Virus record (IMG/VR): IMGVR_UViG_3300042868_008818
Location: 1 to 64,000 of that record
Source: a virus
Direction: 5' to 3' (one strand)
Length of the DNA stretch: 64,000 nucleotides
Shown: positions 1 through 64,000 of the stretch, piece by piece
Layout: the number at the start of each line of letters is the position of its first letter
Numbering within the stretch: position 1 is the first letter of the stretch
Position numbers and translations under genes: made by a program
The notes under the pieces: generated by a model
The model's input: the letters and a program-made list of their open reading frames with translations, nothing else
The model's database searches: none
Told to the model about the DNA's origin: nothing

Positions 1-1817
1 AGGTCTCTTTCACCTGATTCAATTTTATTAATAACCTCATCTCTACGATAAGCGGTATTATCTACAATAAACTCAAGCATTTCTTCATCAGTAATATCTT
101 CAGGTTTAACTGGTTCAGGAATACAATTATGCTCTCTATCAAATAAATCAACATCATCAAAATAAAAACCTGTTTCACCAACTATTTGTTCAAACTTTGG
201 GATCATGGTATCTTCATACCATTCCTCTATTATGCTCGTCACAAAGTTTTTTCTTGCGTTAAAAATTCTCATTATCTTTTCTACTAATGTTTTTGTTATC
301 AGTAATGAACCACTATAAAATTTACCGTCTTCGTAATAGTATATTGCGGTAATAACTTCTTTACCGTTAACACACCAATCCTCACGAAGATTACCATAGT
401 TACGAGATTTTTTACCTATTTCTCTATTACCACCCTCAATATAATCATCAAGAAATAATGTGATAACTTTTCTAAGACTATCTGTAGATTTAAGGTATTT
501 TTGTCTTTTGTCTTCTTCCCTCAATACTTTTATTATGTTATTTTTATATTCATTGGATTCCCACATTTCTCGTTTATTAATATTCTCCTGTTCTTTAATA
601 TTAAAAATAAAACGTATCTTCCATTTACCAATTATTCTATCTGCAATACTATACATAAAATCATCATAATCAATCCCTCCCCAAATACCATTAAGCGTCA
701 GATTTACATCAACTTCAAACATAGGAATTCTACTTATACCTTTTTTTCTTTCTATATTTACAATAGTTATTTTATCTATAGTATCAACAACATCACAACC
801 ATCAAACGACAACCAACCAGGGAAAGTATCCGCATCAGGCACTTCACAAATATTTTTAATTTCATCAAGTGTTTGATCAACGATGTTTTGGAATGTCCCA
901 ATCATTGTTTTTTTATTTAACTTATTATCATTTGATTCTCTCATCAAATCTTTTCCTGTTCCTTCATGTTTTAATGTTATTGCATTTACAGGTATGTTTT
1001 CAAATGTCACTATATGTTTTGATCTTGATTCATAGTGTTTATCTTTGTACCACTTAACATCAGGTATTATTTCAGTATCAATTTCCCATACATCGTCATC
1101 GTATGTGGAATCAAAAGACGCTCTTTTATTTGTTGAGTTGGTTGCAAAGATTGCTGGTACACATTTTTCACCGTAACCTGCATATATTTTATAACATTCT
1201 CCGGCTCTTACTTTTAAACCTTCATTTGTTATTTTATCTCTAACCTTTGGATTAGATTTATGTATAACAATTTTGTTTGGTATTATTTCTTTACCCGCAG
1301 GGCTATATTCATCTTCCCTTAATATTCTTCTTATGGATTCCTGTAGTTTTGTTTTTGTTTTTAGTTTTTTAACTATATTATCTATCTGTGGATTTTTATT
1401 ATCTATAATATCATTAACAACATTAAATGCTTCTCTTGCTGCAAGTTTTCCTTTTTCTTTGTCTTCATAATTAAACACAACATTATACACACCTTTTTGT
1501 CCTTTAACTCCTCTTGTTCTTCCCCATCCTGTATCCATTCCAGCAAGTGTTTGTAATTCTAATGCTACGTGTTCTATAATGTGTCCCATCCAAGTTCCTT
1601 CTTTAATTCTTTTAAAAAATCCTCCTGGTTTTCCTTCTGAACATCTATGACTTTGTAATGACGGTAAATGTTCTTTTATTCTTTCGTAAAATCCTTCTAT
1701 TTTATTTGATGGTTTGTTTTCATAAACACCCAAATCTAAAACCATATGTATAAGTTTATCTTTGGACTCGCTCCATTTGTTTTTTCCATCGATAATATTG
1801 ATTGATTTTATTTTCAT
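1..1817 (-). CDS. Polyprotein-like virion cargo candidate with cyanophycin-synthetase N-domain (partial)
   Basis: This gene starts at 1817 and runs off the left window edge after 605 codons with no stop. Residues about 38-135 match the N-terminal domain of cyanophycin synthetase CphA: GFYERIKEHLPSL, HRCSEGKPGGF, then GTWMGHIIEHVALELQTLAG, GWGRTRG and GVYNVVF. H79-x-x-E82-H83 has the order of inverse-zinc metallopeptidase ligands. The ATP-grasp and ligase parts of CphA are absent. Tag-like helices ending LREDE (about 157-170) and LREED (about 424-436) resemble the N-terminal tags of other proteins here and divide the protein into modules. Module 2 begins IVIHKSNPKVRDKI..EGLK, loosely like ADP-ribosyltransferase-fold proteins, which is weak evidence. 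The start overlaps the upstream stop by one base (TAATG). The domain match is clear; function is unknown. Confidence 0.8.
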   Translation of the reverse strand, partial: MKIKSINIIDGKNKWSESKDKLIHMVLDLGVYENKPSNKIEGFYERIKEHLPSLQSHRCSEGKPGGFFKRIKEGTWMGHIIEHVALELQTLAGMDTGWGRTRGVKGQKGVYNVVFNYEDKEKGKLAAREAFNVVNDIIDNKNPQIDNIVKKLKTKTKLQESIRRILREDEYSPAGKEIIPNKIVIHKSNPKVRDKITNEGLKVRAGECYKIYAGYGEKCVPAIFATNSTNKRASFDSTYDDDVWEIDTEIIPDVKWYKDKHYESRSKHIVTFENIPVNAITLKHEGTGKDLMRESNDNKLNKKTMIGTFQNIVDQTLDEIKNICEVPDADTFPGWLSFDGCDVVDTIDKITIVNIERKKGISRIPMFEVDVNLTLNGIWGGIDYDDFMYSIADRIIGKWKIRFIFNIKEQENINKREMWESNEYKNNIIKVLREEDKRQKYLKSTDSLRKVITLFLDDYIEGGNREIGKKSRNYGNLREDWCVNGKEVITAIYYYEDGKFYSGSLLITKTLVEKIMRIFNARKNFVTSIIEEWYEDTMIPKFEQIVGETGFYFDDVDLFDREHNCIPEPVKPEDITDEEMLEFIVDNTAYRRDEVINKIESGERD

Positions 1818-2914
1818 TATCTTTGTATTCTCCATAAATCTTTTATCATTTTTTCATACATATCGGAAACGTAGTTTACAAAATCAATTTCTTCTTGTTC
1901 TGGTAATTCATCCCAACCAATTCTATATTCTATCCACATAATCCATTCCACCGCCTTTAAAACAACTTCATATTTAAACTGTTCAAAACTTTCCGCCTCA
2001 TAAAATACTTCTTGTGCATATCTTTTAATTAGTTCTTGAACTTTATCCAAATCTATCCTCCTTTGGAAAAATGCCGATTCATTGATAGTTCCCACAGTTA
2101 ATTGTGATCTTAATGTTTGTTCATTTAAATGAAAGTATTTACCTTCTATGTCAATGTCTCTAACTTCAAGACCTGAGTTATCCTCGAACCATCTTTTAAA
2201 GACAGGAATCCATTTATTTCCAAATAATAATGTTAACCCATTGTTTACCCATTTTGTAATCACTAAAGCATATAAATAATCATACCCATCCCACTCACCA
2301 AGATAAGCATAAGCAAAGAGATCGTTTATCTCAAAGTCATAACTCCCATGTTCATTTACATCATTCCTATAAAAATCATGTAATTCTGGACCCCAATTAT
2401 AATCAGGATGATATTCTTCTTTTAAATATTGATATATAAATTCATTAAGATCTTCTCCATCAAAATCTAATATCTTTATTAATCTTTCTACACTACCAAC
2501 CGCCTTTGCCGTTTTTTTAATTCCTATACTACGAATCATTTGGAACAAATTATCTTGTATTGTTTCTTCCCTCAGTATTTTTATTACTGATTCATTTATA
2601 CCATATTTTGTTTTTATTAGGTCGTATCTTTTTTCTATTCTTTCATCATAAAATTTTCTAAGAACATAAAAAACATCATCATACCATTGTAACTCATTTG
2701 GGAGGGTATATACCAATATATTGTGTATTCCGTCTATGGTCATTGATAATATGGTATTTCTAAATGTAGCCAATGGTACAATACTACCACTTTCTTTAAG
2801 ATTTATTGAACACTTATTTGAAATCGTATCTAAACACTCGGTAAATTCCATTTCTAAATACTCAGGACTTACTCTACGTAAAATTAGATTTAATGTTTTA
2901 TCGTTTATGCTCAT
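1817..2914 (-). CDS. Two-module phage protein with internal tag
   Basis: This 365-residue protein is of unknown function. The start at 2914 is preferred to one six codons upstream because a GTATTTAT box lies 4 bases before it. An N-terminal helical module of about 110 residues is followed by a tag-like segment (ESVIKILREE). The next block, SIGIKKTAKAVGSVERLIKIL, is shared in form with the genes at 3753 and 6937. The C-terminal segment with DELP..E and Y..MYE resembles part of the protein at 7434. It is acidic and rich in aromatic residues. It is translationally coupled to the gene at 1-1817. Confidence 0.75.
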   Translation of the reverse strand: MSINDKTLNLILRRVSPEYLEMEFTECLDTISNKCSINLKESGSIVPLATFRNTILSMTIDGIHNILVYTLPNELQWYDDVFYVLRKFYDERIEKRYDLIKTKYGINESVIKILREETIQDNLFQMIRSIGIKKTAKAVGSVERLIKILDFDGEDLNEFIYQYLKEEYHPDYNWGPELHDFYRNDVNEHGSYDFEINDLFAYAYLGEWDGYDYLYALVITKWVNNGLTLLFGNKWIPVFKRWFEDNSGLEVRDIDIEGKYFHLNEQTLRSQLTVGTINESAFFQRRIDLDKVQELIKRYAQEVFYEAESFEQFKYEVVLKAVEWIMWIEYRIGWDELPEQEEIDFVNYVSDMYEKMIKDLWRIQR

Positions 2915-2918
2915 ATTA

Positions 2919-2926
2919 ATAAATAC
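2919..2926 (-). promoter_or_regulatory. RTATTTAT box (putative phage late promoter)
   Basis: GTATTTAT reads toward the start at 2914 with a 4-base gap. Confidence 0.5.
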
Positions 2927-2973
2927 GACCATAAGATAAAACTGACTATTTTATAATTAACATAGTTGTTGTA

Positions 2974-3267
2974 TTAATAAAAATCATAATTTGTTTTATA
3001 GTACTCTACAAACTCTGATGTAATTTTTATTTTTTTTATATTAATGTTAAGTGTTGAGGATAGAAAACTTTTAATCTTGAATATGTTTGGTGTTTTAGAT
3101 ATTCTACCGAAAATACCATCTACAGGACCTAAAGTTATGACTAATTTTATGACGTATTGATCATCCCCAAAATCTTTAGGTTCTTTTGAAACATTTATTT
3201 GCACATCTTCCATTTCTTGGTAAACATGCGTATTAAGTAATTGTTTTATTAGTTTGGATTTGTCCAT
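2974..3267 (-). CDS. Small conserved phage protein
   Basis: This 97-residue protein is not recognised. It begins MDKSKLIKQLLN and has an alternating beta pattern (INVSKEP, YVIKLVITLGPV). The start at 3267 is fixed by a TATATTTG box ending 4 bases upstream. A start 19 codons further up would overlap the terminator hairpin at 3315-3341. Confidence 0.65.
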   Translation of the reverse strand: MDKSKLIKQLLNTHVYQEMEDVQINVSKEPKDFGDDQYVIKLVITLGPVDGIFGRISKTPNIFKIKSFLSSTLNINIKKIKITSEFVEYYKTNYDFY

Positions 3268-3271
3268 ACAA

Positions 3272-3279
3272 CAAATATA
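3272..3279 (-). promoter_or_regulatory. Bacteroidetes-type -7 box TATATTTG
   Basis: The box matches TAnnTTTG and ends 4 bases before ATG 3267, implying a leaderless or nearly leaderless mRNA. Confidence 0.6.
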
Positions 3280-3314
3280 CAAAATATTTTTTAATTTAAT
3301 AATAATATAAATAA

Positions 3315-3341
3315 AAAACCCCATCCATGTGATGAGGTTTA
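3315..3341 (-). terminator. Intrinsic terminator hairpin
   Basis: The arms AAACCcCAT and ATGaGGTTT form a short hairpin at the stop of the 45-residue gene. It separates that operon from the promoter at 3272. Confidence 0.55.
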
Positions 3342-3476
3342 TTTTATTTTGATACCTGTAATTTTTTTGAATCTTCGTTTTAATTTCATTCTCAAATACC
3401 TATCAACAACTTTACTGATGTTCTTTTCTTTTTCTAACAACCTCATCTTTAGATCGTCCTCGGTTTTTATATACAT
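3339..3476 (-). CDS. Small basic protein
   Basis: This is a 45-codon gene (MYIKTEDDLKMRLLEKEK..) rich in Lys and Arg, ending KKITGIKIK. It begins 2 bases from the stop of the gene at 3478-3711, so it probably shares that transcript. It is not recognised; charged helical and possibly nucleic-acid binding. Confidence 0.5.
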   Translation of the reverse strand: MYIKTEDDLKMRLLEKEKNISKVVDRYLRMKLKRRFKKITGIKIK

Positions 3477-3477
3477 A

Positions 3478-3711
3478 TTAAATTAATTTAAAATTTTCTG
3501 TAGTTAACAATTTAACTATTCGTTTCTCAGATACTGAGTTAATTGCTGGTCTTGTTGCAACTTCAGTTATCCCCTTGGAAAATACTACTTGAAACTTCTC
3601 TGTGTTTTTAATGTAAAACCTTGATACATGACAGTATTCTCCTTTGTCATTAACAAAATTACCAAAAGATTTGGCCATTAATAGTTGTCCGAGTGTGATT
3701 TTATTTTCCAT
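3478..3711 (-). CDS. Small phage protein
   Basis: This 77-residue protein of unknown function begins MENKITLGQLLMAKSFG. The start at 3711 sits 4 bases after TATCTTTG, and the stretch TTTGTGGTATGGAA is identical to the one before the kinase at 40891. An upstream extension of 11 codons would contain the promoter and is rejected. It is probably the first gene of a two-gene operon. Confidence 0.65.
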   Translation of the reverse strand: MENKITLGQLLMAKSFGNFVNDKGEYCHVSRFYIKNTEKFQVVFSKGITEVATRPAINSVSEKRIVKLLTTENFKLI

Positions 3712-3715
3712 ACCA

Positions 3716-3723
3716 CAAAGATA
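3716..3723 (-). promoter_or_regulatory. Bacteroidetes-type -7 box TATCTTTG
   Basis: It ends 4 bases before ATG 3711. Confidence 0.6.
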
Positions 3724-3752
3724 TGTGAAATTTATTAATCCCACAAATAAAT

Positions 3753-4235
3753 TTAGTTATCTATTAAACCAAATGAATATGATTCATCTGACTCTTCTAT
3801 CTGTTCTGAATCTAACACTACCGTTGTATTTCTACCGGCGAATGCTGGTTCGTAAACCGCAACTGATTTAAATGGAAAAAATTTGTTCATTTCATCACGT
3901 AAAGTACTTATAATCCAAGATTCTAAATTACTTGCAAAAAGATTTGTTTTAAAATATATTTTAATACGTACTTTATCTGGTCTATTTCTATTAACCTCAA
4001 GAAAAGATATTTCAACATTATCAAATTCCACAAAATTAATAAAGTTTTTAACTAACATTTCTTGGGTTTCAATGTCGGTAACATCCAAATTTAATATTTT
4101 TACAACATTTTTAAATCCTCCAACAACACTAGATGCAAAATGAATACCTTTGGTTTTAAGTAAATCCCTAACACTTTTTTGAATGTCGGTATCTTCTTCC
4201 CTTAATATTTTTAATATTTTTTGATTGTCAAACAT
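3753..4235 (-). CDS. Tagged virion-cargo candidate, VGG-KIL family
   Basis: The 160-residue protein begins MFDNQKILKILREED, a tag ending in [IL]-x-E like T4 capsid-targeting peptides. After it comes SSVVGGFKNVVKILNL, shared with the proteins at 1817 and 6937, then a beta-rich region. The acidic tail includes EQIEESDES. A GTATTTAT box lies 5 bases before the start. The T4-like packaging role is inferred. Confidence 0.7.
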   Translation of the reverse strand: MFDNQKILKILREEDTDIQKSVRDLLKTKGIHFASSVVGGFKNVVKILNLDVTDIETQEMLVKNFINFVEFDNVEISFLEVNRNRPDKVRIKIYFKTNLFASNLESWIISTLRDEMNKFFPFKSVAVYEPAFAGRNTTVVLDSEQIEESDESYSFGLIDN

Positions 4236-4240
4236 ATTAA

Positions 4241-4248
4241 ATAAATAC
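4241..4248 (-). promoter_or_regulatory. RTATTTAT box (putative late promoter)
   Basis: GTATTTAT ends 5 bases before ATG 4235. Confidence 0.5.
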
Positions 4249-4261
4249 ATCGTAATAATAA

Positions 4262-4292
4262 AAATAAACCCAACTTTTTGGTTAGGTTTATT
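4262..4292 (-). terminator. Terminator hairpin
   Basis: AATAAACCcAAC and GTTaGGTTTATT pair around a T/A-rich loop at the stop codon of the gene at 4291-4890. Confidence 0.5.
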
Positions 4293-4890
4293 AATCCAAT
4301 GATTTTGGTAGATACAACAATGTTGGGTTCTTTTTTTGAATATCTACGTCAGGAAACTTCTCACTAAAAGTCTTAACATCAAATCTACCTGTAATCAAAT
4401 GCCACCCGTTTTTTGTTGGTATAACCGCTTCAATTTTTTTACCTTCGGGTCTAAGATAATTAATAAATTGCGATAGTTCAGTGACCGCATGAAAATCAGT
4501 TACGTCAATATCAACAATCCATCTTTTCTCTTGAGTTTTAATTTGTCCAACAACTGAATCAAATAGACCCTTTTGATTTGATACACCATCTCTAATACGT
4601 TCAGCAAGTGATGCCAACATATTTAACGATACATCTTTATGATTTTGTTTTTGTACGTGAATGTATGCTCGCGCTTTAAAGATCTCACATAGTTCTTTAA
4701 TCTCATCATACCTACGTTCCAAGTGTTCAATAGATTCAATACAATATGTTTTAATTGTACGAACTGACTGATGGTTATCTCTTTCTCCTTCAGGTTGATC
4801 TTTCTTACGTTTAAAAACATATAACATATAGAAATCCCCCTGTTCAGAAAAATTCAATAAAGGTTTAATAATTTCTAAATTGTTTATCAT
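4291..4890 (-). CDS. Minimal archaeo-eukaryotic-primase-like protein (candidate)
   Basis: This 199-residue protein has an N-terminal alpha-beta segment. Residues 124-129 read WIVDID and residues 161-167 read NGWHLIT. The order hhhDhD followed by sxH is that of AEP-superfamily primase and polymerase active sites (D127, D129, H164). A third acidic motif is not obvious and there is no zinc or helicase domain, so it would be a reduced core. It overlaps the upstream zinc-finger gene by 26 bases and belongs to the operon starting at 5194. The primase reading is an inference; another nucleotidyltransferase-like fold is possible. Confidence 0.45.
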   Translation of the reverse strand: MINNLEIIKPLLNFSEQGDFYMLYVFKRKKDQPEGERDNHQSVRTIKTYCIESIEHLERRYDEIKELCEIFKARAYIHVQKQNHKDVSLNMLASLAERIRDGVSNQKGLFDSVVGQIKTQEKRWIVDIDVTDFHAVTELSQFINYLRPEGKKIEAVIPTKNGWHLITGRFDVKTFSEKFPDVDIQKKNPTLLYLPKSLD

Positions 4891-5194
4891 TTTTTATAAT
4901 TTTATATCCATTCAATTTCATCCACCCCAAAAAATCAAGTGCGGTCCATTTGTTTGGATCTAATTCACCTAAAGGTCCGTCACCAAACTGATCAATGAAT
5001 CCTTGGAGGATATCTTTTTCTATTTCAAATCCTCTATTTTCACTTTCATTTATTTTAATCTTAACCATTTCAATGGCACATTTTTCACATTGGACTGCCT
5101 TTTTATCTCCTGAAAAAGTATTCTTACATGTAATACAATTACAGTGATAAAATCCAGGTGCAAATCCACCTATTGGATATTTTACTTTTTCCAT
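4865..5194 (-). CDS. Zinc-binding small phage protein
   Basis: This 109-residue protein has CNCITCKNTF and CEKCAIEM near the N-terminus, a four-cysteine zinc knuckle. The C-terminal half is helical (LDFLGWMKLNGYKI). It begins MEKVKYPIGGFAPGFYHC. It is first in the operon with the AEP-like gene, 29 bases after a TATTTTTG box. It could be a nucleic-acid-binding accessory; this is not established. Confidence 0.65.
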   Translation of the reverse strand: MEKVKYPIGGFAPGFYHCNCITCKNTFSGDKKAVQCEKCAIEMVKIKINESENRGFEIEKDILQGFIDQFGDGPLGELDPNKWTALDFLGWMKLNGYKIIKNDKQFRNY

Positions 5195-5223
5195 TTTATT
5201 TAATTAACTTTACTTTCATAGGT

Positions 5224-5231
5224 CAAAAATA
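5224..5231 (-). promoter_or_regulatory. Bacteroidetes-type -7 box TATTTTTG
   Basis: It matches TAnnTTTG but is 29 bases before ATG 5194, so this transcript would carry a leader. Confidence 0.35.
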
Positions 5232-5251
5232 CAAAACTTTTTTTAAAAAAC

Positions 5252-5285
5252 AAAATCCCACAACCTGTTAAAGTGTGGGATTTTT
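5252..5285 (-). terminator. Strong intrinsic terminator
   Basis: AATCCCACA and TGTGGGATT form a 9-bp stem flanked by A and T runs, between the gene at 5316 and the promoter at 5224. It can act on either strand. Confidence 0.75.
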
Positions 5286-5315
5286 ATTGTTTGGTGTTGT
5301 GTTAATCTTATTGTA

Positions 5316-6524
5316 TTATATTTTTCCAAAATTAATGTAACTTGAGATATCATCTGCTTGGTCTCTTATTTTGTTAAATTCATATTGTAGTTCGTTAACC
5401 TCGTAAGTTATGTTTTTTAATTTTTTATCTAAATTTTCTTTTATTTTTAATAAATTATAGTACTTATCTTTTATCCCGTTAAATTCTAAAAATTGATCAA
5501 AACTTTTTGGTTCTATTTTCATTACTCTATAATAATTCATAACAATATCATACAATTCTAAAGTTTCTTTTACAAATCTTACAGATTTTGTTGCATTATA
5601 ACTTCTTTTTGCGGTGTTCAACACTTTGTATTTTTCTTTAAGTAAATTATCTAACTCTTCATACCTAGACTTATTAAATTCTTGTTCCTTTTTATACTGT
5701 TGATCATAATATTTTAAATAAAGATTATATGTATAATCTCTAATAAGGTTAATGAATACTCCTAAAAGATCTCTACCAATATATTTTCTAATAGTTTCAG
5801 GTTTTACTTCATCATCAATTGCATTCCAAAAAGCAAAATCACCTTTTTTACTATTTGCCAAAAAATTCTCTTTGTACCTCCAATCAGTACTTGTTGGGGG
5901 GTCGTACTGAATTGCAATTTTAAAGTAGTTTTTAGATTTTTTCTTTTCTGGTATTGGTTCTCTTAATTTATCTATAACAAAGAAAAATAAATTTGAGTCA
6001 CTATAGTTATCAAAATAATTGTTTGTGTTTGATGCAATACACCATTTAGTATTTGATCCATATTTACAGGAAGCTTCTTTATTTTTTGGTCTTACCAAAA
6101 CATACTTATCGTCCTCATATAATTTTTCAACACCGGATAATTCAAGTTCTTTTTTTGTGATTTTTGTTATTGCCTCTTCATATTTTTGTACAAATTCCTC
6201 ATAACTATATTGGTAAATGTCTTTTTTTTCAAATTTATGTTGATTTTTATCAAAATAATTAACCATTAACAATAAATCATTAATTTCTATACCTAAATTT
6301 TTTTGATCTCTTTCAATGAATACTTTTGACATCCAATTAAAATATTTTTTGGTTGCGGATGGGTCTCCATCATAAAAGTCTTCTATAACCCCATTGTATT
6401 CGTCATTAAATTTATTTTCATAATATTTAAGTAAATCGTCAAGTTTACTTTCAGATAAAATGGTCTTATTTGACAAGAAATTTGATAAACCATTAATTCT
6501 TTTTATTTCTTCTCTTAAATTCAT
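5316..6524 (-). CDS. TKWC-domain phage protein, copy 1
   Basis: This is a 402-residue protein with a helical N-terminus (MNLREEIKRINGL, then ILSESK). The central module holds YVLVRPKNKEASCKYG, TKWCIAS, a Y/F-rich stretch and FFFVIDK. The same arrangement recurs in the proteins at 33933 and 53234. The last 150 residues are a long charged coiled coil. The conserved Trp-Cys and upstream Cys suggest a catalytic or disulfide role, but I know no assigned function. An ATATTTAT box is 4 bases before the start and a strong terminator follows, so it is probably monocistronic and late. Confidence 0.75.
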   Translation of the reverse strand: MNLREEIKRINGLSNFLSNKTILSESKLDDLLKYYENKFNDEYNGVIEDFYDGDPSATKKYFNWMSKVFIERDQKNLGIEINDLLLMVNYFDKNQHKFEKKDIYQYSYEEFVQKYEEAITKITKKELELSGVEKLYEDDKYVLVRPKNKEASCKYGSNTKWCIASNTNNYFDNYSDSNLFFFVIDKLREPIPEKKKSKNYFKIAIQYDPPTSTDWRYKENFLANSKKGDFAFWNAIDDEVKPETIRKYIGRDLLGVFINLIRDYTYNLYLKYYDQQYKKEQEFNKSRYEELDNLLKEKYKVLNTAKRSYNATKSVRFVKETLELYDIVMNYYRVMKIEPKSFDQFLEFNGIKDKYYNLLKIKENLDKKLKNITYEVNELQYEFNKIRDQADDISSYINFGKI

Positions 6525-6528
6525 ATTA

Positions 6529-6536
6529 ATAAATAT
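6529..6536 (-). promoter_or_regulatory. RTATTTAT box (putative late promoter)
   Basis: ATATTTAT ends 4 bases before ATG 6524. Confidence 0.5.
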
Positions 6537-6556
6537 CTTTTATATTATAAATTATC

Positions 6557-6934
6557 TTAATAATCATCTTCTTCTTCGTCCCAAGTGATAGGCTCATCAT
6601 CGTCTTCAATAGTCCCTAAATTACTATCTGATTCAACCCAAACTTCAAAAGGTGTTGATAGTCCGCAATTTTCAACATACTGAATAAAAAATTCTTCCAA
6701 ATATGAATCATCTTTAAAAATTCTAGATATTTGGTCATAGATTTCTTTTTGTACCGATAATGATTTATCTGGTTTAACTATTAAAAATATAACAGTGTTT
6801 CCCGGGGTTGCAAGATATTCCATTCCATAACGTTTGTTTTCCCAAGGTCTTAAATCCAACCTTGAGAGGAATAGTTTTGCGATCTCTTGTTTATCTATAG
6901 TTTCTTTTAATATATGTCTTATAATATCTTTCAT
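6557..6934 (-). CDS. Tagged virion-cargo candidate
   Basis: The 125-residue protein begins MKDIIRHILKETIDKQE, the same tag as its upstream neighbour (MKNLIRNILKEE), with L-K-E as the presumed cleavage site. A small alpha-beta domain (NTVIFLIVKPD) follows, ending in a very acidic tail (EDDDEPITWDEEEDDY). It starts 2 bases after the stop of the gene at 6937. The fold is not recognised. Confidence 0.7.
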   Translation of the reverse strand: MKDIIRHILKETIDKQEIAKLFLSRLDLRPWENKRYGMEYLATPGNTVIFLIVKPDKSLSVQKEIYDQISRIFKDDSYLEEFFIQYVENCGLSTPFEVWVESDSNLGTIEDDDEPITWDEEEDDY

Positions 6935-6936
6935 TT

Positions 6937-7437
6937 TTACATGTTTGTTACATCGGCCGTTAAACCATTAAAAAGGTGATACTTTATCTCTTTTAAATAT
7001 AATCTTAGATACTCATTAACAACGTCCTGTACTTCGTGTTTTATTTCATAATATAGTGGTTCATTTTCAAACAATTCCTCACCTAAAAGATTATAAGTTT
7101 CATTTGTAGTCATTATTAATTCTACCTCACCTTCAATTATTTCAAACATTATATCTAAATAATCATCTCTCATATCATGAACAATTTTGTGTATTTCAAA
7201 AACAAAATCATAACCACCTACTTGTAATGGTAATTCTAAATTACGTGTTGATATACTTTTTCCCACAAATTTTTCTCTAATTAAGGCAACAGGAGTAGTG
7301 TCAAGTATTTTTGCCAAATTATATATTCCACCAACTTTTCTACATACCATAAGAAGACCTTCATTTTCTATCATGTTATGGAACATTTTTTTTGGGTTAT
7401 ATTCTTCTTTTAAAATATTTCTTATTAGATTTTTCAT
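6937..7437 (-). CDS. Tagged virion-cargo candidate, VGG-KIL family
   Basis: The 166-residue protein begins MKNLIRNILKEEYNPKK, the clearest example of the tag. MVCRKVGGIYNLAKIL follows, aligning by eye with SSVVGGFKNVVKIL at 3753 and the matching block at 1817. The rest is acidic alpha-beta. It overlaps the upstream gene by 4 bases (ATGA), so it is translationally coupled. Confidence 0.7.
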   Translation of the reverse strand: MKNLIRNILKEEYNPKKMFHNMIENEGLLMVCRKVGGIYNLAKILDTTPVALIREKFVGKSISTRNLELPLQVGGYDFVFEIHKIVHDMRDDYLDIMFEIIEGEVELIMTTNETYNLLGEELFENEPLYYEIKHEVQDVVNEYLRLYLKEIKYHLFNGLTADVTNM

Positions 7438-8303
7438 CCCTCTGTAATCTCTATATAATTGAAATGTTTATCTATATTAAAACCAAAGGATTCAATAACA
7501 TTATGAACAAACTGTTCAACCAATCCTACAATACCTTCTTTAAATTCATGATAAGAATAAAAATCATCAAATGGGTTATTACCTGTTGAGAAGTTTATGT
7601 CCTGCCCTGATTCTGAATCATAAAAGGTACCTTCTAATACAATAAAATTGACATCTAAATCTATATAATTTTTAGTTGGGTTTAATAGGTGTTTTTCGTC
7701 CTCTTCACTAAATTCAACTTTATCAAATTTAATAGTTAGTTTACCATCAAAAAAATCACCCATGACTTGTATCATTTCTCTTTCAGTAAATGTATTATCC
7801 ATTAGGTATTTAGTTATTATTTCAGTTCTACTATTACCATCATAACCCATATATTCCATAAAAAATAGAATTATCTCATTTTTTTTTGAACCCAATCCAA
7901 GTTTACTTATATCATATATGTTTGGTATTTTACCTTGTTTTTTTTCTTGATCCCATTTATTGAAGAAGAATTTTTTAAGTTGGTTTATATTATTAGACTC
8001 TTGTAATTGATTTTTTCCTGTTTTTCTAAAATTATAATAATACGCCTTTAATACAGGATTATAAATCTCAATCATATATTCTATGTATCCATCAACTTCC
8101 TTGGGTGGTAACTCATCTATATTGATATTGTATTTGTAATATATATAATTTTCTAATGTTTCTTTAACCAATCTCCATTTAAAATTATCAACCCCATTTG
8201 AGTCATAATAAACATATGATATACCTGTCCTCATCATTTTTTCAAATTTATGATGATCAATTCTTCTTACAAAAAAAGGCGAAATATTATGATTGTTATC
8301 CAT
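7434..8303 (-). CDS. Phage protein with GKIP module
   Basis: This is a 289-residue acidic protein. Residues about 115-150 (LKKFFFNKWDQEKKQGKIPN) resemble the start of the protein at 14488 (LKKYFWDIWTNE..GKIP). An earlier segment (INIDELPPKEVDGY) resembles the C-terminus of the protein at 1817. The start MDNNHN at 8303 follows a GTATTTAT box by 7 bases; 12 more codons upstream would cover that box. It heads a three-gene operon (7434, 6937, 6557). Function unknown. Confidence 0.7.
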   Translation of the reverse strand: MDNNHNISPFFVRRIDHHKFEKMMRTGISYVYYDSNGVDNFKWRLVKETLENYIYYKYNINIDELPPKEVDGYIEYMIEIYNPVLKAYYYNFRKTGKNQLQESNNINQLKKFFFNKWDQEKKQGKIPNIYDISKLGLGSKKNEIILFFMEYMGYDGNSRTEIITKYLMDNTFTEREMIQVMGDFFDGKLTIKFDKVEFSEEDEKHLLNPTKNYIDLDVNFIVLEGTFYDSESGQDINFSTGNNPFDDFYSYHEFKEGIVGLVEQFVHNVIESFGFNIDKHFNYIEITEG

Positions 8304-8310
8304 ATAGTAT

Positions 8311-8318
8311 ATAAATAC
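8311..8318 (-). promoter_or_regulatory. RTATTTAT box (putative late promoter)
   Basis: GTATTTAT ends 7 bases before ATG 8303. Confidence 0.5.
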
Positions 8319-8485
8319 CTTAATGAATATATTTGTCACCGTGTTTTACTCATAAATCTTTTTAATCAACTAACATGGTAAAAGATAAAAAAGAAGGTAA
8401 AAAAAGTAGAAACCCATCTTAAAGTGGATTTTTTTATTGTGATTATCCTATTGAATTTAATTTATAAAATATCTAATTTTAATTT

Positions 8486-8824
8486 ATGGATGACGTTACA
8501 AAATATTTCCCGATATTTGATAAATTTTTAAATGAAATGTCGTATGAATCTATATCCAATGTTGAGTTTATTAATGTAGAAAAGTTCTTTGACCGCACTG
8601 TTTTTATTGCCGAAACAAAGTTTGGTGAAGAGTTTGTGGTTAACCAAAGACGTATTAATTGTAAAATGGTTATTGGTGTTAATACATGTAATTACGGTTG
8701 GTCTTATAATAAAAGTTTATTAGAAAAACAATTTGTTTCGATGTTTAAAAGACAATTTAAAAGTATAGACTTTGATTATTGCCAGGTTGTTATTGAATCT
8801 GCTAATATGATTTCAAGTTATTAA
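8486..8824 (+). CDS. Small phage protein
   Basis: This 112-residue plus-strand gene is not recognised. It is mixed alpha-beta with aromatic patches (FVVNQRRINCKMVIGVN) and three cysteines. Its 3-prime end overlaps the convergent gene at 8802 by 23 bases. About 145 bases upstream hold only a weak hairpin near 8410-8436 and AT-rich sequence. Confidence 0.55.
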   Translation: MDDVTKYFPIFDKFLNEMSYESISNVEFINVEKFFDRTVFIAETKFGEEFVVNQRRINCKMVIGVNTCNYGWSYNKSLLEKQFVSMFKRQFKSIDFDYCQVVIESANMISSY

Positions 8825-9275
8825 CAAATCTTTTTATTTCAGGATTTGATATAAATTCCTCAGTGTCTTTTTTTACTTGTTCTTGATCACATTCGTTATT
8901 ATCAAAGAACAAGTTAGGTATCCCATTACTTTCACCTTCTTTAATTGTTAGTTCTATAAAATCAGGAAGATATTTTACTGCTTCTGATTCATATTTTTCT
9001 ATTTTATTGATTACGTCATTATAATCATGTACTCCTTTTGAGTCGATATAATGATCACCTATTTTTATGTAAACGTGTATTAAATGATATTCAATAACTT
9101 CATTTGTGTCCAAGACTAATTCTTCGGCAATAACCAAATAATAAGTTATATCTTTATTGGGTAATAGTTTTTGCAATTTTTCTTTAACATTCATTGCAAA
9201 ATAATGACAAAAACCAAACTGATAATCGTAAAAATTCCGATTTTCTCTTAAAATTTTTACAATTAAGTTTTTCAT
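8802..9275 (-). CDS. Tagged papain-like cysteine peptidase candidate
   Basis: The 157-residue protein begins MKNLIVKILRENRNF (tag). It continues FGFCHYFAMNVKEKL, then YHLIHVYIKIGDHYIDSKGVHDY. Cys at the start of a helix (C23), His on a strand (H67) and Asp after a short hairpin (D79) give the order of a papain/NlpC-like triad. That assignment is pattern-based and unproven. The start overlaps the stop of the SGNH-hydrolase gene by 4 bases, so the two are made together. Confidence 0.6.
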   Translation of the reverse strand: MKNLIVKILRENRNFYDYQFGFCHYFAMNVKEKLQKLLPNKDITYYLVIAEELVLDTNEVIEYHLIHVYIKIGDHYIDSKGVHDYNDVINKIEKYESEAVKYLPDFIELTIKEGESNGIPNLFFDNNECDQEQVKKDTEEFISNPEIKRFVNNLKSY

Positions 9276-9994
9276 AACTTGGAATCTATTTCTCTCCCTA
9301 TTGTTTCGTATATTTTTAAATTACCGTGTGGATCTGAAACTTTACCAATTGGCGTATTTATAATTTTTGCTCCTTGGTTTTTGAATACGTTATAATACCT
9401 CTCAACATTTGATTCTTTAGTATCTTTGTTTCCTCCCCATCCCCAAGATCCCTGAACAACGTAAAAATTGGCCTTAGGGAAAGTTTTTTCTAAGTTGTCA
9501 AACAACCCACTGATGTCATCATTTGTGTTGAATCCTCCATTGGTACCAATACTTATGATCACATTTTTAACGGTGTTATCCGTCTCATATTTTTTAACCG
9601 CATTTTTTAACCAACTTACACCTATTCCACCTAACCATAAAGACTCTTCGCTACCTTTAGTTGATATTCTACTTGCCTTATCGGTCTTATTATCAATGTA
9701 TGGAACCTGTGAGTCACCAATTATAATGTTTTTATTTTCTATTTTAGAGTTTTCAGACGAAAATGATTTCTTTTCTACTTCTTTTTTTATTTCTTTTTCA
9801 ACCTCATCTTTGGTAGGTTCTTTTCCTTTAAACTTACTCATTATTTTTTTAAGAATATACCCCACCGCGGCACCTCCCAAAACATATTTACCTATTGTAC
9901 CTAAAATACTAAATAAACCTTCATTAATTGGTTGATTTTTTAGCTTGTTATTAACAAGTTTTTTAAATTGTTCTTCTGTTATTTTTATTTTCAT
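9272..9994 (-). CDS. Tagged, membrane-associated SGNH/GDSL-type hydrolase
   Basis: The 240-residue protein starts MKIKITEEQFKKLVNNKL and reaches PINEG at 22-26, a candidate [IL]-x-E cleavage site. A glycine-rich hydrophobic helix (about 27-50) and a charged linker follow. The SGNH domain spans about 88-240: block I IIGDSQ (S95), block III SIGTNGG (about 148-154), and DPH near the end (D221, H223). SGNH enzymes hydrolyse esters or acetyl groups on lipids, glycans or peptidoglycan. A virion-carried envelope or glycan esterase is plausible. An ATATTTAT box lies 11 bases upstream. Confidence 0.75.
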   Translation of the reverse strand: MKIKITEEQFKKLVNNKLKNQPINEGLFSILGTIGKYVLGGAAVGYILKKIMSKFKGKEPTKDEVEKEIKKEVEKKSFSSENSKIENKNIIIGDSQVPYIDNKTDKASRISTKGSEESLWLGGIGVSWLKNAVKKYETDNTVKNVIISIGTNGGFNTNDDISGLFDNLEKTFPKANFYVVQGSWGWGGNKDTKESNVERYYNVFKNQGAKIINTPIGKVSDPHGNLKIYETIGREIDSKL

Positions 9995-10005
9995 TTTTTT
10001 ATTTA

Positions 10006-10013
10006 ATAAATAT
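10006..10013 (-). promoter_or_regulatory. RTATTTAT box (putative late promoter)
   Basis: ATATTTAT ends 11 bases before ATG 9994. Confidence 0.45.
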
Positions 10014-10057
10014 TTGGTTAATCTCTTTAAATACTTTTTTTTGTATAAAATATAATT

Positions 10058-10150
10058 ATGAAAAATTTAGAAAAAGTATTGTATAGAGTTAATGTATATG
10101 TTTTGTATTGTGTGGTAATATATTATATTATGTTAATTATAAAAAACTAA
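10058..10150 (+). CDS. Possible 30-residue membrane peptide
   Basis: A short plus-strand frame (MKNLEKVLYRVN..) encodes a basic N-terminus and a hydrophobic segment (VYVLYCVVIYYIMLIIKN). It nearly fills the gap between two minus-strand genes. No clear promoter is visible and it could be chance. Confidence 0.25.
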   Translation: MKNLEKVLYRVNVYVLYCVVIYYIMLIIKN

Positions 10151-10153
10151 CTA

Positions 10154-12685
10154 CTAACCAACAATCTTAGGAGTTTCGGCATCTATAATAAAAGTACCCA
10201 TAGGTGAGCCATCCCATTTTCGTTCTATTACAGATCCAGGTAATTCCATAGTATTAGAACGAAATGGAGTACCATCCAATGGGTTATATTTTATTTTCCC
10301 CCTTTTACCATCTTCACGAACAGTTCTTTCCAATCCTTTTTGTTTTCCCGTTATAATTGTTATACCATTATTTGGATCATAAAATCCCGCTAAATCTATT
10401 TGACTTGGTTTTCCAACTTTTTGTGACATTAATATTTCACACCAATAAGTATTGGTTCCTTTTTTTGGAATCCAATTCCCAGTTCTTTTACCATTAATAA
10501 TTTCAAATTCACCTTCTTCTATTTTTGTTGCGGTTTTTGTTTGTACTGTTTTAACCCCCCCACCAAAAATATTTTTTGTGTCAATAATTATTTGGTCAAT
10601 ACTTAATTGAGTATCTATAGGAGATCCGTTACTTGCGGTGTATTCGACTTTTAATCCATTTTTTTCAAATAATTCATTAACTTTTTGTTCGGAGAAATCA
10701 CCTACCGCTGTATTTTTTTTTATGTTTTTTGTTATATCATCAACCCTATTAATCCAATTTTTTACGTATTTTTCATTTTGATTTAATTTAAGTTTTATAT
10801 TTTCAAATTCTTTGTCTAATTCATTTTTTAATTTTAGTTTTTCTGGGGTATCTTTAACTGCCTTATTATAATCTTGTATTTTTTTAACAAAATCATCATA
10901 TTCATCTTTAGTTAAAATTGTTTTTATAAAAGTTGTCAACTCAAGTGGATTATCTCTATAATTTGTATCTAATTTATTTAAAGGTGACCAATCGCCATTT
11001 TCATCATAAATTCTTTTATAATTGTTTTTAACATCATTAATAAATTCATCTAAAGTCATTTTTTTTGTTCCACCTTCCATTGTGGTGGTGTAAATTTTTT
11101 TGTCCCCAAATTTACTTTTTAATAATTCTAAACCTTTTAAATATTCTTCAATTTCCTGTTTAGAGGCTCCTTCAACATATAATTTTTTATAATCTTTAAG
11201 AAATTTATCCCCCAAATCTCTAATTAAACCTATACCTTTACTATAATATATCCCATTTTTTCCAAAAATATCATGTACTATTTTGTCATTTCCTTTTACC
11301 TCAATCTGAATAACTTCATCGACCAAGTCATCAATAAAATTATCTGTTTTATTCATTTTTTTTAAATAATCCTCCATTGATCCTAAACCCATTAAAGATC
11401 TTTTTTCGTTTAATTTATTTAAAAATTCAACGTCATCTATTAGTCTTTGGGGACTTTCATAGAAATAGATTTTACCATCTAATTCTATTGGTCTTGGGAT
11501 CCATTCCCCATTTTCATTTACTCCTCCTTGTGATCCATATGTTTGTTTACCATTAATTAATTCCCCAAAATCTTCCATCCCACTATCCCTGTAACCAACA
11601 ACACTAGTGTTTGTATTAACCATTACTCTATCTTCTAACATTGCAATACCCATCTTTATATCTTGCGAATTAGTTGAGAATTTTGTTTCTAAGGTTTGTT
11701 GGTTATTTTGTAAAATTTTAAGTATCTCTTTTTGAAATTCTATGTCATTATCTGAATGTTGTATTATGATCCATAAATTTTCTAAATCCTCAAATGTATT
11801 TAGATTTTTTATAAAGTTTTCTTTGTCATTCCCCATTAATTTTTTTAATTCTGTTTGATTGGCAATATCTGTGGTAATATCTAAGTATTCTCCCTGTCTT
11901 ATTGATTGGTCACTATTGGCAAGTACTTTTAGTTTATCGGATATGTCTTTTATTGTTAACACACCTACATTTGTGTCCGCAATTGTTAATGCAGTCTTTA
12001 AGTCATTCATATTAGTTTTTACATCACCACTAATTTGTTTTTCATTACCTCTAAACTCATCAATTTGATTTTTAATGTCTAATAAATATTTACCCATAGG
12101 GTTGTCTGTAGGAATTTCATCTATTAAAGATAAAATTTTACCTTCAAGTTCGTTAATTAACTCTTCAGGTAAATCAGAATTTTTTATTCCTCCTTTATTA
12201 TAAACATATTTTAAGGAATCCAAAAAAGTAGAATTATTAGCATTAATTTGTTGATCCATTATTTTTTTAAACGCATCATTTAATGTAATAACAGAGTTTA
12301 AACCTGCGGTTGCTATATCATTTCTTGTTACTCTTGTTATTACATTATCAAAAAATCTAAAAACATCATTTTCAGGTAAATTGTTAATTATTTTTGTTAA
12401 ATTTGTTCTAATTAAATCTGTCATTTTTCCTTCATCAACCAAATTACCATATTCGTCACCATATTTTTGGTTAAACTCTTCAATAATATTTTTAAGGTAT
12501 CCTTTTTCAATATCTGTAAGATTTTGTGTGGTTTTTTTCACTAAGGATTTAATTATTTGCATCGCATCGCCGTAACCAGTATTCTCATTTAATAAAAATT
12601 TATTATATAAAAAAGATTCATTAATAAAATTTTTCAATCCCATTAACTCATGTATCCTACTTATTTCCGTTAAAAGTTTACTCAT
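10154..12685 (-). CDS. Large tagged virion protein with PD-(D/E)XK-like C-terminus
   Basis: This 843-residue protein begins MSKLLTEISRIHELMGL and FINES. Long helical, charged regions follow. The C-terminal 185 residues look like a restriction-endonuclease fold: GDFSEQKVNELFEKNG (helix with E666), GSPIDTQLSIDQIIID (candidate D690 or D697), then VKTVQTKT (QxK, about 715-717). Such a domain could nick or degrade DNA after injection or protect the phage, but it could be inactive. It is last in an operon with the genes at 12678 and 12869. Length and composition suit an internal virion protein. Confidence 0.6.
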   Translation of the reverse strand: MSKLLTEISRIHELMGLKNFINESFLYNKFLLNENTGYGDAMQIIKSLVKKTTQNLTDIEKGYLKNIIEEFNQKYGDEYGNLVDEGKMTDLIRTNLTKIINNLPENDVFRFFDNVITRVTRNDIATAGLNSVITLNDAFKKIMDQQINANNSTFLDSLKYVYNKGGIKNSDLPEELINELEGKILSLIDEIPTDNPMGKYLLDIKNQIDEFRGNEKQISGDVKTNMNDLKTALTIADTNVGVLTIKDISDKLKVLANSDQSIRQGEYLDITTDIANQTELKKLMGNDKENFIKNLNTFEDLENLWIIIQHSDNDIEFQKEILKILQNNQQTLETKFSTNSQDIKMGIAMLEDRVMVNTNTSVVGYRDSGMEDFGELINGKQTYGSQGGVNENGEWIPRPIELDGKIYFYESPQRLIDDVEFLNKLNEKRSLMGLGSMEDYLKKMNKTDNFIDDLVDEVIQIEVKGNDKIVHDIFGKNGIYYSKGIGLIRDLGDKFLKDYKKLYVEGASKQEIEEYLKGLELLKSKFGDKKIYTTTMEGGTKKMTLDEFINDVKNNYKRIYDENGDWSPLNKLDTNYRDNPLELTTFIKTILTKDEYDDFVKKIQDYNKAVKDTPEKLKLKNELDKEFENIKLKLNQNEKYVKNWINRVDDITKNIKKNTAVGDFSEQKVNELFEKNGLKVEYTASNGSPIDTQLSIDQIIIDTKNIFGGGVKTVQTKTATKIEEGEFEIINGKRTGNWIPKKGTNTYWCEILMSQKVGKPSQIDLAGFYDPNNGITIITGKQKGLERTVREDGKRGKIKYNPLDGTPFRSNTMELPGSVIERKWDGSPMGTFIIDAETPKIVG

Positions 12686-12872
12686 AACTTTCCCAAAATT
12701 TTAATAATTCTTTGTCTTTATATCTTTTTACTTTTTGATCCCAACCACATATATAACAGATAAAAGGATGATCATCATTTTTTTTCATTTTCCATGAATG
12801 ATCACACTTTTTACAAACTATGTTATCTCCAAATAATTTATCTGACTGTCTTTCTGTAATTATAATTTTCAT
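12678..12872 (-). CDS. Tagged zinc-ribbon protein
   Basis: This 64-residue protein starts MKIIITERQSDKLFG, the second tag subtype, also seen at 38575 and 12869. It then carries CKKC and CYIC about 20 residues apart, a treble-clef or ribbon zinc site. It overlaps both neighbours by a few bases. It may be a small injected nucleic-acid-binding protein. Confidence 0.7.
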   Translation of the reverse strand: MKIIITERQSDKLFGDNIVCKKCDHSWKMKKNDDHPFICYICGWDQKVKRYKDKELLKFWESYE

Positions 12873-13369
12873 CTTTTTAAAGTGTTAATTATTTCTTCTT
12901 GGAAGAAGTTTTGAATTTCAGATTCACTGTCTTCACTTTTTAATGTGTCTTGTAATCTTACGTCATCATCATTTAATACACTATAAAAATCATAGTCAGT
13001 TAAATACCCTCTTTTATCTGTAACAATAACGCCAAGAAACTCATCTCCATTGAATGTTATTTCTCCATAATATTCTACCTCATCACCTTTATTAATTTCT
13101 TCGGAGAATTCAAATCTAAATGTCCTACCTTTTAGATTATATTTAAATCTCATTCCCTCTCTTTCATCAACCTTGTGAACATCTTCAATATCAAATATGA
13201 AATCTTCTGGATTACCTCCTCTTTCCGTAAAACTTTTAAAGGCTCTCAATATATCTTTTTCTGATGGTTTTAAATCTTCACCTTTATTCATTTTTGAATA
13301 TAGGTCAAGTACCTGATCAAGATTTTCTTTTAGGTAATTAAACTGTGATTCTGTAAGAATTATTTTCAT
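12869..13369 (-). CDS. Tagged virion-cargo candidate
   Basis: The 166-residue protein begins MKIILTESQFNYLKENLDQ (tag subtype MKII-TE-Q). The remainder is an acidic alpha-beta protein (RFEFSEEINKGDEVEYYGEI) ending in a helical tail. It starts 4 bases after the stop of the gene at 13374 and overlaps the zinc-ribbon gene by 4 bases. Fold not recognised. Confidence 0.65.
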   Translation of the reverse strand: MKIILTESQFNYLKENLDQVLDLYSKMNKGEDLKPSEKDILRAFKSFTERGGNPEDFIFDIEDVHKVDEREGMRFKYNLKGRTFRFEFSEEINKGDEVEYYGEITFNGDEFLGVIVTDKRGYLTDYDFYSVLNDDDVRLQDTLKSEDSESEIQNFFQEEIINTLKR

Positions 13370-13373
13370 TTTT

Positions 13374-14060
13374 TTATTTAAAATCGTCTCTTGTGATTAT
13401 TTTTTCCATTCCAGAATCATACCATTCTCTTGATGACCAAATGTGTGAACTACTAATAAATCCATTATTACTTATTTGTAATGTCCCTGATGATCCATCA
13501 TCAAGTTCCCATCCACTATGTTCCGATTCTAAGTAATCATATGCCATGTTTACAATAGGCATAGTTTCCTCATTATGTTCCCAAGTGTAAATACTCTCTT
13601 CTTTACCATCAACAGACACTGAATTTATTTGCCCACTATCACCACCACCATCATATGAAAAATTAATAATTGATATTTTTTTTTCATTCATATATTTTAT
13701 TGTATCTGAAGTTTCAATAGGAAATTTACGTTCATTATATGTATCATGATCAACATATTCTTCAACAGAAACTCTTAATTCAAGTGTTTTATTTTTTGGT
13801 CTAAATATTGCCACTAACTGATACCCTTCAGTTTCACTATATGCGTTATCTAATAAATTGTCAGTTGCAAATTCTTCAATAATACTAACAATAATATTCA
13901 TTATAGATGACGGTATTTTTTTTCTGCCTAAATCATTACTTCCATATTCCCAATCTACATTTTCAATACCTGCCTCCCACATTGTCCATTCAAATCTTAT
14001 CTCATTTTGTTCATAAGATGATAAAAAGTTCATAATATTATCAAAAATTCTTTTTTCCAT
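13374..14060 (-). CDS. Paralogue pair member A
   Basis: This is a 228-residue acidic protein of unknown function. Three blocks match the protein at 16295 in order: RKKIPSSIMNIIVSIIEE, YDGGGDSGQINSVSVDG, and a C-terminal GWELDDGSSGTLQI..DDFK. An ATATTTAT box ends 4 bases before the start. It leads the operon that ends with the large protein at 10154. Confidence 0.7.
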   Translation of the reverse strand: MEKRIFDNIMNFLSSYEQNEIRFEWTMWEAGIENVDWEYGSNDLGRKKIPSSIMNIIVSIIEEFATDNLLDNAYSETEGYQLVAIFRPKNKTLELRVSVEEYVDHDTYNERKFPIETSDTIKYMNEKKISIINFSYDGGGDSGQINSVSVDGKEESIYTWEHNEETMPIVNMAYDYLESEHSGWELDDGSSGTLQISNNGFISSSHIWSSREWYDSGMEKIITRDDFK

Positions 14061-14064
14061 AGTT

Positions 14065-14072
14065 ATAAATAT
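14065..14072 (-). promoter_or_regulatory. RTATTTAT box (putative late promoter)
   Basis: ATATTTAT ends 4 bases before ATG 14060, overlapping the end of the DUF6915 gene. Confidence 0.5.
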
Positions 14073-14426
14073 CTAATCATCAAATTTAAGATCCAAAGTT
14101 CTAATCATCCACATTGGTTTTTCTTTTTCTTGTAATGCTTTTATCCATTCTTTCGCAGATGGTACGTGATTAAAGCAGTCTTCTTTAACATGATCCTCAC
14201 CAACATATCTGGTATAAACCGTTTTTCCATCACTGTTTTGAAATGATGGTCCGAACACTTTTTCACATTCAAATATACCCTCACTATGGTGTCTAAACGC
14301 CCTATGATATGAGTGTCCAATCCATGCTTTTGTTTCATCAAACCATTCATGTATCTTTATGTAATCTTCAACTTTTCCTCCATATTTTTTAACAGAACTT
14401 TTTGCATGTATTTGTGGGTGTGCCAT
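14073..14426 (-). CDS. DUF6915-like protein
   Basis: The 117-residue protein begins MAHPQIHAKSSVKKYGG. It is His-rich and contains HEWFDETKAWIGHSYHRAFRHH, then EGIFECEKVFG and VGEDHVKED. I recognise this as the conserved DUF6915-type protein of phages and bacteria. Its function is unknown to me; the conserved histidines suggest metal binding. An ATATTTAT box lies 15 bases upstream across an A-rich leader. Confidence 0.75.
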   Translation of the reverse strand: MAHPQIHAKSSVKKYGGKVEDYIKIHEWFDETKAWIGHSYHRAFRHHSEGIFECEKVFGPSFQNSDGKTVYTRYVGEDHVKEDCFNHVPSAKEWIKALQEKEKPMWMIRTLDLKFDD

Positions 14427-14441
14427 AATTTTTACTTTTTA

Positions 14442-14449
14442 ATAAATAT
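14442..14449 (-). promoter_or_regulatory. RTATTTAT box (putative late promoter)
   Basis: ATATTTAT ends 15 bases before ATG 14426. Confidence 0.4.
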
Positions 14450-14473
14450 AGTTTTTTACTTCATGTTTTTGTA

Positions 14474-14481
14474 GTATTTAT
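14474..14481 (+). promoter_or_regulatory. RTATTTAT box (putative late promoter)
   Basis: GTATTTAT ends 6 bases before ATG 14488 on the plus strand. It is back to back with the minus-strand box at 14442. Confidence 0.5.
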
Positions 14482-14487
14482 TTAAAT

Positions 14488-15054
14488 ATGAAAGATCTTG
14501 TTAGGACTATACTTAGAGAAAATTCTCATTTAGAAACGTTAAAAAAATATTTTTGGGATATTTGGACTAACGAAGTAAATTCAGGTAAAATACCTAAAAT
14601 AGGTTACGTAGATATTCGTAGAAAAAACTTATCTAAATATATTAAGCAAATAGATAAGTGGTATAATGAATTTGTTGGTGGTAGTGATGAGTCTTTTAAA
14701 TTATTTGATCGTTACATGACAAATTTAACTGTTACGGATGTTGACATGCGAAAAGCGAATCAACCTATTAACCCTGAAGACAAATTTGAAATTTTGATTA
14801 CTCGTATTTTTAATGAATCTTATGACGAAAACATTGTAAAACAAACTTTAGAATTTGGTTTTATGATTAAAGATGCGACATTATTAACTGATGAAGGTAG
14901 ATTGACTTGGGATGAACTTTGGGACGAAAAGTACGATGATCTTTGGAATGATATTGAGAATTGGTTAAGAGGAGAACTTGAGGGTTATGTTCACACGATT
15001 CAATTAGATTTTGGTTTAGACTACCTATATATTGATTCCCAATGGGATGATTAA
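14488..15054 (+). CDS. Tagged virion-cargo candidate with GKIP module
   Basis: The 188-residue protein begins MKDLVRTILRENSHLE (tag). LKKYFWDIWTNE..GKIPK follows, the same module as the middle of the protein at 7434. It ends in acidic Trp-rich sequence (LTWDELWDEKYDDLWND). It is a single-gene plus-strand unit with its own box and a bidirectional terminator. It shows that tag and promoter travel together regardless of strand. Confidence 0.75.
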   Translation: MKDLVRTILRENSHLETLKKYFWDIWTNEVNSGKIPKIGYVDIRRKNLSKYIKQIDKWYNEFVGGSDESFKLFDRYMTNLTVTDVDMRKANQPINPEDKFEILITRIFNESYDENIVKQTLEFGFMIKDATLLTDEGRLTWDELWDEKYDDLWNDIENWLRGELEGYVHTIQLDFGLDYLYIDSQWDD

Positions 15055-15062
15055 AAAATAAA

Positions 15063-15086
15063 AAAGTCGAACTTTCATCCGACTTT
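15063..15086. terminator. Bidirectional terminator
   Basis: AAAGTCG and CGACTTT form a stem with A and T flanks between convergent genes ending at 15054 and 15093. Confidence 0.7.
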
Positions 15087-15092
15087 ATCTTT

Positions 15093-15323
15093 TTATTTCT
15101 TTATCATATGGTATTCCATCATTTCGGTTGCTTTAGCCACCGCTTGGTCTTTGGTTTTAAACCCACGTTCTTTAATATTTTTAGCGTGTATGATTTGATA
15201 AGTAGTTGAGGCAACTTCTTTGTTTTCTCCTCTTCCTGGTTTTTTTCTCATTGCATCTGCCGCGTAAACATCTAAAAAACCAACTTTACAAATGTAACGA
15301 CCTTTTGTTGTACCCTTTCCCAT
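15093..15323 (-). CDS. Small basic phage protein
   Basis: This 76-residue Lys-rich protein (MGKGTTKGRYICKVGF..) ends in a helix (QAVAKATEMMEYHMIKK). It has its own TATATTTG box with an A-rich 33-base leader and its own terminator, so it is a single-gene unit. Basic charge suggests nucleic-acid binding; no family recognised. Confidence 0.6.
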   Translation of the reverse strand: MGKGTTKGRYICKVGFLDVYAADAMRKKPGRGENKEVASTTYQIIHAKNIKERGFKTKDQAVAKATEMMEYHMIKK

Positions 15324-15356
15324 TTTTTTATTTTTTTGTTTTAATTAATACTTCTA

Positions 15357-15364
15357 CAAATATA
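15357..15364 (-). promoter_or_regulatory. Bacteroidetes-type -7 box TATATTTG
   Basis: It lies 33 bases before ATG 15323. The leader ends in an A-rich tract just before the start, as is usual in hosts that do not rely on Shine-Dalgarno sites. Confidence 0.45.
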
Positions 15365-15369
15365 GTATT

Positions 15370-15738
15370 TTATTTTTGATCTGACAATATGAAATTTAAA
15401 AAATTTCTAATTGTTTTCATAAATTTTTGTCTTTCTGGGTTGTTGACATTATTTGAACCAAAAAACCAATCACCAACCATATCAGTTTCCTCAACTAACA
15501 TTTCAATAGTTTTTCTTTCCATATCTTTTTTACTACTGAAACTATTAAAACCAAAACCAGGAAATCCTTCAAATCTATATTCGGTAACTTCTAATGGTTT
15601 TTCATTATACCAATCAGAACCTAAATTTTTTTTTTCTATTTTGACTCTTCTTATTAAGAAGTTTAATAATGAACGATCAATCTCCTCGTGTTGTGAGGAG
15701 ATTTGATCCTTTTCATTTTCATTTATTATTATTTTCAT
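15370..15738 (-). CDS. Tagged-type phage protein
   Basis: This 122-residue protein starts MKIIINENEKDQISSQ, a degenerate tag. A helix-rich body follows (LLNFLIRRVKIEKKN, then ERKTIEMLVEETD). It overlaps the Dps-like gene by 4 bases and is its downstream operon partner. Function unknown. Confidence 0.6.
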   Translation of the reverse strand: MKIIINENEKDQISSQHEEIDRSLLNFLIRRVKIEKKNLGSDWYNEKPLEVTEYRFEGFPGFGFNSFSSKKDMERKTIEMLVEETDMVGDWFFGSNNVNNPERQKFMKTIRNFLNFILSDQK

Positions 15739-16268
15739 TTAAGAAATTTCAATTTATAGATTGTTGAGTTAATTAACTCCTGTACCGTATCAATTTGATT
15801 TTGAATATAACTATCTTCAATAGATTCTCTATTTTCATCAATTATATCTAATAATTTTTCAAAATAAGAAATTGTTTTTTTACAGTTTTTATATTGTTCA
15901 ATTTTAAATGTTTTGAAGTTTTTAATAATTCCGTATTTACCTTGGTAAGATTCTATAATCCCATCAAATAAATCAACAACTCCATCATAGTAATTGTTTA
16001 ATGCATTGTGTTCGGCAAATGATTGTGTTTGAAGGTGAAATACGTGTGCTTGGTTTCTTGAATGTAAGATGTTACAAACCATTTCACAAAAATCTTCATT
16101 ACCGTCATCTTCTTGGTCATCCTCATCATCCTCCTCATCATCATCGTCTTCTTCTTGATCGTTATCATCATCGTCTTGATCATCCTCGTCCTCATCTTCT
16201 TCGAACAATCTACGTTTTTTTAATTCTTCAAATAATTTATTGGTTAGATCTTTTTCATTAATTTTCAT
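15735..16268 (-). CDS. Tagged Dps/ferritin-like protein with poly-acidic linker (DUF5856-like)
   Basis: The 177-residue protein has three parts. The N-terminal tag is MKINEKDLTNKLFEELKKR. Residues about 23-58 are almost all Asp and Glu. A helical domain then contains LHSRNQAHVFHLQTQSFAEH, ALNNYYDGVVDLFDGIIE and YQGKYG. Spaced His, Glu and Asp residues and a four-helix pattern resemble Dps/ferritin-like proteins of the DUF5856 type. Possible roles are iron or oxidant protection of injected DNA, or capsid filling. An ATATTTAT box is 13 bases upstream. Confidence 0.7.
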   Translation of the reverse strand: MKINEKDLTNKLFEELKKRRLFEEDEDEDDQDDDDNDQEEDDDDEEDDEDDQEDDGNEDFCEMVCNILHSRNQAHVFHLQTQSFAEHNALNNYYDGVVDLFDGIIESYQGKYGIIKNFKTFKIEQYKNCKKTISYFEKLLDIIDENRESIEDSYIQNQIDTVQELINSTIYKLKFLK

Positions 16269-16281
16269 AGTTTTTTTTATT

Positions 16282-16289
16282 ATAAATAT
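16282..16289 (-). promoter_or_regulatory. RTATTTAT box (putative late promoter)
   Basis: ATATTTAT ends 13 bases before ATG 16268, followed by an A-rich leader. Confidence 0.45.
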
Positions 16290-16294
16290 ATTGT

Positions 16295-16978
16295 TTATTT
16301 ATAGTCTTCAGGTTTTATTGTTAAATTTAAATTAGTTGGTTCATATTCTTCAGTATAATCAAATCCACTCATTAAAATATCATCACCCCATAATCTTACT
16401 TCACCTTTAGATCCCACACCTTCATTCCAATATTTACCTTCACGTAAAATCATTAATTCGTTAACAACTGTCCAATAATTTTCATCATCATCAAATTCAT
16501 ATTTATTATTATTAACATAAACTTTTGTGATTGATCCGTCATCCCAATTTCCATAAAATTCTATATCAACAATGTTTTCATTGTTATTTGTTAATACATT
16601 AATAATATTTCTTGTATCTTCTTTTAAGTCATTTAAAATGTATTCCCTTTCAAATTCATCCTCTTTTTCCTGTTTACAGGAACTTCGGAAGTTTATTTCT
16701 TTTACTTCTGTATTAATAAGAATAGTTAAATACCAATATTCATCAATATCGTAATTATTGTATCTATCAAACTTGTATTCGTATTCTTCCAATAGATCTT
16801 CAATTACTTTCACTAAAAAATTTGGTAACTTTCTTGATTGTCTTCGATCTTTTACATCATATATTATTGATTCATCCCAATCCTCAATACGATTTCTATC
16901 CAAAGTCATATTGATTTCACCAAGACTAACCCCCATTTGTTTTAAAAGTTCAAAAAATAATATAAGCCTTTTATTCAT
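16295..16978 (-). CDS. Paralogue pair member B
   Basis: This 227-residue acidic protein is related to the one at 13374. It shares RKLPNFLVKVIEDLLEE, a strand-rich centre (YGNWDDGSITKVYVNN) and a C-terminal block ending PEDYK. The N-terminal helix (MNKRLILFFELLKQMG) differs. An ATATTTAT box is 6 bases before the start. Probably a late protein; no function known. Confidence 0.7.
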   Translation of the reverse strand: MNKRLILFFELLKQMGVSLGEINMTLDRNRIEDWDESIIYDVKDRRQSRKLPNFLVKVIEDLLEEYEYKFDRYNNYDIDEYWYLTILINTEVKEINFRSSCKQEKEDEFEREYILNDLKEDTRNIINVLTNNNENIVDIEFYGNWDDGSITKVYVNNNKYEFDDDENYWTVVNELMILREGKYWNEGVGSKGEVRLWGDDILMSGFDYTEEYEPTNLNLTIKPEDYK

Positions 16979-16984
16979 ATCTCT

Positions 16985-16992
16985 ATAAATAT
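16985..16992 (-). promoter_or_regulatory. RTATTTAT box (putative late promoter)
   Basis: ATATTTAT ends 6 bases before ATG 16978. Confidence 0.5.
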
Positions 16993-17007
16993 AAGGCTTA
17001 TATTATT

Positions 17008-17700
17008 TTAAATAAATTCAATCTCATTAGTCTCAGAATCCCAATCAATAGTTACTGGTTTGTTTCGGTATTCATATCGACCATTTAAAACCGATGCATT
17101 GATAAAGTGAGTATTACCATCAAACACATATCCATAACCTTCGTGGATGTGTCCAAATACGTGGATTTTTGGTTTTATTTCTTGAACTCGTTTCATAAGT
17201 TCTTCACAACCAACATTTACGTTATCGTAAGGTACGTAATCCAATTTACCGAATGGTGGTCCGTGAGTGATAAGGATATCAGTATTTACTGGAATCATAT
17301 CCCACTTCTCTTTTAACTTCTCACCACGAGGAAGATTGAATGCCCAATTATGAAACTCAGGTTGCCAAGGTGTTCCCCATATTTTTACCATAGTGTCTAC
17401 ATCTTCACCAATACCCATCCAATCATCTTGAAGATAATCTATTGTTTTATAACCTGTAAGTAATCCTTTAACTTTTTCATTATCATCTTGGAATCCAAAA
17501 TCGTGATTTCCTGCAATAAAAACTTTAGTGTCGTAGTTATTGATGTTATCATACCATTTAGCAAAGTTTTCTATTTCAGTAATATAACCACGTCCTGTTA
17601 AGTCACCGGCGTGGACAAGAATATCTCCACCAGTCAAGAACCCACTAAGTTTATCGTGTTTGGTGTGGGTGTCGCTTATAAATGTGATTCTTTTTTTCAT
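17008..17700 (-). CDS. Calcineurin-like metallophosphoesterase
   Basis: The 230-residue protein has the complete motif series: FISDTHTKHDKL (D10, H12), HAGDLTGRG, AGNHDFGF, ITHGPPFGKLD and VFGHIHEGYG. The HGPPFG and GHIHEGYG forms resemble the MPPED-like branch. Such enzymes use two metals to hydrolyse phosphomono- or diesters; the substrate here is unknown. It is preceded 4 bases upstream by TATATTTG. Confidence 0.9.
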   Translation of the reverse strand: MKKRITFISDTHTKHDKLSGFLTGGDILVHAGDLTGRGYITEIENFAKWYDNINNYDTKVFIAGNHDFGFQDDNEKVKGLLTGYKTIDYLQDDWMGIGEDVDTMVKIWGTPWQPEFHNWAFNLPRGEKLKEKWDMIPVNTDILITHGPPFGKLDYVPYDNVNVGCEELMKRVQEIKPKIHVFGHIHEGYGYVFDGNTHFINASVLNGRYEYRNKPVTIDWDSETNEIEFI

Positions 17701-17704
17701 AGTA

Positions 17705-17712
17705 CAAATATA
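17705..17712 (-). promoter_or_regulatory. Bacteroidetes-type -7 box TATATTTG
   Basis: It ends 4 bases before ATG 17700. Confidence 0.6.
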
Positions 17713-17736
17713 AGGAATTTTATTAAATAAAAAAAA

Positions 17737-17973
17737 TTAACTTATAATTTTAATTTCACTTTCTGTTTCAATAACCACTCTTGCACCACAACTAATAATT
17801 GGTTTTTTATCTCCACTACCACAATACTTTATTTTACTTGGTCCAAGTATTTCTACTTCATTACAGTACGTATTTGTTTTACCCTCCTTAATTGTGATAA
17901 CAGGAAGATCTGTGTCCTTTGTTTTATTGGACCTGACGTGGTGTTGGTTAACGTGGATTCTTTTTATCCCCAC
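17737..17973 (-). CDS. Conserved small phage protein
   Basis: This 78-residue protein starts with GTG (GIKRIHVNQHHVRSN). It has a beta pattern ending SCGARVVIETESEIKI. I recall similar small proteins in other phages without a known role. The GTG start overlaps the end of the 28-residue gene upstream, so translation is coupled. Confidence 0.65.
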   Translation of the reverse strand: MGIKRIHVNQHHVRSNKTKDTDLPVITIKEGKTNTYCNEVEILGPSKIKYCGSGDKKPIISCGARVVIETESEIKIIS

Positions 17974-18050
17974 CCTCTATTAGATTGTGACATCGCGTTT
18001 ATTCTTTGTTGTTCTAACCAACCTAAAAAATTAAATAGTTTTTTAATCAT
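17964..18050 (-). CDS. Tiny conserved-looking phage protein
   Basis: This 28-codon gene (MIKKLFNFLGWLEQQRINAM..) overlaps the upstream stop by 4 bases (ATGA) and the downstream GTG start by 10. The amphipathic helix GWLEQQRI looks conserved in tiny phage proteins I have seen. The tight coupling supports it being real. Confidence 0.55.
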   Translation of the reverse strand: MIKKLFNFLGWLEQQRINAMSQSNRGWG

Positions 18051-18259
18051 TTTTTAAATCTATCAAATGGTTCTTTTTTAAAAACGTATCCTGAAATATC
18101 TAAGTATCTCAATAACTCTCTATCCCCCTCAATTATTGAGTGAGGTATGAAAGATTTTCCTCTATCCTGTTTATTATTACCATCAATTTTAATCATTCCT
18201 ATTTTGTATCCAAAACGGTTCGCCAACCATTTAATGAATAATGCGGGATATCTTTTCAT
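18047..18259 (-). CDS. Small phage protein
   Basis: This 70-residue basic protein begins MKRYPALFIKWLANRFGYKIG and ends FKKEPFDRFKK. It is coupled to the 28-residue gene downstream. Not recognised. Confidence 0.55.
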   Translation of the reverse strand: MKRYPALFIKWLANRFGYKIGMIKIDGNNKQDRGKSFIPHSIIEGDRELLRYLDISGYVFKKEPFDRFKK

Positions 18260-18301
18260 AATTTATATTGTTTTATTTTAAATATATAAAAAAAATTTTG
18301 G

Positions 18302-18358
18302 TTATCTAAGTTTTCTTAAAATATATTTTAATAATTTGTATCTTAATTTGTATAACAT
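18302..18358 (-). CDS. Possible 18-residue basic peptide
   Basis: MLYKLRYKLLKYILRKLR starts 1 base beyond the stop of the DUF2452 gene. It could be a translated amphipathic peptide or chance. Confidence 0.25.
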   Translation of the reverse strand: MLYKLRYKLLKYILRKLR

Positions 18359-18359
18359 A

Positions 18360-18740
18360 TCAATTTATTTTAATCCATTTATTATCGTGATTATATTTAA
18401 AAGACCCAATGTGTTCACGATTCCATTCTTTTGGACCTATCAAAGATAAAAAAACATTTCCTTCTTTACCATAATAAAGATGATATATTTTTCCAATTAC
18501 AGGTTCAAAACTAAACTTTGCTTTATAAACTAAATCATTCCATTTATATTCATCAATTAGTTTTTGATATTCTTTCTTTAACTCATTAAACTTATCTTGG
18601 AATTGTTGATTAACATTAACAATTCTTGGTTCTTTCCAATTTTGTATATTAGGAACATATATTGCAGGTGCCCCAATATTACTACCATAAGGTAATAGAG
18701 CTGCATTATCTACAAAACTATCAGGTTTTTTATTCGACAT
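18360..18740 (-). CDS. DUF2452 family protein
   Basis: The 126-residue protein begins MSNKKPDSFVDNAALLPYGS and contains YKWNDLVYKAKFSFEPVIG, YHLY, FLSLIGP and EHIGSF..NKWIK. These are the hallmarks of DUF2452, a small family found in bacteria and eukaryotes, of unknown function. The start overlaps the GNAT stop by 1 base. Confidence 0.85.
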   Translation of the reverse strand: MSNKKPDSFVDNAALLPYGSNIGAPAIYVPNIQNWKEPRIVNVNQQFQDKFNELKKEYQKLIDEYKWNDLVYKAKFSFEPVIGKIYHLYYGKEGNVFLSLIGPKEWNREHIGSFKYNHDNKWIKIN

Positions 18741-19072
18741 TAACTTATTATTTTTTCAACATATGTGCAAGTTTCACCTTCAGTAAAACCTTTTTCTAAA
18801 AGTAATGGTAAAGATCCTGGTTTACACCAAGCATATACAGTGAAACCTTTATACCTCTCTCTTACATATTCCCACCTTGTATCCCATAACCTCCTGAAGA
18901 TACCTTTGAGTCTATGCTCTTCGTGTACCCAAGCATCTAAGAATTTAATTTTATTGTTTTCTTCTCGCTCCATGTATATGTGACCTACAATATCTCCATT
19001 CAACATAGCAATCCAAGTCTCTAACTGCTGTGCATTGCTTTTTAAGTGGATGATTTTTATGTCTTCTATCAT
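18740..19072 (-). CDS. GNAT-family acetyltransferase
   Basis: This 110-residue protein (MIEDIKIIHLKSN..) has a GNAT layout: LETWIAMLNGDIVGHIYM, DAWVHEEHRLKGIFRRLW as a degenerate acetyl-CoA loop, and YAWCKPGSLPLLLEKGF. The start at 19072 is preferred since a start 12 codons up would overlap the previous gene. Substrate unknown; a small-molecule or host-protein acetylase is possible. Confidence 0.75.
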   Translation of the reverse strand: MIEDIKIIHLKSNAQQLETWIAMLNGDIVGHIYMEREENNKIKFLDAWVHEEHRLKGIFRRLWDTRWEYVRERYKGFTVYAWCKPGSLPLLLEKGFTEGETCTYVEKIIS

Positions 19073-19079
19073 AGATTGT

Positions 19080-19454
19080 TTATTTAATTGACTTAACCGC
19101 TCTAGCATTAATATGTCCTTCTTTTAAGGTTATTGCAATAAGTTTATGTGTAAACACTTGCATCCAAACATAATCAGAATTATACTCTGTAGAACTCCAA
19201 TAATTGGTATTAATAAAATTACCTATAAGGTCCTTATTATCATACATTTTATCTAATTCATCTTTAGTTGGTAATCTCCAACCTTTACCTAATTCTTTAC
19301 ACTCCCTTTTAGCGTTATACCATGTTACCTCTGTTGGTAAATCATATTGTGCAATTTCTATACTATCAAGTTTATATGTTGTTCCTATTATCTGAGATAC
19401 AGATGTAAATGTATTAAAAAACAAAAGGATGGTTAATATTAGACTTGATTTCAT
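19080..19454 (-). CDS. Secreted DUF1566-type (C-type-lectin-like) protein
   Basis: The 124-residue protein has a signal peptide (MKSSLILTILLFFNTFTSVS). The domain includes VTWYNAKRECKELGKGWRLP, KDELDKMY, NYWSSTEY and YVWMQVF. This is the DUF1566/formylglycine-enzyme-like fold common in Bacteroidetes surface proteins. It could sit in the host envelope of infected cells, for instance in superinfection exclusion, but that is a guess. Confidence 0.75.
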   Translation of the reverse strand: MKSSLILTILLFFNTFTSVSQIIGTTYKLDSIEIAQYDLPTEVTWYNAKRECKELGKGWRLPTKDELDKMYDNKDLIGNFINTNYWSSTEYNSDYVWMQVFTHKLIAITLKEGHINARAVKSIK

Positions 19455-19457
19455 TAT

Positions 19458-19712
19458 TTAATTGTTTGTCGTAACAGTTTTATCAATTTCTTTTAATAAA
19501 ACATCAATCATCTCATCAACTAAACTAACACCGTTTGACACCAACGCAACTTTATAATCATTAAGATTAATTTTACCCTTTGTTTTTTTATCACCATCTG
19601 TAATGGTAATTTTAATTTCAAAATCTTGTTTCGGTTTTGTTTTTTTATCTACCGGTGGTTTGTAACCAAATTCTTTCTCTTGTCTTATTTCGTTGAGCGT
19701 TCTTTTTTTCAT
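19458..19712 (-). CDS. Small charged phage protein
   Basis: This 84-residue, Lys-rich protein begins MKKRTLNEIRQEKEFGYKPP. It has a beta segment (DFEIKITITDGDKKTKGKI) and a C-terminal helix (LVDEMIDVLLKEID). Not recognised. Confidence 0.55.
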   Translation of the reverse strand: MKKRTLNEIRQEKEFGYKPPVDKKTKPKQDFEIKITITDGDKKTKGKINLNDYKVALVSNGVSLVDEMIDVLLKEIDKTVTTNN

Positions 19713-19742
19713 TTTTAATTATTTATTTGTTTAATTTATTTG

Positions 19743-19982
19743 TTATTCAATACCATCTTCTAATTCTTTTTCCGCAAGAACACTACCTAAAAACTGTGTT
19801 TCATTTTCTAAGAAAACTATGTAATTGTTTAATAAATTAATAGAATCTTTTTTATTTTTAATTTGGGATTCAAGAGAGTCCGTTTGTTTTTTTAAAAATT
19901 GTGAGTAAGCATCACAATTAGATTTTGTTTTACACGAAGTTACAATAAGTAACAAACATATAATAGATAATAGTTTTTTCAT
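19743..19982 (-). CDS. Small lipoprotein with coiled coil
   Basis: The 79-residue protein has signal MKKLLSIICLLLIV with lipobox LIVTSC. CKTKSNCDAYSQ follows, then a coiled coil of about 40 residues. The CKTxSxNCDAY start after the lipobox is shared with the 46-residue lipoprotein at 51291. Its layout fits an outer-membrane spanin subunit or an envelope-exclusion lipoprotein. Confidence 0.7.
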   Translation of the reverse strand: MKKLLSIICLLLIVTSCKTKSNCDAYSQFLKKQTDSLESQIKNKKDSINLLNNYIVFLENETQFLGSVLAEKELEDGIE

Positions 19983-19983
19983 A

Positions 19984-21009
19984 TTATTTAATATTATTTT
20001 TTAATTGACTTATAACTTTATTCATATATCCCTCAAGAAGAAAAAGTTTTCTTCTAATACCAATATTATCCATATCAGCTAATAACCTCAAATAGTCGTT
20101 TAGTTCTTCAAGTTGTGTTTGTGGTTCAACTTCCTTTTGGATTTCCATATCAGGAAATGTATTTTTAAGTGCGTTCTGTTGTCTGATTGGCATATCACCA
20201 TCTGATAATTGTGGATCATCCCACGATGTGTCTCTTTCCATAGTTTTTTCTTTTATAAAGTTTTCTATCTCTTCTGTTGTTGCGGTAGCAATACCACCAT
20301 TGTCCGTAAATCTTTTAATAAATTCATCTTTTAGGTGTTTTGGTATTGGTTTACTTTTTAATGTTAAACTAAGTTGATTTGGTGTTTGATCTAACGTTTT
20401 TTCCATATAATACGCCATATAACTATTAGGTTCCATAGGTGTTCCTGTTAAATATGGTGGTTGTTTTCTATCAACATTTTTAGTTTTAAAAACACCTCTT
20501 ACCATTATACCTCTCTCACCTTTTACTTTATATTCTTCAGGATTGTCCAATACGTCATCTAATAACTTGTGAATATCATTTCTCAATGTTAATTCATCAT
20601 TAGCTCCTGATACATCTTGAACCATTTCAGGCGAAAAAGTTAATACAATTTTTTTTGTTGGTTCAAATGTTATTGGATTATATAATGCTGGTGTGATTAA
20701 TGCACCATTCTTAGCCGGTGTATGTAATGAGTTTGGGTCAAACATTTCAGGAGTAAAACTTAAATTATATAAGAAAACTTTCCCATCAAATTTTGTATTA
20801 TCCCCAAGTTTCATTGTTTGTGCGGAATATGATTTCCCTTCAATTAATTGAACTGGGAATTCCATAAATTCAATTCCCTCACATTCAGAAAATTCATCAC
20901 ATTTTAATAGTTCTTCTTTTAGTGGTTCCAATTCTAATTTTCTAAATTGATCGTTTGGATAAGATACATTTTCACCAAATGTGTTAGTTAGTAATTCTTT
21001 TAGTTTCAT
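19984..21009 (-). CDS. Hypothetical phage protein (341 residues)
   Basis: The protein begins MKLKELLTNTFGENVSYPND. A beta-rich middle follows (GKVFLYNLSFTPEMFDP, then KIVLTFSPEMV), then a region with MVRGVFKTKNVDRKQPPYL and a helical C-terminus. No family recognised. It overlaps the upstream gene by 26 bases. Composition gives no sign of membrane segments. Confidence 0.6.
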   Translation of the reverse strand: MKLKELLTNTFGENVSYPNDQFRKLELEPLKEELLKCDEFSECEGIEFMEFPVQLIEGKSYSAQTMKLGDNTKFDGKVFLYNLSFTPEMFDPNSLHTPAKNGALITPALYNPITFEPTKKIVLTFSPEMVQDVSGANDELTLRNDIHKLLDDVLDNPEEYKVKGERGIMVRGVFKTKNVDRKQPPYLTGTPMEPNSYMAYYMEKTLDQTPNQLSLTLKSKPIPKHLKDEFIKRFTDNGGIATATTEEIENFIKEKTMERDTSWDDPQLSDGDMPIRQQNALKNTFPDMEIQKEVEPQTQLEELNDYLRLLADMDNIGIRRKLFLLEGYMNKVISQLKNNIK

Positions 21010-21244
21010 AATTTAATCCCCATTTTTCACTTATTTCGGTGAATTTATCGTTTATTATTTCTTCTTTAATTCCATTTAAATATGAGAAATCATTCTCAAA
21101 TTGTAAACCGTGTTCCTTGTTTGCATCCATAATTTTTTGTCTAAGAATGGAAAGTTCGTTTGAGGTAAAGAATTCCGTACCATAGTCAACAATTCTAACC
21201 TCCACAAGAATATTACCATCAAAGGTTTTTATTTGGTGTATCAT
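20984..21244 (-). CDS. Small phage protein
   Basis: This 86-residue protein (MIHQIKTFDGNILVEVRIVD..) has a short beta hairpin then charged helices. It begins 5 bases after the ABC-exporter gene stop and is in the same run of minus-strand genes. Not recognised. Confidence 0.55.
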   Translation of the reverse strand: MIHQIKTFDGNILVEVRIVDYGTEFFTSNELSILRQKIMDANKEHGLQFENDFSYLNGIKEEIINDKFTEISEKWGLNYETKRITN

Positions 21245-21249
21245 AATTT

Positions 21250-22074
21250 TTAATTTATTCTTTTTAATATATCACTAAGTCTTGAGTACATTTCAACTGC
21301 CACAGGTACGGATAATAAAGATATTAAAAAATTATTAACATATGAATAAACCGTAACAACACTACCTATTGTAATATTTTTAGTGGTAGTAACAAGTAAA
21401 ATAACAGATAAAAATAAAAATATATTTTTAATGAATCCAACCAAAAACCAATTCTTACCTTGTAATGTTGATTCAAAAATTTCTAATTTTCTTTTTCTAT
21501 TAAAAAACGAAACAGATTGTTCATACCCCAATTGTATTGCACCATTCTTTTTTTCATATTGATTATTTTTAATCTTAATTGCCTGTTTAATTTTTTTATA
21601 ATAAACCGATACACCAAGTAATATTAGAACAAAAGACAAAGTCACCAGTAAACCAACCCTCCAATTTTCCGAATAAATAAACCCTATAGATCCAACTATT
21701 GTTACTATTGTTGCAATATAATAATGTACATATCCTTCTAACACATCAACAATTTGATGAGCCATATCCGTTCTTGCCATTTTTGTTGACACATCGTCAT
21801 TGTTATTTTTTAAAAACCTAAAGACAATAGTATTGTAAATTCTTGTATAAACTTTTGTATCATAAACCATCCTTTTATAGTTAAAAAAATTAGATGTAAA
21901 ATATGATATCCCAAGAAATATTAACCAAAACCATGTACCATCTATTAACCCGTCAATACTTTTTCCAAGTAAAAAAGGAGTTGCTAAATTTGACAATTCC
22001 GTTACTAACATAAAAAAATATATCCAAGTCAACTCAATTTTGAACTGTTTAAATATTTCAATAATTTTTTTCAT
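21250..22074 (-). CDS. ABC exporter transmembrane domain without ATPase
   Basis: The 274-residue protein has about six hydrophobic segments in the type-I ABC exporter pattern. There is an N-terminal elbow (FKQFKIELTWIYFFM), PFLLGKSIDGLIDGTW as coupling-loop style sequence, long cytosolic helices and a final pair of membrane helices. It ends right after the sixth segment at YSRLSDILKRIN, where a nucleotide-binding domain would begin. No Walker motifs follow; the next gene is thyA. It may pair with a host ATPase or act as a dominant-negative half-transporter. Confidence 0.8.
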   Translation of the reverse strand: MKKIIEIFKQFKIELTWIYFFMLVTELSNLATPFLLGKSIDGLIDGTWFWLIFLGISYFTSNFFNYKRMVYDTKVYTRIYNTIVFRFLKNNNDDVSTKMARTDMAHQIVDVLEGYVHYYIATIVTIVGSIGFIYSENWRVGLLVTLSFVLILLGVSVYYKKIKQAIKIKNNQYEKKNGAIQLGYEQSVSFFNRKRKLEIFESTLQGKNWFLVGFIKNIFLFLSVILLVTTTKNITIGSVVTVYSYVNNFLISLLSVPVAVEMYSRLSDILKRIN

Positions 22075-22077
22075 CTA

Positions 22078-23373
22078 CTAATTAGAAAGTGGTGCTTTAA
22101 TATGTGGGTGTGATTGGTAGTTACTTAATTGGATGTCATCTTCTAATAAACATTTACAAAAATTATCATCTTTAAATGATTCAAATACCTTAACGGCATC
22201 TATAGATCCTACACCGCACTCACCTGATTCAGTTGGCCAAAACTCAGTGTTGATGTTTAGGATTGGTAGTGTATATGGTTCTCTTGTTCGGGTTGGTACA
22301 TTCCATTGATCAATTTCAGAATGTGATAATGTGCTACTGTCTCCACCATTATAGATTTGATTAAACATTTCTTGAGTAACCATTTCTCTTCTTTCATCTA
22401 AATCTAGTTTTCTGCCAATCTGTTCTTTTGCTTGTTCAATATGATTCAAATACAAATGTGTATCACCCAAATTACCAATCAATTCATCAGGAACCATATT
22501 AACTGACTTTGCAATGATTTCTAGTAGTAATCCGTAAGACGCAATATTGAATGGCAAACCTAAAAAAGTGTCGCCGGATCTTTGCAACCACATTAAAGAG
22601 ATTGCTCTGGTTGGGATATTAAATTTGTCACATTCTTTATGAACCTCATTATCTAAATCTATACTAACATTACTTTTTATAAAATCAAACAATTCATTTG
22701 AATCCAATAAATTAATTTGTTTAGTGTTTTTATACGTGATTCTTTCACTAGCACTCAACTCTCTTGTATAAACTTGAAATCCATAATGACAGGGTGGTAG
22801 AGTCATTTTGTCAATTTCTGCAACATTCCATGCGTTAACCATTAATCGTCTTGAATCTGGATTTGTTTTAAGGTCGTGGATTAGGTTCGCAATTTGGTCA
22901 TTCTTAGGGACTTCTTTATAATGGGTTACAGAACCATGATTCCAACCAGAAGGGACTTTTTTATAACCACCCCAACTTCTCCATTGCTTACCGTAGATTA
23001 GTCCCATATCAAACATTGAATCGTGGAAAGAATGATTACCGTCTTTTACTTTCTGTTTAACCTCTTCAAGTGTATATGGTTCAGAACAAGTTGTTTTATA
23101 CTTTTTGTGCCAGTCCCCATCCCAAATAGAACAATTATTTTCCCATAAAAACCTAATATCTGAATCACCCCTTAAAAACCATAACAACTCTGTTACCATT
23201 GTCTTCCAAGCCATCTTCTTTGTTGTAAGTAAAGGAAATCCTTCTGACATCTTGTGTCTAATCTGTCTTCCAAATACAGATAGTGTTCCTGTACCAGTAC
23301 GATCCATTTTTGTAACCCCATTATCTAAAATGTCCTGGAGTAAATCTGTGTATTGTTTATCTAAATTATTCAT
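22078..23373 (-). CDS. thyA: Thymidylate synthase (ThyA) with insertions
   Basis: The 431-residue protein makes dTMP from dUMP using methylene-tetrahydrofolate. Recognisable parts are MDRTGTGTLSVFG (dUMP phosphate site), FPLLTTKKMAWK, ELLWFLRGD, IYGKQWR, RRLMVNAWNV, catalytic LPPCHYGFQVY (C195) and GDTFLGLPFNIASY. Typical ThyA has about 265-315 residues. The excess lies mainly after the catalytic Cys (about 204-258) and in the C-terminal third. The C-terminus ends HPHIKAPLSN rather than the usual PIKA..V. It starts 8 bases inside the upstream gene. Confidence 0.93.
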   Translation of the reverse strand: MNNLDKQYTDLLQDILDNGVTKMDRTGTGTLSVFGRQIRHKMSEGFPLLTTKKMAWKTMVTELLWFLRGDSDIRFLWENNCSIWDGDWHKKYKTTCSEPYTLEEVKQKVKDGNHSFHDSMFDMGLIYGKQWRSWGGYKKVPSGWNHGSVTHYKEVPKNDQIANLIHDLKTNPDSRRLMVNAWNVAEIDKMTLPPCHYGFQVYTRELSASERITYKNTKQINLLDSNELFDFIKSNVSIDLDNEVHKECDKFNIPTRAISLMWLQRSGDTFLGLPFNIASYGLLLEIIAKSVNMVPDELIGNLGDTHLYLNHIEQAKEQIGRKLDLDERREMVTQEMFNQIYNGGDSSTLSHSEIDQWNVPTRTREPYTLPILNINTEFWPTESGECGVGSIDAVKVFESFKDDNFCKCLLEDDIQLSNYQSHPHIKAPLSN

Positions 23374-23680
23374 AATGTTCTAATTGATTTTCGTTGAAGA
23401 TGTGTAATAATCCGTATTCGTCCATTTCACCAATCACCCGGACTTCACCAGCAATTGTTTCAAATACACCTACGATTGTGCAAGGAAATTTATAACCTTT
23501 TGGTTTGTGAGCCTTGTCTCCCACTTTAAATTTTGTTTCCGTTTGATTAATGATACCTTTGAGTCGTTTAATTTCCTCAATTACATCATCACCCAATTCA
23601 ATCTTGGACATCATTGTTAGATCAATTACTTGACCATATAACACATTAATTAACTCGTCTTTTGATTGTTCTTTATTCAT
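23366..23680 (-). CDS. Small phage protein with SH3-like C-terminal half
   Basis: This is a 104-residue protein. The N-terminal half is helical. The C-terminal half (FKVGDKAHKPKGYKFPCTIV, then LLHIFNENQLE) looks like a small SH3-like barrel found in many phage hypotheticals. It overlaps thyA by 8 bases and the upstream tiny gene by 8. Confidence 0.65.
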   Translation of the reverse strand: MNKEQSKDELINVLYGQVIDLTMMSKIELGDDVIEEIKRLKGIINQTETKFKVGDKAHKPKGYKFPCTIVGVFETIAGEVRVIGEMDEYGLLHIFNENQLEHYE

Positions 23681-23846
23681 CTTTGTTTTTATTTAATCTC
23701 CTTTCAATTATAGATTCAAGTTCTACAGTTATTTCATTTTCAATATCACCACTTAAATTATTCCACCAATCATCAAATCCGTCGTTTCTAACATATAATG
23801 TATCTAAAATTTCTAAAACACATTTTTTGATTTCTCGTTTACTCAT
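23673..23846 (-). CDS. 57-residue acidic protein
   Basis: MSKREIKKCVLEILDTLYVR begins a helical acidic protein with DDWWNN. It overlaps the downstream gene by 8 bases and shares ATGA with the tiny gene upstream. The overlaps support translation. Not recognised. Confidence 0.55.
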   Translation of the reverse strand: MSKREIKKCVLEILDTLYVRNDGFDDWWNNLSGDIENEITVELESIIERRLNKNKDE

Positions 23847-23926
23847 CTTTGTTTTGATTTAATTTTCATCCAAACTATTTCTGGATAATTCCGTAACCAC
23901 CAAAAAAATATATAAACTTTTTTCAT
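23843..23926 (-). CDS. 27-residue basic aromatic peptide
   Basis: MKKVYIFFWWLRNYPEIVWM.. is basic and rich in Trp and Phe. Its start overlaps the upstream stop by one base (TGATG) and its stop overlaps the next start by four (ATGA), so it is embedded in a chain of coupled genes. It may associate with membranes. Confidence 0.45.
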   Translation of the reverse strand: MKKVYIFFWWLRNYPEIVWMKIKSKQR

Positions 23927-24210
23927 CAGTCAATTGTTTTATAAGTTGTTGATTTAACTTCGTTATCTTTCTCCACCTGATGTTTATTTTTATAACTCTC
24001 AATAACTTTCAATGCGTCTTCCTCATTACCATATTTAGCAGTAATTGTAGTTGATATACCAAAGGCTACCCCAATCTTATGGATATTATACCAGACAAGT
24101 TCTTGTGTTTGTTTGAACAATCTTTTTTTAATTTCTAATTTACAAACTTGTGGTATATAAAGTTTTTGTCCGTTGTTACGTTCTTCAATTTTAATTCTAT
24201 AGTAAGACAT
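23926..24210 (-). CDS. Small phage protein
   Basis: The 94-residue protein begins MSYYRIKIEERNNGQKLYIP and has a strand-rich body (WYNIHKIGVAFGIST) with a charged tail. It belongs to the coupled chain at 23673-24472. Not recognised. Confidence 0.6.
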   Translation of the reverse strand: MSYYRIKIEERNNGQKLYIPQVCKLEIKKRLFKQTQELVWYNIHKIGVAFGISTTITAKYGNEEDALKVIESYKNKHQVEKDNEVKSTTYKTID

Positions 24211-24213
24211 AAC

Positions 24214-24375
24214 TTATTGTTTTTCAATATCAATTTCTTTTTTAACCTTTGGTTTACGTCCTCGTTTTTTTACTGGTTCGTCATTAACCTCATCTTCAAT
24301 AACAATCGTTACCGGTTCAGGAAAAAACATATTCATCCCGACTCCTAAATTCACTTCAATTTTTTTCATTTCCAT
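24214..24375 (-). CDS. Small AT-hook protein
   Basis: The 53-residue protein starts MEMKKIEVNLGVGMN. After an acidic stretch it has KKRGRKPKVKK, a classical AT-hook (RGRKP). AT-hooks bind the minor groove of AT-rich DNA, fitting this genome. It overlaps the upstream tiny gene by 20 bases. A second start lies 6 bases downstream. Confidence 0.6.
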   Translation of the reverse strand: MEMKKIEVNLGVGMNMFFPEPVTIVIEDEVNDEPVKKRGRKPKVKKEIDIEKQ

Positions 24376-24472
24376 ATTTTTTTCTTAAGTATTCTGCCCA
24401 CGCAGCTTGTTTCCTACCATTAACGAAGAACCACCCAAAGTTCATCTCAAACCATTTTACAATTTTTCTCAT
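24356..24472 (-). CDS. 38-residue phage protein
   Basis: MRKIVKWFEMNFGWFFVNGR.. ends with a basic helix (AAWAEYLRKKYG). It overlaps the AT-hook gene and has an A/T-rich leader with no clear promoter. It resembles the 27-residue neighbour in Trp-rich composition. Confidence 0.45.
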   Translation of the reverse strand: MRKIVKWFEMNFGWFFVNGRKQAAWAEYLRKKYGNEKN

Positions 24473-24532
24473 ATTATTATTTATTTATTTAAGTCATTGA
24501 TCAATTAAATAATGTGTATTCTAATCTAACTT

Positions 24533-24715
24533 TCATTTATTTTTATTTATGTAATCCATTATTTCTTCTTCAGTTTTTCCTTCATTAAATAACTTATAAA
24601 CTTCCCTTGAGAATTCGTCAGTCAGATAAACCGCATCTGAGTCCAAATATTTCATAATATTGTCAACGTTTAACAATATTCCTTCTTTTCTTAAAAATCT
24701 TTTATTAAAACCCAT
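24533..24715 (-). CDS. Small phage protein
   Basis: This 60-residue protein (MGFNKRFLRKEGILLNVDNI..) is helical and acidic at the end (EEEIMDYINKNK). It stands alone between short gaps with no clear promoter. Not recognised. Confidence 0.5.
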   Translation of the reverse strand: MGFNKRFLRKEGILLNVDNIMKYLDSDAVYLTDEFSREVYKLFNEGKTEEEIMDYINKNK

Positions 24716-24754
24716 TTGGTAAAAAATAACAATAATTTAAATTAAATTCAATTA

Positions 24755-26023
24755 TTAAGAAAATATTTTCTTAGATTGTTTTTGTCTGTGGAATTTAATG
24801 GCAAATCTGTGTACTTCTTCTTGTATTTTACCAAAAAGTGTAAAGTTCTTATGATCCTTTATATTAAATTCCGTACCGTCTATCTTATGAATAACTGAAG
24901 ACTTATGATTAGAGTCCTTAGATATTGAAATTAAGTCTATCTTATCAGTTAAATTAAGTTTTTCAAATACTCTTTTTGCAACACCTAATTGTCCTTTACC
25001 TCCATCAATTAAAATAAGATCAGGTAGTTTTTGTTTTTCATCAATAAGTCTTTTTAATCTTCTTTGTAAGACCTCATCAAAAGATGCGTAGTCATCAATA
25101 CCAACAAAACTTTTAATATTGTACTTACGATACTCAGATTTTAATGGTACCCCATCATCAAACCTAACTGAAGCCGCAACATTAGAATCTCCTTGGTTAT
25201 GTGAATTATCAAAAGCCTCAATAACCTGTGGTATATTTTTCAGATTTAAAATATCCTTTATTTCAAAGATATTTTTTTTGCGTTTCTGAATTCTTATTAC
25301 CTCTAACTTATTATCAATTGTTTCCAATACTGTAAGTTTTGATAATATAGTCTGAGCTTTTTCATATTCCGTATTATTTGAATAATGTTTCATTAATTTT
25401 TTTATCTTTGACTTTAGTCCATCCAAATCAAGAGAAAGAACTTTTTTAACGTCACGAACTATTTCATTATAGTAAAACTTTTTAATACCATTTACGCAAG
25501 GGGCATTACATCTACCAAGATGAAATTCTAAACAATTTTTAAATTTTTCTTTTAGAATATTTTCTTCTGTAAGATCGTAAGAACAACTACGAAGTTCAAA
25601 GATATCATGAATAAGATCATATACTTCACGACACAACATTCCTGAAGTAAAATCAAGACTTACTCTATCGTCTTGTTTATCTCTTACTATTTCAAGTTTA
25701 GGAAATTCTTCGTCCGTAAAACATAAGGACCATTTTCTGGTCTTATCATCTTTACCCTTGATATTAAACTTTGGTTTGTATAGTTTAATTAATTCTTCTT
25801 CAAGGATTATTGCCTCTTGTTCTGATGAGGTAATTTTAAACTCAACATCGTGAATGTTCTCAACAAGGGTTTTTGTTTTACCAGTTTGATTTTTTTGGAA
25901 ATATGAAGAGACTCTTTTTGGTAAGAACTTTGACATACCAACATAAATTATTTGCCCTTTGTTGTTTTTAAACAAATAGCAACCTGAATTTTTTGGTATG
26001 TCCTTAAGTCTTTCTAAAATCAT
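24755..26023 (-). CDS. uvrC: UvrC-like excinuclease subunit
   Basis: The 422-residue protein follows the UvrC domain order. A GIY-YIG nuclease comes first (GCYLFKNNKGQIIYVGMS), then a cysteine segment (FHLGRCNAPC), a UVR motif region, and the RNase H-like nuclease domain (IEAFDNSHNQGDSNVAASV, then PDLILIDGGKGQL). The C-terminal helix-hairpin-helix of cellular UvrC (about 600 residues) is missing. UvrC makes the dual incisions of nucleotide excision repair, with UvrA and UvrB, neither seen here. The start at 26023 is set by TATCTTTG 4 bases upstream. Confidence 0.9.
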   Translation of the reverse strand: MILERLKDIPKNSGCYLFKNNKGQIIYVGMSKFLPKRVSSYFQKNQTGKTKTLVENIHDVEFKITSSEQEAIILEEELIKLYKPKFNIKGKDDKTRKWSLCFTDEEFPKLEIVRDKQDDRVSLDFTSGMLCREVYDLIHDIFELRSCSYDLTEENILKEKFKNCLEFHLGRCNAPCVNGIKKFYYNEIVRDVKKVLSLDLDGLKSKIKKLMKHYSNNTEYEKAQTILSKLTVLETIDNKLEVIRIQKRKKNIFEIKDILNLKNIPQVIEAFDNSHNQGDSNVAASVRFDDGVPLKSEYRKYNIKSFVGIDDYASFDEVLQRRLKRLIDEKQKLPDLILIDGGKGQLGVAKRVFEKLNLTDKIDLISISKDSNHKSSVIHKIDGTEFNIKDHKNFTLFGKIQEEVHRFAIKFHRQKQSKKIFS

Positions 26024-26027
26024 ATCA

Positions 26028-26035
26028 CAAAGATA
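26028..26035 (-). promoter_or_regulatory. Bacteroidetes-type -7 box TATCTTTG
   Basis: It ends 4 bases before ATG 26023 and overlaps what would be a longer N-terminus. Confidence 0.6.
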
Positions 26036-26044
26036 CAATTTTTT

Positions 26045-26290
26045 TTAGATACTATCAAATAATTTTTCGGGATCTGTGTACATAGTTCCACATTGGGTAC
26101 AAACTAAAATGTCCAAAGGTTTTACTTTATTTCCGTCAATTCTTCTTAGACTTTGGATTTTTATTTTATTGTTTTCCCCACAAGAAGGGCAATTCATTAG
26201 ATCAATCTTTGATACTTCTTCTTGCTCGTTTTCTTGAGTCTCTTGGTTTAATTCTTCATTTTGATTTTCAGGGGTAGTGTTTTCTTCCAT
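26045..26290 (-). CDS. Zinc-ribbon protein
   Basis: This 81-residue protein has a Glu/Gln-rich N-terminus (ENQNEELNQETQENEQEE). A ribbon follows with CPSCGENNKIKI and VCTQCGTMY, the treble Cys-pair form of transcription-factor-like or RNA-binding ribbons. It may modulate transcription; unproven. Confidence 0.65.
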   Translation of the reverse strand: MEENTTPENQNEELNQETQENEQEEVSKIDLMNCPSCGENNKIKIQSLRRIDGNKVKPLDILVCTQCGTMYTDPEKLFDSI

Positions 26291-26293
26291 TTT

Positions 26294-26521
26294 TTAGTTA
26301 TTAAAGGTATTATTTATTTCCACAAGTTCTTTACGTTTTAAAGTAATCTTATAGTTTAAATCAACAATATAAGGTAAGGATATCATATCATCATAATCAC
26401 ACTTACTCATTTGTGTTTTGAAATTTTTTATTAGTTTTTCACAAGTAGTTATTTGATCCCAAGTATTACAGGACTTAATAACCTTTTCTATCCATTTTTT
26501 TGTTTTACTAAAATCTGTCAT
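26294..26521 (-). CDS. Small helical phage protein
   Basis: This 75-residue protein (MTDFSKTKKWIEKVIKSCNT..) is helical with two Cys in the first third. It sits between closely spaced neighbours, probably co-transcribed with the zinc-ribbon gene. Not recognised. Confidence 0.55.
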   Translation of the reverse strand: MTDFSKTKKWIEKVIKSCNTWDQITTCEKLIKNFKTQMSKCDYDDMISLPYIVDLNYKITLKRKELVEINNTFNN

Positions 26522-26524
26522 TTA

Positions 26525-26902
26525 TTAATAATTTATAAATACACAATTCTCTAATTCATAAAGGTGATTTCTTCCTCTTGTCGATCTTACATATAAATTT
26601 ACTATATGTCCACATATTTCAAACTTTTTACGTTCTTCACCTTCTTTAACAGGTTTTAATGATTCCTTAAAATTGGCATGAATTCCCATTATTGTTTCAA
26701 CATTTTTAACCTTGTCGGTCCAATTGGATAACCCGTACTTACCGTCATATCTAAACTCTTTACCAATGAGTGATGACAAATCAAAACAATAGTTATCATC
26801 CTTGTTATCGGATATTAATGGATTTTTTTTACCTGTTAATTCCTCATAGTACGGATTTAACTCACCAGTATATGGATCATGTGTAGGTATTTCTGTTTTC
26901 AT
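26525..26902 (-). CDS. Small phage protein
   Basis: The 125-residue protein (MKTEIPTHDPYTGELNPYYE..) has a beta-rich second half ending LYELENCVFINY. It overlaps the upstream gene by one base. Not recognised. Confidence 0.55.
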   Translation of the reverse strand: MKTEIPTHDPYTGELNPYYEELTGKKNPLISDNKDDNYCFDLSSLIGKEFRYDGKYGLSNWTDKVKNVETIMGIHANFKESLKPVKEGEERKKFEICGHIVNLYVRSTRGRNHLYELENCVFINY

Positions 26903-27087
26903 TATTTATAAAGATTATATAAACTATTTGCAATTAACTTTAATTCTCTTTCAAGTTGTGCAATTTTTTTTCTATCTTCTTCTAAAGTGGTTTCAGTACT
27001 AGCTGCTCTTATTTCAGAAACCTCATTTAATATAAGTCTATGGGTATTCATTAATTTACCCTGTAATATTTTTTTATCTTCACTCAT
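26902..27087 (-). CDS. Small coiled-coil protein
   Basis: This 61-residue protein (MSEDKKILQGKLMNTHRLIL..) is nearly all helix with heptad-like leucines. Not recognised. Confidence 0.55.
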   Translation of the reverse strand: MSEDKKILQGKLMNTHRLILNEVSEIRAASTETTLEEDRKKIAQLERELKLIANSLYNLYK

Positions 27088-27106
27088 GTTTTTTATTTAT
27101 TTTTTA

Positions 27107-27355
27107 TCATTTAACTATAGCCAGTGTGAGTTGATTTATTAAACCTTGAACCTGTCCGAAACTATCGAATCGAACCAATGGATCCGTATTAAAAAACTCA
27201 ACATACCAATTCCCTTCTTTTATTTCCTCGTTAGTTGGTGTAATGAATGTCAACCCATCAACAATGTCCAACACGTAGTAATAAGAGTCATCTTCATCGT
27301 GCTCTTCTATTAGTTCACTTTTAAATCCTAAAAGGATTAGTTCTTTTTCTGTCAT
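27107..27355 (-). CDS. Small phage protein
   Basis: The 82-residue protein begins MTEKELILLGFKSELIEEHD. A beta segment (YYYVLDIVDGLTFI) and a helical end follow. Start 27355 is chosen because it lies one base past the upstream stop; a start 12 codons earlier would overlap that gene by 35 bases. Similar small proteins are common in phages. Confidence 0.6.
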   Translation of the reverse strand: MTEKELILLGFKSELIEEHDEDDSYYYVLDIVDGLTFITPTNEEIKEGNWYVEFFNTDPLVRFDSFGQVQGLINQLTLAIVK

Positions 27356-27356
27356 A

Positions 27357-27620
27357 TTATTTAGTTTCAATAATTGTATATGTTCCTTCAATTACTCCCC
27401 AAGAAGATTCTTCGTGAAATTTATAAATCTGACAAGAATCTTGTGGTGACATTTCTCTTGTCAAATACCAAACTTGGGTTTCCTTCCAAGTAACATTAAT
27501 TAATTTTTGTCCTTTTGGTAATGTAATTGTTCCGTCTCCGCCCCAACTTTTTACTCTTGAGTTCTCTGTACAAGATGTTACCATAACACCCAACATAATC
27601 GCTAAAAATACTTTTTTCAT
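27357..27620 (-). CDS. Phage lipoprotein 1 of 3
   Basis: The 87-residue protein has signal MKKVFLAIMLGVMVTSC with lipobox VTSC. A beta-type mature part follows (INVTWKETQVWYLTREM). It is one of three consecutive small lipoproteins. Envelope location is clear; role unknown, with superinfection exclusion a candidate. Confidence 0.7.
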   Translation of the reverse strand: MKKVFLAIMLGVMVTSCTENSRVKSWGGDGTITLPKGQKLINVTWKETQVWYLTREMSPQDSCQIYKFHEESSWGVIEGTYTIIETK

Positions 27621-27865
27621 TTTATTAGTTTTACTTTTGTTATTTCCCCTATTTTATTTTTTTTAACATTCATCTTTAAAGTATCATCAACACAGTATAA
27701 TCCTTCTTCCATAACCAAACAACTCCACTCACACGTATTGTGATCATAAAAATGAACGTGTAGAGTTTCTAAATATAATTCTTTATCATATGGAATGCTA
27801 ACCTCTTTCCAATTACCACAACTTGTTAGTAATATTAATACAAGTATATAAAAATACCTAATCAT
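27617..27865 (-). CDS. Phage lipoprotein 2 of 3
   Basis: The 82-residue protein has signal MIRYFYILVLILLTSC and lipobox LTSC. The mature part has three further Cys (NTCEWSC and LYC), which could form disulfides. It overlaps its downstream neighbour by 4 bases and its upstream by 1. Confidence 0.7.
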   Translation of the reverse strand: MIRYFYILVLILLTSCGNWKEVSIPYDKELYLETLHVHFYDHNTCEWSCLVMEEGLYCVDDTLKMNVKKNKIGEITKVKLIK

Positions 27866-28089
27866 TAGAAATTTTCTTTTAGAATATATGGTGGATAGAT
27901 TCTTACCTCAGATCCGTCACTATTAAAGTAATATACGGTATCGCCATCAAAACTAATTGTATCTGTATACCAAATAGCCGGATGAGGACCTTTATTGGTA
28001 ATAACACTACCTTTTATTTTATACCTATAATCGTTTCTTCCACAGGAAACTACGAGTAATACTATAAGAACACTAATTAACTTTTTCAT
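27865..28089 (-). CDS. Phage lipoprotein 3 of 3
   Basis: The 74-residue protein has signal MKKLISVLIVLLVVSC with lipobox VVSC. A small beta-rich domain follows (YRYKIKGSVITNKG, then DGDTVYYFNSDG). Its start lies inside the end of the upstream gene by 17 bases. Confidence 0.7.
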   Translation of the reverse strand: MKKLISVLIVLLVVSCGRNDYRYKIKGSVITNKGPHPAIWYTDTISFDGDTVYYFNSDGSEVRIYPPYILKENF

Positions 28090-28267
28090 CTTTCATTATT
28101 TTATCTGTAAACATATTATTTTCAGGATCATGTTTCCCTAAGTTATATGTTGTAAATGTACCATTTTCAAAGTATATTCTCAACATTAGATAACCTAATT
28201 CAGAAACATAAATTTTATCAACCGTACCTAATCCTTTAATTGTTTCTATTAGAACCGGATCTTTCAT
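28073..28267 (-). CDS. Small phage protein
   Basis: The 64-residue protein (MKDPVLIETIKGLGTVDKIY..) is beta-rich (YLMLRIYFENGTFTTYNLG). The start at 28267 fits just after the upstream stop; a start four codons earlier is possible. Not recognised. Confidence 0.55.
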   Translation of the reverse strand: MKDPVLIETIKGLGTVDKIYVSELGYLMLRIYFENGTFTTYNLGKHDPENNMFTDKIMKDEKVN

Positions 28268-28268
28268 A

Positions 28269-28625
28269 TTATTCAACAATTATTTTTACTTTTTTGGTTG
28301 GTGCAAATGATACTCCCCAATCTTTTTTAACTTCGTCTTTACTTTCTTCTTCATCTATTTGACAAAACCATTGATTTTGTTCGATTATTACCATTTCTTG
28401 ATCTGTTATGTCAAGTTGTTCAGGTAAAGCGACAATTTTAAATGCCTTTGTTAGTGATAATTTTGAATCGATAATTAAGTTCAAGACTTGTTCGTTTTCA
28501 CATTTAACCACACTTGGGAATTCTCCTCCTACGGTAACAACCGCATTGTCCCCTACTTTTATTGGATCAGCAGAAACTAAATAAGTTTTTTGATCTATGT
28601 TGAATAATCTTACTGTTTTTTTCAT
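28269..28625 (-). CDS. Small phage protein
   Basis: This 118-residue protein starts MKKTVRLFNIDQKTYLVSAD. It has KVGDNAVVTVGGEFPSVVKC, a small beta-barrel-like segment, and an acidic linker before a basic end. Not recognised. It directly abuts the upstream gene. Confidence 0.6.
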   Translation of the reverse strand: MKKTVRLFNIDQKTYLVSADPIKVGDNAVVTVGGEFPSVVKCENEQVLNLIIDSKLSLTKAFKIVALPEQLDITDQEMVIIEQNQWFCQIDEEESKDEVKKDWGVSFAPTKKVKIIVE

Positions 28626-28928
28626 TTATTTTTTATTATATACGTATTTATGGTTGTAGTTTCCGCATTGATTGCAAGATGTTCCTTCATCGGATTCCTC
28701 AACATTATATTCATATTCATCAGACAAATTAACAATAATTTCGGCAATCACAGTCCAATCATTCATCCCCATTCCACCTTTTAATTCGTGTAGTCTTGAG
28801 ATTAACTCATCTTGTATGTCCTCAACTACCTTTGGATCTCTATTGTCGTATTCGTGTATGAACAAAGATTCTCCATCAATTTCTACGTCAGGACCAAAAC
28901 AATTTTCCTTTAAAATAATTTCTTTCAT
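28626..28928 (-). CDS. Small acidic protein with C-terminal Cys pair
   Basis: The 100-residue protein (MKEIILKENCFGPDVEIDG..) is acidic and ends CNQCGNYNHKYVYNKK, a half zinc-knuckle. It overlaps the HAD gene by 4 bases. Not recognised. Confidence 0.6.
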   Translation of the reverse strand: MKEIILKENCFGPDVEIDGESLFIHEYDNRDPKVVEDIQDELISRLHELKGGMGMNDWTVIAEIIVNLSDEYEYNVEESDEGTSCNQCGNYNHKYVYNKK

Positions 28929-29305
28929 TTTTTAAAGTTTAATAAAATACCAACTTCTTGGTTTTTTGTTTCCGTTATCGGTCCCCATTCGCCTTTATAG
29001 GTAATACCTCTTACTGGTTTATTATCAATCCAAACATATTCTTCATCCTCTAAACATCTTGGTTTATCTGTAATCAAGTCATGAAACTTGAATCCGTGTC
29101 TCCATAACCAAGCAAGAGTGGTCCCTTTATCTTTATACTCTCTAGCGGTAAAAAAAACAATTTTGTTTCCTTCATCGTAAAGTTTATTTATCTCTTCCTT
29201 GGATCCTTCGTATGGTTTTGCAATTGAGTATAGATCGCTATCCTCGTTTTTTATGTCATCACATACCGTTCCGTCAATATCAATCAAATAAACTCTTTTT
29301 TTCAT
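28925..29305 (-). CDS. HAD-superfamily phosphatase
   Basis: This 126-residue protein has motif I YLIDIDGTVCDD, motif II VFFTAREYKDKG (Thr-Ala-Arg as in phage and deoxynucleotide-type HADs) and a late EEYVWIDNKP. It is a minimal HAD core with a short cap. It could act on nucleotides or polynucleotide 3-prime phosphates. It overlaps both neighbours by 4 bases. Confidence 0.8.
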   Translation of the reverse strand: MKKRVYLIDIDGTVCDDIKNEDSDLYSIAKPYEGSKEEINKLYDEGNKIVFFTAREYKDKGTTLAWLWRHGFKFHDLITDKPRCLEDEEYVWIDNKPVRGITYKGEWGPITETKNQEVGILLNFKK

Positions 29306-29616
29306 AAACTTAAATTATTCATAAAACTCATATCTAAAATATAATCTTTTAAATTTTTTACTAAAGATTCTGCATCACTTTTTTCATACATACCAGGGTA
29401 TCTTTCAGCAAGTTTGTTTGTTTCCTCCATATCACGACAACTATTTAATATATCCTGCAACATAGATTTTAACATATGTTCCTTACTATAATTGTCCTCA
29501 ATGTTTTTTTCAAACACCTTACCTTCAAGTTCTTGAGTATAATCAATTAACTCTTCAACAGGAGTTAGATCCATTAGATGTTCATTATTTTTGAATATTT
29601 GTCTTATATTTTTCAT
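29302..29616 (-). CDS. Small helical phage protein
   Basis: The 104-residue protein (MKNIRQIFKNNEHLMDLTPV..) is helical and acidic. Its N-terminus weakly resembles the tag but has no [IL]-x-E site and no RTATTTAT box, so I do not count it as cargo. It is coupled to the HAD gene. Confidence 0.55.
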   Translation of the reverse strand: MKNIRQIFKNNEHLMDLTPVEELIDYTQELEGKVFEKNIEDNYSKEHMLKSMLQDILNSCRDMEETNKLAERYPGMYEKSDAESLVKNLKDYILDMSFMNNLSL

Positions 29617-29626
29617 TTAAAAAATT

Positions 29627-29713
29627 TTATAGTTCCCAAATACTTTTTTTTCTTTTTTTATTAGGGAATTTATAATAAAACCATAACATTAATTTTAATA
29701 TCTGTCTTTTCAC
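29627..29713 (-). CDS. 28-residue basic peptide, GTG start
   Basis: GTG at 29713 overlaps the stop of the membrane-protein gene by four bases (GTGA). The frame then encodes KRQILKLMLWFYYKF and a Lys/Arg tail. The overlap is the usual coupling arrangement here, which supports it. It may bind membranes. Confidence 0.4.
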   Translation of the reverse strand: MKRQILKLMLWFYYKFPNKKRKKSIWEL

Positions 29714-30060
29714 TTCCAAAGTAGTTGTATTATTAATATCATAAATGATAAAAATAAACAAACGTATGTTTTTGTTGTTAGAGGTTCACTAAATACCGCC
29801 CAACTTAACCACGTAAATACCATTGCCCCTATACTAAAACCTATTAATCTGGAGGGCCACATTTCACCACCAAACGCAGAAATCATATTTTTTACTGAAA
29901 ACATAAATAACATAGATATTGGTATACCTGTTAATACTGTCAACCAATAGTGATCTTTAATCCAATCAAATTTTAGTTGTCCTTGTAGTTGAAAAAATGT
30001 TAGTATCTGAGCCAAACCCCCAAAAACAATACCGATTAAAAGATTATTTATATTTACCAT
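29710..30060 (-). CDS. Small integral membrane protein (about four TM segments)
   Basis: The 116-residue protein has hydrophobic segments at about 6-24, 38-57, 72-90 and 99-114 (LLIGIVFGGLAQILTFF and so on). No family recognised. Possible roles are holin-like, antiholin or membrane remodelling; none is supported directly. Confidence 0.65.
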   Translation of the reverse strand: MVNINNLLIGIVFGGLAQILTFFQLQGQLKFDWIKDHYWLTVLTGIPISMLFMFSVKNMISAFGGEMWPSRLIGFSIGAMVFTWLSWAVFSEPLTTKTYVCLFLSFMILIIQLLWK

Positions 30061-30120
30061 ATTTTAATTACCTCAATTATTCTTTTAAAAAAAGTTTTTA
30101 ATTTATTATTTTTTTATTTT

Positions 30121-30699
30121 TCATCCTAAGTAGTTTAAAATCTTTTCTTTAACTCCTGATTGTTTAATACCTTCATTTGATTTTGGTGTTAATACAAAAT
30201 TATCAATTGCCCATTCATCCTTCCAAGGCTCCCCAATCTTACCCATATTTAAATCATCTATAGAAACCCAATGAGTTATTTCAGGGTGATCGTGAAGATA
30301 TTGTTTAATTTCAATAGTTCGTAATTGTTCTGACTCCCATCGTGGTGACCACATAAATAAATTACCATGAACGGTACAATGTTGTATGTTAGGTGTCAAA
30401 GCAATTGGTCGTTTGATAATACCCTGACTTTCGTAGTAATCTCCAAGTTCTTCAAGAGTTGCGTGTAATTTCCAATCTGAACTTACAACAATTTCAGCTC
30501 CCGTTTCTTCAAGTATCTCATTAAGTACCTTAATAGCCTTTGTGTCAAAATCATCAAAACGATATTCAACAGGTGAGTCTTTTTTTTCTTTACTACCATC
30601 AGGGTTTTCACTACGGTATTTTGCCCATTTCTTAGTTCGTCCACCCCAATTGTTGGAGAGACATATAACTCCGTCGTTGTCTAAAAATATAACCTTCAT
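30121..30699 (-). CDS. HAD-fold phosphatase (Swiss-Army-Knife RNA-repair type)
   Basis: The 192-residue protein begins MKVIFLDNDGVICLSN (nucleophile Asp in DNDGV). It continues with AIKVLNEILEETGAEIVVSSDWK and ITHWVSIDDLNMG. The S-S-D-W form is that of HAD domains linked to RNA repair. With the RNA ligase (35460) and kinase (40502) it could complete an end-healing set. TATATTTG lies 5 bases upstream. Confidence 0.8.
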   Translation of the reverse strand: MKVIFLDNDGVICLSNNWGGRTKKWAKYRSENPDGSKEKKDSPVEYRFDDFDTKAIKVLNEILEETGAEIVVSSDWKLHATLEELGDYYESQGIIKRPIALTPNIQHCTVHGNLFMWSPRWESEQLRTIEIKQYLHDHPEITHWVSIDDLNMGKIGEPWKDEWAIDNFVLTPKSNEGIKQSGVKEKILNYLG

Positions 30700-30704
30700 A
30701 GATA

Positions 30705-30712
30705 CAAATATA
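30705..30712 (-). promoter_or_regulatory. Bacteroidetes-type -7 box TATATTTG
   Basis: It ends 5 bases before ATG 30699. Confidence 0.6.
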
Positions 30713-30744
30713 ATAAAAAAATTTTGATTTTACAAATAAAATAA

Positions 30745-31347
30745 TTACGAATGTTTTTCGTTATAACTTTTTGCCTTTTTAAAATACTCCTTTGCGGACA
30801 TTTTAACTATTTTTGGGTATTCGTTTAAATACCAAGATATTACCTGATCTAAAGTTTTAAACTCAATGTCACTCATATCGTATGTGAATTCAAGATGAAA
30901 TTCATCTTCTTCAATATAATCATTATCAGGTTCTTTCCAATCACCTCTCGTATAGTATTCAAAACGAAAACTAATTATCATTGACCGCCTACTTGAACAT
31001 AAAAATGGTTGAGCATATCCATAAGTAGTTTCTACAACCTCAGACCCATTAATAATTGATGTATTCCAATGAAATCCATTACCATCATATTCTTCATTTG
31101 TTATTTCTATTTCATCAACTTTTAATATTTCTGGTATATCTTTAGTTTGAAAAATGTAATAAAACATTATCTCAGTTAGTTCTTGACAACTAAAGTTATT
31201 TCCATTTTTTGGTTTTAAAAAAATCTTAGCCGCAGATAAAGGTAATTTAAATCCCCTTAATGTTTCATAATAACCAACATTATCTGACATTTTAATTAGT
31301 TGTTTTGATATCTCATTTGCTTGTGATTCATTAAGAACATATTTCAT
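30745..31347 (-). CDS. Tagged-type late protein
   Basis: The 200-residue protein begins MKYVLNESQANEISKQLIK, related to the MKII-TE-Q tag subtype. An acidic alpha-beta protein follows, with RRSMIISFRFEYYT and a basic C-terminus. An ATATTTAT box is 4 bases before the start. It is isolated between genes with the host-type promoter, yet keeps the tag-and-box combination. Confidence 0.65.
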   Translation of the reverse strand: MKYVLNESQANEISKQLIKMSDNVGYYETLRGFKLPLSAAKIFLKPKNGNNFSCQELTEIMFYYIFQTKDIPEILKVDEIEITNEEYDGNGFHWNTSIINGSEVVETTYGYAQPFLCSSRRSMIISFRFEYYTRGDWKEPDNDYIEEDEFHLEFTYDMSDIEFKTLDQVISWYLNEYPKIVKMSAKEYFKKAKSYNEKHS

Positions 31348-31351
31348 AACA

Positions 31352-31359
31352 ATAAATAT
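31352..31359 (-). promoter_or_regulatory. RTATTTAT box (putative late promoter)
   Basis: ATATTTAT ends 4 bases before ATG 31347. Confidence 0.5.
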
Positions 31360-31370
31360 GGTATAAAATT

Positions 31371-31396
31371 AAAAACCCCACCTAAGTGGGGTTTTA
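31371..31396 (-). terminator. Strong intrinsic terminator
   Basis: AAACCCCAC and GTGGGGTTTT form a stem with a CTAA-type loop. It lies about 170 bases downstream of the gene at 31568 on the minus strand. Confidence 0.75.
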
Positions 31397-31446
31397 TATA
31401 ATTTGATTCAAAGATTAAAAACCACAAAAATAAAGAAGTTTAAATA

Positions 31447-31533
31447 ATGAGAGTAATGAATTTTCAAGAGTTGATTATTGAGTTTGGGACTATACATTAT
31501 CAGAATCATTCACCTAACCATTCGGTTTTCTAA
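31447..31533 (+). CDS. Possible 28-residue plus-strand peptide
   Basis: MRVMNFQELIIEFGTIHYQN.. is the only frame in the 220-base gap between 31347 and 31568. No promoter box or A-rich leader is obvious. Probably chance. Confidence 0.2.
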   Translation: MRVMNFQELIIEFGTIHYQNHSPNHSVF

Positions 31534-31567
31534 GTAGATACAGTTTAACTTTAATCTTATCCTCAAA

Positions 31568-32002
31568 TTATATTTCTGTATTTGAATTGAACACATCCAT
31601 TTCATCTTGGAGTTCCTCAATTCTATCTTCCATTTCTCTAATAATTTCATTTCTTTCAACCAAAGAAACTTCCGACGTTAATACTAATTCACTTTCCATT
31701 CGGTAACGATCTCTATTAGATTTACCTTCAGTACAATCCAACTTTTGAAGTGCTTTGATGTTTGATTTTAATTCAGACATTTCAAAAATCTTTTCAAACA
31801 TCGGAGCGTTTGATCTATGAATTTTTGATTTTAATTCAATCAACTCATATGTTGATTTTGTTATATTACCCATCAATAATACAGGTGAATATGGTCTTTC
31901 ATTTCCGACTTCAACCGTATTATACTCTTGAAGTAATTTTGTGTTATCACTAATTGATTTAATCAATTTGTTTTTTAACTTAAGTGCTTGTTTAATATTC
32001 AT
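31568..32002 (-). CDS. Helical protein, DIP1984/septicolysin-like (tentative)
   Basis: This 144-residue protein (MNIKQALKLKNKLIKSISDN..) is almost entirely coiled-coil helix: STYELIELKSKIHRSNAP, then long Glu/Arg helices. The spacing recalls DIP1984-like proteins, a weak call. The start at 32002 is preferred over an in-frame TTG 7 codons upstream. Upstream is TTGACA and TATGTTTTG, a promoter-like pair. Confidence 0.6.
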   Translation of the reverse strand: MNIKQALKLKNKLIKSISDNTKLLQEYNTVEVGNERPYSPVLLMGNITKSTYELIELKSKIHRSNAPMFEKIFEMSELKSNIKALQKLDCTEGKSNRDRYRMESELVLTSEVSLVERNEIIREMEDRIEELQDEMDVFNSNTEI

Positions 32003-32069
32003 AATTTCATTAATTGTTTTCAAAACATATACTATTTTTTAATATGTGTCAAGTATTTTGTTAATATTT

Positions 32070-32612
32070 TTATTTTATAACTTCATGGGCTTTTAAAGAC
32101 CAAGGATCAAAAAAATTATTAACATCACAAACCATAATTTCATTAGTCTTGGCGTTGTAATATAAATCACCATTATTTATTGGTTCCAATAATTTTGTCA
32201 AATATGTTTTTCCTTGGTATTCAATATATAGTTTTTCGTCTCTATGATTTTCACATAAAGTATAAACCCAACCTTTAATACTATTTTGTTCTCCCGGTTC
32301 TCCACAAACTTCACAAACAGAAAATGTTTCTTTTTCCGCTTCCACCACAAAGTAAAACCCATTTTCTGGTAGGTTATCCAAAAATATGCTCATACCACCA
32401 AATTTTTCTTTAACGTTAATAAAACTTTTGTCCCATCCCATTTTTATTAATACCTCAAAAAGTCTTTGGAGTATCCCTAACCATCCATTTCCAACACCAA
32501 ATCGTTTTCTTTCTGTTATTGATTCCAAGTGTGGTTTATGTGAAATTTTTATACCACCAATATTTTTCAAAAAGTTTTCAAATTCCTGATCTGTCCTGTG
32601 ATTATCATTCAT
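32070..32612 (-). CDS. Zinc-binding conserved phage protein
   Basis: The 180-residue protein (MNDNHRTDQEFENFLKNIGG..) carries a metal motif, CEVCGEPGEQ..TLCENH. Before it is VKEKFGGMSIFLDN, which I recall as a conserved phage pattern. A start 4 codons upstream is also possible. The start overlaps the HAD stop. Function unknown. Confidence 0.6.
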   Translation of the reverse strand: MNDNHRTDQEFENFLKNIGGIKISHKPHLESITERKRFGVGNGWLGILQRLFEVLIKMGWDKSFINVKEKFGGMSIFLDNLPENGFYFVVEAEKETFSVCEVCGEPGEQNSIKGWVYTLCENHRDEKLYIEYQGKTYLTKLLEPINNGDLYYNAKTNEIMVCDVNNFFDPWSLKAHEVIK

Positions 32613-33033
32613 TCTTACCCCCATTTTTTCTTTCTATTTTAACCATGGTTAAAGCGTTTGTCAATATCCAATAAGTGTCCCAAAAACCACCTCTATCATC
32701 AAGGAATATATTAGCGTATATCTTACCATTTACGCCATATGGTTTATCCCATTCAGGATGCATTTTATTTACTCCGTGTACGGTGATCCCAAGTTCTTCA
32801 ACTTGTTCTTTTGCTTTTTCTAATTGGTATTCACTTCTTGCGGTATTGATTAAAAATATAATACCTTCCTTTTGGCATTCCAAAATTAAATCGACCATTT
32901 TTTTACAGTTGTCTTTAATTTCTTCATTATAAGGAATAATTGTATCATCAAGATCACAACCAATTATAATCTTACCATTTTTTAACCATTCGGTAACTAA
33001 CCTATTCGTGTAAAAGTTTACGTGATGTCTCAT
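32605..33033 (-). CDS. HAD-superfamily phosphatase
   Basis: The 142-residue protein has IIIGCDLDDTIIPYN (motif I), IIFLINTARSEYQ (motif II) and ANIFLDDRGG (motif IV). It is a minimal HAD. It is one of three HAD phosphatases in the window, each with a different motif style, suggesting separate substrates. Confidence 0.8.
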   Translation of the reverse strand: MRHHVNFYTNRLVTEWLKNGKIIIGCDLDDTIIPYNEEIKDNCKKMVDLILECQKEGIIFLINTARSEYQLEKAKEQVEELGITVHGVNKMHPEWDKPYGVNGKIYANIFLDDRGGFWDTYWILTNALTMVKIERKNGGKNE

Positions 33034-33183
33034 TTAATCAATTTTAATAACTCCCATAATTCTTAATTGTGCAAGTAATGCACAACCCCAACCTCCAATA
33101 GCAATCCAATTCTCTAATACAATACACATTCCAACGTTTAATACATAAAGTATTGCCAAAAATGTTTCAATTTTTCTATTCAT
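33034..33183 (-). CDS. 49-residue membrane protein
   Basis: MNRKIETFLAILYVLNVGMC begins a peptide with one or two hydrophobic helices (CIVLENWIAIGGWGCALLAQ). It abuts the HAD gene start (TAAATG) and follows the upstream stop by 3 bases. Role unknown. Confidence 0.55.
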   Translation of the reverse strand: MNRKIETFLAILYVLNVGMCIVLENWIAIGGWGCALLAQLRIMGVIKID

Positions 33184-33186
33184 AAT

Positions 33187-33720
33187 TTAAAGATAATGTT
33201 TATTTTCTTCGAACCAAAGTTCTTTTATTTTTTTGACCGATATTTTTTCTTTTGTTGTATCACAAACCAATTCTTTGATCCCAACAGATTCTAATTTTTT
33301 ATCCCATTCAATACAGGACTCTATATTATCGTAATTAAAATTCCATTCATGTTTGAATATTTTACTGTTATTCAATGCCTTTTCTATCGGTAATAAAACA
33401 TTTAAAGCCTTTAAAGTTTTCTTAAAGTCTTCTACCGATTTCCATTTTTTATGTAAACCTTTTTTGTGTATATATAAAACAATATTACTCATTCCAATCA
33501 GGTGATCATCCGTTTCTTTTTCCATATTCTCAACATGGAATGGTAATTTTGATTTAACCTCTTTAACGTTATTATCAAATATAATAGGGTTTCTTAACAT
33601 TGTGGCACAAGTCTCCAAGATTTGATGGTTATCATTAAAGTCCTCAGTTAATGAATCCATAACTGACATCAATCTTCTAACACATTGATATCTATTTTCC
33701 CATTCTTCTTTAGTCCTCAT
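33187..33720 (-). CDS. Hypothetical phage protein
   Basis: This 177-residue helical protein begins MRTKEEWENRYQCVRRLMSV and contains paired helices (VEDFKKTLKALNVLLPIEKA). It ends ELWFEENKHYL. Not recognised. It overlaps the zinc-ribbon gene by 11 bases. Confidence 0.6.
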   Translation of the reverse strand: MRTKEEWENRYQCVRRLMSVMDSLTEDFNDNHQILETCATMLRNPIIFDNNVKEVKSKLPFHVENMEKETDDHLIGMSNIVLYIHKKGLHKKWKSVEDFKKTLKALNVLLPIEKALNNSKIFKHEWNFNYDNIESCIEWDKKLESVGIKELVCDTTKEKISVKKIKELWFEENKHYL

Positions 33721-33916
33721 TTGTATTTTCTATTAATGTTTCTTCCTTTATTAATTTAACACTACCCATAGTTCTTGAGTAATGTTCTTCAAGATCATAA
33801 CCACTTTTACCGCAGTCACATATTTGCATGTCCCAACGTCTATTTGAGAATGACTCGTGTTGTGTTTTACATTCACCACATTCCCAAGTTACTTTTTTAT
33901 ATGTATTATTTTCCAT
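33710..33916 (-). CDS. Zinc-ribbon protein
   Basis: This 68-residue protein has WECGECKTQHES and ICDCGKSGYD, two Cys pairs forming a ribbon, plus an acidic tail. It is in one of several places here where a tiny zinc protein sits next to an unknown gene. Confidence 0.65.
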   Translation of the reverse strand: MENNTYKKVTWECGECKTQHESFSNRRWDMQICDCGKSGYDLEEHYSRTMGSVKLIKEETLIENTNED

Positions 33917-33932
33917 TCTTTATTTCAATTAT

Positions 33933-34973
33933 TTAATCATCATTGTCCTCGTTAATATGGTCAACGATACATTTGGTTAGATATTCTTCCGTTGTTTCTT
34001 CTCTTCTAACAATAGTAGGAAAAGGAATCATTGATCCAGCATGTCTTCTTAATCTTGGTACAACTCGTAGTCGTGGTGCAAAGTCTTCCACCTGTGTCGG
34101 CATTGGTAATTCATCAACCAATTCTTCTGTTACAGTATCATAACCATTGTATTTTCTAAAAATAATTTTTTCCTCTTCCGAAAATAACTTATAGTTAGGT
34201 AATGTTGTTGGTAAACTAGTGTCCGCCTCCATTAAAATGATCTTAATAATATTAATTGGTAGACCTGTTTGGATTGTGTCTATTTGTTTATCTTCTTGAT
34301 TATACGTTTTAAATACAAGATTTTCATGTGAATCCATGTCGTAAAATTCTTTAACAGGACTATGGAATGCAAATTTTCTATTTTCTTTTTTATCAATTAA
34401 ATAAATTAAAACTCCTCTTGAATGACTGTAGAAATACGATGCGTCATTAACCATTGCAGTACACCATTTTGTTTGATACCCGTAAGAACAAGATGCCATA
34501 TAACTTAATGGTCTAAAAATTAAATAATTCTCGTCCTCAAAAATAATACTAATTTCTTTTTTTGACTTTTTGAACATGTCTTTATTCTTAGCCTCAAAAA
34601 GTTGCATTTCTAACATATCCCAAGAATCGTATTTACTAATGTCTTTTTCATCAACTAATCCTTTATCCATTAATTTACAAAATTCAACAAATCTTTCCAT
34701 AGCATCATGACTAAAAAGACTATCACAAACATAATGTCTTATCATATTATTATCAAAATCAGAACTAGGAATAACTTCATCCAAATGATTATTTTGTAAA
34801 TTACGTATGTAATTTTCTTTAGTTTCATTATTAAAAATCTCCCTTCTTTTATTTATCATTTTAACCAAAAATTGAGTATATTTTTTGGTCTTACTTGTAT
34901 CGAACTTTCCTAACATTTCAACTAATGTCATGTTAAGATAATCATTTTCTTTTTTTAATTGTTTAATTCCCAT
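33933..34973 (-). CDS. TKWC-domain phage protein, copy 2
   Basis: The 346-residue protein has a helical N-terminal half (MGIKQLKKENDYLNMTLVEM..). The same module as at 5316 follows: YLIFRPLSYMASCSYG, TKWCTAM, SYFYSHSRGVLIYLIDKK. The C-terminus is acidic with a Pro/Arg stretch. Unlike the other two copies it has neither tag nor RTATTTAT box. Function unknown. Confidence 0.7.
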   Translation of the reverse strand: MGIKQLKKENDYLNMTLVEMLGKFDTSKTKKYTQFLVKMINKRREIFNNETKENYIRNLQNNHLDEVIPSSDFDNNMIRHYVCDSLFSHDAMERFVEFCKLMDKGLVDEKDISKYDSWDMLEMQLFEAKNKDMFKKSKKEISIIFEDENYLIFRPLSYMASCSYGYQTKWCTAMVNDASYFYSHSRGVLIYLIDKKENRKFAFHSPVKEFYDMDSHENLVFKTYNQEDKQIDTIQTGLPINIIKIILMEADTSLPTTLPNYKLFSEEEKIIFRKYNGYDTVTEELVDELPMPTQVEDFAPRLRVVPRLRRHAGSMIPFPTIVRREETTEEYLTKCIVDHINEDNDD

Positions 34974-35172
34974 TTTCTTCTTTATTTTCTATTAGACATG
35001 AACTAAATATAAAAAATTCAAATATAACAAACAATACCCCACCCCAAAAATATTGGGAGATCCACCAATCTATTGGGTTAAATGATTTATTAACTAATAC
35101 CATGATGGAATACCAAAAAAGGTTTTTTGATAGGAACGGTATTAGATCTAAGTTAAATTTTTTATTCATCAT
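34963..35172 (-). CDS. Small membrane protein
   Basis: This 69-residue protein has two hydrophobic stretches (LFWYSIMVLV and YFWGGVLFVIFEFFIFSSC) and an acidic C-terminus. It overlaps both neighbours by a few bases. Role unknown. Confidence 0.6.
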   Translation of the reverse strand: MMNKKFNLDLIPFLSKNLFWYSIMVLVNKSFNPIDWWISQYFWGGVLFVIFEFFIFSSCLIENKEENGN

Positions 35173-35411
35173 CTTAAAACAAAATTATGTATAACGATTA
35201 ATAACTCCTCTACTCTATCTGTTTTCAGTATAACGGCTCTATCTTCTTTAACCACAATGTCCATATATCCAAGATCTTCTTTTAATCTGTTTGCTTGGAT
35301 TTTAATTTCTTTTTTTGCATCATCTTCATTTTTGAAGAATCCAAAGTACGAATCACATTTTCCTGTTTTATCGCACACACCATAAATGATGTCTCTTGCC
35401 GTTTGTATCAT
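35169..35411 (-). CDS. Small phage protein
   Basis: The 80-residue protein begins MIQTARDIIYGVCDKTGKCD. It reads as an alpha-beta mini-domain (YFGFFKNEDDAKKEI, then AVILKTDRVEELLIVIH). Not recognised. Confidence 0.55.
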   Translation of the reverse strand: MIQTARDIIYGVCDKTGKCDSYFGFFKNEDDAKKEIKIQANRLKEDLGYMDIVVKEDRAVILKTDRVEELLIVIHNFVLR

Positions 35412-35444
35412 AATTGTTTATTTATATATTTTTATAAAGTTAAT

Positions 35445-35474
35445 AAAAAAAGGTGACTCTTAGTGAGAGTCACC
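35445..35474 (-). terminator. Strong intrinsic terminator
   Basis: A 9-bp stem (GGTGACTCT with AGAGTCACC) overlaps the RNA-ligase stop and is followed on the minus strand by seven T. It ends the ligase operon. Confidence 0.85.
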
Positions 35475-36587
35475 AACATTATTTTTTTCACCGTATATTA
35501 AGTAGTCGGGATTTATCACTTTGGATACTTTTCTACGATCACCAGTTACTGATTTAACTACTATACCTTCGTGTGGTACTTTGGTACCTTCTATGTTATT
35601 ATTGAACACAAACTTATCTTGTTCCTCCTTATTCCAATTACCTTGGTATAATAATTCTACTTGTGGTAATTGTAGGCAATCAAAGTGTACAGTTTCATTT
35701 ATGTATGGTTGGTATTCACCATCAACTTCAACATCAAACCCAACAAACTTAACATCAGTTAAACCGTATTCATAGTTTTTTTGTATACCGGCACCGTATA
35801 TCTCACCATATATAACAACACCTTCAGTTAACTTATCTGGATAGTAAGTATCTTTTACGTGATCCCATAATTTTTGACGTATGTTGTATTTGTTTGATAT
35901 GTTTTCCCATACGTTAGTATCATAAAACCCTTGTGAGTCTGAACCTTTTTCAACGTTATGGGAACCATAAACATACTCAAATGCCACCCACTCATTTCCA
36001 AAAAACATTTTAACTCGGTCCCACAAAGAAAGTGTTTTCTTTCTAACTATCCCGTAACGAGCATTGGTTCCGTGTAACTTACGAGTTATAACAACCTCAT
36101 CTTCCTCACTGAACATATCAGGTACGTTCTTTTGATTAGGAAACTTGTAGTAAACTTTGAAGTTAGGATTTTGGTGGTATTTCACTTTACGTCCACCTAC
36201 ACTTAACTGTATAGTTTTTACAGGTGGTTCATACTTATGTATTCCCATTTTTTCCATTAAGTCCATCCCCACATAATATACATCCCCAAAACCTGGTATG
36301 TATTTGTTAGGTATTAAAAGACATTCAGAATAAACCCCGCGAAGTTTTACAGTCCTAACTCTTTGACCTTTACGTAAATAATTAGTAACCCCCAATTTAT
36401 CTGATAATTCTTTTGGTATTACCGCATCAGTAGTTGCAACAACTACAAGATCATCAACCTTATATTCACCTTTTTTAGTTATGGCATTCCAACCACCAAC
36501 AGTTACTAATTCTATGTTGTCGGCACCTGGTATTTCAGATACTGAACCTATTACCCCTACGTATGATACACTATTTTGATTTTCCAT
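35460..36587 (-). CDS. RNA ligase (nucleotidyltransferase with N-terminal OB-like domain)
   Basis: The 375-residue ATP-dependent ligase has motif I ITRKLHGTNARYG (lysine K170). Later it has VVIYGEIYG (motif III-like) and HEGIVVKS (motif IV). The first 130 residues (VSEIPGADNIELVTVGGWNA) form an OB-like N-terminal domain, as in Deinococcus-type RNA ligases. Phage RNA ligases repair host-cleaved tRNAs. It is co-transcribed with the small gene at 36590, 2 bases upstream. Confidence 0.88.
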   Translation of the reverse strand: MENQNSVSYVGVIGSVSEIPGADNIELVTVGGWNAITKKGEYKVDDLVVVATTDAVIPKELSDKLGVTNYLRKGQRVRTVKLRGVYSECLLIPNKYIPGFGDVYYVGMDLMEKMGIHKYEPPVKTIQLSVGGRKVKYHQNPNFKVYYKFPNQKNVPDMFSEEDEVVITRKLHGTNARYGIVRKKTLSLWDRVKMFFGNEWVAFEYVYGSHNVEKGSDSQGFYDTNVWENISNKYNIRQKLWDHVKDTYYPDKLTEGVVIYGEIYGAGIQKNYEYGLTDVKFVGFDVEVDGEYQPYINETVHFDCLQLPQVELLYQGNWNKEEQDKFVFNNNIEGTKVPHEGIVVKSVTGDRRKVSKVINPDYLIYGEKNNVGDSH

Positions 36588-36589
36588 AT

Positions 36590-36850
36590 TTATATATTTT
36601 CAAATTCTTTGTTCACTAACTCTATTTCCCCATTTATTCTCTCAAGTTCTTTAGTTAACATCCCCCTAATTGCTCCTGTGTCATAAAGATTGATTTCACC
36701 TTTACTTCGGAATTCTCCACCTCTTGAGTATGCAATTGTTGCCCCCAAAGAACAAGATTTAAGTGCATATTCTAATTTAGATTTTTGTGTTTCCAACCTA
36801 TCAAGTGTTTCTTTTATTTTTTTTGCTTGTTCAAATTTTTCTAATTCCAT
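36590..36850 (-). CDS. Small coiled-coil protein
   Basis: This 86-residue protein (MELEKFEQAKKIKETLDRLE..) forms two coiled-coil helices around a Gly/Arg turn (YSRGGEFRSKG). It is the first gene of the RNA-ligase operon, with TACCTTTG 4 bases upstream. It may partner the ligase. Confidence 0.65.
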   Translation of the reverse strand: MELEKFEQAKKIKETLDRLETQKSKLEYALKSCSLGATIAYSRGGEFRSKGEINLYDTGAIRGMLTKELERINGEIELVNKEFENI

Positions 36851-36854
36851 AATA

Positions 36855-36862
36855 CAAAGGTA
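36855..36862 (-). promoter_or_regulatory. Bacteroidetes-type -7 box TACCTTTG
   Basis: It ends 4 bases before ATG 36850 and drives the RNA-ligase operon. Confidence 0.6.
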
Positions 36863-36874
36863 TAAATTATTTTT

Positions 36875-37399
36875 TTAATTATCACCATCTTCTTCAAGAT
36901 AATTTATCTTCATAGATCTTGGTTCAGTAAAATCCCACTTCTTACTTTCAAACTCTGTAACCCATTCACTAACATCTTCTCTTGTCCAATGTGGAGCAAA
37001 AGAAGGACGGTACTTAAATGGTAAATTTTTACTTTCATCCCATTCATCAAGTCGTTTTGTTACATCTTCAATAAGGTTTTTAGTCTTAGTATGTTTAATC
37101 CACTCTCTGTAATCATCCTCGGATTTAATAAACATAACGTCACCATAATTTTCAAACTCCATCTCAGGAAATTCCAAATTTGGGTTGTTAGTATAAACAT
37201 CAACAATACCATTGTCTCCGTAATATGAATCACAAAGTTCTTTCAAACCATATAAACTACTTGGGGTTTCTTCCCATACACTACCGAACTGACGGACAGA
37301 ACAGATATACAAATACCCATCTGTGTAGGAATGTATTCTTCCTTGTATCTCATTTCTTAATGAAATAAGTTCGTCCATTGTTAATTTGTCTAAATTCAT
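36875..37399 (-). CDS. Hypothetical phage protein
   Basis: The 174-residue protein begins MNLDKLTMDELISLRNEIQG. A beta-rich core (GYLYICSVRQFG) and an acidic, Trp-rich end follow (HWTREDVSEWVTEFESKKWD). Not recognised. It overlaps its upstream neighbour by 4 bases. Confidence 0.6.
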   Translation of the reverse strand: MNLDKLTMDELISLRNEIQGRIHSYTDGYLYICSVRQFGSVWEETPSSLYGLKELCDSYYGDNGIVDVYTNNPNLEFPEMEFENYGDVMFIKSEDDYREWIKHTKTKNLIEDVTKRLDEWDESKNLPFKYRPSFAPHWTREDVSEWVTEFESKKWDFTEPRSMKINYLEEDGDN

Positions 37400-37644
37400 A
37401 TTGTTCGTGTACTGTTTGCGTTTTTAATCATTTTAATTTTTACAATAATTTCTTCTGGGGTTTCTTTAACTCTAAACCCACCATTATTATGTGTTGTTAC
37501 ACCAACTGTGGTAAATTTTTCCGGTTTGAATACACCATTAGAATTCATTTTGGATACTTCTCCTTCGTTGAAATGTCCGATTTCATCTATGTTAATATAG
37601 ATGGGACTATTGTCACTATGTGATGTTAATTTAATTAGTTTCAT
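37396..37644 (-). CDS. Small phage protein
   Basis: This 82-residue beta-rich protein begins MKLIKLTSHSDNSPIYINID. It has FTTVGVTTHNNGGFRVKETP, which resembles small flagellar-FlbD-like or similar beta proteins of phages. Weak recognition. Confidence 0.55.
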   Translation of the reverse strand: MKLIKLTSHSDNSPIYINIDEIGHFNEGEVSKMNSNGVFKPEKFTTVGVTTHNNGGFRVKETPEEIIVKIKMIKNANSTRTI

Positions 37645-37942
37645 TTGTATATTTTCTTAATAGTTTGAATATCTCTGTAATATCTGTAAAATTAGATGGT
37701 GGACTATCGTTTCTTCCAGGAAGAAAGATTATTGTAAATCCGTGATTTCCTTCAAACTTTTCAGTTACTCTTTTACCACAGATCTCAGTAATATAAACCC
37801 AAGGAAAGTTCCCTGATAGTTTTACATCAATTCCAATTTTTTTCAATCTTTCTACAAATACTGTGATTTTATCACCAGTTAGTTTTGTACTTGTTTCTGT
37901 TTCCATTTTTATATATGTTCCAAATTTAGTTTTTACTTCCAT
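37631..37942 (-). CDS. Small phage protein
   Basis: The 103-residue protein has a helix ITVFVERLKKIGIDVKLSGN followed by beta strands (WVYITEICGKRV, then GFTIIFLPGR). Similar short alpha-beta proteins occur in many Bacteroidetes phages. It overlaps the GTG-start gene by 17 bases. Function unknown. Confidence 0.6.
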   Translation of the reverse strand: MEVKTKFGTYIKMETETSTKLTGDKITVFVERLKKIGIDVKLSGNFPWVYITEICGKRVTEKFEGNHGFTIIFLPGRNDSPPSNFTDITEIFKLLRKYTNETN

Positions 37943-38099
37943 AACATTCTAATTTTTTATCTTTAACATTCCACAAATCTTTTTTTCCCTCTGTCATATG
38001 ACAATTGTGTTTCTTACCGGTTCTCTCAGCAAAATCAACAATAGTATCGTTGTGACGATTACGAATGAAGTGGGGGCATTCTTTACAAGGCTTTTTCAC
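37926..38099 (-). CDS. Small Cys-rich protein, GTG start
   Basis: This is a 57-residue protein. The start is GTG at 38099, exactly 4 bases after TATCTTTG, the same spacing as seen for ATG starts. A longer reading from 38198 would span the promoter and a terminator and is rejected. KKPCKECPHF, KKHNCHM and LECYGSKN suggest a metal site. Confidence 0.65.
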   Translation of the reverse strand: MKKPCKECPHFIRNRHNDTIVDFAERTGKKHNCHMTEGKKDLWNVKDKKLECYGSKN

Positions 38100-38103
38100 C
38101 TTA

Positions 38104-38111
38104 CAAAGATA
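38104..38111 (-). promoter_or_regulatory. Bacteroidetes-type -7 box TATCTTTG
   Basis: It ends 4 bases before GTG 38099 and decides that start. Confidence 0.6.
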
Positions 38112-38135
38112 TAAAAGTTTTTTTAATAAAACAAA

Positions 38136-38160
38136 AAATCCCTCCGTAAAGAAGGGATTT
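38136..38160 (-). terminator. Intrinsic terminator
   Basis: AAATCCCT and AGGGATTT form a stem at the stop of the RlpA-like gene, with a short internal mismatch. Confidence 0.6.
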
Positions 38161-38163
38161 AAT

Positions 38164-38529
38164 TTATTTTTTAATTGGTACCGTATCCACAATTTCAAGT
38201 GAGACTGGTATTACTCCTCTTCTTAAGAAATCCATTTGTTTGGCGGTACCGTAGGATAGATCAATAATGTGACTTGATGATTTAGGTAATCTGTCATTAA
38301 TTTTAACATATCTAATAGAGTCATTGATGAGGTTTGTTACTTTCACGACAGTTCCAAACTTGAATGTCTTGTGTGCAGCAGTTAGACTATCTTTATGGAA
38401 TCTTTCTCCTGATGCGGTTAATCTACCTGTATAGTTTTTACCATAATATGTTGCGGTTCCTTTATATATTTTAGGGGTACTAATAAATGATAATGTAAAT
38501 AACGATATAACTAATATAATTTTTCTCAT
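38164..38529 (-). CDS. Secreted RlpA-like double-psi beta-barrel protein
   Basis: The 121-residue protein has signal MRKIILVISLFTLSFI. The mature domain has GTATYYGKNYTGRLTASGER, then GTVVKVTN, VKINDRLP and HIIDLSYGTA. These are RlpA/barwin double-psi barrel motifs, including the Asp of ND-R. RlpA proteins bind or cleave peptidoglycan glycan strands. A role in lysis or envelope remodelling is plausible. Its own terminators flank it. Confidence 0.85.
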   Translation of the reverse strand: MRKIILVISLFTLSFISTPKIYKGTATYYGKNYTGRLTASGERFHKDSLTAAHKTFKFGTVVKVTNLINDSIRYVKINDRLPKSSSHIIDLSYGTAKQMDFLRRGVIPVSLEIVDTVPIKK

Positions 38530-38543
38530 ATAGTTAAAATAAA

Positions 38544-38570
38544 AAATCCCTTACAAAAAGTAAAGGATTT
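38544..38570 (-). terminator. Intrinsic terminator
   Basis: AAATCCcTTAC and GTAAaGGATTT pair around AAAAA, just past the metallopeptidase stop. Confidence 0.6.
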
Positions 38571-38574
38571 TAAT

Positions 38575-39825
38575 TTAACGTTTGAATTTAAACTCGGTTT
38601 CTATTTTTCTTTTTCCATGTTTTTTCTCCATCATTTTTTGGTGTAGATCCCAATCAATTATTGATTCATTTGTGGTTTCCTTTTCGTCAGGAATAAGTGA
38701 ATAAATTTTAGAAAGTCTTTTAATTAATTTTGTTGCAACATAATTAAATCTTTCACACTCGTCAACAAAGAACTGTTCTTCTTTATTTCGGTATCTAGCA
38801 ATGTGGTTTAAAAACTTATTTCTAACTTTCTCCAATCCTTCACTATTATTATCTTTAACCATATGCCCCATACCCATCATTCTCATAAATGCCGCGGCTC
38901 TATCATTCATATCCTCTGTCATTCTATCAAAAATATCTTTTTTAGCACTTATTAGATTAATATAAACCAAATCCATAAGTACATATATTTTTTTATCTTC
39001 AGACATATCTTCATAAGGTACTCCAGCATGTGATAATAAAGAATCAATTCTATCCATTTGTTCGTGTAGTTTTTTAACTAAATTAGTATAACTAAAATCT
39101 CTAATTTCTTTTAGTTCTTTAACTACTTTATCGTTTTCAAAAAATTCTCTAAACTTTTCTTTTGTAATACCGGTTAATTTCATTCTTGTTGCAATTTCAG
39201 TTGGTCTAACAAGGTTCTCAACGTGTTGAATAAAATAACTGTGTCTCATAAATTCATTAATCACTGGAATTCCAAAGTTTAATCCTGAACTAGTGTATGC
39301 TTGGTAATCAGCATCTTTACCTATCAAATCCGTTTCTTTTTTTTGTTTATCAAACTTATGTTTAATTTCGTGAGCAATTACAGATATAAATTCAACCTTA
39401 TCTTTACTAAAATAGTTATAAATGTCTTCAGAATCCCAATTATCCTCATTTGATCCAAAATTTAAAGATAATTCAATACTATTATCTAATTTATGTACCT
39501 TCATTAATATTTTTTTATCAAAATTAAATTGGCTTGCAACTCCAGCAGACATCATAACAAGAGGTCCATCATAATCATCCATTTCGTTAATTTCAACTCG
39601 TAATTCTAACTCGTGTATTTTATAATCAGATATTGTTAAATCTAAATTGTTTTCAGTAAATGTTTGTGTGGTATTGTAATCGTCCATACCTTTTAATAGA
39701 TTCAAAATGATTTCATATAATTTTTCTGCCGATTCAATAATACCTTCTGGAACACCAACTGCCTCACTTAATAGATTTTTTACTATCAAATCCATTTGTC
39801 TTTCTGTAATAATAATTTTTGTCAT
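38575..39825 (-). CDS. Tagged HExxH zinc metallopeptidase candidate
   Basis: The 416-residue protein begins MTKIIITERQMDLIVKNLLS followed by EA, a tag ending L-S-E. Residues 146-160 contain FISVIAHEIKHKFDK, an HExxH zinc-peptidase helix (H152, E153, H156). ENLVRPTEIATRM follows about 55 residues later and could supply a third ligand Glu. The rest is helical. A packaged, injected protease acting on host proteins or the envelope is the main hypothesis. An ATATTTAT box is 4 bases upstream. Confidence 0.75.
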   Translation of the reverse strand: MTKIIITERQMDLIVKNLLSEAVGVPEGIIESAEKLYEIILNLLKGMDDYNTTQTFTENNLDLTISDYKIHELELRVEINEMDDYDGPLVMMSAGVASQFNFDKKILMKVHKLDNSIELSLNFGSNEDNWDSEDIYNYFSKDKVEFISVIAHEIKHKFDKQKKETDLIGKDADYQAYTSSGLNFGIPVINEFMRHSYFIQHVENLVRPTEIATRMKLTGITKEKFREFFENDKVVKELKEIRDFSYTNLVKKLHEQMDRIDSLLSHAGVPYEDMSEDKKIYVLMDLVYINLISAKKDIFDRMTEDMNDRAAAFMRMMGMGHMVKDNNSEGLEKVRNKFLNHIARYRNKEEQFFVDECERFNYVATKLIKRLSKIYSLIPDEKETTNESIIDWDLHQKMMEKKHGKRKIETEFKFKR

Positions 39826-39829
39826 ACAT

Positions 39830-39837
39830 ATAAATAT
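39830..39837 (-). promoter_or_regulatory. RTATTTAT box (putative late promoter)
   Basis: ATATTTAT ends 4 bases before ATG 39825. Confidence 0.5.
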
Positions 39838-39851
39838 TATGGTGTTGCAAT

Positions 39852-40505
39852 TTAACCCACAACACCAACTAATCCATCCAAGTGATGATCTCCTGACATA
39901 TCAGAACCAACTGTTCTTTTATCCATTATTTTAATGATATCAGAAATACTATATGGATCCATCCCATTACCATCAACACCAACGTCCATTCTTCTACCAT
40001 TACCAAATTTTCTATTTTCCGGTAAGTGAACGTGCCCATGAAGGTGTATTACACCTTTGTTTAGTCCATTCCAACTTTGTAGTGGGTAGTGACATAACAC
40101 AAAATCTTTACCTTCAATGTTCACTTCCAAATAATGTTGAACACTTAAAAACCTTTTTTGAACAAAATCATAGTTTCTGTTAATATGGTGATCGTGATTC
40201 CCTAATATTAAGTGAATGTTGTGACAAACCAACCTTTCAAGAAAGATTCCAATATTATCAAATCCACCAAATGAAACATCACCCAACATAATTAGAGTGT
40301 CTTCCTGACCCACAAAATGATTTATACCATCAATCAAACGTTCGTTCATCTGTTCAATAGTTTGAAAGTCACGAGTAGAATCCACCGGTACTTCACCATC
40401 TTGTGTTCTCCAATTGGTAGTTCCTCTTACAATATTTTTGTGACCGTAGTGTGTGTCACTTGTAACCCACACTTTTCCTGTTGTCAATATTTTTTTAAAA
40501 CTCAT
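39852..40505 (-). CDS. Calcineurin-like metallophosphoesterase
   Basis: This 217-residue enzyme has WVTSDTHYGHKNI, LIMLGDVSFGG, LILGNHDHH, VLCHYPL and HLHGHVHLPE, a full metal-site series. It overlaps the kinase gene by 4 bases, and the pair shares one promoter. A kinase next to a phosphatase fits nucleic-acid end processing as in T4 Pnkp. Confidence 0.9.
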   Translation of the reverse strand: MSFKKILTTGKVWVTSDTHYGHKNIVRGTTNWRTQDGEVPVDSTRDFQTIEQMNERLIDGINHFVGQEDTLIMLGDVSFGGFDNIGIFLERLVCHNIHLILGNHDHHINRNYDFVQKRFLSVQHYLEVNIEGKDFVLCHYPLQSWNGLNKGVIHLHGHVHLPENRKFGNGRRMDVGVDGNGMDPYSISDIIKIMDKRTVGSDMSGDHHLDGLVGVVG

Positions 40506-40891
40506 AATTTTATATTAAAACGATTACGCATTTGTTCTAACTTATCTTCAGGTACTCCATGTTGGTTTACTCCCCCATGCCTGTTTTCAACTACCACTGA
40601 AAAAACAGTATACCCATATTCTTTTGCCAATTCAAAGTATACTTCAAGTTCCCACTCTTGTGTTGAGGTATTGGAAACCACAATCTTTGGGTACTCCAAT
40701 ATCATGTCTGTTTTAACCATTCCTTGGCACCATTGGTGAGCATCTTTGATTTTAGTAAAATCAAAATTATATTCCCCATTCTCATTAATGAAGAACATAT
40801 CCGCTTCATAATGTTGTCCCCCCAAAGTTTTTGCAAATGTTGATTTTCCTGATCCCGGAATTCCTCTAACAATATATAATACTTTTTCCAT
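40502..40891 (-). CDS. P-loop polynucleotide/nucleoside-kinase-like protein
   Basis: The 129-residue protein begins MEKVLYIVRGIPGSGKSTFA (Walker A GIPGSGKS). It has HYEADMFF and IVVSNTSTQEWE as later motifs of AAA_33-type kinases. It is short for T4-type PNK and lacks its phosphatase domain; the neighbouring metallophosphoesterase may supply it. TATCTTTG is 4 bases before the start. Confidence 0.85.
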   Translation of the reverse strand: MEKVLYIVRGIPGSGKSTFAKTLGGQHYEADMFFINENGEYNFDFTKIKDAHQWCQGMVKTDMILEYPKIVVSNTSTQEWELEVYFELAKEYGYTVFSVVVENRHGGVNQHGVPEDKLEQMRNRFNIKL

Positions 40892-40895
40892 ACCA

Positions 40896-40903
40896 CAAAG
40901 ATA
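40896..40903 (-). promoter_or_regulatory. Bacteroidetes-type -7 box TATCTTTG
   Basis: It ends 4 bases before ATG 40891. The downstream TGTGGTATGGAA repeats that at 3711. Confidence 0.6.
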
Positions 40904-40927
40904 TGATAAAAATTTTAATAAAACAAA

Positions 40928-40952
40928 AAACCCACCTTTATGGGGTGGGTTT
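40928..40952 (-). terminator. Strong intrinsic terminator
   Basis: AAACCCACC and GGTGGGTTT pair around TTTATGG, 20 bases past the stop of the tagged gene at 40972. Confidence 0.8.
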
Positions 40953-40971
40953 AAAATATTATAATATTTTT

Positions 40972-41475
40972 TTATCTATTTCCGTCAAAGAAAAACATTT
41001 TTTGACGACAAAATAATTGATATCTTTGTTTTTTTCCGTCAGTCATTACCATTATTGTTTGGTCATAATCTACAACACCATTTTGGTCCATATTTTCTGT
41101 TGAAGTACCACCCTTTTGTAATAGCTGTTCAGCGGTAAAACCAAAACTGTCACCAGGTTTTAAGATAAAAGGGGTTTGTCTATCAATAATTTTCATGTTG
41201 TCATTCATAGGCATAATTTTCGTTATAGTGAGTGGTGCAGTTCCAGCGTTTCTAAGACCCCTGAATTTAAATTGAATTTTTTTTCCAAATTCAACTTCAC
41301 CATCTGGGTTACGCACAACCATTGTTCCTACTAAAGGCCCCTTACTCATTTCAGCCTGCTGAGCTCCCTGTGTTGAAGGATTTGGCATACCTATAGGTTC
41401 TTCACCTTGTTCATTAATAACTCGTCTAACGATACGAGCTAAATCTGACTCAGTTAATCTTACTATTCTTTTCAT
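40972..41475 (-). CDS. Tagged DUF1573-like (Ig-fold) protein
   Basis: The 167-residue protein begins MKRIVRLTESDLARIVRRVI then NEQ, a tag ending I-N-E. After a Pro/Gln linker comes VEFGKKIQFKFRGLRNAGTA and PLTITKI, the DUF1573-like Ig strand pattern with a C-terminal beta region. It may be a virion or periplasmic binding protein. A GTATTTAT box lies 31 bases upstream across an A-rich leader. Confidence 0.75.
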   Translation of the reverse strand: MKRIVRLTESDLARIVRRVINEQGEEPIGMPNPSTQGAQQAEMSKGPLVGTMVVRNPDGEVEFGKKIQFKFRGLRNAGTAPLTITKIMPMNDNMKIIDRQTPFILKPGDSFGFTAEQLLQKGGTSTENMDQNGVVDYDQTIMVMTDGKKQRYQLFCRQKMFFFDGNR

Positions 41476-41506
41476 ATTAAAATGTATTTTTTTCTTTATT
41501 TATTAT

Positions 41507-41514
41507 ATAAATAC
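41507..41514 (-). promoter_or_regulatory. RTATTTAT box (putative late promoter)
   Basis: GTATTTAT lies 31 bases before ATG 41475, the longest leader among the minus-strand boxes. Confidence 0.35.
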
Positions 41515-41541
41515 CAACCTTCCTTAAAAAAATCAAAAAAA

Positions 41542-41569
41542 AAAAAGAAATCATTTCTAATTTCTTTTT
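41542..41569 (-). terminator. AT-rich terminator hairpin
   Basis: AAAAAGAAAT and ATTTCTTTTT pair around CATTTCTA, followed by a long T run on the minus strand. A second small palindrome, CACAAAGATTGTG, lies at about 41576-41588. Confidence 0.55.
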
Positions 41570-41628
41570 AGGGTCGCACAAAGATTGTGTCGATCTTCCA
41601 CCACTTTGTTTTAAAGTTAACAAAGAAA

Positions 41629-41904
41629 CTATTTTGTTACAAGTGCTTCAATTTTACTCTTAACTTGTTCTACCATTGTTATTTCCTTTATGTTTGTAAC
41701 AATAACAGAGTCTTTTAGAATTCTATTAGGTATGTTAACAAAAAATGTATCCCCATTGAAGAATGTAAGGTCTTCTCCTAATTCAACACACCCGTGTATC
41801 ATTTTAAGGAACAATTTAAATTGTATTTGGTCCATGAAAGTTTCGTTGATAAGATCACCAAACTTTTCATTCATAACTCTAATATTAAAACCCGTCTTAT
41901 TCAT
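41629..41904 (-). CDS. Small phage protein
   Basis: The 91-residue protein begins MNKTGFNIRVMNEKFGDLIN. It is alpha-beta (FFVNIPNRILKDSVIVTNI). Start 41904 lies 4 bases after TATATTTG; five extra upstream codons would cover that box. Not recognised. Confidence 0.65.
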   Translation of the reverse strand: MNKTGFNIRVMNEKFGDLINETFMDQIQFKLFLKMIHGCVELGEDLTFFNGDTFFVNIPNRILKDSVIVTNIKEITMVEQVKSKIEALVTK

Positions 41905-41908
41905 ACCA

Positions 41909-41916
41909 CAAATATA
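41909..41916 (-). promoter_or_regulatory. Bacteroidetes-type -7 box TATATTTG
   Basis: It ends 4 bases before ATG 41904. Confidence 0.6.
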
Positions 41917-41951
41917 CATTATTTATTTAAAAACCACAAATTTTATTATAA

Positions 41952-42143
41952 TTAATTTTTCATTTCTAACCAAATTTCATTCAACTTGTCAATTGAGATC
42001 TCCTGACTAAGGTCTTCGTATCTGTTTGTTAGGATTTTAACAAACCGAATTCTTTCTTTAGCCAACTCAGGATTAAATCCCATTTCAATCAATGCGTCGC
42101 TAAGATGACTATTCACGGCAATATACAATTTAGTGCTTCTCAT
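41952..42143 (-). CDS. Small helical phage protein
   Basis: This 63-residue protein (MRSTKLYIAVNSHLSDALIE..) is helical and charged. TATATTTG lies 14 bases upstream. Not recognised. Confidence 0.6.
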   Translation of the reverse strand: MRSTKLYIAVNSHLSDALIEMGFNPELAKERIRFVKILTNRYEDLSQEISIDKLNEIWLEMKN

Positions 42144-42157
42144 ATTTTTTATTTAGA

Positions 42158-42165
42158 CAAATATA
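42158..42165 (-). promoter_or_regulatory. Bacteroidetes-type -7 box TATATTTG
   Basis: It lies 14 bases before ATG 42143. Confidence 0.45.
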
Positions 42166-42186
42166 AAAGAAAATATTAGATAAAAA

Positions 42187-42222
42187 AAATCCACAAAGAA
42201 ATTTTACAATTTTGTGGATTTA
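42187..42222. terminator. Intrinsic terminator
   Basis: AAATCCACAAA and TTTGTGGATTT form an 11-bp stem with A and T flanks. Confidence 0.75.
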
Positions 42223-42299
42223 ATTTTGATAAACCATTACTATTTTTGAAAGGGGTAATGTTTTTTGTGTTAAATAAATATATGGTACTTTAACAAAAA

Positions 42300-42725
42300 T
42301 CAATCTTTATTAAAGATATTTATAATTATTTTCTTAAAATCTTTGTTTTTTTCATTTAATGGGTTATTTGTTTTTGTAAAATACCCACATTTGGTATGTT
42401 CAAACCCATCTCTAGCCTTTTTTAGATCCGGATTAATTTCTTGATTTGTATTATATTGATATACATACATAAGACCTTTTTTAGTTTCTCCATCTCTTTT
42501 GTACATATTAAGAATGTCAACAATATTTAAATCACCTTTTAATTTAATATTAGTTTCCTCATAAAACTCCCTTATAGCCGCCTCTTTTGGGGTTTCATTT
42601 CCTTCAACCTTACCAGATGGTATGGACCATTCATTTGGTAAAGTTTTATTCGGTGACCTTTTACAAAGTAAAACTTTATCTTTGTTTTTTACCACCACAC
42701 CTGAATATCTGTTAAATTCTGCCAT
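42300..42725 (-). CDS. NUDIX hydrolase
   Basis: The 141-residue protein has the NUDIX box GKVEGNETPKEAAIREFYEE followed by TNIKL. It begins MAEFNRYSGVVVKNKDKVLL. NUDIX enzymes cleave nucleoside diphosphates linked to another group; here the target could be nucleotides, caps or NAD-like compounds. Start 42725 is used since a longer N-terminus would cross the divergent promoter. Confidence 0.9.
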   Translation of the reverse strand: MAEFNRYSGVVVKNKDKVLLCKRSPNKTLPNEWSIPSGKVEGNETPKEAAIREFYEETNIKLKGDLNIVDILNMYKRDGETKKGLMYVYQYNTNQEINPDLKKARDGFEHTKCGYFTKTNNPLNEKNKDFKKIIINIFNKD

Positions 42726-42731
42726 GTTAAT

Positions 42732-42745
42732 ATATTTATAAATAT
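42732..42745. promoter_or_regulatory. Palindromic double RTATTTAT box (divergent promoter)
   Basis: ATATTTATAAATAT is a perfect 14-bp palindrome giving one box on each strand. The plus-strand box ends 4 bases before the DUF192 ATG at 42744. The minus-strand box ends 12 bases before the NUDIX ATG at 42725. Confidence 0.55.
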
Positions 42746-43091
42746 GGATATAATCATAAATAATAACAAATACACAGTTAAACCTGTTATCACACAAAAA
42801 GATATCTCAAATGGAATGATGAATAAAAAATTCAATAATTCTTTTGATGGTATGTTATTTATTATGGAAGATGGTGATCATAGTTTTTGGATGAAAAACT
42901 GTATAATCCCTTTAGATATTATATTCATAAAAAATAACGAAGTAACGGAAATACACCACAACTGTCTTCCTTGTAAAGAAGAAGAGTGTGAAAGATTTGA
43001 AGGGTATGGTGATATGATATTAGAAATACCGGCAGGACATTGTGAAGAATATAATATCGTTGAGGGTAATAAGATTACTTTTCACTATTAA
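42744..43091 (+). CDS. DUF192 family protein
   Basis: The 115-residue protein has the DUF192 series: NGMMNKKFNNSFDGMLFIME, HSFWMKNCIIPLDIIFI, and EIPAGHCEEYNI. DUF192 is a small beta-rich family of unknown function, frequent near envelope and phage genes. It is divergent from NUDIX and convergent with the DHH gene, overlapping it by 17 bases. Confidence 0.9.
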   Translation: MDIIINNNKYTVKPVITQKDISNGMMNKKFNNSFDGMLFIMEDGDHSFWMKNCIIPLDIIFIKNNEVTEIHHNCLPCKEEECERFEGYGDMILEIPAGHCEEYNIVEGNKITFHY

Positions 43092-44454
43092 TCTTTGTTT
43101 GTAAAATTTCGTAAAACTTCTGTTGTATTTCTTTTGTTAGATCAACATAACTTTTTTGTCCATTCCCATCTTTTTTTCTATATAAAGAATTAATACCTGA
43201 AATATTAGTAATACATTTATGTCCACCTGAATTAGCATTTATGATGTCTCTACCATTTAACACAACTTTGTCCAATAGTGCAACTTGTTTTACACTTAAA
43301 TTTCTGTAAGGTCTATCCATTATATTTTCTATAATCGGGAACAATGTCTCTTTTCTACCAAAAACTTTTAAGGAAGGACTTTTGCCATATATCGCCATAA
43401 AGTCTTTGAATGTAAATCCGACTGATTTGAATGTTGCTTTTTGTTCTGAAACAACTTTTAATGTTGATAATGGGACTATAATACTTTCTAATTCTGGATT
43501 CATCTCATCCAAAACCTCATTTTTTATTTCACCTAAATCAACACCTTTAAGTGCTCTTTCTTTTTTATATGGGTTACAGGAAGCCTGAACTAATCCCATT
43601 GGCCAAGCAATAACTAAAAAGTCAGCGTCAGGATTATTTTTAAAAGGTGTGTATCTATCGTAAGATCCTTGTGGTGTCATATAACCTCCACCGTATTGTA
43701 CTAATATGTTTCCACTAACATTTACGTTAGGGCTAACATTCATACTTTGAATATATTTTTGTTGGTTTTGTGTTAGTTTTTCTTCATTATCAAAACCTTC
43801 TCTTTTCATTATAGATTTTATCTTAAGTAGTATATTAAGTAAAGAAGGTTTACAATCTAAAACTAATTCCTCTAAGAATCCTGGTTTGTTTTTAAATGCC
43901 AATAGTAATTTGTTTGCAACTAATCCCATTAACATTTTATTTCTTTTAACGTCAGAATTTCTATCTATCTTAAATAGATAATTTATAACTTCATCAACAG
44001 AAATATTATATTGAGCAAAATTTGCGGAGTCTACGGTAGAAATTAATGTAATATCTTCATTAGGGAATATTTCTTTAGGTGAAACACTTTGAGATATTGT
44101 CTCTACATTAGATCTTGAACTTCTAAAAGAAGTTGCAGTTCCGTCCTCAACTCCGGCTTGAGTGTCGTGGTGATCTGTATGAATAACAAACATTGGTTTA
44201 CCGTGAGCAAAATCAACTAAAACAGGCATTATATCACCTTTAGCGTCTAATTTTTTAATTGCAAACTCTTTATCTCCATATTGAATAATTTCAGCATCCA
44301 CAACATTTATGTTATTTGACTCTAAATATTCTTTCATCGCAATGGCGGTTGTTACACCATCTAAATCTTGATGAAAATAAATTTTTGCTTTAGGGTATCT
44401 TTTTGATAAATTTTTGATGTCTCTAATCCCCGATTCTTTAATTAGTCTTTTCAT
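43075..44454 (-). CDS. Tagged DHH-family phosphoesterase
   Basis: The 459-residue protein begins MKRLIKESGIRDIK, a short tag with I-K-E. Residues about 24-36 (KIYFHQDLDGVTT) and about 100-107 (VIHTDHHDTQ) are DHH metal motifs. A later ISTVDSANF and the C-terminal NSGGHKCITNISG (GGH, DHHA1-like) complete the fold. Relatives include RecJ nuclease and oligoribonuclease/c-di-AMP phosphodiesterases. Substrate unknown. A GTATTTAT box is 5 bases upstream. Confidence 0.85.
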   Translation of the reverse strand: MKRLIKESGIRDIKNLSKRYPKAKIYFHQDLDGVTTAIAMKEYLESNNINVVDAEIIQYGDKEFAIKKLDAKGDIMPVLVDFAHGKPMFVIHTDHHDTQAGVEDGTATSFRSSRSNVETISQSVSPKEIFPNEDITLISTVDSANFAQYNISVDEVINYLFKIDRNSDVKRNKMLMGLVANKLLLAFKNKPGFLEELVLDCKPSLLNILLKIKSIMKREGFDNEEKLTQNQQKYIQSMNVSPNVNVSGNILVQYGGGYMTPQGSYDRYTPFKNNPDADFLVIAWPMGLVQASCNPYKKERALKGVDLGEIKNEVLDEMNPELESIIVPLSTLKVVSEQKATFKSVGFTFKDFMAIYGKSPSLKVFGRKETLFPIIENIMDRPYRNLSVKQVALLDKVVLNGRDIINANSGGHKCITNISGINSLYRKKDGNGQKSYVDLTKEIQQKFYEILQTKINSEK

Positions 44455-44459
44455 ACTAA

Positions 44460-44467
44460 ATAAATAC
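44460..44467 (-). promoter_or_regulatory. RTATTTAT box (putative late promoter)
   Basis: GTATTTAT ends 5 bases before ATG 44454. Confidence 0.5.
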
Positions 44468-44479
44468 CATATAAAATAA

Positions 44480-44506
44480 AAAATCCCATTTATGAAAATG
44501 GGATTT
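44480..44506 (-). terminator. Strong intrinsic terminator
   Basis: AAATCCCATTT and AAATGGGATTT pair with a very small loop, overlapping the methyltransferase stop. Confidence 0.8.
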
Positions 44507-45341
44507 CTTTTATTTGACCTAATGTTTTAAAATATTCAACTCTTGTTTTGGCAATCTCAGTATAATTTGGCGATAACTCAATACCCAACCATCTACGCCC
44601 CAATATCTCTGCAGCTACCAAACTTGTTCCTGACCCAGCAAATGGGTCTAATACTACATCGTTTTTGTAGGACAATATTTTAATCGCCTTTGTTGGGATG
44701 TCCATTGAGAAGGTCGCCTTGGTGAGTGATTTAGTATCTGCAAAGTAATTCCACTGACCAAAAACAAGTTCCATAAATTCTTTCTTATCTTGTTCTTCAT
44801 ATACCACTTTATTTTTTATGGTTCCATCCTCCTGAATAATTTCAGTTGGTGTTCCCTTCCACTGTGGTTCTCCTTTAACCTTTTTTATGTGTAATTTTTT
44901 ATACGCCAAAATAACACATTCTTTTGGATTATATATATAAGGACTTGACGGTGACATCCAAGATCCCCACGCAGTTGTTTTACTACGATGAGGTGATTGT
45001 TCTTCAAGGTCAACAATACCAAAGAACCCAAACCCTATCTCTTTCATTATTTGATACATCTCAGAAACAAAAAAGATTCTTCCTCCTTTCTTTTGTCTGT
45101 TAATTTCATACGGTATGTTTAACGCAATTCTACCATCATCTTTTAACACATTATAGGCTTCAGTTAACCAATTCCTTGCAAAGACCAAGTATTCTTGAAA
45201 CTCCACGTCATCATCATGAGTATCATAAGCAATACCAACACCGTATGGTGGTGAGGTAACAATTAAATCAACACAACCTTCAGGTAAGGTTTTCATCACT
45301 TCAACACAATCTCCAGTTATTATTTTTCCTGTTTCTATCAT
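44490..45341 (-). CDS. Amino-methyltransferase (class beta, N4-cytosine or N6-adenine)
   Basis: The 283-residue DNA methyltransferase has catalytic TSPPYGVG near residue 30 and the SAM-binding VLDPFAGSGTSLVAAE near 230, the beta-class order. TSPPY is commonest in N4-cytosine enzymes but also occurs in N6-adenine ones. It could protect phage DNA from host restriction. It lies one base from the epimerase stop, in a run with 45343 and 46269. No restriction partner is visible. Confidence 0.9.
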   Translation of the reverse strand: MIETGKIITGDCVEVMKTLPEGCVDLIVTSPPYGVGIAYDTHDDDVEFQEYLVFARNWLTEAYNVLKDDGRIALNIPYEINRQKKGGRIFFVSEMYQIMKEIGFGFFGIVDLEEQSPHRSKTTAWGSWMSPSSPYIYNPKECVILAYKKLHIKKVKGEPQWKGTPTEIIQEDGTIKNKVVYEEQDKKEFMELVFGQWNYFADTKSLTKATFSMDIPTKAIKILSYKNDVVLDPFAGSGTSLVAAEILGRRWLGIELSPNYTEIAKTRVEYFKTLGQIKEIPFS

Positions 45342-45342
45342 A

Positions 45343-46272
45343 TTATTTTTTATATTGTCTTTCCAAGTAATCGAACAAATTTAAAAACTTTGGTGTTTCT
45401 CCATCTTTTTTAAGGTAATAATCCCCCATTTTAAAACAATTAAGTCCGTACTTTCTATCATGACCTAACCTATCCTCAACGTGTTTAATTTCAACTTCTT
45501 TATTTAGAATATAAGAAATCTTTTTAATAATGTCCAAATTTGTTAATCTAAAAGTTGTCCCAATATTATATATGTCATTTACAACCTCATCATCAAATAA
45601 AAGATCACAAATAACTTTAACATTATCATAAACATACATCCACTCCCTTACTTGTTTACCATCACCGTATACCGGTATTGAGTTTCCATTATTAATGGAT
45701 CTAGCAATTGTTGGTAAAAATTTCTCCTCAAACTGGTGTTCGCCAAAATTATTACATGTTCTTGTAATTAAGTATGGTAACCCATAAGTCCTATTTGCTG
45801 CCAAAACCAACATATCTGATGCGGTTTTAGTTGCGGAATAATATGAACTTGGTTTTAAATGGTCAGTTTCTAACGCAGTATGGTTAATTGCAATATGTTC
45901 ATCCATATCACCATATACCTCATCGGTTGAGATATGTATAAACTTTTTAAGTTTTTTATTTTTTCTTGATATCTCAAGTAGATTAAAGGTTCCTTCAACA
46001 TTTGTTCTAACAAACGGTAACCCATTAGTAATTGAGTTATCTACATGTGATTCGGCAGCAAAGTGAACAATGTAATCAAACTCACCAAGATCCTCACTTG
46101 TAACATTACATATGTCTTTATGTAAAAATGGTACATTGTGTTTAAGGTTTTTTCTACGACCAGCATATGTAAGTTTATCAACACAAAGAACATCACATTC
46201 AAAGTTATCTAATAGGTGATTTATAAATGCGGAACCTATAAATCCGGCACCTCCTGTTACTACTATTCTCAT
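45343..46272 (-). CDS. dTDP-glucose 4,6-dehydratase-like sugar-nucleotide epimerase
   Basis: The 309-residue short-chain dehydrogenase has NAD-binding TGGAGFIGSAFINHLL, HFAAESHVDNS, STDEVYGD and YSATKTASDML (Tyr-x3-Lys). It is close to RmlB in length and motifs. No other dTDP-sugar genes are present, so it may feed a host pathway, glycosylate virions, or modify surface sugars. Confidence 0.88.
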   Translation of the reverse strand: MRIVVTGGAGFIGSAFINHLLDNFECDVLCVDKLTYAGRRKNLKHNVPFLHKDICNVTSEDLGEFDYIVHFAAESHVDNSITNGLPFVRTNVEGTFNLLEISRKNKKLKKFIHISTDEVYGDMDEHIAINHTALETDHLKPSSYYSATKTASDMLVLAANRTYGLPYLITRTCNNFGEHQFEEKFLPTIARSINNGNSIPVYGDGKQVREWMYVYDNVKVICDLLFDDEVVNDIYNIGTTFRLTNLDIIKKISYILNKEVEIKHVEDRLGHDRKYGLNCFKMGDYYLKKDGETPKFLNLFDYLERQYKK

Positions 46273-46484
46273 TTTTTCTCTAATGTTTCAATATGATGTT
46301 GCAAATACCAAAGAGCCTTTTTAAGGTCCTCAAGTTCTTTGTCTTTATTTTTTTTACCTGCTCTTGATATGTATTTTACGGTGTTCCCTAAACTAAAACC
46401 CAAATCCCAAGCATCAATGACTTTGATTGCTTCGTATGGATTTTCTTCACCACCGTAATGGTTGGGGTGATTAACTTGTTCCAT
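46269..46484 (-). CDS. DUF3310 family protein
   Basis: The 71-residue protein begins MEQVNHPNHYGGEENPYEAI and ends with LGNTVKYISRAGKKN, KDLEDLKKALWYLQHHI-type sequence. This is the DUF3310 signature, a small phage family often next to nucleotide metabolism genes. Overlaps the epimerase by 4 bases. Confidence 0.9.
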   Translation of the reverse strand: MEQVNHPNHYGGEENPYEAIKVIDAWDLGFSLGNTVKYISRAGKKNKDKELEDLKKALWYLQHHIETLEKK

Positions 46485-47255
46485 TTAAATCGTTTCTTTT
46501 TCTTTTTTAAAATTTTCTGAGATTTTTTTCTGATTAATATATGAAATCAGTTTTCTTTTAAAGATAGGTAACAATGTTTCCTGTATTGGAAAAATCCCTT
46601 TACTTGTCATTTCAAAAACCGGTAACTTATTATTTTCAGAATTCCATATTGAAAAATTATTAATTATTTTCGTAAATGTCAAATCTTTAACGTCAGAATA
46701 AATTAAATTTACCTTTGTTTTACTTTCCATGGAACCTTTGGCCGCCGGTTTTATGTTATATTCCCAAACATGTATTTTATTATCTGATGTGTTGTTGAAG
46801 TAGAAGTACCCGGTGTCTGACAGGGTTTCTTTTGCTCTTCTATTTGGTTTTATGTCCACATTCTCATAAACTATTGTCCAAACAGATTTTGCTATGTTAA
46901 AATACTCTAACATTCTAGGGGCACTATAACTTAATATTTGTATAAATTCTTTTGATTCATCATCATTTAGTTCGGGTATCTCTTTTAACTTTAGATCCTT
47001 AACTAATAACTCATCGTCTACTGAGTCTAATTTCTTATTTGTGTAGATAATTTTTTTATCTTTAATAAGTGTCTGCAAATTTGCGAGATGTAATGAAAGT
47101 TCTATAAACCCAGGATAAAGTTCCATCTTATCGAGTTTATCTCCCATTTTTTGAAAGTACGACAATAATTTATATTCTTTGTGTTCTCTGTCAATTGGTT
47201 TTTCGAACATCCAATCGGTGTCCATCAAAAATTCTATTTTCTTTTTTCTTCTCAT
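46485..47255 (-). CDS. Conserved phage protein of unknown function
   Basis: The 256-residue protein begins MRRKKKIEFLMDTDWMFEKP and contains KLDKMELYPGFIELSLHLAN and MLEYFNIAKSVWTIVYENVD. I recall close relatives in other large Bacteroidetes phages, near virion genes, without a function. The C-terminus is basic. It abuts DUF3310. Confidence 0.65.
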   Translation of the reverse strand: MRRKKKIEFLMDTDWMFEKPIDREHKEYKLLSYFQKMGDKLDKMELYPGFIELSLHLANLQTLIKDKKIIYTNKKLDSVDDELLVKDLKLKEIPELNDDESKEFIQILSYSAPRMLEYFNIAKSVWTIVYENVDIKPNRRAKETLSDTGYFYFNNTSDNKIHVWEYNIKPAAKGSMESKTKVNLIYSDVKDLTFTKIINNFSIWNSENNKLPVFEMTSKGIFPIQETLLPIFKRKLISYINQKKISENFKKEKETI

Positions 47256-47294
47256 TTGACATAATAATAATCATAATTTGTTAATCAGTAAATA

Positions 47295-48800
47295 TTAGTC
47301 TATTCTCATTACAACATAATCAGTACCATTGATGTTAACTGTATCATAAGTACCATCATAACCATTTAAATCACCATAATCCCCATTTCTAACTAAATCA
47401 TCTAATAACTCTCTTGTATCAATAAAATCGAAAATATCCCCACCCATATTATCTAACCATCCGGCTGGATCATAACCTATCTCATTTTCTAAGTAATTAT
47501 CAACCGCCTCTTCAATACTACTTTCGTCAGGATCCCCATCAGGACTTTCTTTTATATCATCTATCTCTGAGTCTATTTCACTAATCCTATTTTCACGATC
47601 GGTTTCATGTTCTTCGGTGTCCTCATCGTCATATAATTGTCTTGGTGGAACAACTTGACCCTCCTTATATAATATCGAATTATTTCCTTCTCTTCTATAT
47701 TGTAATTCATTATCCTCAGAATCATAAAAATCAAATGTTCCGTCTTTTTCTTTTGATGGGTACATAATTGGAGCCCTTACTCCTTCGTTTTCGTAAACCC
47801 ATTTTTCCATTTCTAGTAACCAAATTTCTTCTTCTTGAGAATTACTTAATTCTTTTTCAACCCCGTAACTATCAGGTTCATCTCTTATCCATTCTTCTAC
47901 AGAATCCCTATAATATTCTTTTATTTTATCTTCATCAACATAACTTGATAGAGTTTCTTTAGAAAAATAATTATCAAGGTCATCAATTTGTTGTTCATAA
48001 TAATCCTCCAATGAATCATCGGCTTCCCTATATTCACCAACCGCAAATCTCATTTGTGTTGACAATGACTCAAACTCGGCCAAATTATAATGGGAACCTG
48101 CCGGATATAGATCATATACATCAACTCTATCTGATAATAAATCATCTCTTTCTTCTTCAAGTTCTGATTGTTTGTCTGTAATCTCATCAAATTTTTCACT
48201 ATAGTTTTCGTCACCAGAATCTAAATTTTCTTGTTCTTCCTCAAGTGATTGTATTTCTTCTTCTATTTCTCTTACCCTTTCTTTATCATCATCATCAAGA
48301 GATTGTAAATGACCGTCATTTACCGCATATTGAAAAACCGCATTGGCTCTTGGACTTTCGTAACCAGTATTTTCTATATCCCAATCACCATCTTCTCTTT
48401 TTTCATTTTGTTCATTATATTTGGCTTGTAGTTGTCTTCTTTCAATAACCTTTTCGTAAGGGGTTTGCCAAAAAGTTTTATGTCCCGTAACCTTAACATC
48501 ATCCAATGATTTAACATTTGTGTATGAAACATTCAAACCTCCTTCAACCTCAATGTCCCCAATTTTATAAATCTTTTGTTTACCATCAACATTACTAAGA
48601 TTAAGGTCACCTTTAACAACAAGTTTTTTACCCCTAAATTTTGGTAAATAAGGTATTGCATGAGCCATAAAACCAACTTGTCTTAAATATTGCATATATT
48701 GTTCAGGTGAAATATAAACTTTTTCAATTTCATCTTCTTTAATTAATTTAAGAATAATACTAACAAGTTTATTTTCAGTAAGTCTTATTTTCTTTTTCAT
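47295..48800 (-). CDS. Tagged acidic coiled-coil virion-cargo candidate
   Basis: The 501-residue protein begins MKKKIRLTENKLVSIILKLI then KED, a tag ending I-K-E. Next is a short repeat-like beta region (KLVVKGDLNLSNVDG, DIEVEGGLNVSYTN). Then come long, very acidic helices with many Asp and Glu, and a C-terminal DLNGYDGTYDTVNING domain. Extreme acidity is shared with the Dps-like and other tagged proteins. An ATATTTAT box is 6 bases upstream of start 48800; seven further codons would overlap it. Confidence 0.7.
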   Translation of the reverse strand: MKKKIRLTENKLVSIILKLIKEDEIEKVYISPEQYMQYLRQVGFMAHAIPYLPKFRGKKLVVKGDLNLSNVDGKQKIYKIGDIEVEGGLNVSYTNVKSLDDVKVTGHKTFWQTPYEKVIERRQLQAKYNEQNEKREDGDWDIENTGYESPRANAVFQYAVNDGHLQSLDDDDKERVREIEEEIQSLEEEQENLDSGDENYSEKFDEITDKQSELEEERDDLLSDRVDVYDLYPAGSHYNLAEFESLSTQMRFAVGEYREADDSLEDYYEQQIDDLDNYFSKETLSSYVDEDKIKEYYRDSVEEWIRDEPDSYGVEKELSNSQEEEIWLLEMEKWVYENEGVRAPIMYPSKEKDGTFDFYDSEDNELQYRREGNNSILYKEGQVVPPRQLYDDEDTEEHETDRENRISEIDSEIDDIKESPDGDPDESSIEEAVDNYLENEIGYDPAGWLDNMGGDIFDFIDTRELLDDLVRNGDYGDLNGYDGTYDTVNINGTDYVVMRID

Positions 48801-48806
48801 ATAACA

Positions 48807-48814
48807 ATAAATAT
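48807..48814 (-). promoter_or_regulatory. RTATTTAT box (putative late promoter)
   Basis: ATATTTAT ends 6 bases before ATG 48800. Confidence 0.5.
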
Positions 48815-48843
48815 GAAACATTTACAAATAAGACAATAGACTG

Positions 48844-48851
48844 ATATTTAT
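48844..48851 (+). promoter_or_regulatory. RTATTTAT box (putative late promoter)
   Basis: ATATTTAT lies 30 bases before ATG 48882 on the plus strand, back to back with the box at 48807. Confidence 0.4.
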
Positions 48852-48881
48852 GTTTAAATAAACATTAAAAAACAATTTGTT

Positions 48882-49025
48882 ATGGGATGTGGTTGTAAAA
48901 ATAAAGGAAATCAACAAGCTTCAGCTCCTCAACAGGCGGCAAGACCTCAAAATGAACAGGTTAAAAATCAATCAGTTCAAGAGTCAGTAAAGAAGATAGT
49001 TGAAAAATATTATAATAAAAAGTAA
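48882..49025 (+). CDS. 47-residue Cys/Gln-rich small phage protein
   Basis: MGCGCKNKGNQQASAPQQAA begins a Gln/Ala-rich protein with a helical end (VQESVKKIVEKYYNKK). Short Cys-Gly-Cys proteins like this recur in phages with no known role. A box precedes it and a terminator follows, so it is probably a real single-gene unit. Confidence 0.6.
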   Translation: MGCGCKNKGNQQASAPQQAARPQNEQVKNQSVQESVKKIVEKYYNKK

Positions 49026-49050
49026 TTAATTTCCTTTGGCCAAAGAAATT

Positions 49051-49077
49051 AAGGTGGATTTTTTTTCCACCTTTTTT
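49051..49077 (+). terminator. Strong terminator
   Basis: AAGGTGGA and TCCACCTT flank a T-run loop and are followed by TTTTT. It ends the 48882 unit. Confidence 0.8.
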
Positions 49078-49085
49078 GTATTTAT
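49078..49085 (+). promoter_or_regulatory. RTATTTAT box (putative late promoter)
   Basis: GTATTTAT directly follows the terminator T run and ends 4 bases before ATG 49090. Confidence 0.5.
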
Positions 49086-49089
49086 AATT

Positions 49090-50202
49090 ATGGACAATTC
49101 AAACTTAAAAGAACTAATTGAACTATTCAATAATGGGTATTGGGAAAAGAGCGTAAAACCATACTTTAAAAGAGTCCGTACTTTTTTAAAGTACGTTGCA
49201 GTAAAAGGTTTATCTGAAGAAATTAGTGTTGAGGTATTAGATAGTGAAGATTATAATGAAGGTCCTGATTTTTTTGGGTTTTTAAATGAGAATGGTTATT
49301 TAAAAGGAAAAGAATATGATGACTTTGATAATGAACTTAGAAATTACTTTTTATCTTATTGGATTTCAGTTGCTCCAAATAACGCATTTAAATATATAAC
49401 GGATAATATTATAACCGATGTAGAAATTAGAGATGATGGATTTTGGTTATATTTAAGGGATCGAGATGAATTGGCCCCTCTTTTTGATGGTAGAGGTCGT
49501 AATGCGACGGCTAGAAATGTTGCCGAACATGTTTTTGGTGAAGATATGTGGGAACCTTATTGGGACACAACATCTGACGTATATAGTGATGTAATTGAGG
49601 AACTTGATGAATCTAACTATAGACATTTAGAAAATTATATTTTAAAAATGATCGGTAATCAGGATTTGGTTGTTGACGATTATAGTTCTGATTTTTTTCA
49701 TGATTTGGCAAAGTCTCAAAATAGAGGCGAGTTTTTTATGATAACCCAAAATGATGTTAATGAGTTACTAAAGGATTCTGAGGCAATGAACGAACTTCTT
49801 GATGGTGATCTATCCGATTTAAAAAGTGAATTATATTCTATACATAATAACGCCTATAATAATGCATATCAAGATGAATGTTACGAACTTGTTTATGGTG
49901 GTCTTGAGGAATTTTTTTCCTCTAAGATTGAGGACGTTCAGATTAAGTCAGGAGATAAAACAAAATGGTCATCGTATATTAAGATCGGGGATTTTAAAAG
50001 GGATATTATGGAATTTATTGGCCTTGAGGGTGGTAGTGGATATAATGAATCAAATTTAGAATACTGGGGTGGTTATGTTAATATGTTAGGACATCTAATG
50101 GATAATGATGTATATGACGAAATTGACTTTAGAGTACCTGATTATGCAGATTGGACCTATATTAGAAAAAATATAAACGATCTTTTTACAGACTATATAT
50201 AA
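49090..50202 (+). CDS. Large acidic late phage protein
   Basis: This 370-residue plus-strand protein begins MDNSNLKELIELFNNGYWEK. It is strongly acidic with many Tyr/Trp (FGEDMWEPYWDTTSDVYSD) and no membrane segments. The N-terminus lacks the classic tag, though it is helical. The start at 49090 is set by the GTATTTAT box 4 bases before; a longer reading would begin inside the terminator. Not recognised. Confidence 0.7.
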   Translation: MDNSNLKELIELFNNGYWEKSVKPYFKRVRTFLKYVAVKGLSEEISVEVLDSEDYNEGPDFFGFLNENGYLKGKEYDDFDNELRNYFLSYWISVAPNNAFKYITDNIITDVEIRDDGFWLYLRDRDELAPLFDGRGRNATARNVAEHVFGEDMWEPYWDTTSDVYSDVIEELDESNYRHLENYILKMIGNQDLVVDDYSSDFFHDLAKSQNRGEFFMITQNDVNELLKDSEAMNELLDGDLSDLKSELYSIHNNAYNNAYQDECYELVYGGLEEFFSSKIEDVQIKSGDKTKWSSYIKIGDFKRDIMEFIGLEGGSGYNESNLEYWGGYVNMLGHLMDNDVYDEIDFRVPDYADWTYIRKNINDLFTDYI

Positions 50203-50228
50203 TACGTTTTTTAAACTAAATCACTTAA

Positions 50229-50236
50229 CTATTTAT
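50229..50236 (+). promoter_or_regulatory. Weak TATTTAT box
   Basis: CTATTTAT, one mismatch from the RTATTTAT form, lies 41 bases before ATG 50278. Confidence 0.25.
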
Positions 50237-50277
50237 ATATTAAAATAAAACTCATATCCATTATAAAAAAATAGATT

Positions 50278-50973
50278 ATGAGATTATTAAACAAAAATTC
50301 AAAAAGATTTATAGTAAATTTATTTTCTGATTTTATTCTTTCAAAGATAGATAAAACAGAAAAAACTATAATACAAGTTTCTGACTGTAATAGCTTTATT
50401 GTTGTCGCAGGTAAAAGTACCAGTAAGGAGATACTTGATCTACAATCAATAAAAGGAGAGTTCTTTATTAAATTTAAATCTTATTTAGATGACGTTGGTA
50501 TTGATCACATGAATATAATTGATATAATCACCTATGGTGCAACTTTAGAACCATTAGAATGTGGTTGGGTGAATGTTACTAAAGATCTGTATTATAATGT
50601 TCCTGAACCTGTGACAAACATTATAACGACTTCAGAATTTCCTTACGGACATAGTTTAAGTTGTGGTAGATCTATGGTGTATTACTCTAACTACATATTC
50701 AATCATATGTATAGTTTGCTTGGTGTAAAAGATTTAAAATTTTATTTCACAACTGAGGTTGACTCTGATGAAGATTTTAAAATTGAAATTTTATCTAAAT
50801 CTAAAGTTAGTCCTAATGAAATTAAATCTTTGATTTTGGATGTTTTTGATTTTAACCTAAATGAGTTCAATAATAAATTAACTAACTATAACCTTATTGA
50901 AGACATTTTATATCAAGATAACAATAAGCCATACATGGTACAGGACAGATTAGAACATGTAGTTTTATTATAA
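50278..50973 (+). CDS. Hypothetical phage protein
   Basis: This 231-residue protein begins MRLLNKNSKRFIVNLFSDFI. It is a mixed alpha-beta protein with LECGWVNVTKDLYYNVPEPV and a Cys-Gly near LSCGRSMVYYSN. Not recognised. A shared bidirectional terminator separates it from glutaredoxin. Confidence 0.6.
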   Translation: MRLLNKNSKRFIVNLFSDFILSKIDKTEKTIIQVSDCNSFIVVAGKSTSKEILDLQSIKGEFFIKFKSYLDDVGIDHMNIIDIITYGATLEPLECGWVNVTKDLYYNVPEPVTNIITTSEFPYGHSLSCGRSMVYYSNYIFNHMYSLLGVKDLKFYFTTEVDSDEDFKIEILSKSKVSPNEIKSLILDVFDFNLNEFNNKLTNYNLIEDILYQDNNKPYMVQDRLEHVVLL

Positions 50974-50974
50974 A

Positions 50975-51001
50975 GAAAAACCACCATTAGGTGGTTTTTT
51001 T
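50975..51001. terminator. Bidirectional terminator
   Basis: AAACCACC and GGTGGTTT pair around ATTA with A and T runs on both sides, between convergent genes 50278 and 51000. Confidence 0.85.
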
Positions 51002-51287
51002 ATTTCTTAAAAAATTCTTTTATTATTTTCACCCCATCTTCAATTTCGTCAAAATCTCTTTCAGGAGCAAATAATTTAGTTTTTGGTCTTTTTGAGTTTG
51101 GGTCCTCTATTGTCATAAAAGATGGTACGTATTCATTCTTTGTTATTTCTGTAAAAATATCATACTCCTCTTTATAATCGTCAATATCCCTATCAAAGTA
51201 TTTAATATTTTCTTTATCCAACATATTTTTTAAGTCGTGACAATAAGAACAACTTTTCATGGTATATAGTACAACTATCTTATCCAT
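51000..51287 (-). CDS. Glutaredoxin-like protein
   Basis: The 95-residue thioredoxin-fold protein has VVLYTMKSCSYCHDLKNML with a CSYC active site (C13, C16), and VPSFMTIED as the cis-Pro loop. It could recycle thiols for a phage or host ribonucleotide reductase. It is in a run with a small lipoprotein and thioredoxin. Confidence 0.85.
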   Translation of the reverse strand: MDKIVVLYTMKSCSYCHDLKNMLDKENIKYFDRDIDDYKEEYDIFTEITKNEYVPSFMTIEDPNSKRPKTKLFAPERDFDEIEDGVKIIKEFFKK

Positions 51288-51290
51288 ATT

Positions 51291-51431
51291 TTATTTATTT
51301 AAGTAATTTATACTATCATTATAATAGTTTTTATTTTGGTTCGACCCATAAGCATCGCAATTAGCGGATTTTGTTGTCTTACATGAAAATAAAACAAAGG
51401 TTAACAAAACTGATAAAATTATTCTATACAT
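51291..51431 (-). CDS. 46-residue lipoprotein
   Basis: MYRIILSVLLTFVLFSC is a signal peptide with lipobox LFSC. The mature part CKTTKSANCDAYGSNQ matches CKTKSNCDAYSQ in the lipoprotein at 19743. It starts one base from the thioredoxin stop. It is probably an envelope protein; the shared segment marks a small family. Confidence 0.65.
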   Translation of the reverse strand: MYRIILSVLLTFVLFSCKTTKSANCDAYGSNQNKNYYNDSINYLNK

Positions 51432-51432
51432 A

Positions 51433-51747
51433 TTAATTTAATAAAAGATTTTTAACTAAACTTTTTATGTTGTTTTCAGCCATAACACCAACTCGTGTAT
51501 CAACAACATTTCCCTCATTGAAAATTTTTACAGTAGGGATGCTTCTAATCCCTAGAGTTGAACTAATCTCTTTATTAAGATCCACATTCATCGTATACAT
51601 TTCAACTTCTGTTTCATTTTCCGTTGATACTTTTTCAAAAACTGGTTTCATCATCTTACATGGTCCACACCATTCCGCCCAAAACTCAACAATAACTTTT
51701 TTACCTGAGTTTATTTTTTTTGTTAGTTCATCACCACTAATTTCCAT
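51433..51747 (-). CDS. Thioredoxin
   Basis: This 104-residue protein has VIVEFWAEWCGPCKMMKPVF (WCGPC, C27 and C30) and IRSIPTVKIF with the cis-Pro. It is a complete thioredoxin. It likely serves reductants such as ribonucleotide reductase, or acts as a polymerase processivity factor as in T7. It overlaps the upstream gene by one base. Confidence 0.93.
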   Translation of the reverse strand: MEISGDELTKKINSGKKVIVEFWAEWCGPCKMMKPVFEKVSTENETEVEMYTMNVDLNKEISSTLGIRSIPTVKIFNEGNVVDTRVGVMAENNIKSLVKNLLLN

Positions 51748-52085
51748 TATTTTAATTTTATTAAATTTTTTATGAAGAATTTTATTTCTTCTAATCTTTC
51801 AGGGTCAAAATATATCATGGTTTGATAACCAACTTCATTTGTTTCCTTTTTTGATAAATATATGAATATGTCAGACTTATTTCTAAAAATGGTATCCGTA
51901 TAAAAAAACCCATTTTCATATGTTAACATATCACAATACTCTATCTTAAAATTTTTTTCAAGTAATAATTCAGGAGTTAAATTAAGAGTTCCCTGTATCC
52001 TATTTTTAGATAATAGTTTACCTTCTTTATCGTAAATTGATTTTAAGAACTCATCTTCCTTTCCAAAATAATCTTTTTTATCCAT
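51747..52085 (-). CDS. Small phage protein
   Basis: The 112-residue protein begins MDKKDYFGKEDEFLKSIYDK. It has a beta-rich middle (FFYTDTIFRNKSDIFIYLSK) and a C-terminal helix. It is coupled to thioredoxin by a one-base overlap. Not recognised. Confidence 0.6.
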   Translation of the reverse strand: MDKKDYFGKEDEFLKSIYDKEGKLLSKNRIQGTLNLTPELLLEKNFKIEYCDMLTYENGFFYTDTIFRNKSDIFIYLSKKETNEVGYQTMIYFDPERLEEIKFFIKNLIKLK

Positions 52086-52101
52086 AATATAAGAATAAAA
52101 A

Positions 52102-52124
52102 AAGTGGTGAAAAAGTCACCACTT
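52102..52124 (-). terminator. Strong intrinsic terminator
   Basis: AAGTGGTGA and TCACCACTT pair around AAAAG just past the DUF932 stop. Confidence 0.85.
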
Positions 52125-52129
52125 CTTTA

Positions 52130-52885
52130 TTAAATCATTTCTTCGGCCAATTCCCAAAGTTTTGTATTGATTGTGTTTTGTGCGATTATGTTATCTATTT
52201 TTCGCATCTTTGCCATTTTACCTCTTTGGTTTGACACTTGTACCCCACCACGGATAAATTTCTCTTGTACGGTGTTAAAAACTCTCCAAAGGTCATCTCC
52301 TTCATCTTCTTGTCGATTAGGTGTTAGAAGACCCAAGATTTCCATATCATTTAATGTTTTTTCAGCATTAAATCTAATTTTTGCAGATTCACGTACAAAA
52401 TTTATTTTTTCATCAACCGTTAGTTCTCGAGACATCATACGACCAACAGATTGTTCAATAAATGGAAGTTTTTTAGAAAAGTTGTCTGCCAACTCTTTAA
52501 CGTCGTCTAATTGAAAGTGGTTATGTCTCATTGTGAATCTCTCAGCGACTGCGGTTGGTACTGTTAATCCGTTTGAACACACAAGTCTGAATAGTCCTGC
52601 ACTCAATGAAAATGCCGATGAACCGTTGTGTGAGTTTTTTACGATCGCCTCAACCAAAGTGTCACCTACTTTTGGTAGTTCACTATTACGGAATCTGATC
52701 TCGTGTAGAGAATGTACTCCCTTCCCTGTTTGTTTTACTGATGCGATTTGCCAACCTTCTCTATCAAAGAATTCCAAAACCTGGTCTGTTGGTACAAATG
52801 TGTACTTTTCTGTCATCTTAGGTGAGGCTGAAGTTGCAAATACTGAAGGTGCTTGTGTTTTAATAAGTTCTGGTGTGTAGATCAT
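52130..52885 (-). CDS. DUF932 (phage/plasmid-like TIGR03299-type) protein
   Basis: The 251-residue protein has YTFVPTDQVLEFFDREGWQI, HEIRFRNSE, IVKNSHNGSSAFSLSAGLFR and LVCSNGLTVPTA, the conserved DUF932 region. Function is unknown; it is often found on phages and plasmids near restriction-defence genes. Start 52885 (MIYTPEL) is chosen since a start nine codons upstream overlaps the TACATTTG box. Confidence 0.9.
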   Translation of the reverse strand: MIYTPELIKTQAPSVFATSASPKMTEKYTFVPTDQVLEFFDREGWQIASVKQTGKGVHSLHEIRFRNSELPKVGDTLVEAIVKNSHNGSSAFSLSAGLFRLVCSNGLTVPTAVAERFTMRHNHFQLDDVKELADNFSKKLPFIEQSVGRMMSRELTVDEKINFVRESAKIRFNAEKTLNDMEILGLLTPNRQEDEGDDLWRVFNTVQEKFIRGGVQVSNQRGKMAKMRKIDNIIAQNTINTKLWELAEEMI

Positions 52886-52909
52886 GTCTTTAGATTTAAA
52901 ATTATAAAA

Positions 52910-52917
52910 CAAATGTA
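52910..52917 (-). promoter_or_regulatory. Bacteroidetes-type -7 box TACATTTG
   Basis: It lies 24 bases before ATG 52885, giving a short leader. Confidence 0.5.
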
Positions 52918-52941
52918 ATGGTTTATTTTAAATAAACAAAA

Positions 52942-53232
52942 TTAATTTAAAATAATATCACCAAATTTTGTTCTTTGTATTATCTTATCAATATAAGGTT
53001 TTTTTTCTCCCTTAATGATAGGTAATTTTAATTCCAATACCACCTCAACAATTTGTGACTTTGTTAAAATATAATCCTGACCCTTTTCAAAATTAGAAAT
53101 AGCTCTTTCTTTTAATTTTACATAGAATTCATCCTTTTGTAAGTCACCTATTAAAACAAGCAAATCATTAGGATTTTTTTCAAAAAAATTAATGAGGTTA
53201 CTAATATAAACCTCTATGTCTACGTTTTTCAT
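52942..53232 (-). CDS. Small conserved phage protein
   Basis: The 96-residue protein begins MKNVDIEVYISNLINFFEKN and has LLVLIGDLQKDEFYVKLKER, a helical pattern I recall from other phage proteins of similar size. The start at 53232 sits one base beyond the upstream stop. Function unknown. Confidence 0.65.
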   Translation of the reverse strand: MKNVDIEVYISNLINFFEKNPNDLLVLIGDLQKDEFYVKLKERAISNFEKGQDYILTKSQIVEVVLELKLPIIKGEKKPYIDKIIQRTKFGDIILN

Positions 53233-53233
53233 T

Positions 53234-55168
53234 TTAGTCTTCGCTTTTACAACCTCTTTTCTTTTTAAGTTCCGGTGGGAAATTAACAATAAAGAAGTCT
53301 TCGGTTGGTATCATGTATTTAAATAACTCTTTAGGTAGTCTATCAACATCAATACCAGAATCTAACACTGACACAAATGTCAGACAGTATAATGTTGATA
53401 ATGATTTTGGTAAAGTTTTAAGTTCCTTATTCCCGGTAACGTTTAGGAATGATAATACTCCACACTCACCAATAGATTCAGGTAAACTTTTTATTATGTT
53501 GTCAGCAACAAAGGTCTTTAAATTTTTAAATCTTGATATATTTGCTGGCACATCAAATGGTTTTACTTTATCTGATTTGTTTTCTAAGTTAATAAACTGA
53601 GTATCTTTAGGTAACATTTCGAATAAAGTTTCTAACCCAAACATCATAGCAAATTTGGCAACAGAATCATTAGGGAAAGAAATAGGTAAATATGACAGGT
53701 CAAGATTTTTCTTAGCCAATTGTTTTGCGTATGAATTAATAAGTGCCTCATGGTAAGGAGCCATCTCATCACTCATAATTAAGGAAACATCCGCTTCACT
53801 TAATTTGTCAATATCTGTTAACAACAACGATTTTCTTTTCTTTGAAAGGTAATAATCCTTACTTTCTTTGTCACTTACTTTAAGCATTTCACCATTAATC
53901 TTACCATCCATACCAATGTATTTGTGTCTTAAGTATGGTGTAAAGTTTGCCCATATTTGATCACCATTACCAACAGTTGTTAAGTCAGGTGTTCTTAATT
54001 CTAACCATAATTCAACATTCTCTTCTGATCCTAATTCCTTTATCGCATCGTCTGTTGTTAAATTTTTTCTTTCAAAAGTCATCATCATACTTTGTTGTTC
54101 ACTTGAGTATGGATTAGGTTTGAAGTATTTTTCTTTTCCGTTTAGGTTTGGTATTTTTTGTACAATCTCACTAAAAGGCATAATCGTAGATCCTGCGAAT
54201 CTACCTGAGTTAGTTCCATCCGCCAATCTAAATTGTGTGTTATTTCTCCAATCGTTATCGACTAAGATTACCACCGCATAATTAACATCACTTTCTTTTA
54301 AATTTTTATTAATTACATAGTATAAAGTTAAATTCTGTCTTAATCTATAATTGTAATAATAGTTTGAGGATCCCTCCCAAGATGTACACCATCTTCTATC
54401 AGGAGCGAATTTTTTTCTAATATTAATACACTTATGTTTTTGATCAGGTGCAAATATTAATATAGTGTCATCCTCATATGTGACATCAACATCATTAACA
54501 TCAACTTCAGGCATTTTATATTCATCCTGCATAGGTAAAACGTCAACAACATGTTCAAACTCAATAAAAGTCATCATACCCGCCGGTTTAGTATTAATAG
54601 GGACCAAAGGATAGTTTGCAATATACCTATCAACCCTATTAACAACTTGTTCTATATTTTCTTGGGGATTTTCTTTAACCAACTTTTCAGTTAACTTTTC
54701 TTTCATAAAATTTTCAAAGTCTCTTCTTATTAAAGCAGAAAGTTCTATGGATGTCATAGTTAAAATGTCTTTTCTGAACTTCTTAGAATCCAAAGCTTTC
54801 ATTTCAAAAAATTTCTTAATGTTTAACTTTGTTAATCTTTTATCTGCTCCGGCATTTTTTTCCATGAAAGTCTTATAAATGTCATCGAAAGATTTTTTAG
54901 ACTTTTGACTCTCAGACTTAGAGTTTACAACATCTTTTAGTTTTTGATAGTCATAAGTAAAGATATCTCTCTCATTACCCTGTAAAGTGCCTTTAAATCT
55001 TTCAAAATCAGATATTGTTTGTTTAATAACCTCAATCGAATCTTCTGTTTGGCCAGAAAATTTTCCAACAAGTTTTTTAACGGTAGATTCTGGATATTCA
55101 AGTAATAACCTATTTTTTTTATTCGTATTTTCTTTAACTATATTTGATAATAATTTAACAAGTTCCAT
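53234..55168 (-). CDS. Tagged TKWC-domain protein with C-terminal leucine-rich repeats, copy 3
   Basis: The 644-residue protein begins MELVKLLSNIVKENTNKKNR, a tag ending V-K-E. Residues about 230-310 carry the TKWC-type module in variant form: TILIFAPDQ, KFAPDRRWCTSW, YYYNYRLRQNLTLYYVINK. The C-terminal 100 residues are leucine-rich repeats (NLKTFVADNIIKSLPESIGE, then LKTLPKSLSTL). Leucine-rich repeats usually bind proteins, so it could recognise a host target. An ATATTTAT box is 15 bases upstream. Confidence 0.8.
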   Translation of the reverse strand: MELVKLLSNIVKENTNKKNRLLLEYPESTVKKLVGKFSGQTEDSIEVIKQTISDFERFKGTLQGNERDIFTYDYQKLKDVVNSKSESQKSKKSFDDIYKTFMEKNAGADKRLTKLNIKKFFEMKALDSKKFRKDILTMTSIELSALIRRDFENFMKEKLTEKLVKENPQENIEQVVNRVDRYIANYPLVPINTKPAGMMTFIEFEHVVDVLPMQDEYKMPEVDVNDVDVTYEDDTILIFAPDQKHKCINIRKKFAPDRRWCTSWEGSSNYYYNYRLRQNLTLYYVINKNLKESDVNYAVVILVDNDWRNNTQFRLADGTNSGRFAGSTIMPFSEIVQKIPNLNGKEKYFKPNPYSSEQQSMMMTFERKNLTTDDAIKELGSEENVELWLELRTPDLTTVGNGDQIWANFTPYLRHKYIGMDGKINGEMLKVSDKESKDYYLSKKRKSLLLTDIDKLSEADVSLIMSDEMAPYHEALINSYAKQLAKKNLDLSYLPISFPNDSVAKFAMMFGLETLFEMLPKDTQFINLENKSDKVKPFDVPANISRFKNLKTFVADNIIKSLPESIGECGVLSFLNVTGNKELKTLPKSLSTLYCLTFVSVLDSGIDVDRLPKELFKYMIPTEDFFIVNFPPELKKKRGCKSED

Positions 55169-55183
55169 GATATTTTTTTATTA

Positions 55184-55191
55184 ATAAATAT
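55184..55191 (-). promoter_or_regulatory. RTATTTAT box (putative late promoter)
   Basis: ATATTTAT ends 15 bases before ATG 55168. Confidence 0.4.
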
Positions 55192-55211
55192 TAGAATTAT
55201 GAAAAAAAATC

Positions 55212-56057
55212 TTAATAGTTCATTATTAATATCTCTTCTCCCATATTTTGTTTTTTACCTTTTTTTGCTGCCGCGGCCTTTGCAAACTCCTTTGATTCCC
55301 ATCTGTATTCATTTTTAGGGAACCATTCGGATAATAAAGGGAAATCATAATACGATAAAGAAAACTTACCTTCAATGTTTTTCAACGTGTTTGCCAATCT
55401 TTCATGGTCTTGTCTATCAAAATCATGGTTAGAATAATAGTTTTCTGTTTTCCAATATGGTGGATCCAAATAAATGTATGTGGATGGTGAGTCATATTTT
55501 TCAATTACATCCGCAAAGTCCATATTTTCCACTTCTGTGATCTTAATAAAATGATCAATCCAATCAGGCTTTGATAGTTTATCTCTAAACGTCAAATACT
55601 TTGACTTGTACTTACCTTTAAGGTCAATAAAAGAACTTGTTTCAGGTTTTGATCCACTAAATACTTGAGTTAAAACGTAAACATATTTTGCCGCAACTTC
55701 ATAATCGCCAGGTTTTACGCTGAAACCTTCATTAAATATTTCAGCTTGGAACCTGATAAATTGTTCTTTATATAATGGTGGAGTTGTCACCTCACCAAAT
55801 TTTTGACAATCAATTGAGTTGATTGCCTTCAATAACTCCGTTGGGTTTTGGATACACTTAAATAAGTTGTAGTTTAATGGGTTAAAGTCGTTGTAAACAA
55901 CTTTCTTTAGGTTGGGGAACTCTTTTAAGTCCATATTATAAAAACACCAAAACATCCCTCCAAACGTCTCAACATACGTTTCCATATTCTTATCATAGAA
56001 AGGGACGATCCACTTTCCTATTTTACTTTTTCCTCCGATATAACTTAACATATTCAA
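55212..56057 (-). CDS. D12-class (Dam-like) adenine methyltransferase
   Basis: The 281-residue protein has MLSYIGGKSKIGKWIVPFYD (SAM-binding GGKxK), YVETFGGMFWCFYNMDL, VVYNDFNPLNYNLF and catalytic YIYLDPPYWKTENYY (DPPY). It methylates adenine N6, probably at a short site. It is a second methyltransferase beside the class-beta one at 44490; no nuclease is adjacent. An alternative start is M3. Confidence 0.92.
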   Translation of the reverse strand: MNMLSYIGGKSKIGKWIVPFYDKNMETYVETFGGMFWCFYNMDLKEFPNLKKVVYNDFNPLNYNLFKCIQNPTELLKAINSIDCQKFGEVTTPPLYKEQFIRFQAEIFNEGFSVKPGDYEVAAKYVYVLTQVFSGSKPETSSFIDLKGKYKSKYLTFRDKLSKPDWIDHFIKITEVENMDFADVIEKYDSPSTYIYLDPPYWKTENYYSNHDFDRQDHERLANTLKNIEGKFSLSYYDFPLLSEWFPKNEYRWESKEFAKAAAAKKGKKQNMGEEILIMNY

Positions 56058-56132
56058 AAAATAATAAACTTATCGTAATTAATCAACAAGAAAAAAATAT
56101 AAAAAAACTTTGGTGGATAAATATAAAACAAC

Positions 56133-56140
56133 TATATTTG
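56133..56140 (+). promoter_or_regulatory. Bacteroidetes-type -7 box TATATTTG
   Basis: This is the plus-strand box of a small autonomous unit. A GTG lies 4 bases downstream (56145), opening a six-codon frame, GTG GAT GTG GTT AAC CAC, then a stop. The frame covers the palindrome GTGGTTAACCAC at 56151-56162. Confidence 0.5.
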
Positions 56141-56170
56141 TATTGTGGATGTGGTTAACCACTAAACAAA

Positions 56171-56269
56171 ATGGATGATTTGGTACACCATTTAAAAAAC
56201 GCAAGTCGTGATGTCATCTTACGGTTATTAGAGACAGGTCAAAATACCTTCCTAACAGGAAAAATATAA
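56171..56269 (+). CDS. 32-residue plus-strand peptide in an autonomous unit
   Basis: MDDLVHHLKNASRDVILRLL encodes a helical peptide ending TFLTGKI. It follows the promoter at 56133 and a six-codon GTG leader frame, and a strong terminator begins 3 bases after its stop. It may be a small peptide, or the transcript may act as RNA. Confidence 0.45.
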   Translation: MDDLVHHLKNASRDVILRLLETGQNTFLTGKI

Positions 56270-56271
56270 AG

Positions 56272-56297
56272 AGGGGACTTTTGGTCCCCTTTTTTTA
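56272..56297 (+). terminator. Strong terminator
   Basis: AGGGGACt and GGTCCCCT pair around TTTT with seven T following. It ends the short unit at 56133. Confidence 0.85.
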
Positions 56298-56304
56298 TTT
56301 CATT

Positions 56305-56312
56305 ATATTTAT
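56305..56312 (+). promoter_or_regulatory. RTATTTAT box (putative late promoter)
   Basis: ATATTTAT ends 5 bases before ATG 56318, immediately after the terminator. Confidence 0.5.
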
Positions 56313-56317
56313 TAATA

Positions 56318-56824
56318 ATGAAAACATTAAATATTCTTAAAAATTTAATTTTAGAAAATAGGGGTAAATACCATAGGTTATTTACTTCTCCTGAAGGAGT
56401 TAAATTTATCGCAACAACTCATCAAACAGAAGATAGAAAAAGTAATTTAAGTTATGACGAAATAAAAGACATAATTCTAACCGCAATTAACTCAAATAGT
56501 AATACACATACACGAGTTGGGGTTCCTAACCTTATGATTTCAAAACTAATAAGAGACAAATATAGAAAAATACTTAATGAATTTTCCTTAAATTCGGAAG
56601 AGAAAAAAATAAAATTTGTACACAAAAGAAATAATAATGAAGATGAGGAAGTTTTTGACTACATTGAATTTATCCTTAGTCGTGATGAAGATAATACTTT
56701 TTTAGTGGTGTCAAGTACTTTTTCCGATAATGGTAATTATTTAAAACTTTACGGTAGAGATGCTGTCCAAGCAAGAAAAGTTATAATAGAAAAGTATTTT
56801 CATTTAAGAACCGTGTTATTATAA
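56318..56824 (+). CDS. Tagged virion-cargo candidate
   Basis: The 168-residue protein begins MKTLNILKNLILENRGKYHR (tag ending I-L-E). The body is alpha-beta (YDEIKDIILTAINSN, then EEVFDYIEFILSRDEDNTFL) ending in VQARKVIIEKYFHL. The fold is not recognised; the region around FIATTHQTEDRKSN is phosphatase- or nuclease-like only in a vague sense. Late box present. Confidence 0.7.
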   Translation: MKTLNILKNLILENRGKYHRLFTSPEGVKFIATTHQTEDRKSNLSYDEIKDIILTAINSNSNTHTRVGVPNLMISKLIRDKYRKILNEFSLNSEEKKIKFVHKRNNNEDEEVFDYIEFILSRDEDNTFLVVSSTFSDNGNYLKLYGRDAVQARKVIIEKYFHLRTVLL

Positions 56825-56831
56825 TTAATTT

Positions 56832-56990
56832 ATGGAAAAGAAAGAAGCAACTAAAGTCACAGGATGTCGTAAATGTAATAAAGGACAAGAAAATTTACAA
56901 ATGTTTTTAGTAATCTCAGGTGGATTATTATTTTCTTTGGCGATTTACGGAGCCGTTAGATTGGTTCAAGACATCATATCTTGGTTTTAA
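56832..56990 (+). CDS. 52-residue membrane protein with Cys pair
   Basis: MEKKEATKVTGCRKCNKGQE begins with a CxxC, then a single hydrophobic helix (FLVISGGLLFSLAIYGAV). It overlaps the DnaJ stop by 4 bases tail to tail. Follows the tagged gene by 7 bases and is likely co-transcribed. Confidence 0.6.
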   Translation: MEKKEATKVTGCRKCNKGQENLQMFLVISGGLLFSLAIYGAVRLVQDIISWF

Positions 56991-57910
56991 TCCCTATCAT
57001 ATTTCAAATATGGTCTTATTAACAGATCTCCTATAACAGTCTGCAATCTAAATCCTTTACTCTTAATTCTCAATGGTTTAGATGTATCCATATGTTTTGG
57101 GAAATTGACCGATATGTCCCCATCAGGGTGTGGAACTATAAAATTATCCTTGTTAATCTCTTCTAAATTAAAAAACTTATTATAAATTAAATGTTCCCCA
57201 AATTTTTCAAATCCACTCTCATTTGTTAAACTAATTTTTAATAATAAATCCCCGTATATTCCATTACCATAATCGCCCATATCATTTAGTCTCAACATTT
57301 GTCCATCATCAATACCATGTGGTACTTTAACTTCAACTGACTTTACCTCATCTTTTGTACCAGATCCATGACAAGCATAACAAGCATTCGTTATAATTGT
57401 TCCAAATCCTCGACAAGAGTCACATGGAGATTGTACCATTTGTACGAACATTCCACTCCCCATTTGTTTCCAAGTAATCCCTTCTCCTTTACATGTTTCA
57501 CAAACTTTTTTATCACCACCAGTACCATTACAAGGATCACACTTTTCTTTTCTTTTATAATTTAACGAAACTTTTTCATTAGTGAAACTTTTTAAAACAT
57601 CCACACTTAAGTTGATTACTCTTGATGGTTTTCTTTGTTGTCTAAATTGATTATTAAACATCTCATACATATCCGAAAATTGATTGAACTTTGAATTACC
57701 AAATGGGTTCTTTCTTTGGATGTCGTACTCTCTACGTTTATTGTCATCTCCAATCACATCATAAGCACCAGATATTTTCTTAAACAATTCTTCATCCCCG
57801 CCTTTATCTGGGTGGTTTTCCTTTGCTAAACTTCTATAGGCCTTCTTAATTTCGTCTTGTGTTGCCGTCTCCTCAACGCCTAATATGTTATAATAATTTT
57901 CAGAGTTCAT
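56987..57910 (-). CDS. dnaJ: DnaJ (Hsp40) chaperone, phage-encoded
   Basis: The 307-residue protein has a J-domain (YYNILGVEETATQDEIKKAY, HPDKGG at about 35-40). Its zinc region contains four CxxCxGxG motifs (CDPCNGTG, CETCKGEG, CDSCRGFG, CYACHGSG). The C-terminal substrate-binding beta domains are shortened versus about 375 residues in cells. It would stimulate host DnaK for virion assembly or replication. No phage DnaK is visible. Confidence 0.95.
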   Translation of the reverse strand: MNSENYYNILGVEETATQDEIKKAYRSLAKENHPDKGGDEELFKKISGAYDVIGDDNKRREYDIQRKNPFGNSKFNQFSDMYEMFNNQFRQQRKPSRVINLSVDVLKSFTNEKVSLNYKRKEKCDPCNGTGGDKKVCETCKGEGITWKQMGSGMFVQMVQSPCDSCRGFGTIITNACYACHGSGTKDEVKSVEVKVPHGIDDGQMLRLNDMGDYGNGIYGDLLLKISLTNESGFEKFGEHLIYNKFFNLEEINKDNFIVPHPDGDISVNFPKHMDTSKPLRIKSKGFRLQTVIGDLLIRPYLKYDRD

Positions 57911-57954
57911 TTATTAATTTTTTGTTGTATTATTTGTAATATAGGATAAAAAAT

Positions 57955-58593
57955 ATGAAATATCTAATAGTCTTATTTAAAAATAAGAAAAGAAAAAAGA
58001 TTTTAAATAAATTTAAAACATTAGAGAGGGCAAACAAATATTTTAACGATACCCTTAAAACAAGTAACAATGTTTTATTTTCAAAATCATTCGAGAATGG
58101 TAAACCTTGTAAGTATGAGATTGGGTTTTTAGAATCCGGTTCAACAGACTTTAATTTATATTTCGTTAAAGACGAACTAGGAAGACAAATAAAAGTGGAT
58201 ATTGACGATCCTGATTACCGTCTTACTAAGATTGTTGATTATAACATTGAAGAGTTACTATATGATGTTGATGAAAAGAATAAAATATCTTTCGGTGGTT
58301 TTATTAAAAAGTATCTAACAAGGTCAGGAATAAAATTAATATCTAAACTTAATAATAAAGTCGCAATACAAAATGATGATAAGGTAAATTTGGTTTCTTT
58401 AAAATCTATTGATGAATGTTCAAGATTTATAGATGTTCTTGAGGATTATTTAATAAAAAATGGTAGGTTGGATTGTATCTTGGTTAAGGATACCTCTAAA
58501 CAACAAAAAAAATACCTTTATACTATTTTAGAGTCTAAAGGTATTGATAAATCATTTCTTTATAGAAGGTTTACTACGTTTACTAGGGAATAG
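57955..58593 (+). CDS. Hypothetical phage protein
   Basis: The 212-residue protein begins MKYLIVLFKNKKRKKILNKF and is basic at the start. It has FKTLERANKYFNDTLK, strand-rich centre and LIKNGRLDCILVKDTSK near the end. Not recognised. Its tail overlaps the convergent gene at 58552 by 42 bases, which is unusually long. Confidence 0.6.
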   Translation: MKYLIVLFKNKKRKKILNKFKTLERANKYFNDTLKTSNNVLFSKSFENGKPCKYEIGFLESGSTDFNLYFVKDELGRQIKVDIDDPDYRLTKIVDYNIEELLYDVDEKNKISFGGFIKKYLTRSGIKLISKLNNKVAIQNDDKVNLVSLKSIDECSRFIDVLEDYLIKNGRLDCILVKDTSKQQKKYLYTILESKGIDKSFLYRRFTTFTRE

Positions 58594-58881
58594 TCTTTCC
58601 CAAAAACTTATTTTTTTCTTTTCAATAACTTCTTCTTCAAGAACTTCTTCCTCGTAAATTTTATTATTGATAAAAACAATTTCTGTCCCTGAAATTTCAA
58701 CTTTAAATCTTAATCTATTACTATCAACTTTTCTAAAATTTTTTTGTACTTCTTTAAAATCTTCATTGTCTAATTCATACACCAAAATTGTTTTTCCTGA
58801 AGGAAAAATATTATTAGCGGCATCAGTAACAATAACTAATTTTTCTAAGATATCATTAATATTTTTTTCAGTTTCTCCCAT
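58552..58881 (-). CDS. Small phage protein
   Basis: The 109-residue protein begins MGETEKNINDILEKLVIVTD. A beta-rich core and a Glu-rich stretch (EEEVLEEEVIEKKK) precede a basic C-terminus (FWERLFPSKRSKPSI). The end resembles WEKLKKILMIS of the neighbour at 58845. It overlaps the convergent plus-strand gene. Confidence 0.55.
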   Translation of the reverse strand: MGETEKNINDILEKLVIVTDAANNIFPSGKTILVYELDNEDFKEVQKNFRKVDSNRLRFKVEISGTEIVFINNKIYEEEVLEEEVIEKKKISFWERLFPSKRSKPSIKK

Positions 58882-59045
58882 AAAGTAAGTTTCTTAGGTT
58901 TTTTTGGTAATATATCCTCTTTTTTTAATTCTTTGATCTTATTGATAAAGTTATTTTTTTCAAAATTTAAATCTTTAGAGTCTCTTTCTATTTCATTTTT
59001 TAACCAATCAATCTCAGCCTCCAATTTGCTTTTCTTCTTCATCAT
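58845..59045 (-). CDS. Small coiled-coil protein
   Basis: The 66-residue protein (MMKKKSKLEAEIDWLKNEIE..) is a coiled coil ending KPKKLTLWEKLKKILMIS. It overlaps both neighbours by more than 30 bases, and no internal Met relieves the overlap. Possibly a scaffold-like or regulatory peptide. Confidence 0.5.
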   Translation of the reverse strand: MMKKKSKLEAEIDWLKNEIERDSKDLNFEKNNFINKIKELKKEDILPKKPKKLTLWEKLKKILMIS

Positions 59046-59430
59046 CTTCTAACTCAATTTTAGGTGATTTTATTTCAAATTTCAATCCTTGTAGATCATT
59101 TAATTTTTGTTTTTCAAAAATATGTTTTAGTTCGTCTATCTTTTGTTGGAATAGTTTGTCTTTGTCTTCTCTTTCCTTATTGTAAGCAATTATATTTTTT
59201 ATATTAGTGATCTGATTATCAATTAATTGTTCATTAAATTCACTAACAAAAGAAAACAACCTTACGTTAGGGTTTTGGGTTTTACTTTCTAGTACGCTTT
59301 TTTCATCGACAAATTTTTTAGGTAATTTCCAAGTGTCTGGAAATTCTATGTCAAATGATAGATAATTTTTTAATTTTCTTACCGATTGTAAGTACGGAAA
59401 TAAGATATTAAATTCTTGGAACATGCTCAT
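59014..59430 (-). CDS. Hypothetical phage protein
   Basis: The 138-residue protein begins MSMFQEFNILFPYLQSVRKL. It is helical, with KDKLFQQKIDELKHIFEKQK and an acidic end (ELEDDEEEKQIGG). Could be a scaffold or virion accessory protein. Overlaps the upstream gene by 4 bases. Confidence 0.6.
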   Translation of the reverse strand: MSMFQEFNILFPYLQSVRKLKNYLSFDIEFPDTWKLPKKFVDEKSVLESKTQNPNVRLFSFVSEFNEQLIDNQITNIKNIIAYNKEREDKDKLFQQKIDELKHIFEKQKLNDLQGLKFEIKSPKIELEDDEEEKQIGG

Positions 59431-59621
59431 TCGTTTGTTTGTATTAAAAATGTTATTATATAAGTTAAAGATAAACCATACAAAAATATTTCCCTACCAC
59501 TTAAATCAATTGGTTTAGGATTACTATGTAGTAGGGAAATAACAAATTTTAGAAAAATTCTAAATATTGATAATATTGAAAATATAAATACAAAAAGATA
59601 TAATGTATTAATGTTTGTCAT
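59427..59621 (-). CDS. Small membrane protein
   Basis: This 64-residue protein has two hydrophobic helices (YLFVFIFSILSIFRIFLKFV and FLYGLSLTYIITFLI). It starts one base beyond the histone-like gene stop. Role unknown; holin-like is one option given the lysis genes 3 kb upstream. Confidence 0.6.
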   Translation of the reverse strand: MTNINTLYLFVFIFSILSIFRIFLKFVISLLHSNPKPIDLSGREIFLYGLSLTYIITFLIQTNE

Positions 59622-59622
59622 A

Positions 59623-59793
59623 TTATACTTTTTTACTTTCTAAAATTTCACCTCTTAGTTGTTGCATTAAAGCCTTTAACTCCTGAGCCGATTTTCTTGC
59701 TCTTGTTCCCGCACTTTTATTACCCTCAAAAAATTTTGTGGTATCTACGCTAAGTTGTTCTGTTAAAACTTTGATTTTTTCAAGTGTTTCCAT
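59623..59793 (-). CDS. Histone H1-like DNA-binding protein
   Basis: The 56-residue protein starts METLEKIKVLTEQLSVDTTK and contains GNKSAGTRARKSAQELKAL, the signature of small Bacteroidetes histone H1-like (Hc1-type) proteins. These basic helical proteins bind DNA. The phage copy could compact phage DNA or alter host chromatin. It also supports the host assignment. Confidence 0.8.
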   Translation of the reverse strand: METLEKIKVLTEQLSVDTTKFFEGNKSAGTRARKSAQELKALMQQLRGEILESKKV

Positions 59794-59853
59794 TTTTTAT
59801 TATTATATGTTTATTTAATATTAAAAATATCAATTTTAAGATCTTAGTAAATA

Positions 59854-60327
59854 TTAAACAGTTAAATTGTTATCTAATGATTTGTATATATTTAACATTA
59901 TGTCAAGATCTGATTGTGTGAAAGTTTTTTCTATGCTGAATATGTCATCAAAAAACTCCCCTATTGATTCTTTAATTTTTTTATCGTTTTGATTATAAAA
60001 GATCTCTATAAAAAATAATACGAAGTATTCGTAGTGTTTTCCCTCGTTGGTAAAAAATATACCTTCTTTACCAAAATTATCTATTGTTTTATTCCAACAC
60101 CATTTAAAATGATTGACTATATCTTCTTCCGACATTTTTATTTTGGTTTCAGAATTATCTTCCTCCCCTAAAAATGTTTTTTTAATTAAATCATATAATG
60201 AATATGAAAAATCATAATACAATTCTAATTTTTCCGGTAAAATATTGTTAATTTTAAACCAAGTATCAATATCTTCTTTATTGATAGGTTTAGAGATATA
60301 GTTAAAAAAATTATCCATAGAGTTCAT
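59854..60327 (-). CDS. Hypothetical phage protein under a hairpin
   Basis: The 157-residue protein begins MNSMDNFFNYISKPINKEDI; start at M1 or M4 is uncertain. It is acidic and helical (DIDTWFKINNILPEKLELYY). A perfect 13-bp inverted repeat covers its start and is followed by T's within codons 6-7. Not recognised. Confidence 0.6.
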   Translation of the reverse strand: MNSMDNFFNYISKPINKEDIDTWFKINNILPEKLELYYDFSYSLYDLIKKTFLGEEDNSETKIKMSEEDIVNHFKWCWNKTIDNFGKEGIFFTNEGKHYEYFVLFFIEIFYNQNDKKIKESIGEFFDDIFSIEKTFTQSDLDIMLNIYKSLDNNLTV

Positions 60328-60339
60328 CTATGGATAATT
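60309..60339 (-). terminator. Perfect 13-bp hairpin over a start codon
   Basis: AATTATCCATAGA, loop of five, TCTATGGATAATT, then a T run on the minus strand. The first ATG of the 59854 gene lies in the loop and the second in the 3-prime arm. It may terminate the upstream virion operon, or block or regulate translation. Confidence 0.65.
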
Positions 60340-60364
60340 ATAGGTTATTATATTTTTATGTAAA

Positions 60365-61471
60365 TTATTGTGTTTTTCTACCGTATGAAATTAAATTTCC
60401 GATTCTTTCTAAATCCTCGTTAATTTTTTTAGACTTTTTACTACTTCTTTTACTTCTTTTTTCCCCACTTTCAACTTTATTTAAAAGATCAGAAGCATCA
60501 TCACTTCCTGGTCTATCTTTAACAATAGGTTGTGGAGATTTATTATAAGCCTTTTTCTTAATTTGACCTAACAAATTCTTTTCTCTAATTTCATTTCTTC
60601 TTTTGTTTGTTGGTGTTTCTACCGCATTTGCCCATTTAGGGTTGTTTCCTGTTCTTGACGATCCAAGAACATTATCTTCAACCCACTCTTTATTAGGTGC
60701 GAATTCATCGTATTCAATATTTTCTAATGCTGCGGCAGTAAAGTTTTCAACGTATTCTGCAACACTATCTGAAGGAACATAAGCCATCTTATCCATTTCT
60801 TCTATCTCCCCATTACCCATTGGGAAATGTTTAGGTTCCATAGTAAATGACTCTTTAGATCCATCTTTCATATAATCTTTCATTTTTTTAGAGACTTCTT
60901 TGTAGTAATCTTGATTTTCTTTTCCTGATTTATCAAAAGATCTTTCATATTCAGAATAACCTCTTGTTTTTTTAGATGGTTTTAATTTCTCTTCAGCTAA
61001 AGTCTCAATTAAATTAACAACTTGTTCTTCACTTAATCTTACAGTTCTACCTAATTTATCGTTGAATATTTCGTACTCATACATTTTTGTTCTAAATGTT
61101 TTTTCTCCCTTATTCCAAAAATCAGATGTTTTTTCCATATTGTCATACATGTCTTCTTCAATTTCTAAAAGACTAGATTCGTTCATTCCACACTCAGAAC
61201 ATTCTCCCTCCATTTTTAATCCACCACACTCACAGATGTCACTTTCATTAACTTCAAATTCGTAGATTGTCTCATCCTCCTCTAAAGAAGATCTATCCAT
61301 ATATTCTTTATTTCCTAATTTAAATTTTTCACCTTTTTTTGTTTTTCTAAGAGCATCAGTAAAAGCGTTTCCTTCTTCCATCTCTTCCTCAACATAATCA
61401 AAAGAATTCCCTGCTTTATTGAATTTCATTGTATCGTATTTTTTGGACATTTCTCCTCTATAGTTTTTCAT
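60365..61471 (-). CDS. Probable virion structural protein
   Basis: The 368-residue protein begins MKNYRGEMSKKYDTMKFNKA. It contains FTDALRKTKKGEKFKLGNKE, a zinc-type CECGG..CSECG, an internal tag-like VRLSEEQVVNLIETLAEE, and SVAEYVENFTAAALENIEYD. I recall similar proteins in structural blocks of large marine-type phages. The internal tag could mark a prohead-protease cleavage site. An ATATTTAT box is 13 bases upstream of start 61471. Confidence 0.65.
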   Translation of the reverse strand: MKNYRGEMSKKYDTMKFNKAGNSFDYVEEEMEEGNAFTDALRKTKKGEKFKLGNKEYMDRSSLEEDETIYEFEVNESDICECGGLKMEGECSECGMNESSLLEIEEDMYDNMEKTSDFWNKGEKTFRTKMYEYEIFNDKLGRTVRLSEEQVVNLIETLAEEKLKPSKKTRGYSEYERSFDKSGKENQDYYKEVSKKMKDYMKDGSKESFTMEPKHFPMGNGEIEEMDKMAYVPSDSVAEYVENFTAAALENIEYDEFAPNKEWVEDNVLGSSRTGNNPKWANAVETPTNKRRNEIREKNLLGQIKKKAYNKSPQPIVKDRPGSDDASDLLNKVESGEKRSKRSSKKSKKINEDLERIGNLISYGRKTQ

Positions 61472-61484
61472 TTCTTTTTTTATT

Positions 61485-61492
61485 ATAAATAT
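61485..61492 (-). promoter_or_regulatory. RTATTTAT box (putative late promoter)
   Basis: ATATTTAT ends 13 bases before ATG 61471. Confidence 0.45.
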
Positions 61493-61496
61493 ATGA

Positions 61497-62222
61497 TTAT
61501 CCAAGTTTATTCATTTCACTTAAGATAATATCTTTAATAATATCCTCATGAATTTTATATTTACCACTTATCTTTTTTATTACATTTTCTACCGATTGAT
61601 TCTCAAAAATGTTAAGAGCTTTAATATCGCCTTGGTTACAATATGGAAAACGTTTACATTTTTTTTTAACCTGAACGAATTTTCCTCCAGGTAATTGTGT
61701 TTTGGATTTACCTCTCCAATCTTTCTTACTCATAGATTTGGCCCAAGCTCCTGTTGTTTCATATGATCCTGAAGATGAAGATGAAGTCGCTTCCGTGGCC
61801 TCAATTTTTTTAGGTTCTTCACCTGAAAATAAAGGTTCAAAGGATCCTGATCCTCCTGTTGCGGTTGCCTCTTTGGTTTCCGTATTATTTTTTTTAGTAG
61901 TAACTACCATTTCTAAAAAATCCTTTAATTCTTCAGGATCTTTTAAATATTTTTTCATCTCCTGTTTTATCTTGTTTTTTGATAACTTTTTGTTTCTAAT
62001 AAGTTTGTACATTTCAATTATATCCTTCTTATCTTTTAAAAAATCCATATAATGATTTTTTGTATTTTCTCCGTTATCTTCTTCTGTTTGTATTGTTGAT
62101 AATAAATCGTTTTTTGATTGGATGGCAGAGGTAGGGTCTAATTGACCTCCACCCTCATAACCTCTAGCATTTGCAATTACTTCGGAAAAACTTTTTTGTA
62201 TTGCCCCTTTCCAATCTTCCAT
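61497..62222 (-). CDS. Probable virion structural protein
   Basis: The 241-residue protein has a Ser/Gly-rich linker (EATSSSSSGSYETTGAWAKS), then DWRGKSKTQLPGGKFVQVKK, KKCKRFPYCNQGD and a helical C-terminus resembling a tag (HEDIIKDIILSEMNKLG). This linker-plus-KKDWRG sequence is familiar to me from virion blocks of large phages. Acidic N-terminal half. Function unknown. Confidence 0.65.
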   Translation of the reverse strand: MEDWKGAIQKSFSEVIANARGYEGGGQLDPTSAIQSKNDLLSTIQTEEDNGENTKNHYMDFLKDKKDIIEMYKLIRNKKLSKNKIKQEMKKYLKDPEELKDFLEMVVTTKKNNTETKEATATGGSGSFEPLFSGEEPKKIEATEATSSSSSGSYETTGAWAKSMSKKDWRGKSKTQLPGGKFVQVKKKCKRFPYCNQGDIKALNIFENQSVENVIKKISGKYKIHEDIIKDIILSEMNKLG

Positions 62223-62224
62223 TT

Positions 62225-62641
62225 TTATTTAAAAATTAAAATATATGTTAATGCTCCAACTATTGATCCTGAAACTATTTCAATAATTGTGTTTTTTGTT
62301 TTTATTTTTTTAATATCTTTTCTTAACTCTTTGTTTTCAGTATCTAATAGTGTTACCTTTTCTTCGGTATCTTTTATTATTATTTCACTATTTTTATCTT
62401 TTTGTTCCAAAAATTTAACAACACCCTCTTCTTTAATTACTTTGGTTTCTAATTCTTTTATTTCTTTTTGATCTAAAATAGATTGTTTTTTTAATTTATC
62501 TAAGTCATTAAGATCTAATAGTATTTGTTTCCCCACATTAACAGGAAAACATATTGTAGTGGTATCTTCTTTTTGTGGTTTAGTTTGACTAAAACCTATA
62601 AAAGACACCATAAAAAATGTTAATAAAATAATTTTTTTCAT
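62225..62641 (-). CDS. Spanin-like protein with signal peptide and C-terminal TM
   Basis: The 138-residue protein has signal MKKIILLTFFMVSFIGFSQT. A Cys near TTTICFPVN and a long coiled coil (about 45-115) follow, ending in a hydrophobic helix (VSGSIVGALTYILIFK). It pairs with the gene at 62644. Layout fits a spanin-like envelope fusion protein of Bacteroidetes phages. No classical lipobox, so the call is tentative. Confidence 0.6.
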   Translation of the reverse strand: MKKIILLTFFMVSFIGFSQTKPQKEDTTTICFPVNVGKQILLDLNDLDKLKKQSILDQKEIKELETKVIKEEGVVKFLEQKDKNSEIIIKDTEEKVTLLDTENKELRKDIKKIKTKNTIIEIVSGSIVGALTYILIFK

Positions 62642-62643
62642 AA

Positions 62644-62997
62644 TTAATATTTGTATCTTTGTTTGAACGAACTGTCAATTTCTTTTTTGTCCATTCCTTT
62701 TATTTGATCTTTCTTTTGTTCGTAATAATTATTTACGGTTGTTTTTTCACTTTTTATTTTTAATATATTTTCATCAATCTTTTCAATATCTTTTTTATAT
62801 GATGTGATAGAATCATTTAATTGTAGTTGTAAGTTTTTAACTTTACTAATGTTTTGATCTAATTGATCTAACTTATAATTTAATAATTCAGACCTATCTT
62901 CAATTGGTTTAAATATCTTAATTAGAATTATTGTTAATAATAATGTTAATACTACTAATAAGATTTCTTTATAATATTTAACTAAAAAATTTTTCAT
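62644..62997 (-). CDS. Rz-like i-spanin candidate
   Basis: The 117-residue protein has an N-terminal membrane anchor (ILLVVLTLLLTIILIKI) and a periplasmic coiled coil (NYKLDQLDQNISKVKNLQLQ) with a basic end. This is the i-spanin layout. It precedes 62225 in the same operon, and the amidase is 0.6 kb upstream. Confidence 0.6.
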   Translation of the reverse strand: MKNFLVKYYKEILLVVLTLLLTIILIKIFKPIEDRSELLNYKLDQLDQNISKVKNLQLQLNDSITSYKKDIEKIDENILKIKSEKTTVNNYYEQKKDQIKGMDKKEIDSSFKQRYKY

Positions 62998-63569
62998 TTT
63001 TCTTTTGGTGTTTTTTTTCTGTTAGCGATAACTTTTGACCATTTTGCCTTAAACTTTTCGTAATAAGTTCTTAACTTAGTGGTAAATTCAACAAATTCAT
63101 CATTAATGTTTATCATATCTCCGTTTATGTAAACCCCATTTGTTTCACCAATAGAGAAGAAAAATTCAATATCTAAGTCTTGTATTTTACCTGACCATTC
63201 TACGTTATTTGGGTATAAATTAAGAGTATTAAAATCAACTAATTCAGATACTTCACCAACAAACTCGTCCATTGATTCCTGAAATGCGTTTTTATCGTCT
63301 GTTGTTAATTGTAATTCTTTTTTATCTTTACCATTTATTGTCATAAGTCCTCCTGAAATCCTATAGGTTGTTTTCTTTTCAAACTTTCTATCTTCAGGAG
63401 TTTCTTCATTATCTTCGTCGTTGGGTTCTGCGGTTTCATATTCATCATCAGATTCCTTAATTATACCGTAATACTTATTAAGTATGTCTGTTGATTCCTT
63501 CACCATATCTTTGTTAAGAAGATTTCTTGATGCTGACAATAATTTTTTTATTTCTTCCTGTCTATTCAT
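62994..63569 (-). CDS. Conserved phage protein, possible virion component
   Basis: The 191-residue protein has an acidic segment (ESDDEYETAEPNDEDNEETP). A domain YRISGGLMTINGKDKKELQL, MDEFVGEVSELVDFNTLN and LDIEFFFSIGETNGVYING follows. I recall the same strings in large-phage structural regions. The N-terminus (MNRQEEIKKLLSASRNLLNK, then KES) is tag-like but not canonical. Overlaps the spanin gene by 4 bases. Confidence 0.65.
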   Translation of the reverse strand: MNRQEEIKKLLSASRNLLNKDMVKESTDILNKYYGIIKESDDEYETAEPNDEDNEETPEDRKFEKKTTYRISGGLMTINGKDKKELQLTTDDKNAFQESMDEFVGEVSELVDFNTLNLYPNNVEWSGKIQDLDIEFFFSIGETNGVYINGDMININDEFVEFTTKLRTYYEKFKAKWSKVIANRKKTPKEK

Positions 63570-64000
63570 TTTCTAATAATTTACTAAATAATTCAAAATT
63601 AAAGGCCGGACTTAAGTCTGTAATCTCACTTAAATAATTACTTTTTGTGACAATACCTTCAAAATTTTCAATACCATTTATTTTTGTGTTGTTTCCCAAA
63701 ATTTTGACCTCAATATTGTTATCACCACATAATTTTAAACATAAGTCTGAAGTAGATTTCATCTGATCTTCAGTATATGGTTGCCAATAATAATAATCTC
63801 TCCATCTTCTTTGGAAAACTTCACTATTATAAATATTGCCAATCCAGTTAATGTAACCAGTTTTTAATGGTTGTTTTTCTAACCAACCTAAATTTTCTAA
63901 ACAAACAAAAATTGCGTTTTTATTTAAATCATTTTTATTAAAAAATTTTGAGTATTCTTGATCCTCCAATAACTTAACTATTTTACCTTCCCGATCAATA
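63562..64000 (-). CDS. N-acetylmuramoyl-L-alanine amidase-like protein (partial)
   Basis: The frame is open to the window edge, giving the C-terminal 145 residues; the start lies outside. It has FVCLENLGWLEKQP, the W-rich RRWRDYYYWQPYTEDQ, LGNNTKINGIENFEGIVTKS and DLSPAFNFELF. These follow the C-terminal half of Amidase_2-type endolysins. Cleaves peptidoglycan at lysis or infection. Next to spanin-like genes. Confidence 0.75.
   Translation of the reverse strand, partial: IDREGKIVKLLEDQEYSKFFNKNDLNKNAIFVCLENLGWLEKQPLKTGYINWIGNIYNSEVFQRRWRDYYYWQPYTEDQMKSTSDLCLKLCGDNNIEVKILGNNTKINGIENFEGIVTKSNYLSEITDLSPAFNFELFSKLLENE

Follow-up and report, generated by a model that had tools for sequence, protein, structure and literature searches.

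A free cyanophycin synthetase N-domain with a complete putative peptidase site in tagged proteins of large phages

The N domain of the cyanophycin synthetase SuCphA1 works as an endo-cyanophycinase through a zinc site of the C-H-H type, with the motif Cx19HxxEH and E82 as general base (PMC9262961), so that the cutting of cyanophycin which an earlier note on the present DNA had ascribed to some CphA N-domains is documented for this enzyme, in which it is slow. A second body of knowledge comes from phage T4, whose internal proteins and Alt, an ADP-ribosyltransferase packed in the head (PMC9958956; PMC9026906), are directed to the capsid by short propeptides, which gp21 removes by cutting after L/I-x-E (PMC9026906; PMC5694885); a CTS of 10 residues is enough, and Alt is processed at either end (PMC9026906). 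The CphA1 N-domain and the packaging principle are known already, and the free, tagged form of the domain in phages carries an automatic label only ("Cyanophycin synthase-like N-terminal domain-containing protein", UniProt A0A6J5PU94). No study of an isolated phage N-domain or of phage-encoded cyanophycin genes was found in the literature searched, mostly by title and abstract. Here we describe such a domain in a window of 64,000 bases, the first part of a fragmentary virus record of 76,219 bases, together with its relatives in other large phages.

A free N-domain with a complete active site

The first open reading frame of the window (3-1835, minus strand) has 611 codons and runs open into the left end of the contig. 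We take the ATG at 1817 as the likely start, since this codon overlaps with the stop codon that ends the upstream gene (TAATG, minus strand) and the two closest homologs start in alignment with it. Read from there, the polyprotein frame (3..1817, minus strand, left end open) comprises an N-domain, a tag, a module with an ADP-ribosyltransferase (ART)-like fold and further modules. The N-domain (about 154 residues, 1356..1817, minus strand) matches the Pfam profile PF18921 at 1404-1745 (E 1.7e-44; 150.9 bits, with a curated cut-off of 27), and phmmer pairs it with SuCphA1 (7lg5, E 2e-37) and TeCphA1 (7wac, E 2e-33). Structure prediction, a check proposed in the earlier note, agreed: the best PDB matches of the AlphaFold model (pLDDT 91) are all cyanophycin synthetases, and it superposes on SuCphA1 E82Q (7txv) with a TM-score of 0.85 and an rmsd of 1.2 A, a fold match not independent of homology, as the alignment behind the model included CphA1 sequences. 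The kinship first noticed over residues of about 38-135 is thus confirmed, and its extent has to be corrected to about 1-150. The remark that the ATP-grasp and ligase domains are missing also holds, given that the NCBIfam CphA model TIGR02068 is matched over positions 1-153 of 862 only (180 bits, with a cut-off of 850) and that no ATP-grasp or Mur-ligase domain, as a CphA1 synthetase would have, was found downstream of the N-domain in the frame.

With the ATG at 1817 as residue 1, H57, C59, H79, E82 and H83 coincide with the SuCphA1 numbering. The zinc and general-base motif H79-x-x-E82-H83 (1569..1583, minus strand), recognized as intact before, forms part of a complete Cx19HxxEH whose cysteine had been overlooked; the codon of this C59, the putative third zinc ligand by alignment to SuCphA1, lies at 1641..1643 (minus strand). 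The second-shell residues H57, F67, R70 and E87 and the polymer-binding residues S60, R70 and Y110 of SuCphA1 are likewise the same in the window domain. Ten positions (H57, C59, S60, R70, H79, E82, H83, E87, R100 and T101) are invariant in 11/11 distinct phage copies and in 80/80 Bacteroidota-type CphA1s, as is the tyrosine corresponding to Y110, so that all three reported cyanophycin contacts are kept in the phage domains; F67 is present in 11/11 phage copies and 79/80 CphA1s. At position 90, SuCphA1 has E and the phages have T, as do 75 of the 80 Bacteroidota CphA1s; this T is therefore inherited and no novelty of the phages, and we rejected the reading that it marks a new substrate. Changes fixed in the phages occur at positions 9, 12, 19, 20, 24, 30 and 143, clustering in the segment 9-30, where P12K, Y14K/R, H20D and V24H are phage-specific and suggest that specificity may have moved. 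The polymer contacts S603 and E607 of the SuCphA1 M domain are absent from the phage protein, which, if active, acts without them. From its residues the phage domain is plausibly an active peptidase, and we consider it probable that it is an active zinc peptidase.

Scans of IMG/VR detected the free N-domain in about 20 contigs, from 4-kb fragments up to 436 kb, and none was present in 50,697 records of cultured phages. In a tree with the 80 most similar CphA1s as cellular sample, the 11 distinct phage domains form one clade (support 100/100) on a long stem, apart from all 80. Pairwise dN/dS among the phage domains is 0.06-0.29, denoting purifying selection; the single clade, the conserved site and these ratios led us to reject a decayed or remnant CphA1 gene. 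Among 84,980 species genomes, the nearest cellular relatives proved to be CphA1s with titles that nearly all name Bacteroidota, and 76 of the best 80 cellular loci have open frames of more than 800 codons (three of the four shorter ones lie at locus ends). The copies found on plasmids belong to CphA1s or to a Mur-ligase-family protein; on a Legionella adelaidensis plasmid (L164, 301-1020), a CphA N-domain stands on a shorter "Mur ligase family" protein of unusual CphA-like architecture. PADLOC returned no match, by which we rejected membership of a known defence or counter-defence family.

Tags on many proteins and putative packaging in the head

Every near-complete copy of the N-domain bears on one flank a short tag with a Phi-x-E site, mostly L/I-x-E, whose position (N-terminal, C-terminal or internal) varies by group. 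In the first architecture (the window, L002 and L004) the N-domain is followed by ESIRRILRE/NE and a variable module. The window tag, ESIRRILRE (1314..1340, minus strand), is internal, between modules, with a putative prohead-protease site after its final E, and the contigs L002 and L004 have tags of this type at the same place behind the N-domain. In the second (L005, L006-L008), a linker containing L-x-E sites comes after the N-domain and MSYQEFVEAHKKF stands at the C-terminal end, and in the third (L015-L024, L157 and L158, with L016 cut at its start) the N-domain follows an N-terminal tag of the MKYLxxYxLFE type. In this last group, a small, possibly cupin-like protein with a WHRDxEDR motif is encoded directly after the N-domain gene (L016:482-751, L017:8465-8731, L021:6600-6854).

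A second internal tag, IIKVLRE, lies at 516..536 (minus strand) of the window, and with at least two internal L-R-E tags between its modules the frame deserves the name of polyprotein that it had been given. The upstream gene (1817..2932, minus strand) is built in a similar, polyprotein-like style, with an internal tag VIKILRE at about 2567-2587, and three neighbouring genes on the same strand begin with MKDIIRHILKE (6557..6934), MKNLIRNILKE (6937..7437) and MKNLIVKILRE (8802..9275). A third tag-like N-terminus, MKIIxTExQ, is found on several window genes (12678-12872, 12869-13369, 38575-39825). Elsewhere, L002:2143-5316 (+), lying two genes ahead of the N-domain gene, encodes a tagged polyprotein of 1057 residues in which modules of several types are combined, with NES/LNE at internal junctions. 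Tagged HExxH proteins are encoded at L002:5363-5959 (+), directly upstream of the N-domain gene, and at L041:16725-17765 (+), beside a prohead protease; with the motifs FHETAHQ and FHELAHQ, they may represent a second type of metallopeptidase cargo.

As with the internal proteins of T4, the L/I-x-E tag is common to unrelated phage proteins; the 11-residue N-domain tag of L020, MKYLKSYKLFE, recurs without change on the unrelated gene that comes next. Counted on mechanically called open reading frames, with patterns picked after the sequences had been viewed, N-terminal tags ending in [ILV]-x-E occur on 19/92 genes of G003, the remaining parts of which fall into 18 unrelated families, and on 16/114 genes of G001 (15 unrelated mature parts); an IRRILRE-like motif stands within the first 32 residues of 15/92 G003 genes, compared with 0.2 in shuffles, and never in residues 33-64; and in G008, a contig of 436 kb, a strict MKxLxxFE pattern marks 36/453 genes from 33 unrelated families, compared with 0.8 in shuffles; in this contig, the N-domain gene and the gene after it agree in 11 tag residues. 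A loose pattern proved too weak in G008 (91 against 35 in shuffles) and was replaced by the strict one. Support is weaker in G004, where tag-like ends number 16 at the N terminus and 5 at the C terminus, compared with 1.9 and 0.7 after shuffling. The tag sequences differ among the three phage groups.

The second module of the window polyprotein (894..1310, minus strand) is predicted to have an ADP-ribosyltransferase/KptA-like fold, its best PDB matches being KptA/Tpt1 (E 6e-4, TM-score 0.50, from a moderate model of pLDDT 78). It recurs in 26 other large-phage loci (L167-L192), directly behind an N-terminal tag in some and behind internal L/I-x-E sites in others, and would by this arrangement be a cargo module in its own right. 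The N-domain is absent from 11 further large-phage records with the module, several of them perhaps incomplete, as expected of an accessory cargo.

A gp21-type prohead protease (PF03420) was detected over the cut-off in 4/12 records (G003-G006, that of G003 at 55235-55939) and weakly in G008; there was no match in the 76-kb fragment to which the window belongs, nor in six other records. Tagged genes of G003 are neighbours of the protease gene and of one that is acidic and scaffold-like, and LINE|A stands in the capsid protein of G003 where processing is expected; the N-domain gene of L008 is surrounded by portal, adaptor, head-closure and baseplate genes. By analogy with T4, we think it likely that the N-domain is head cargo.

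A proposed role against host cyanophycin, and its rivals

The kinship of the phage core genes points to Bacteroidota as hosts. The phage thymidylate synthase matches that of Flavobacterium phage immuto at 51% over its full length, the terminase is akin to those of PAU and Tenacibaculum phage PTm1, among others, and the portal to those of huge phages, PAU and Prevotella Lak phages. In Bacteroidota loci, CphA1 stands beside a divergent CphB (TIGR02069 over the cut-off) and a beta-aspartyl peptidase. In the 12 phage records tested, neither the CphB cyanophycinase nor the Mur-ligase middle domain (PF08245) was found, and a phage cyanophycin operon was accordingly rejected.

We propose that these phages captured an intact CphA1 N-domain, which would work as a small endopeptidase, its zinc bound by C59, H79 and H83 and its general base being E82. 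The short tag would take it into the prohead alongside other tagged cargo, where a T4-gp21-type protease, cutting after L/I-x-E, would free it; the freed domain would then ride in the head and enter the cell with the DNA. Once inside, it would cut the cyanophycin store down to short pieces of (beta-Asp-Arg)n, which the host CphB and beta-aspartyl peptidase could finish to Arg and Asp, giving the phage an early supply of nitrogen and amino acids. To this whole account, of a packaged, protease-released and injected zinc peptidase opening host cyanophycin, we give a probability of roughly 0.4, and cyanophycin as the substrate, taken by itself, has in our view slightly better than even odds; the likelihoods attached to activity, head location, substrate and the whole account are not independent of one another. 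Against the account weigh the role of the tags, which rests on their likeness to T4; the large cargo load implied by up to 20% of genes being tagged; the seven records without a PF03420 match, that of the window included; the lost M-domain contacts and the slow cutting by the SuCphA1 N-domain; the changes in the segment 9-30; the want of a cyanophycinase or ligase partner in the phages; and a host assigned by kinship.

The strongest rival, which we hold to be rather unlikely, retains an active zinc peptidase, in the head or injected, and gives it another substrate: host proteins, wall peptides or a defence protein. The anatomy would be the same, and the phage-fixed changes in 9-30, the loss of the M-domain contacts and the lack of any other cyanophycin gene in the phages all suit it, as does the tagged HExxH protein directly upstream in L002, which indicates that peptidase cargo is not unique. 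However, the polymer-contacting side chains are kept as in Bacteroidota CphA1s, and a new substrate would not need them. Still less probable is an anti-cyanophycin enzyme of the infected cell that is never packaged, the tags serving, for example, in targeting to the membrane or a replication compartment. Tags do sit on many proteins of unknown role and are of unlike sequence in the three phage groups, and packaging is deduced here from genes; yet the tags end in a prohead-protease site, stand between polyprotein modules and, in G003, lie beside protease, scaffold-like and capsid genes.

The adaptor for a host polymer or enzyme that the earlier note had considered, that is, a non-catalytic adaptor or decoy binding cyanophycin or host CphA1, would agree with a free binding domain devoid of ligase parts, but it becomes a slim prospect because C59, H79, E82 and H83 are invariant in 11/11 distinct phage copies under purifying selection. 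Slimmer still are the chances of a head-maturation helper, a further protease, dependent on a metal, that would have phage head proteins as its targets: the head-gene neighbourhood in L008 and the peptidase site speak for it, but its distribution is patchy (it is missing from all 11 further, in part perhaps incomplete, ART-module records), several carriers already have a prohead protease, and its kin is a polymer-specific enzyme.

Should the cyanophycin-opening account hold, the domain would be the first phage enzyme against cyanophycin known to us. More broadly, and more doubtfully, large Bacteroidota phages may inject a virion-borne cyanophycin-cutting enzyme as a source of nitrogen and amino acids from the first minutes, as part of a tag-sorted, protease-released arsenal of proteins, some of them polyproteins. 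The phage domain would also be a natural experiment on the third CphA1 active site, long kept without the synthetase, and the Phi-x-E tags provide a simple sequence rule by which dozens of proteins from uncultured large phages, for the most part of unknown function, become candidates for packaging in the head.

Comparison with known systems

The earlier note had likened the motif order to that of inverse zinc peptidases, a comparison that fits in part. The order HxxEH on the active-site helix is common to it and to the M16 inverzincins; however, the third ligand of M16 is a downstream Glu, Asp or His, whereas that of the phage domain would be the upstream C59, by alignment to SuCphA1 (PMC9262961), and the M16 domain is much larger. 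With the CphB cyanophycinase (peptidase S51) it would share the polymer substrate, but the CphB fold is of the serine type and unrelated. The closest characterized relative is the SuCphA1 N domain (7lg5/7txv; PF18921), of the same fold and 44-47% identical in Foldseek alignments; in SuCphA1 it is joined to the G (ATP-grasp) and M (Mur-ligase) domains, whereas the phage domain is free of both and bears tags. The free N-domain of A0A6J5PU94, from an uncultured Caudovirales phage, is 68% identical in alignment to that of the window, and its 245 residues equal the length of the L008 architecture.

Regarding virion packing, the likeness to T4 is one of genes. As in IPI-III and Alt, a short terminal tag ending in a protease site is carried by many unrelated proteins, here putative cargo; the ADP-ribosyltransferase Alt has a possible counterpart in the ADP-ribosyltransferase-like module, and several N-domain carriers encode a protease of the gp21 family. 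In contrast to T4, the tags of these phages are of other sequence, mark far more genes and stand also between the modules of polyproteins.
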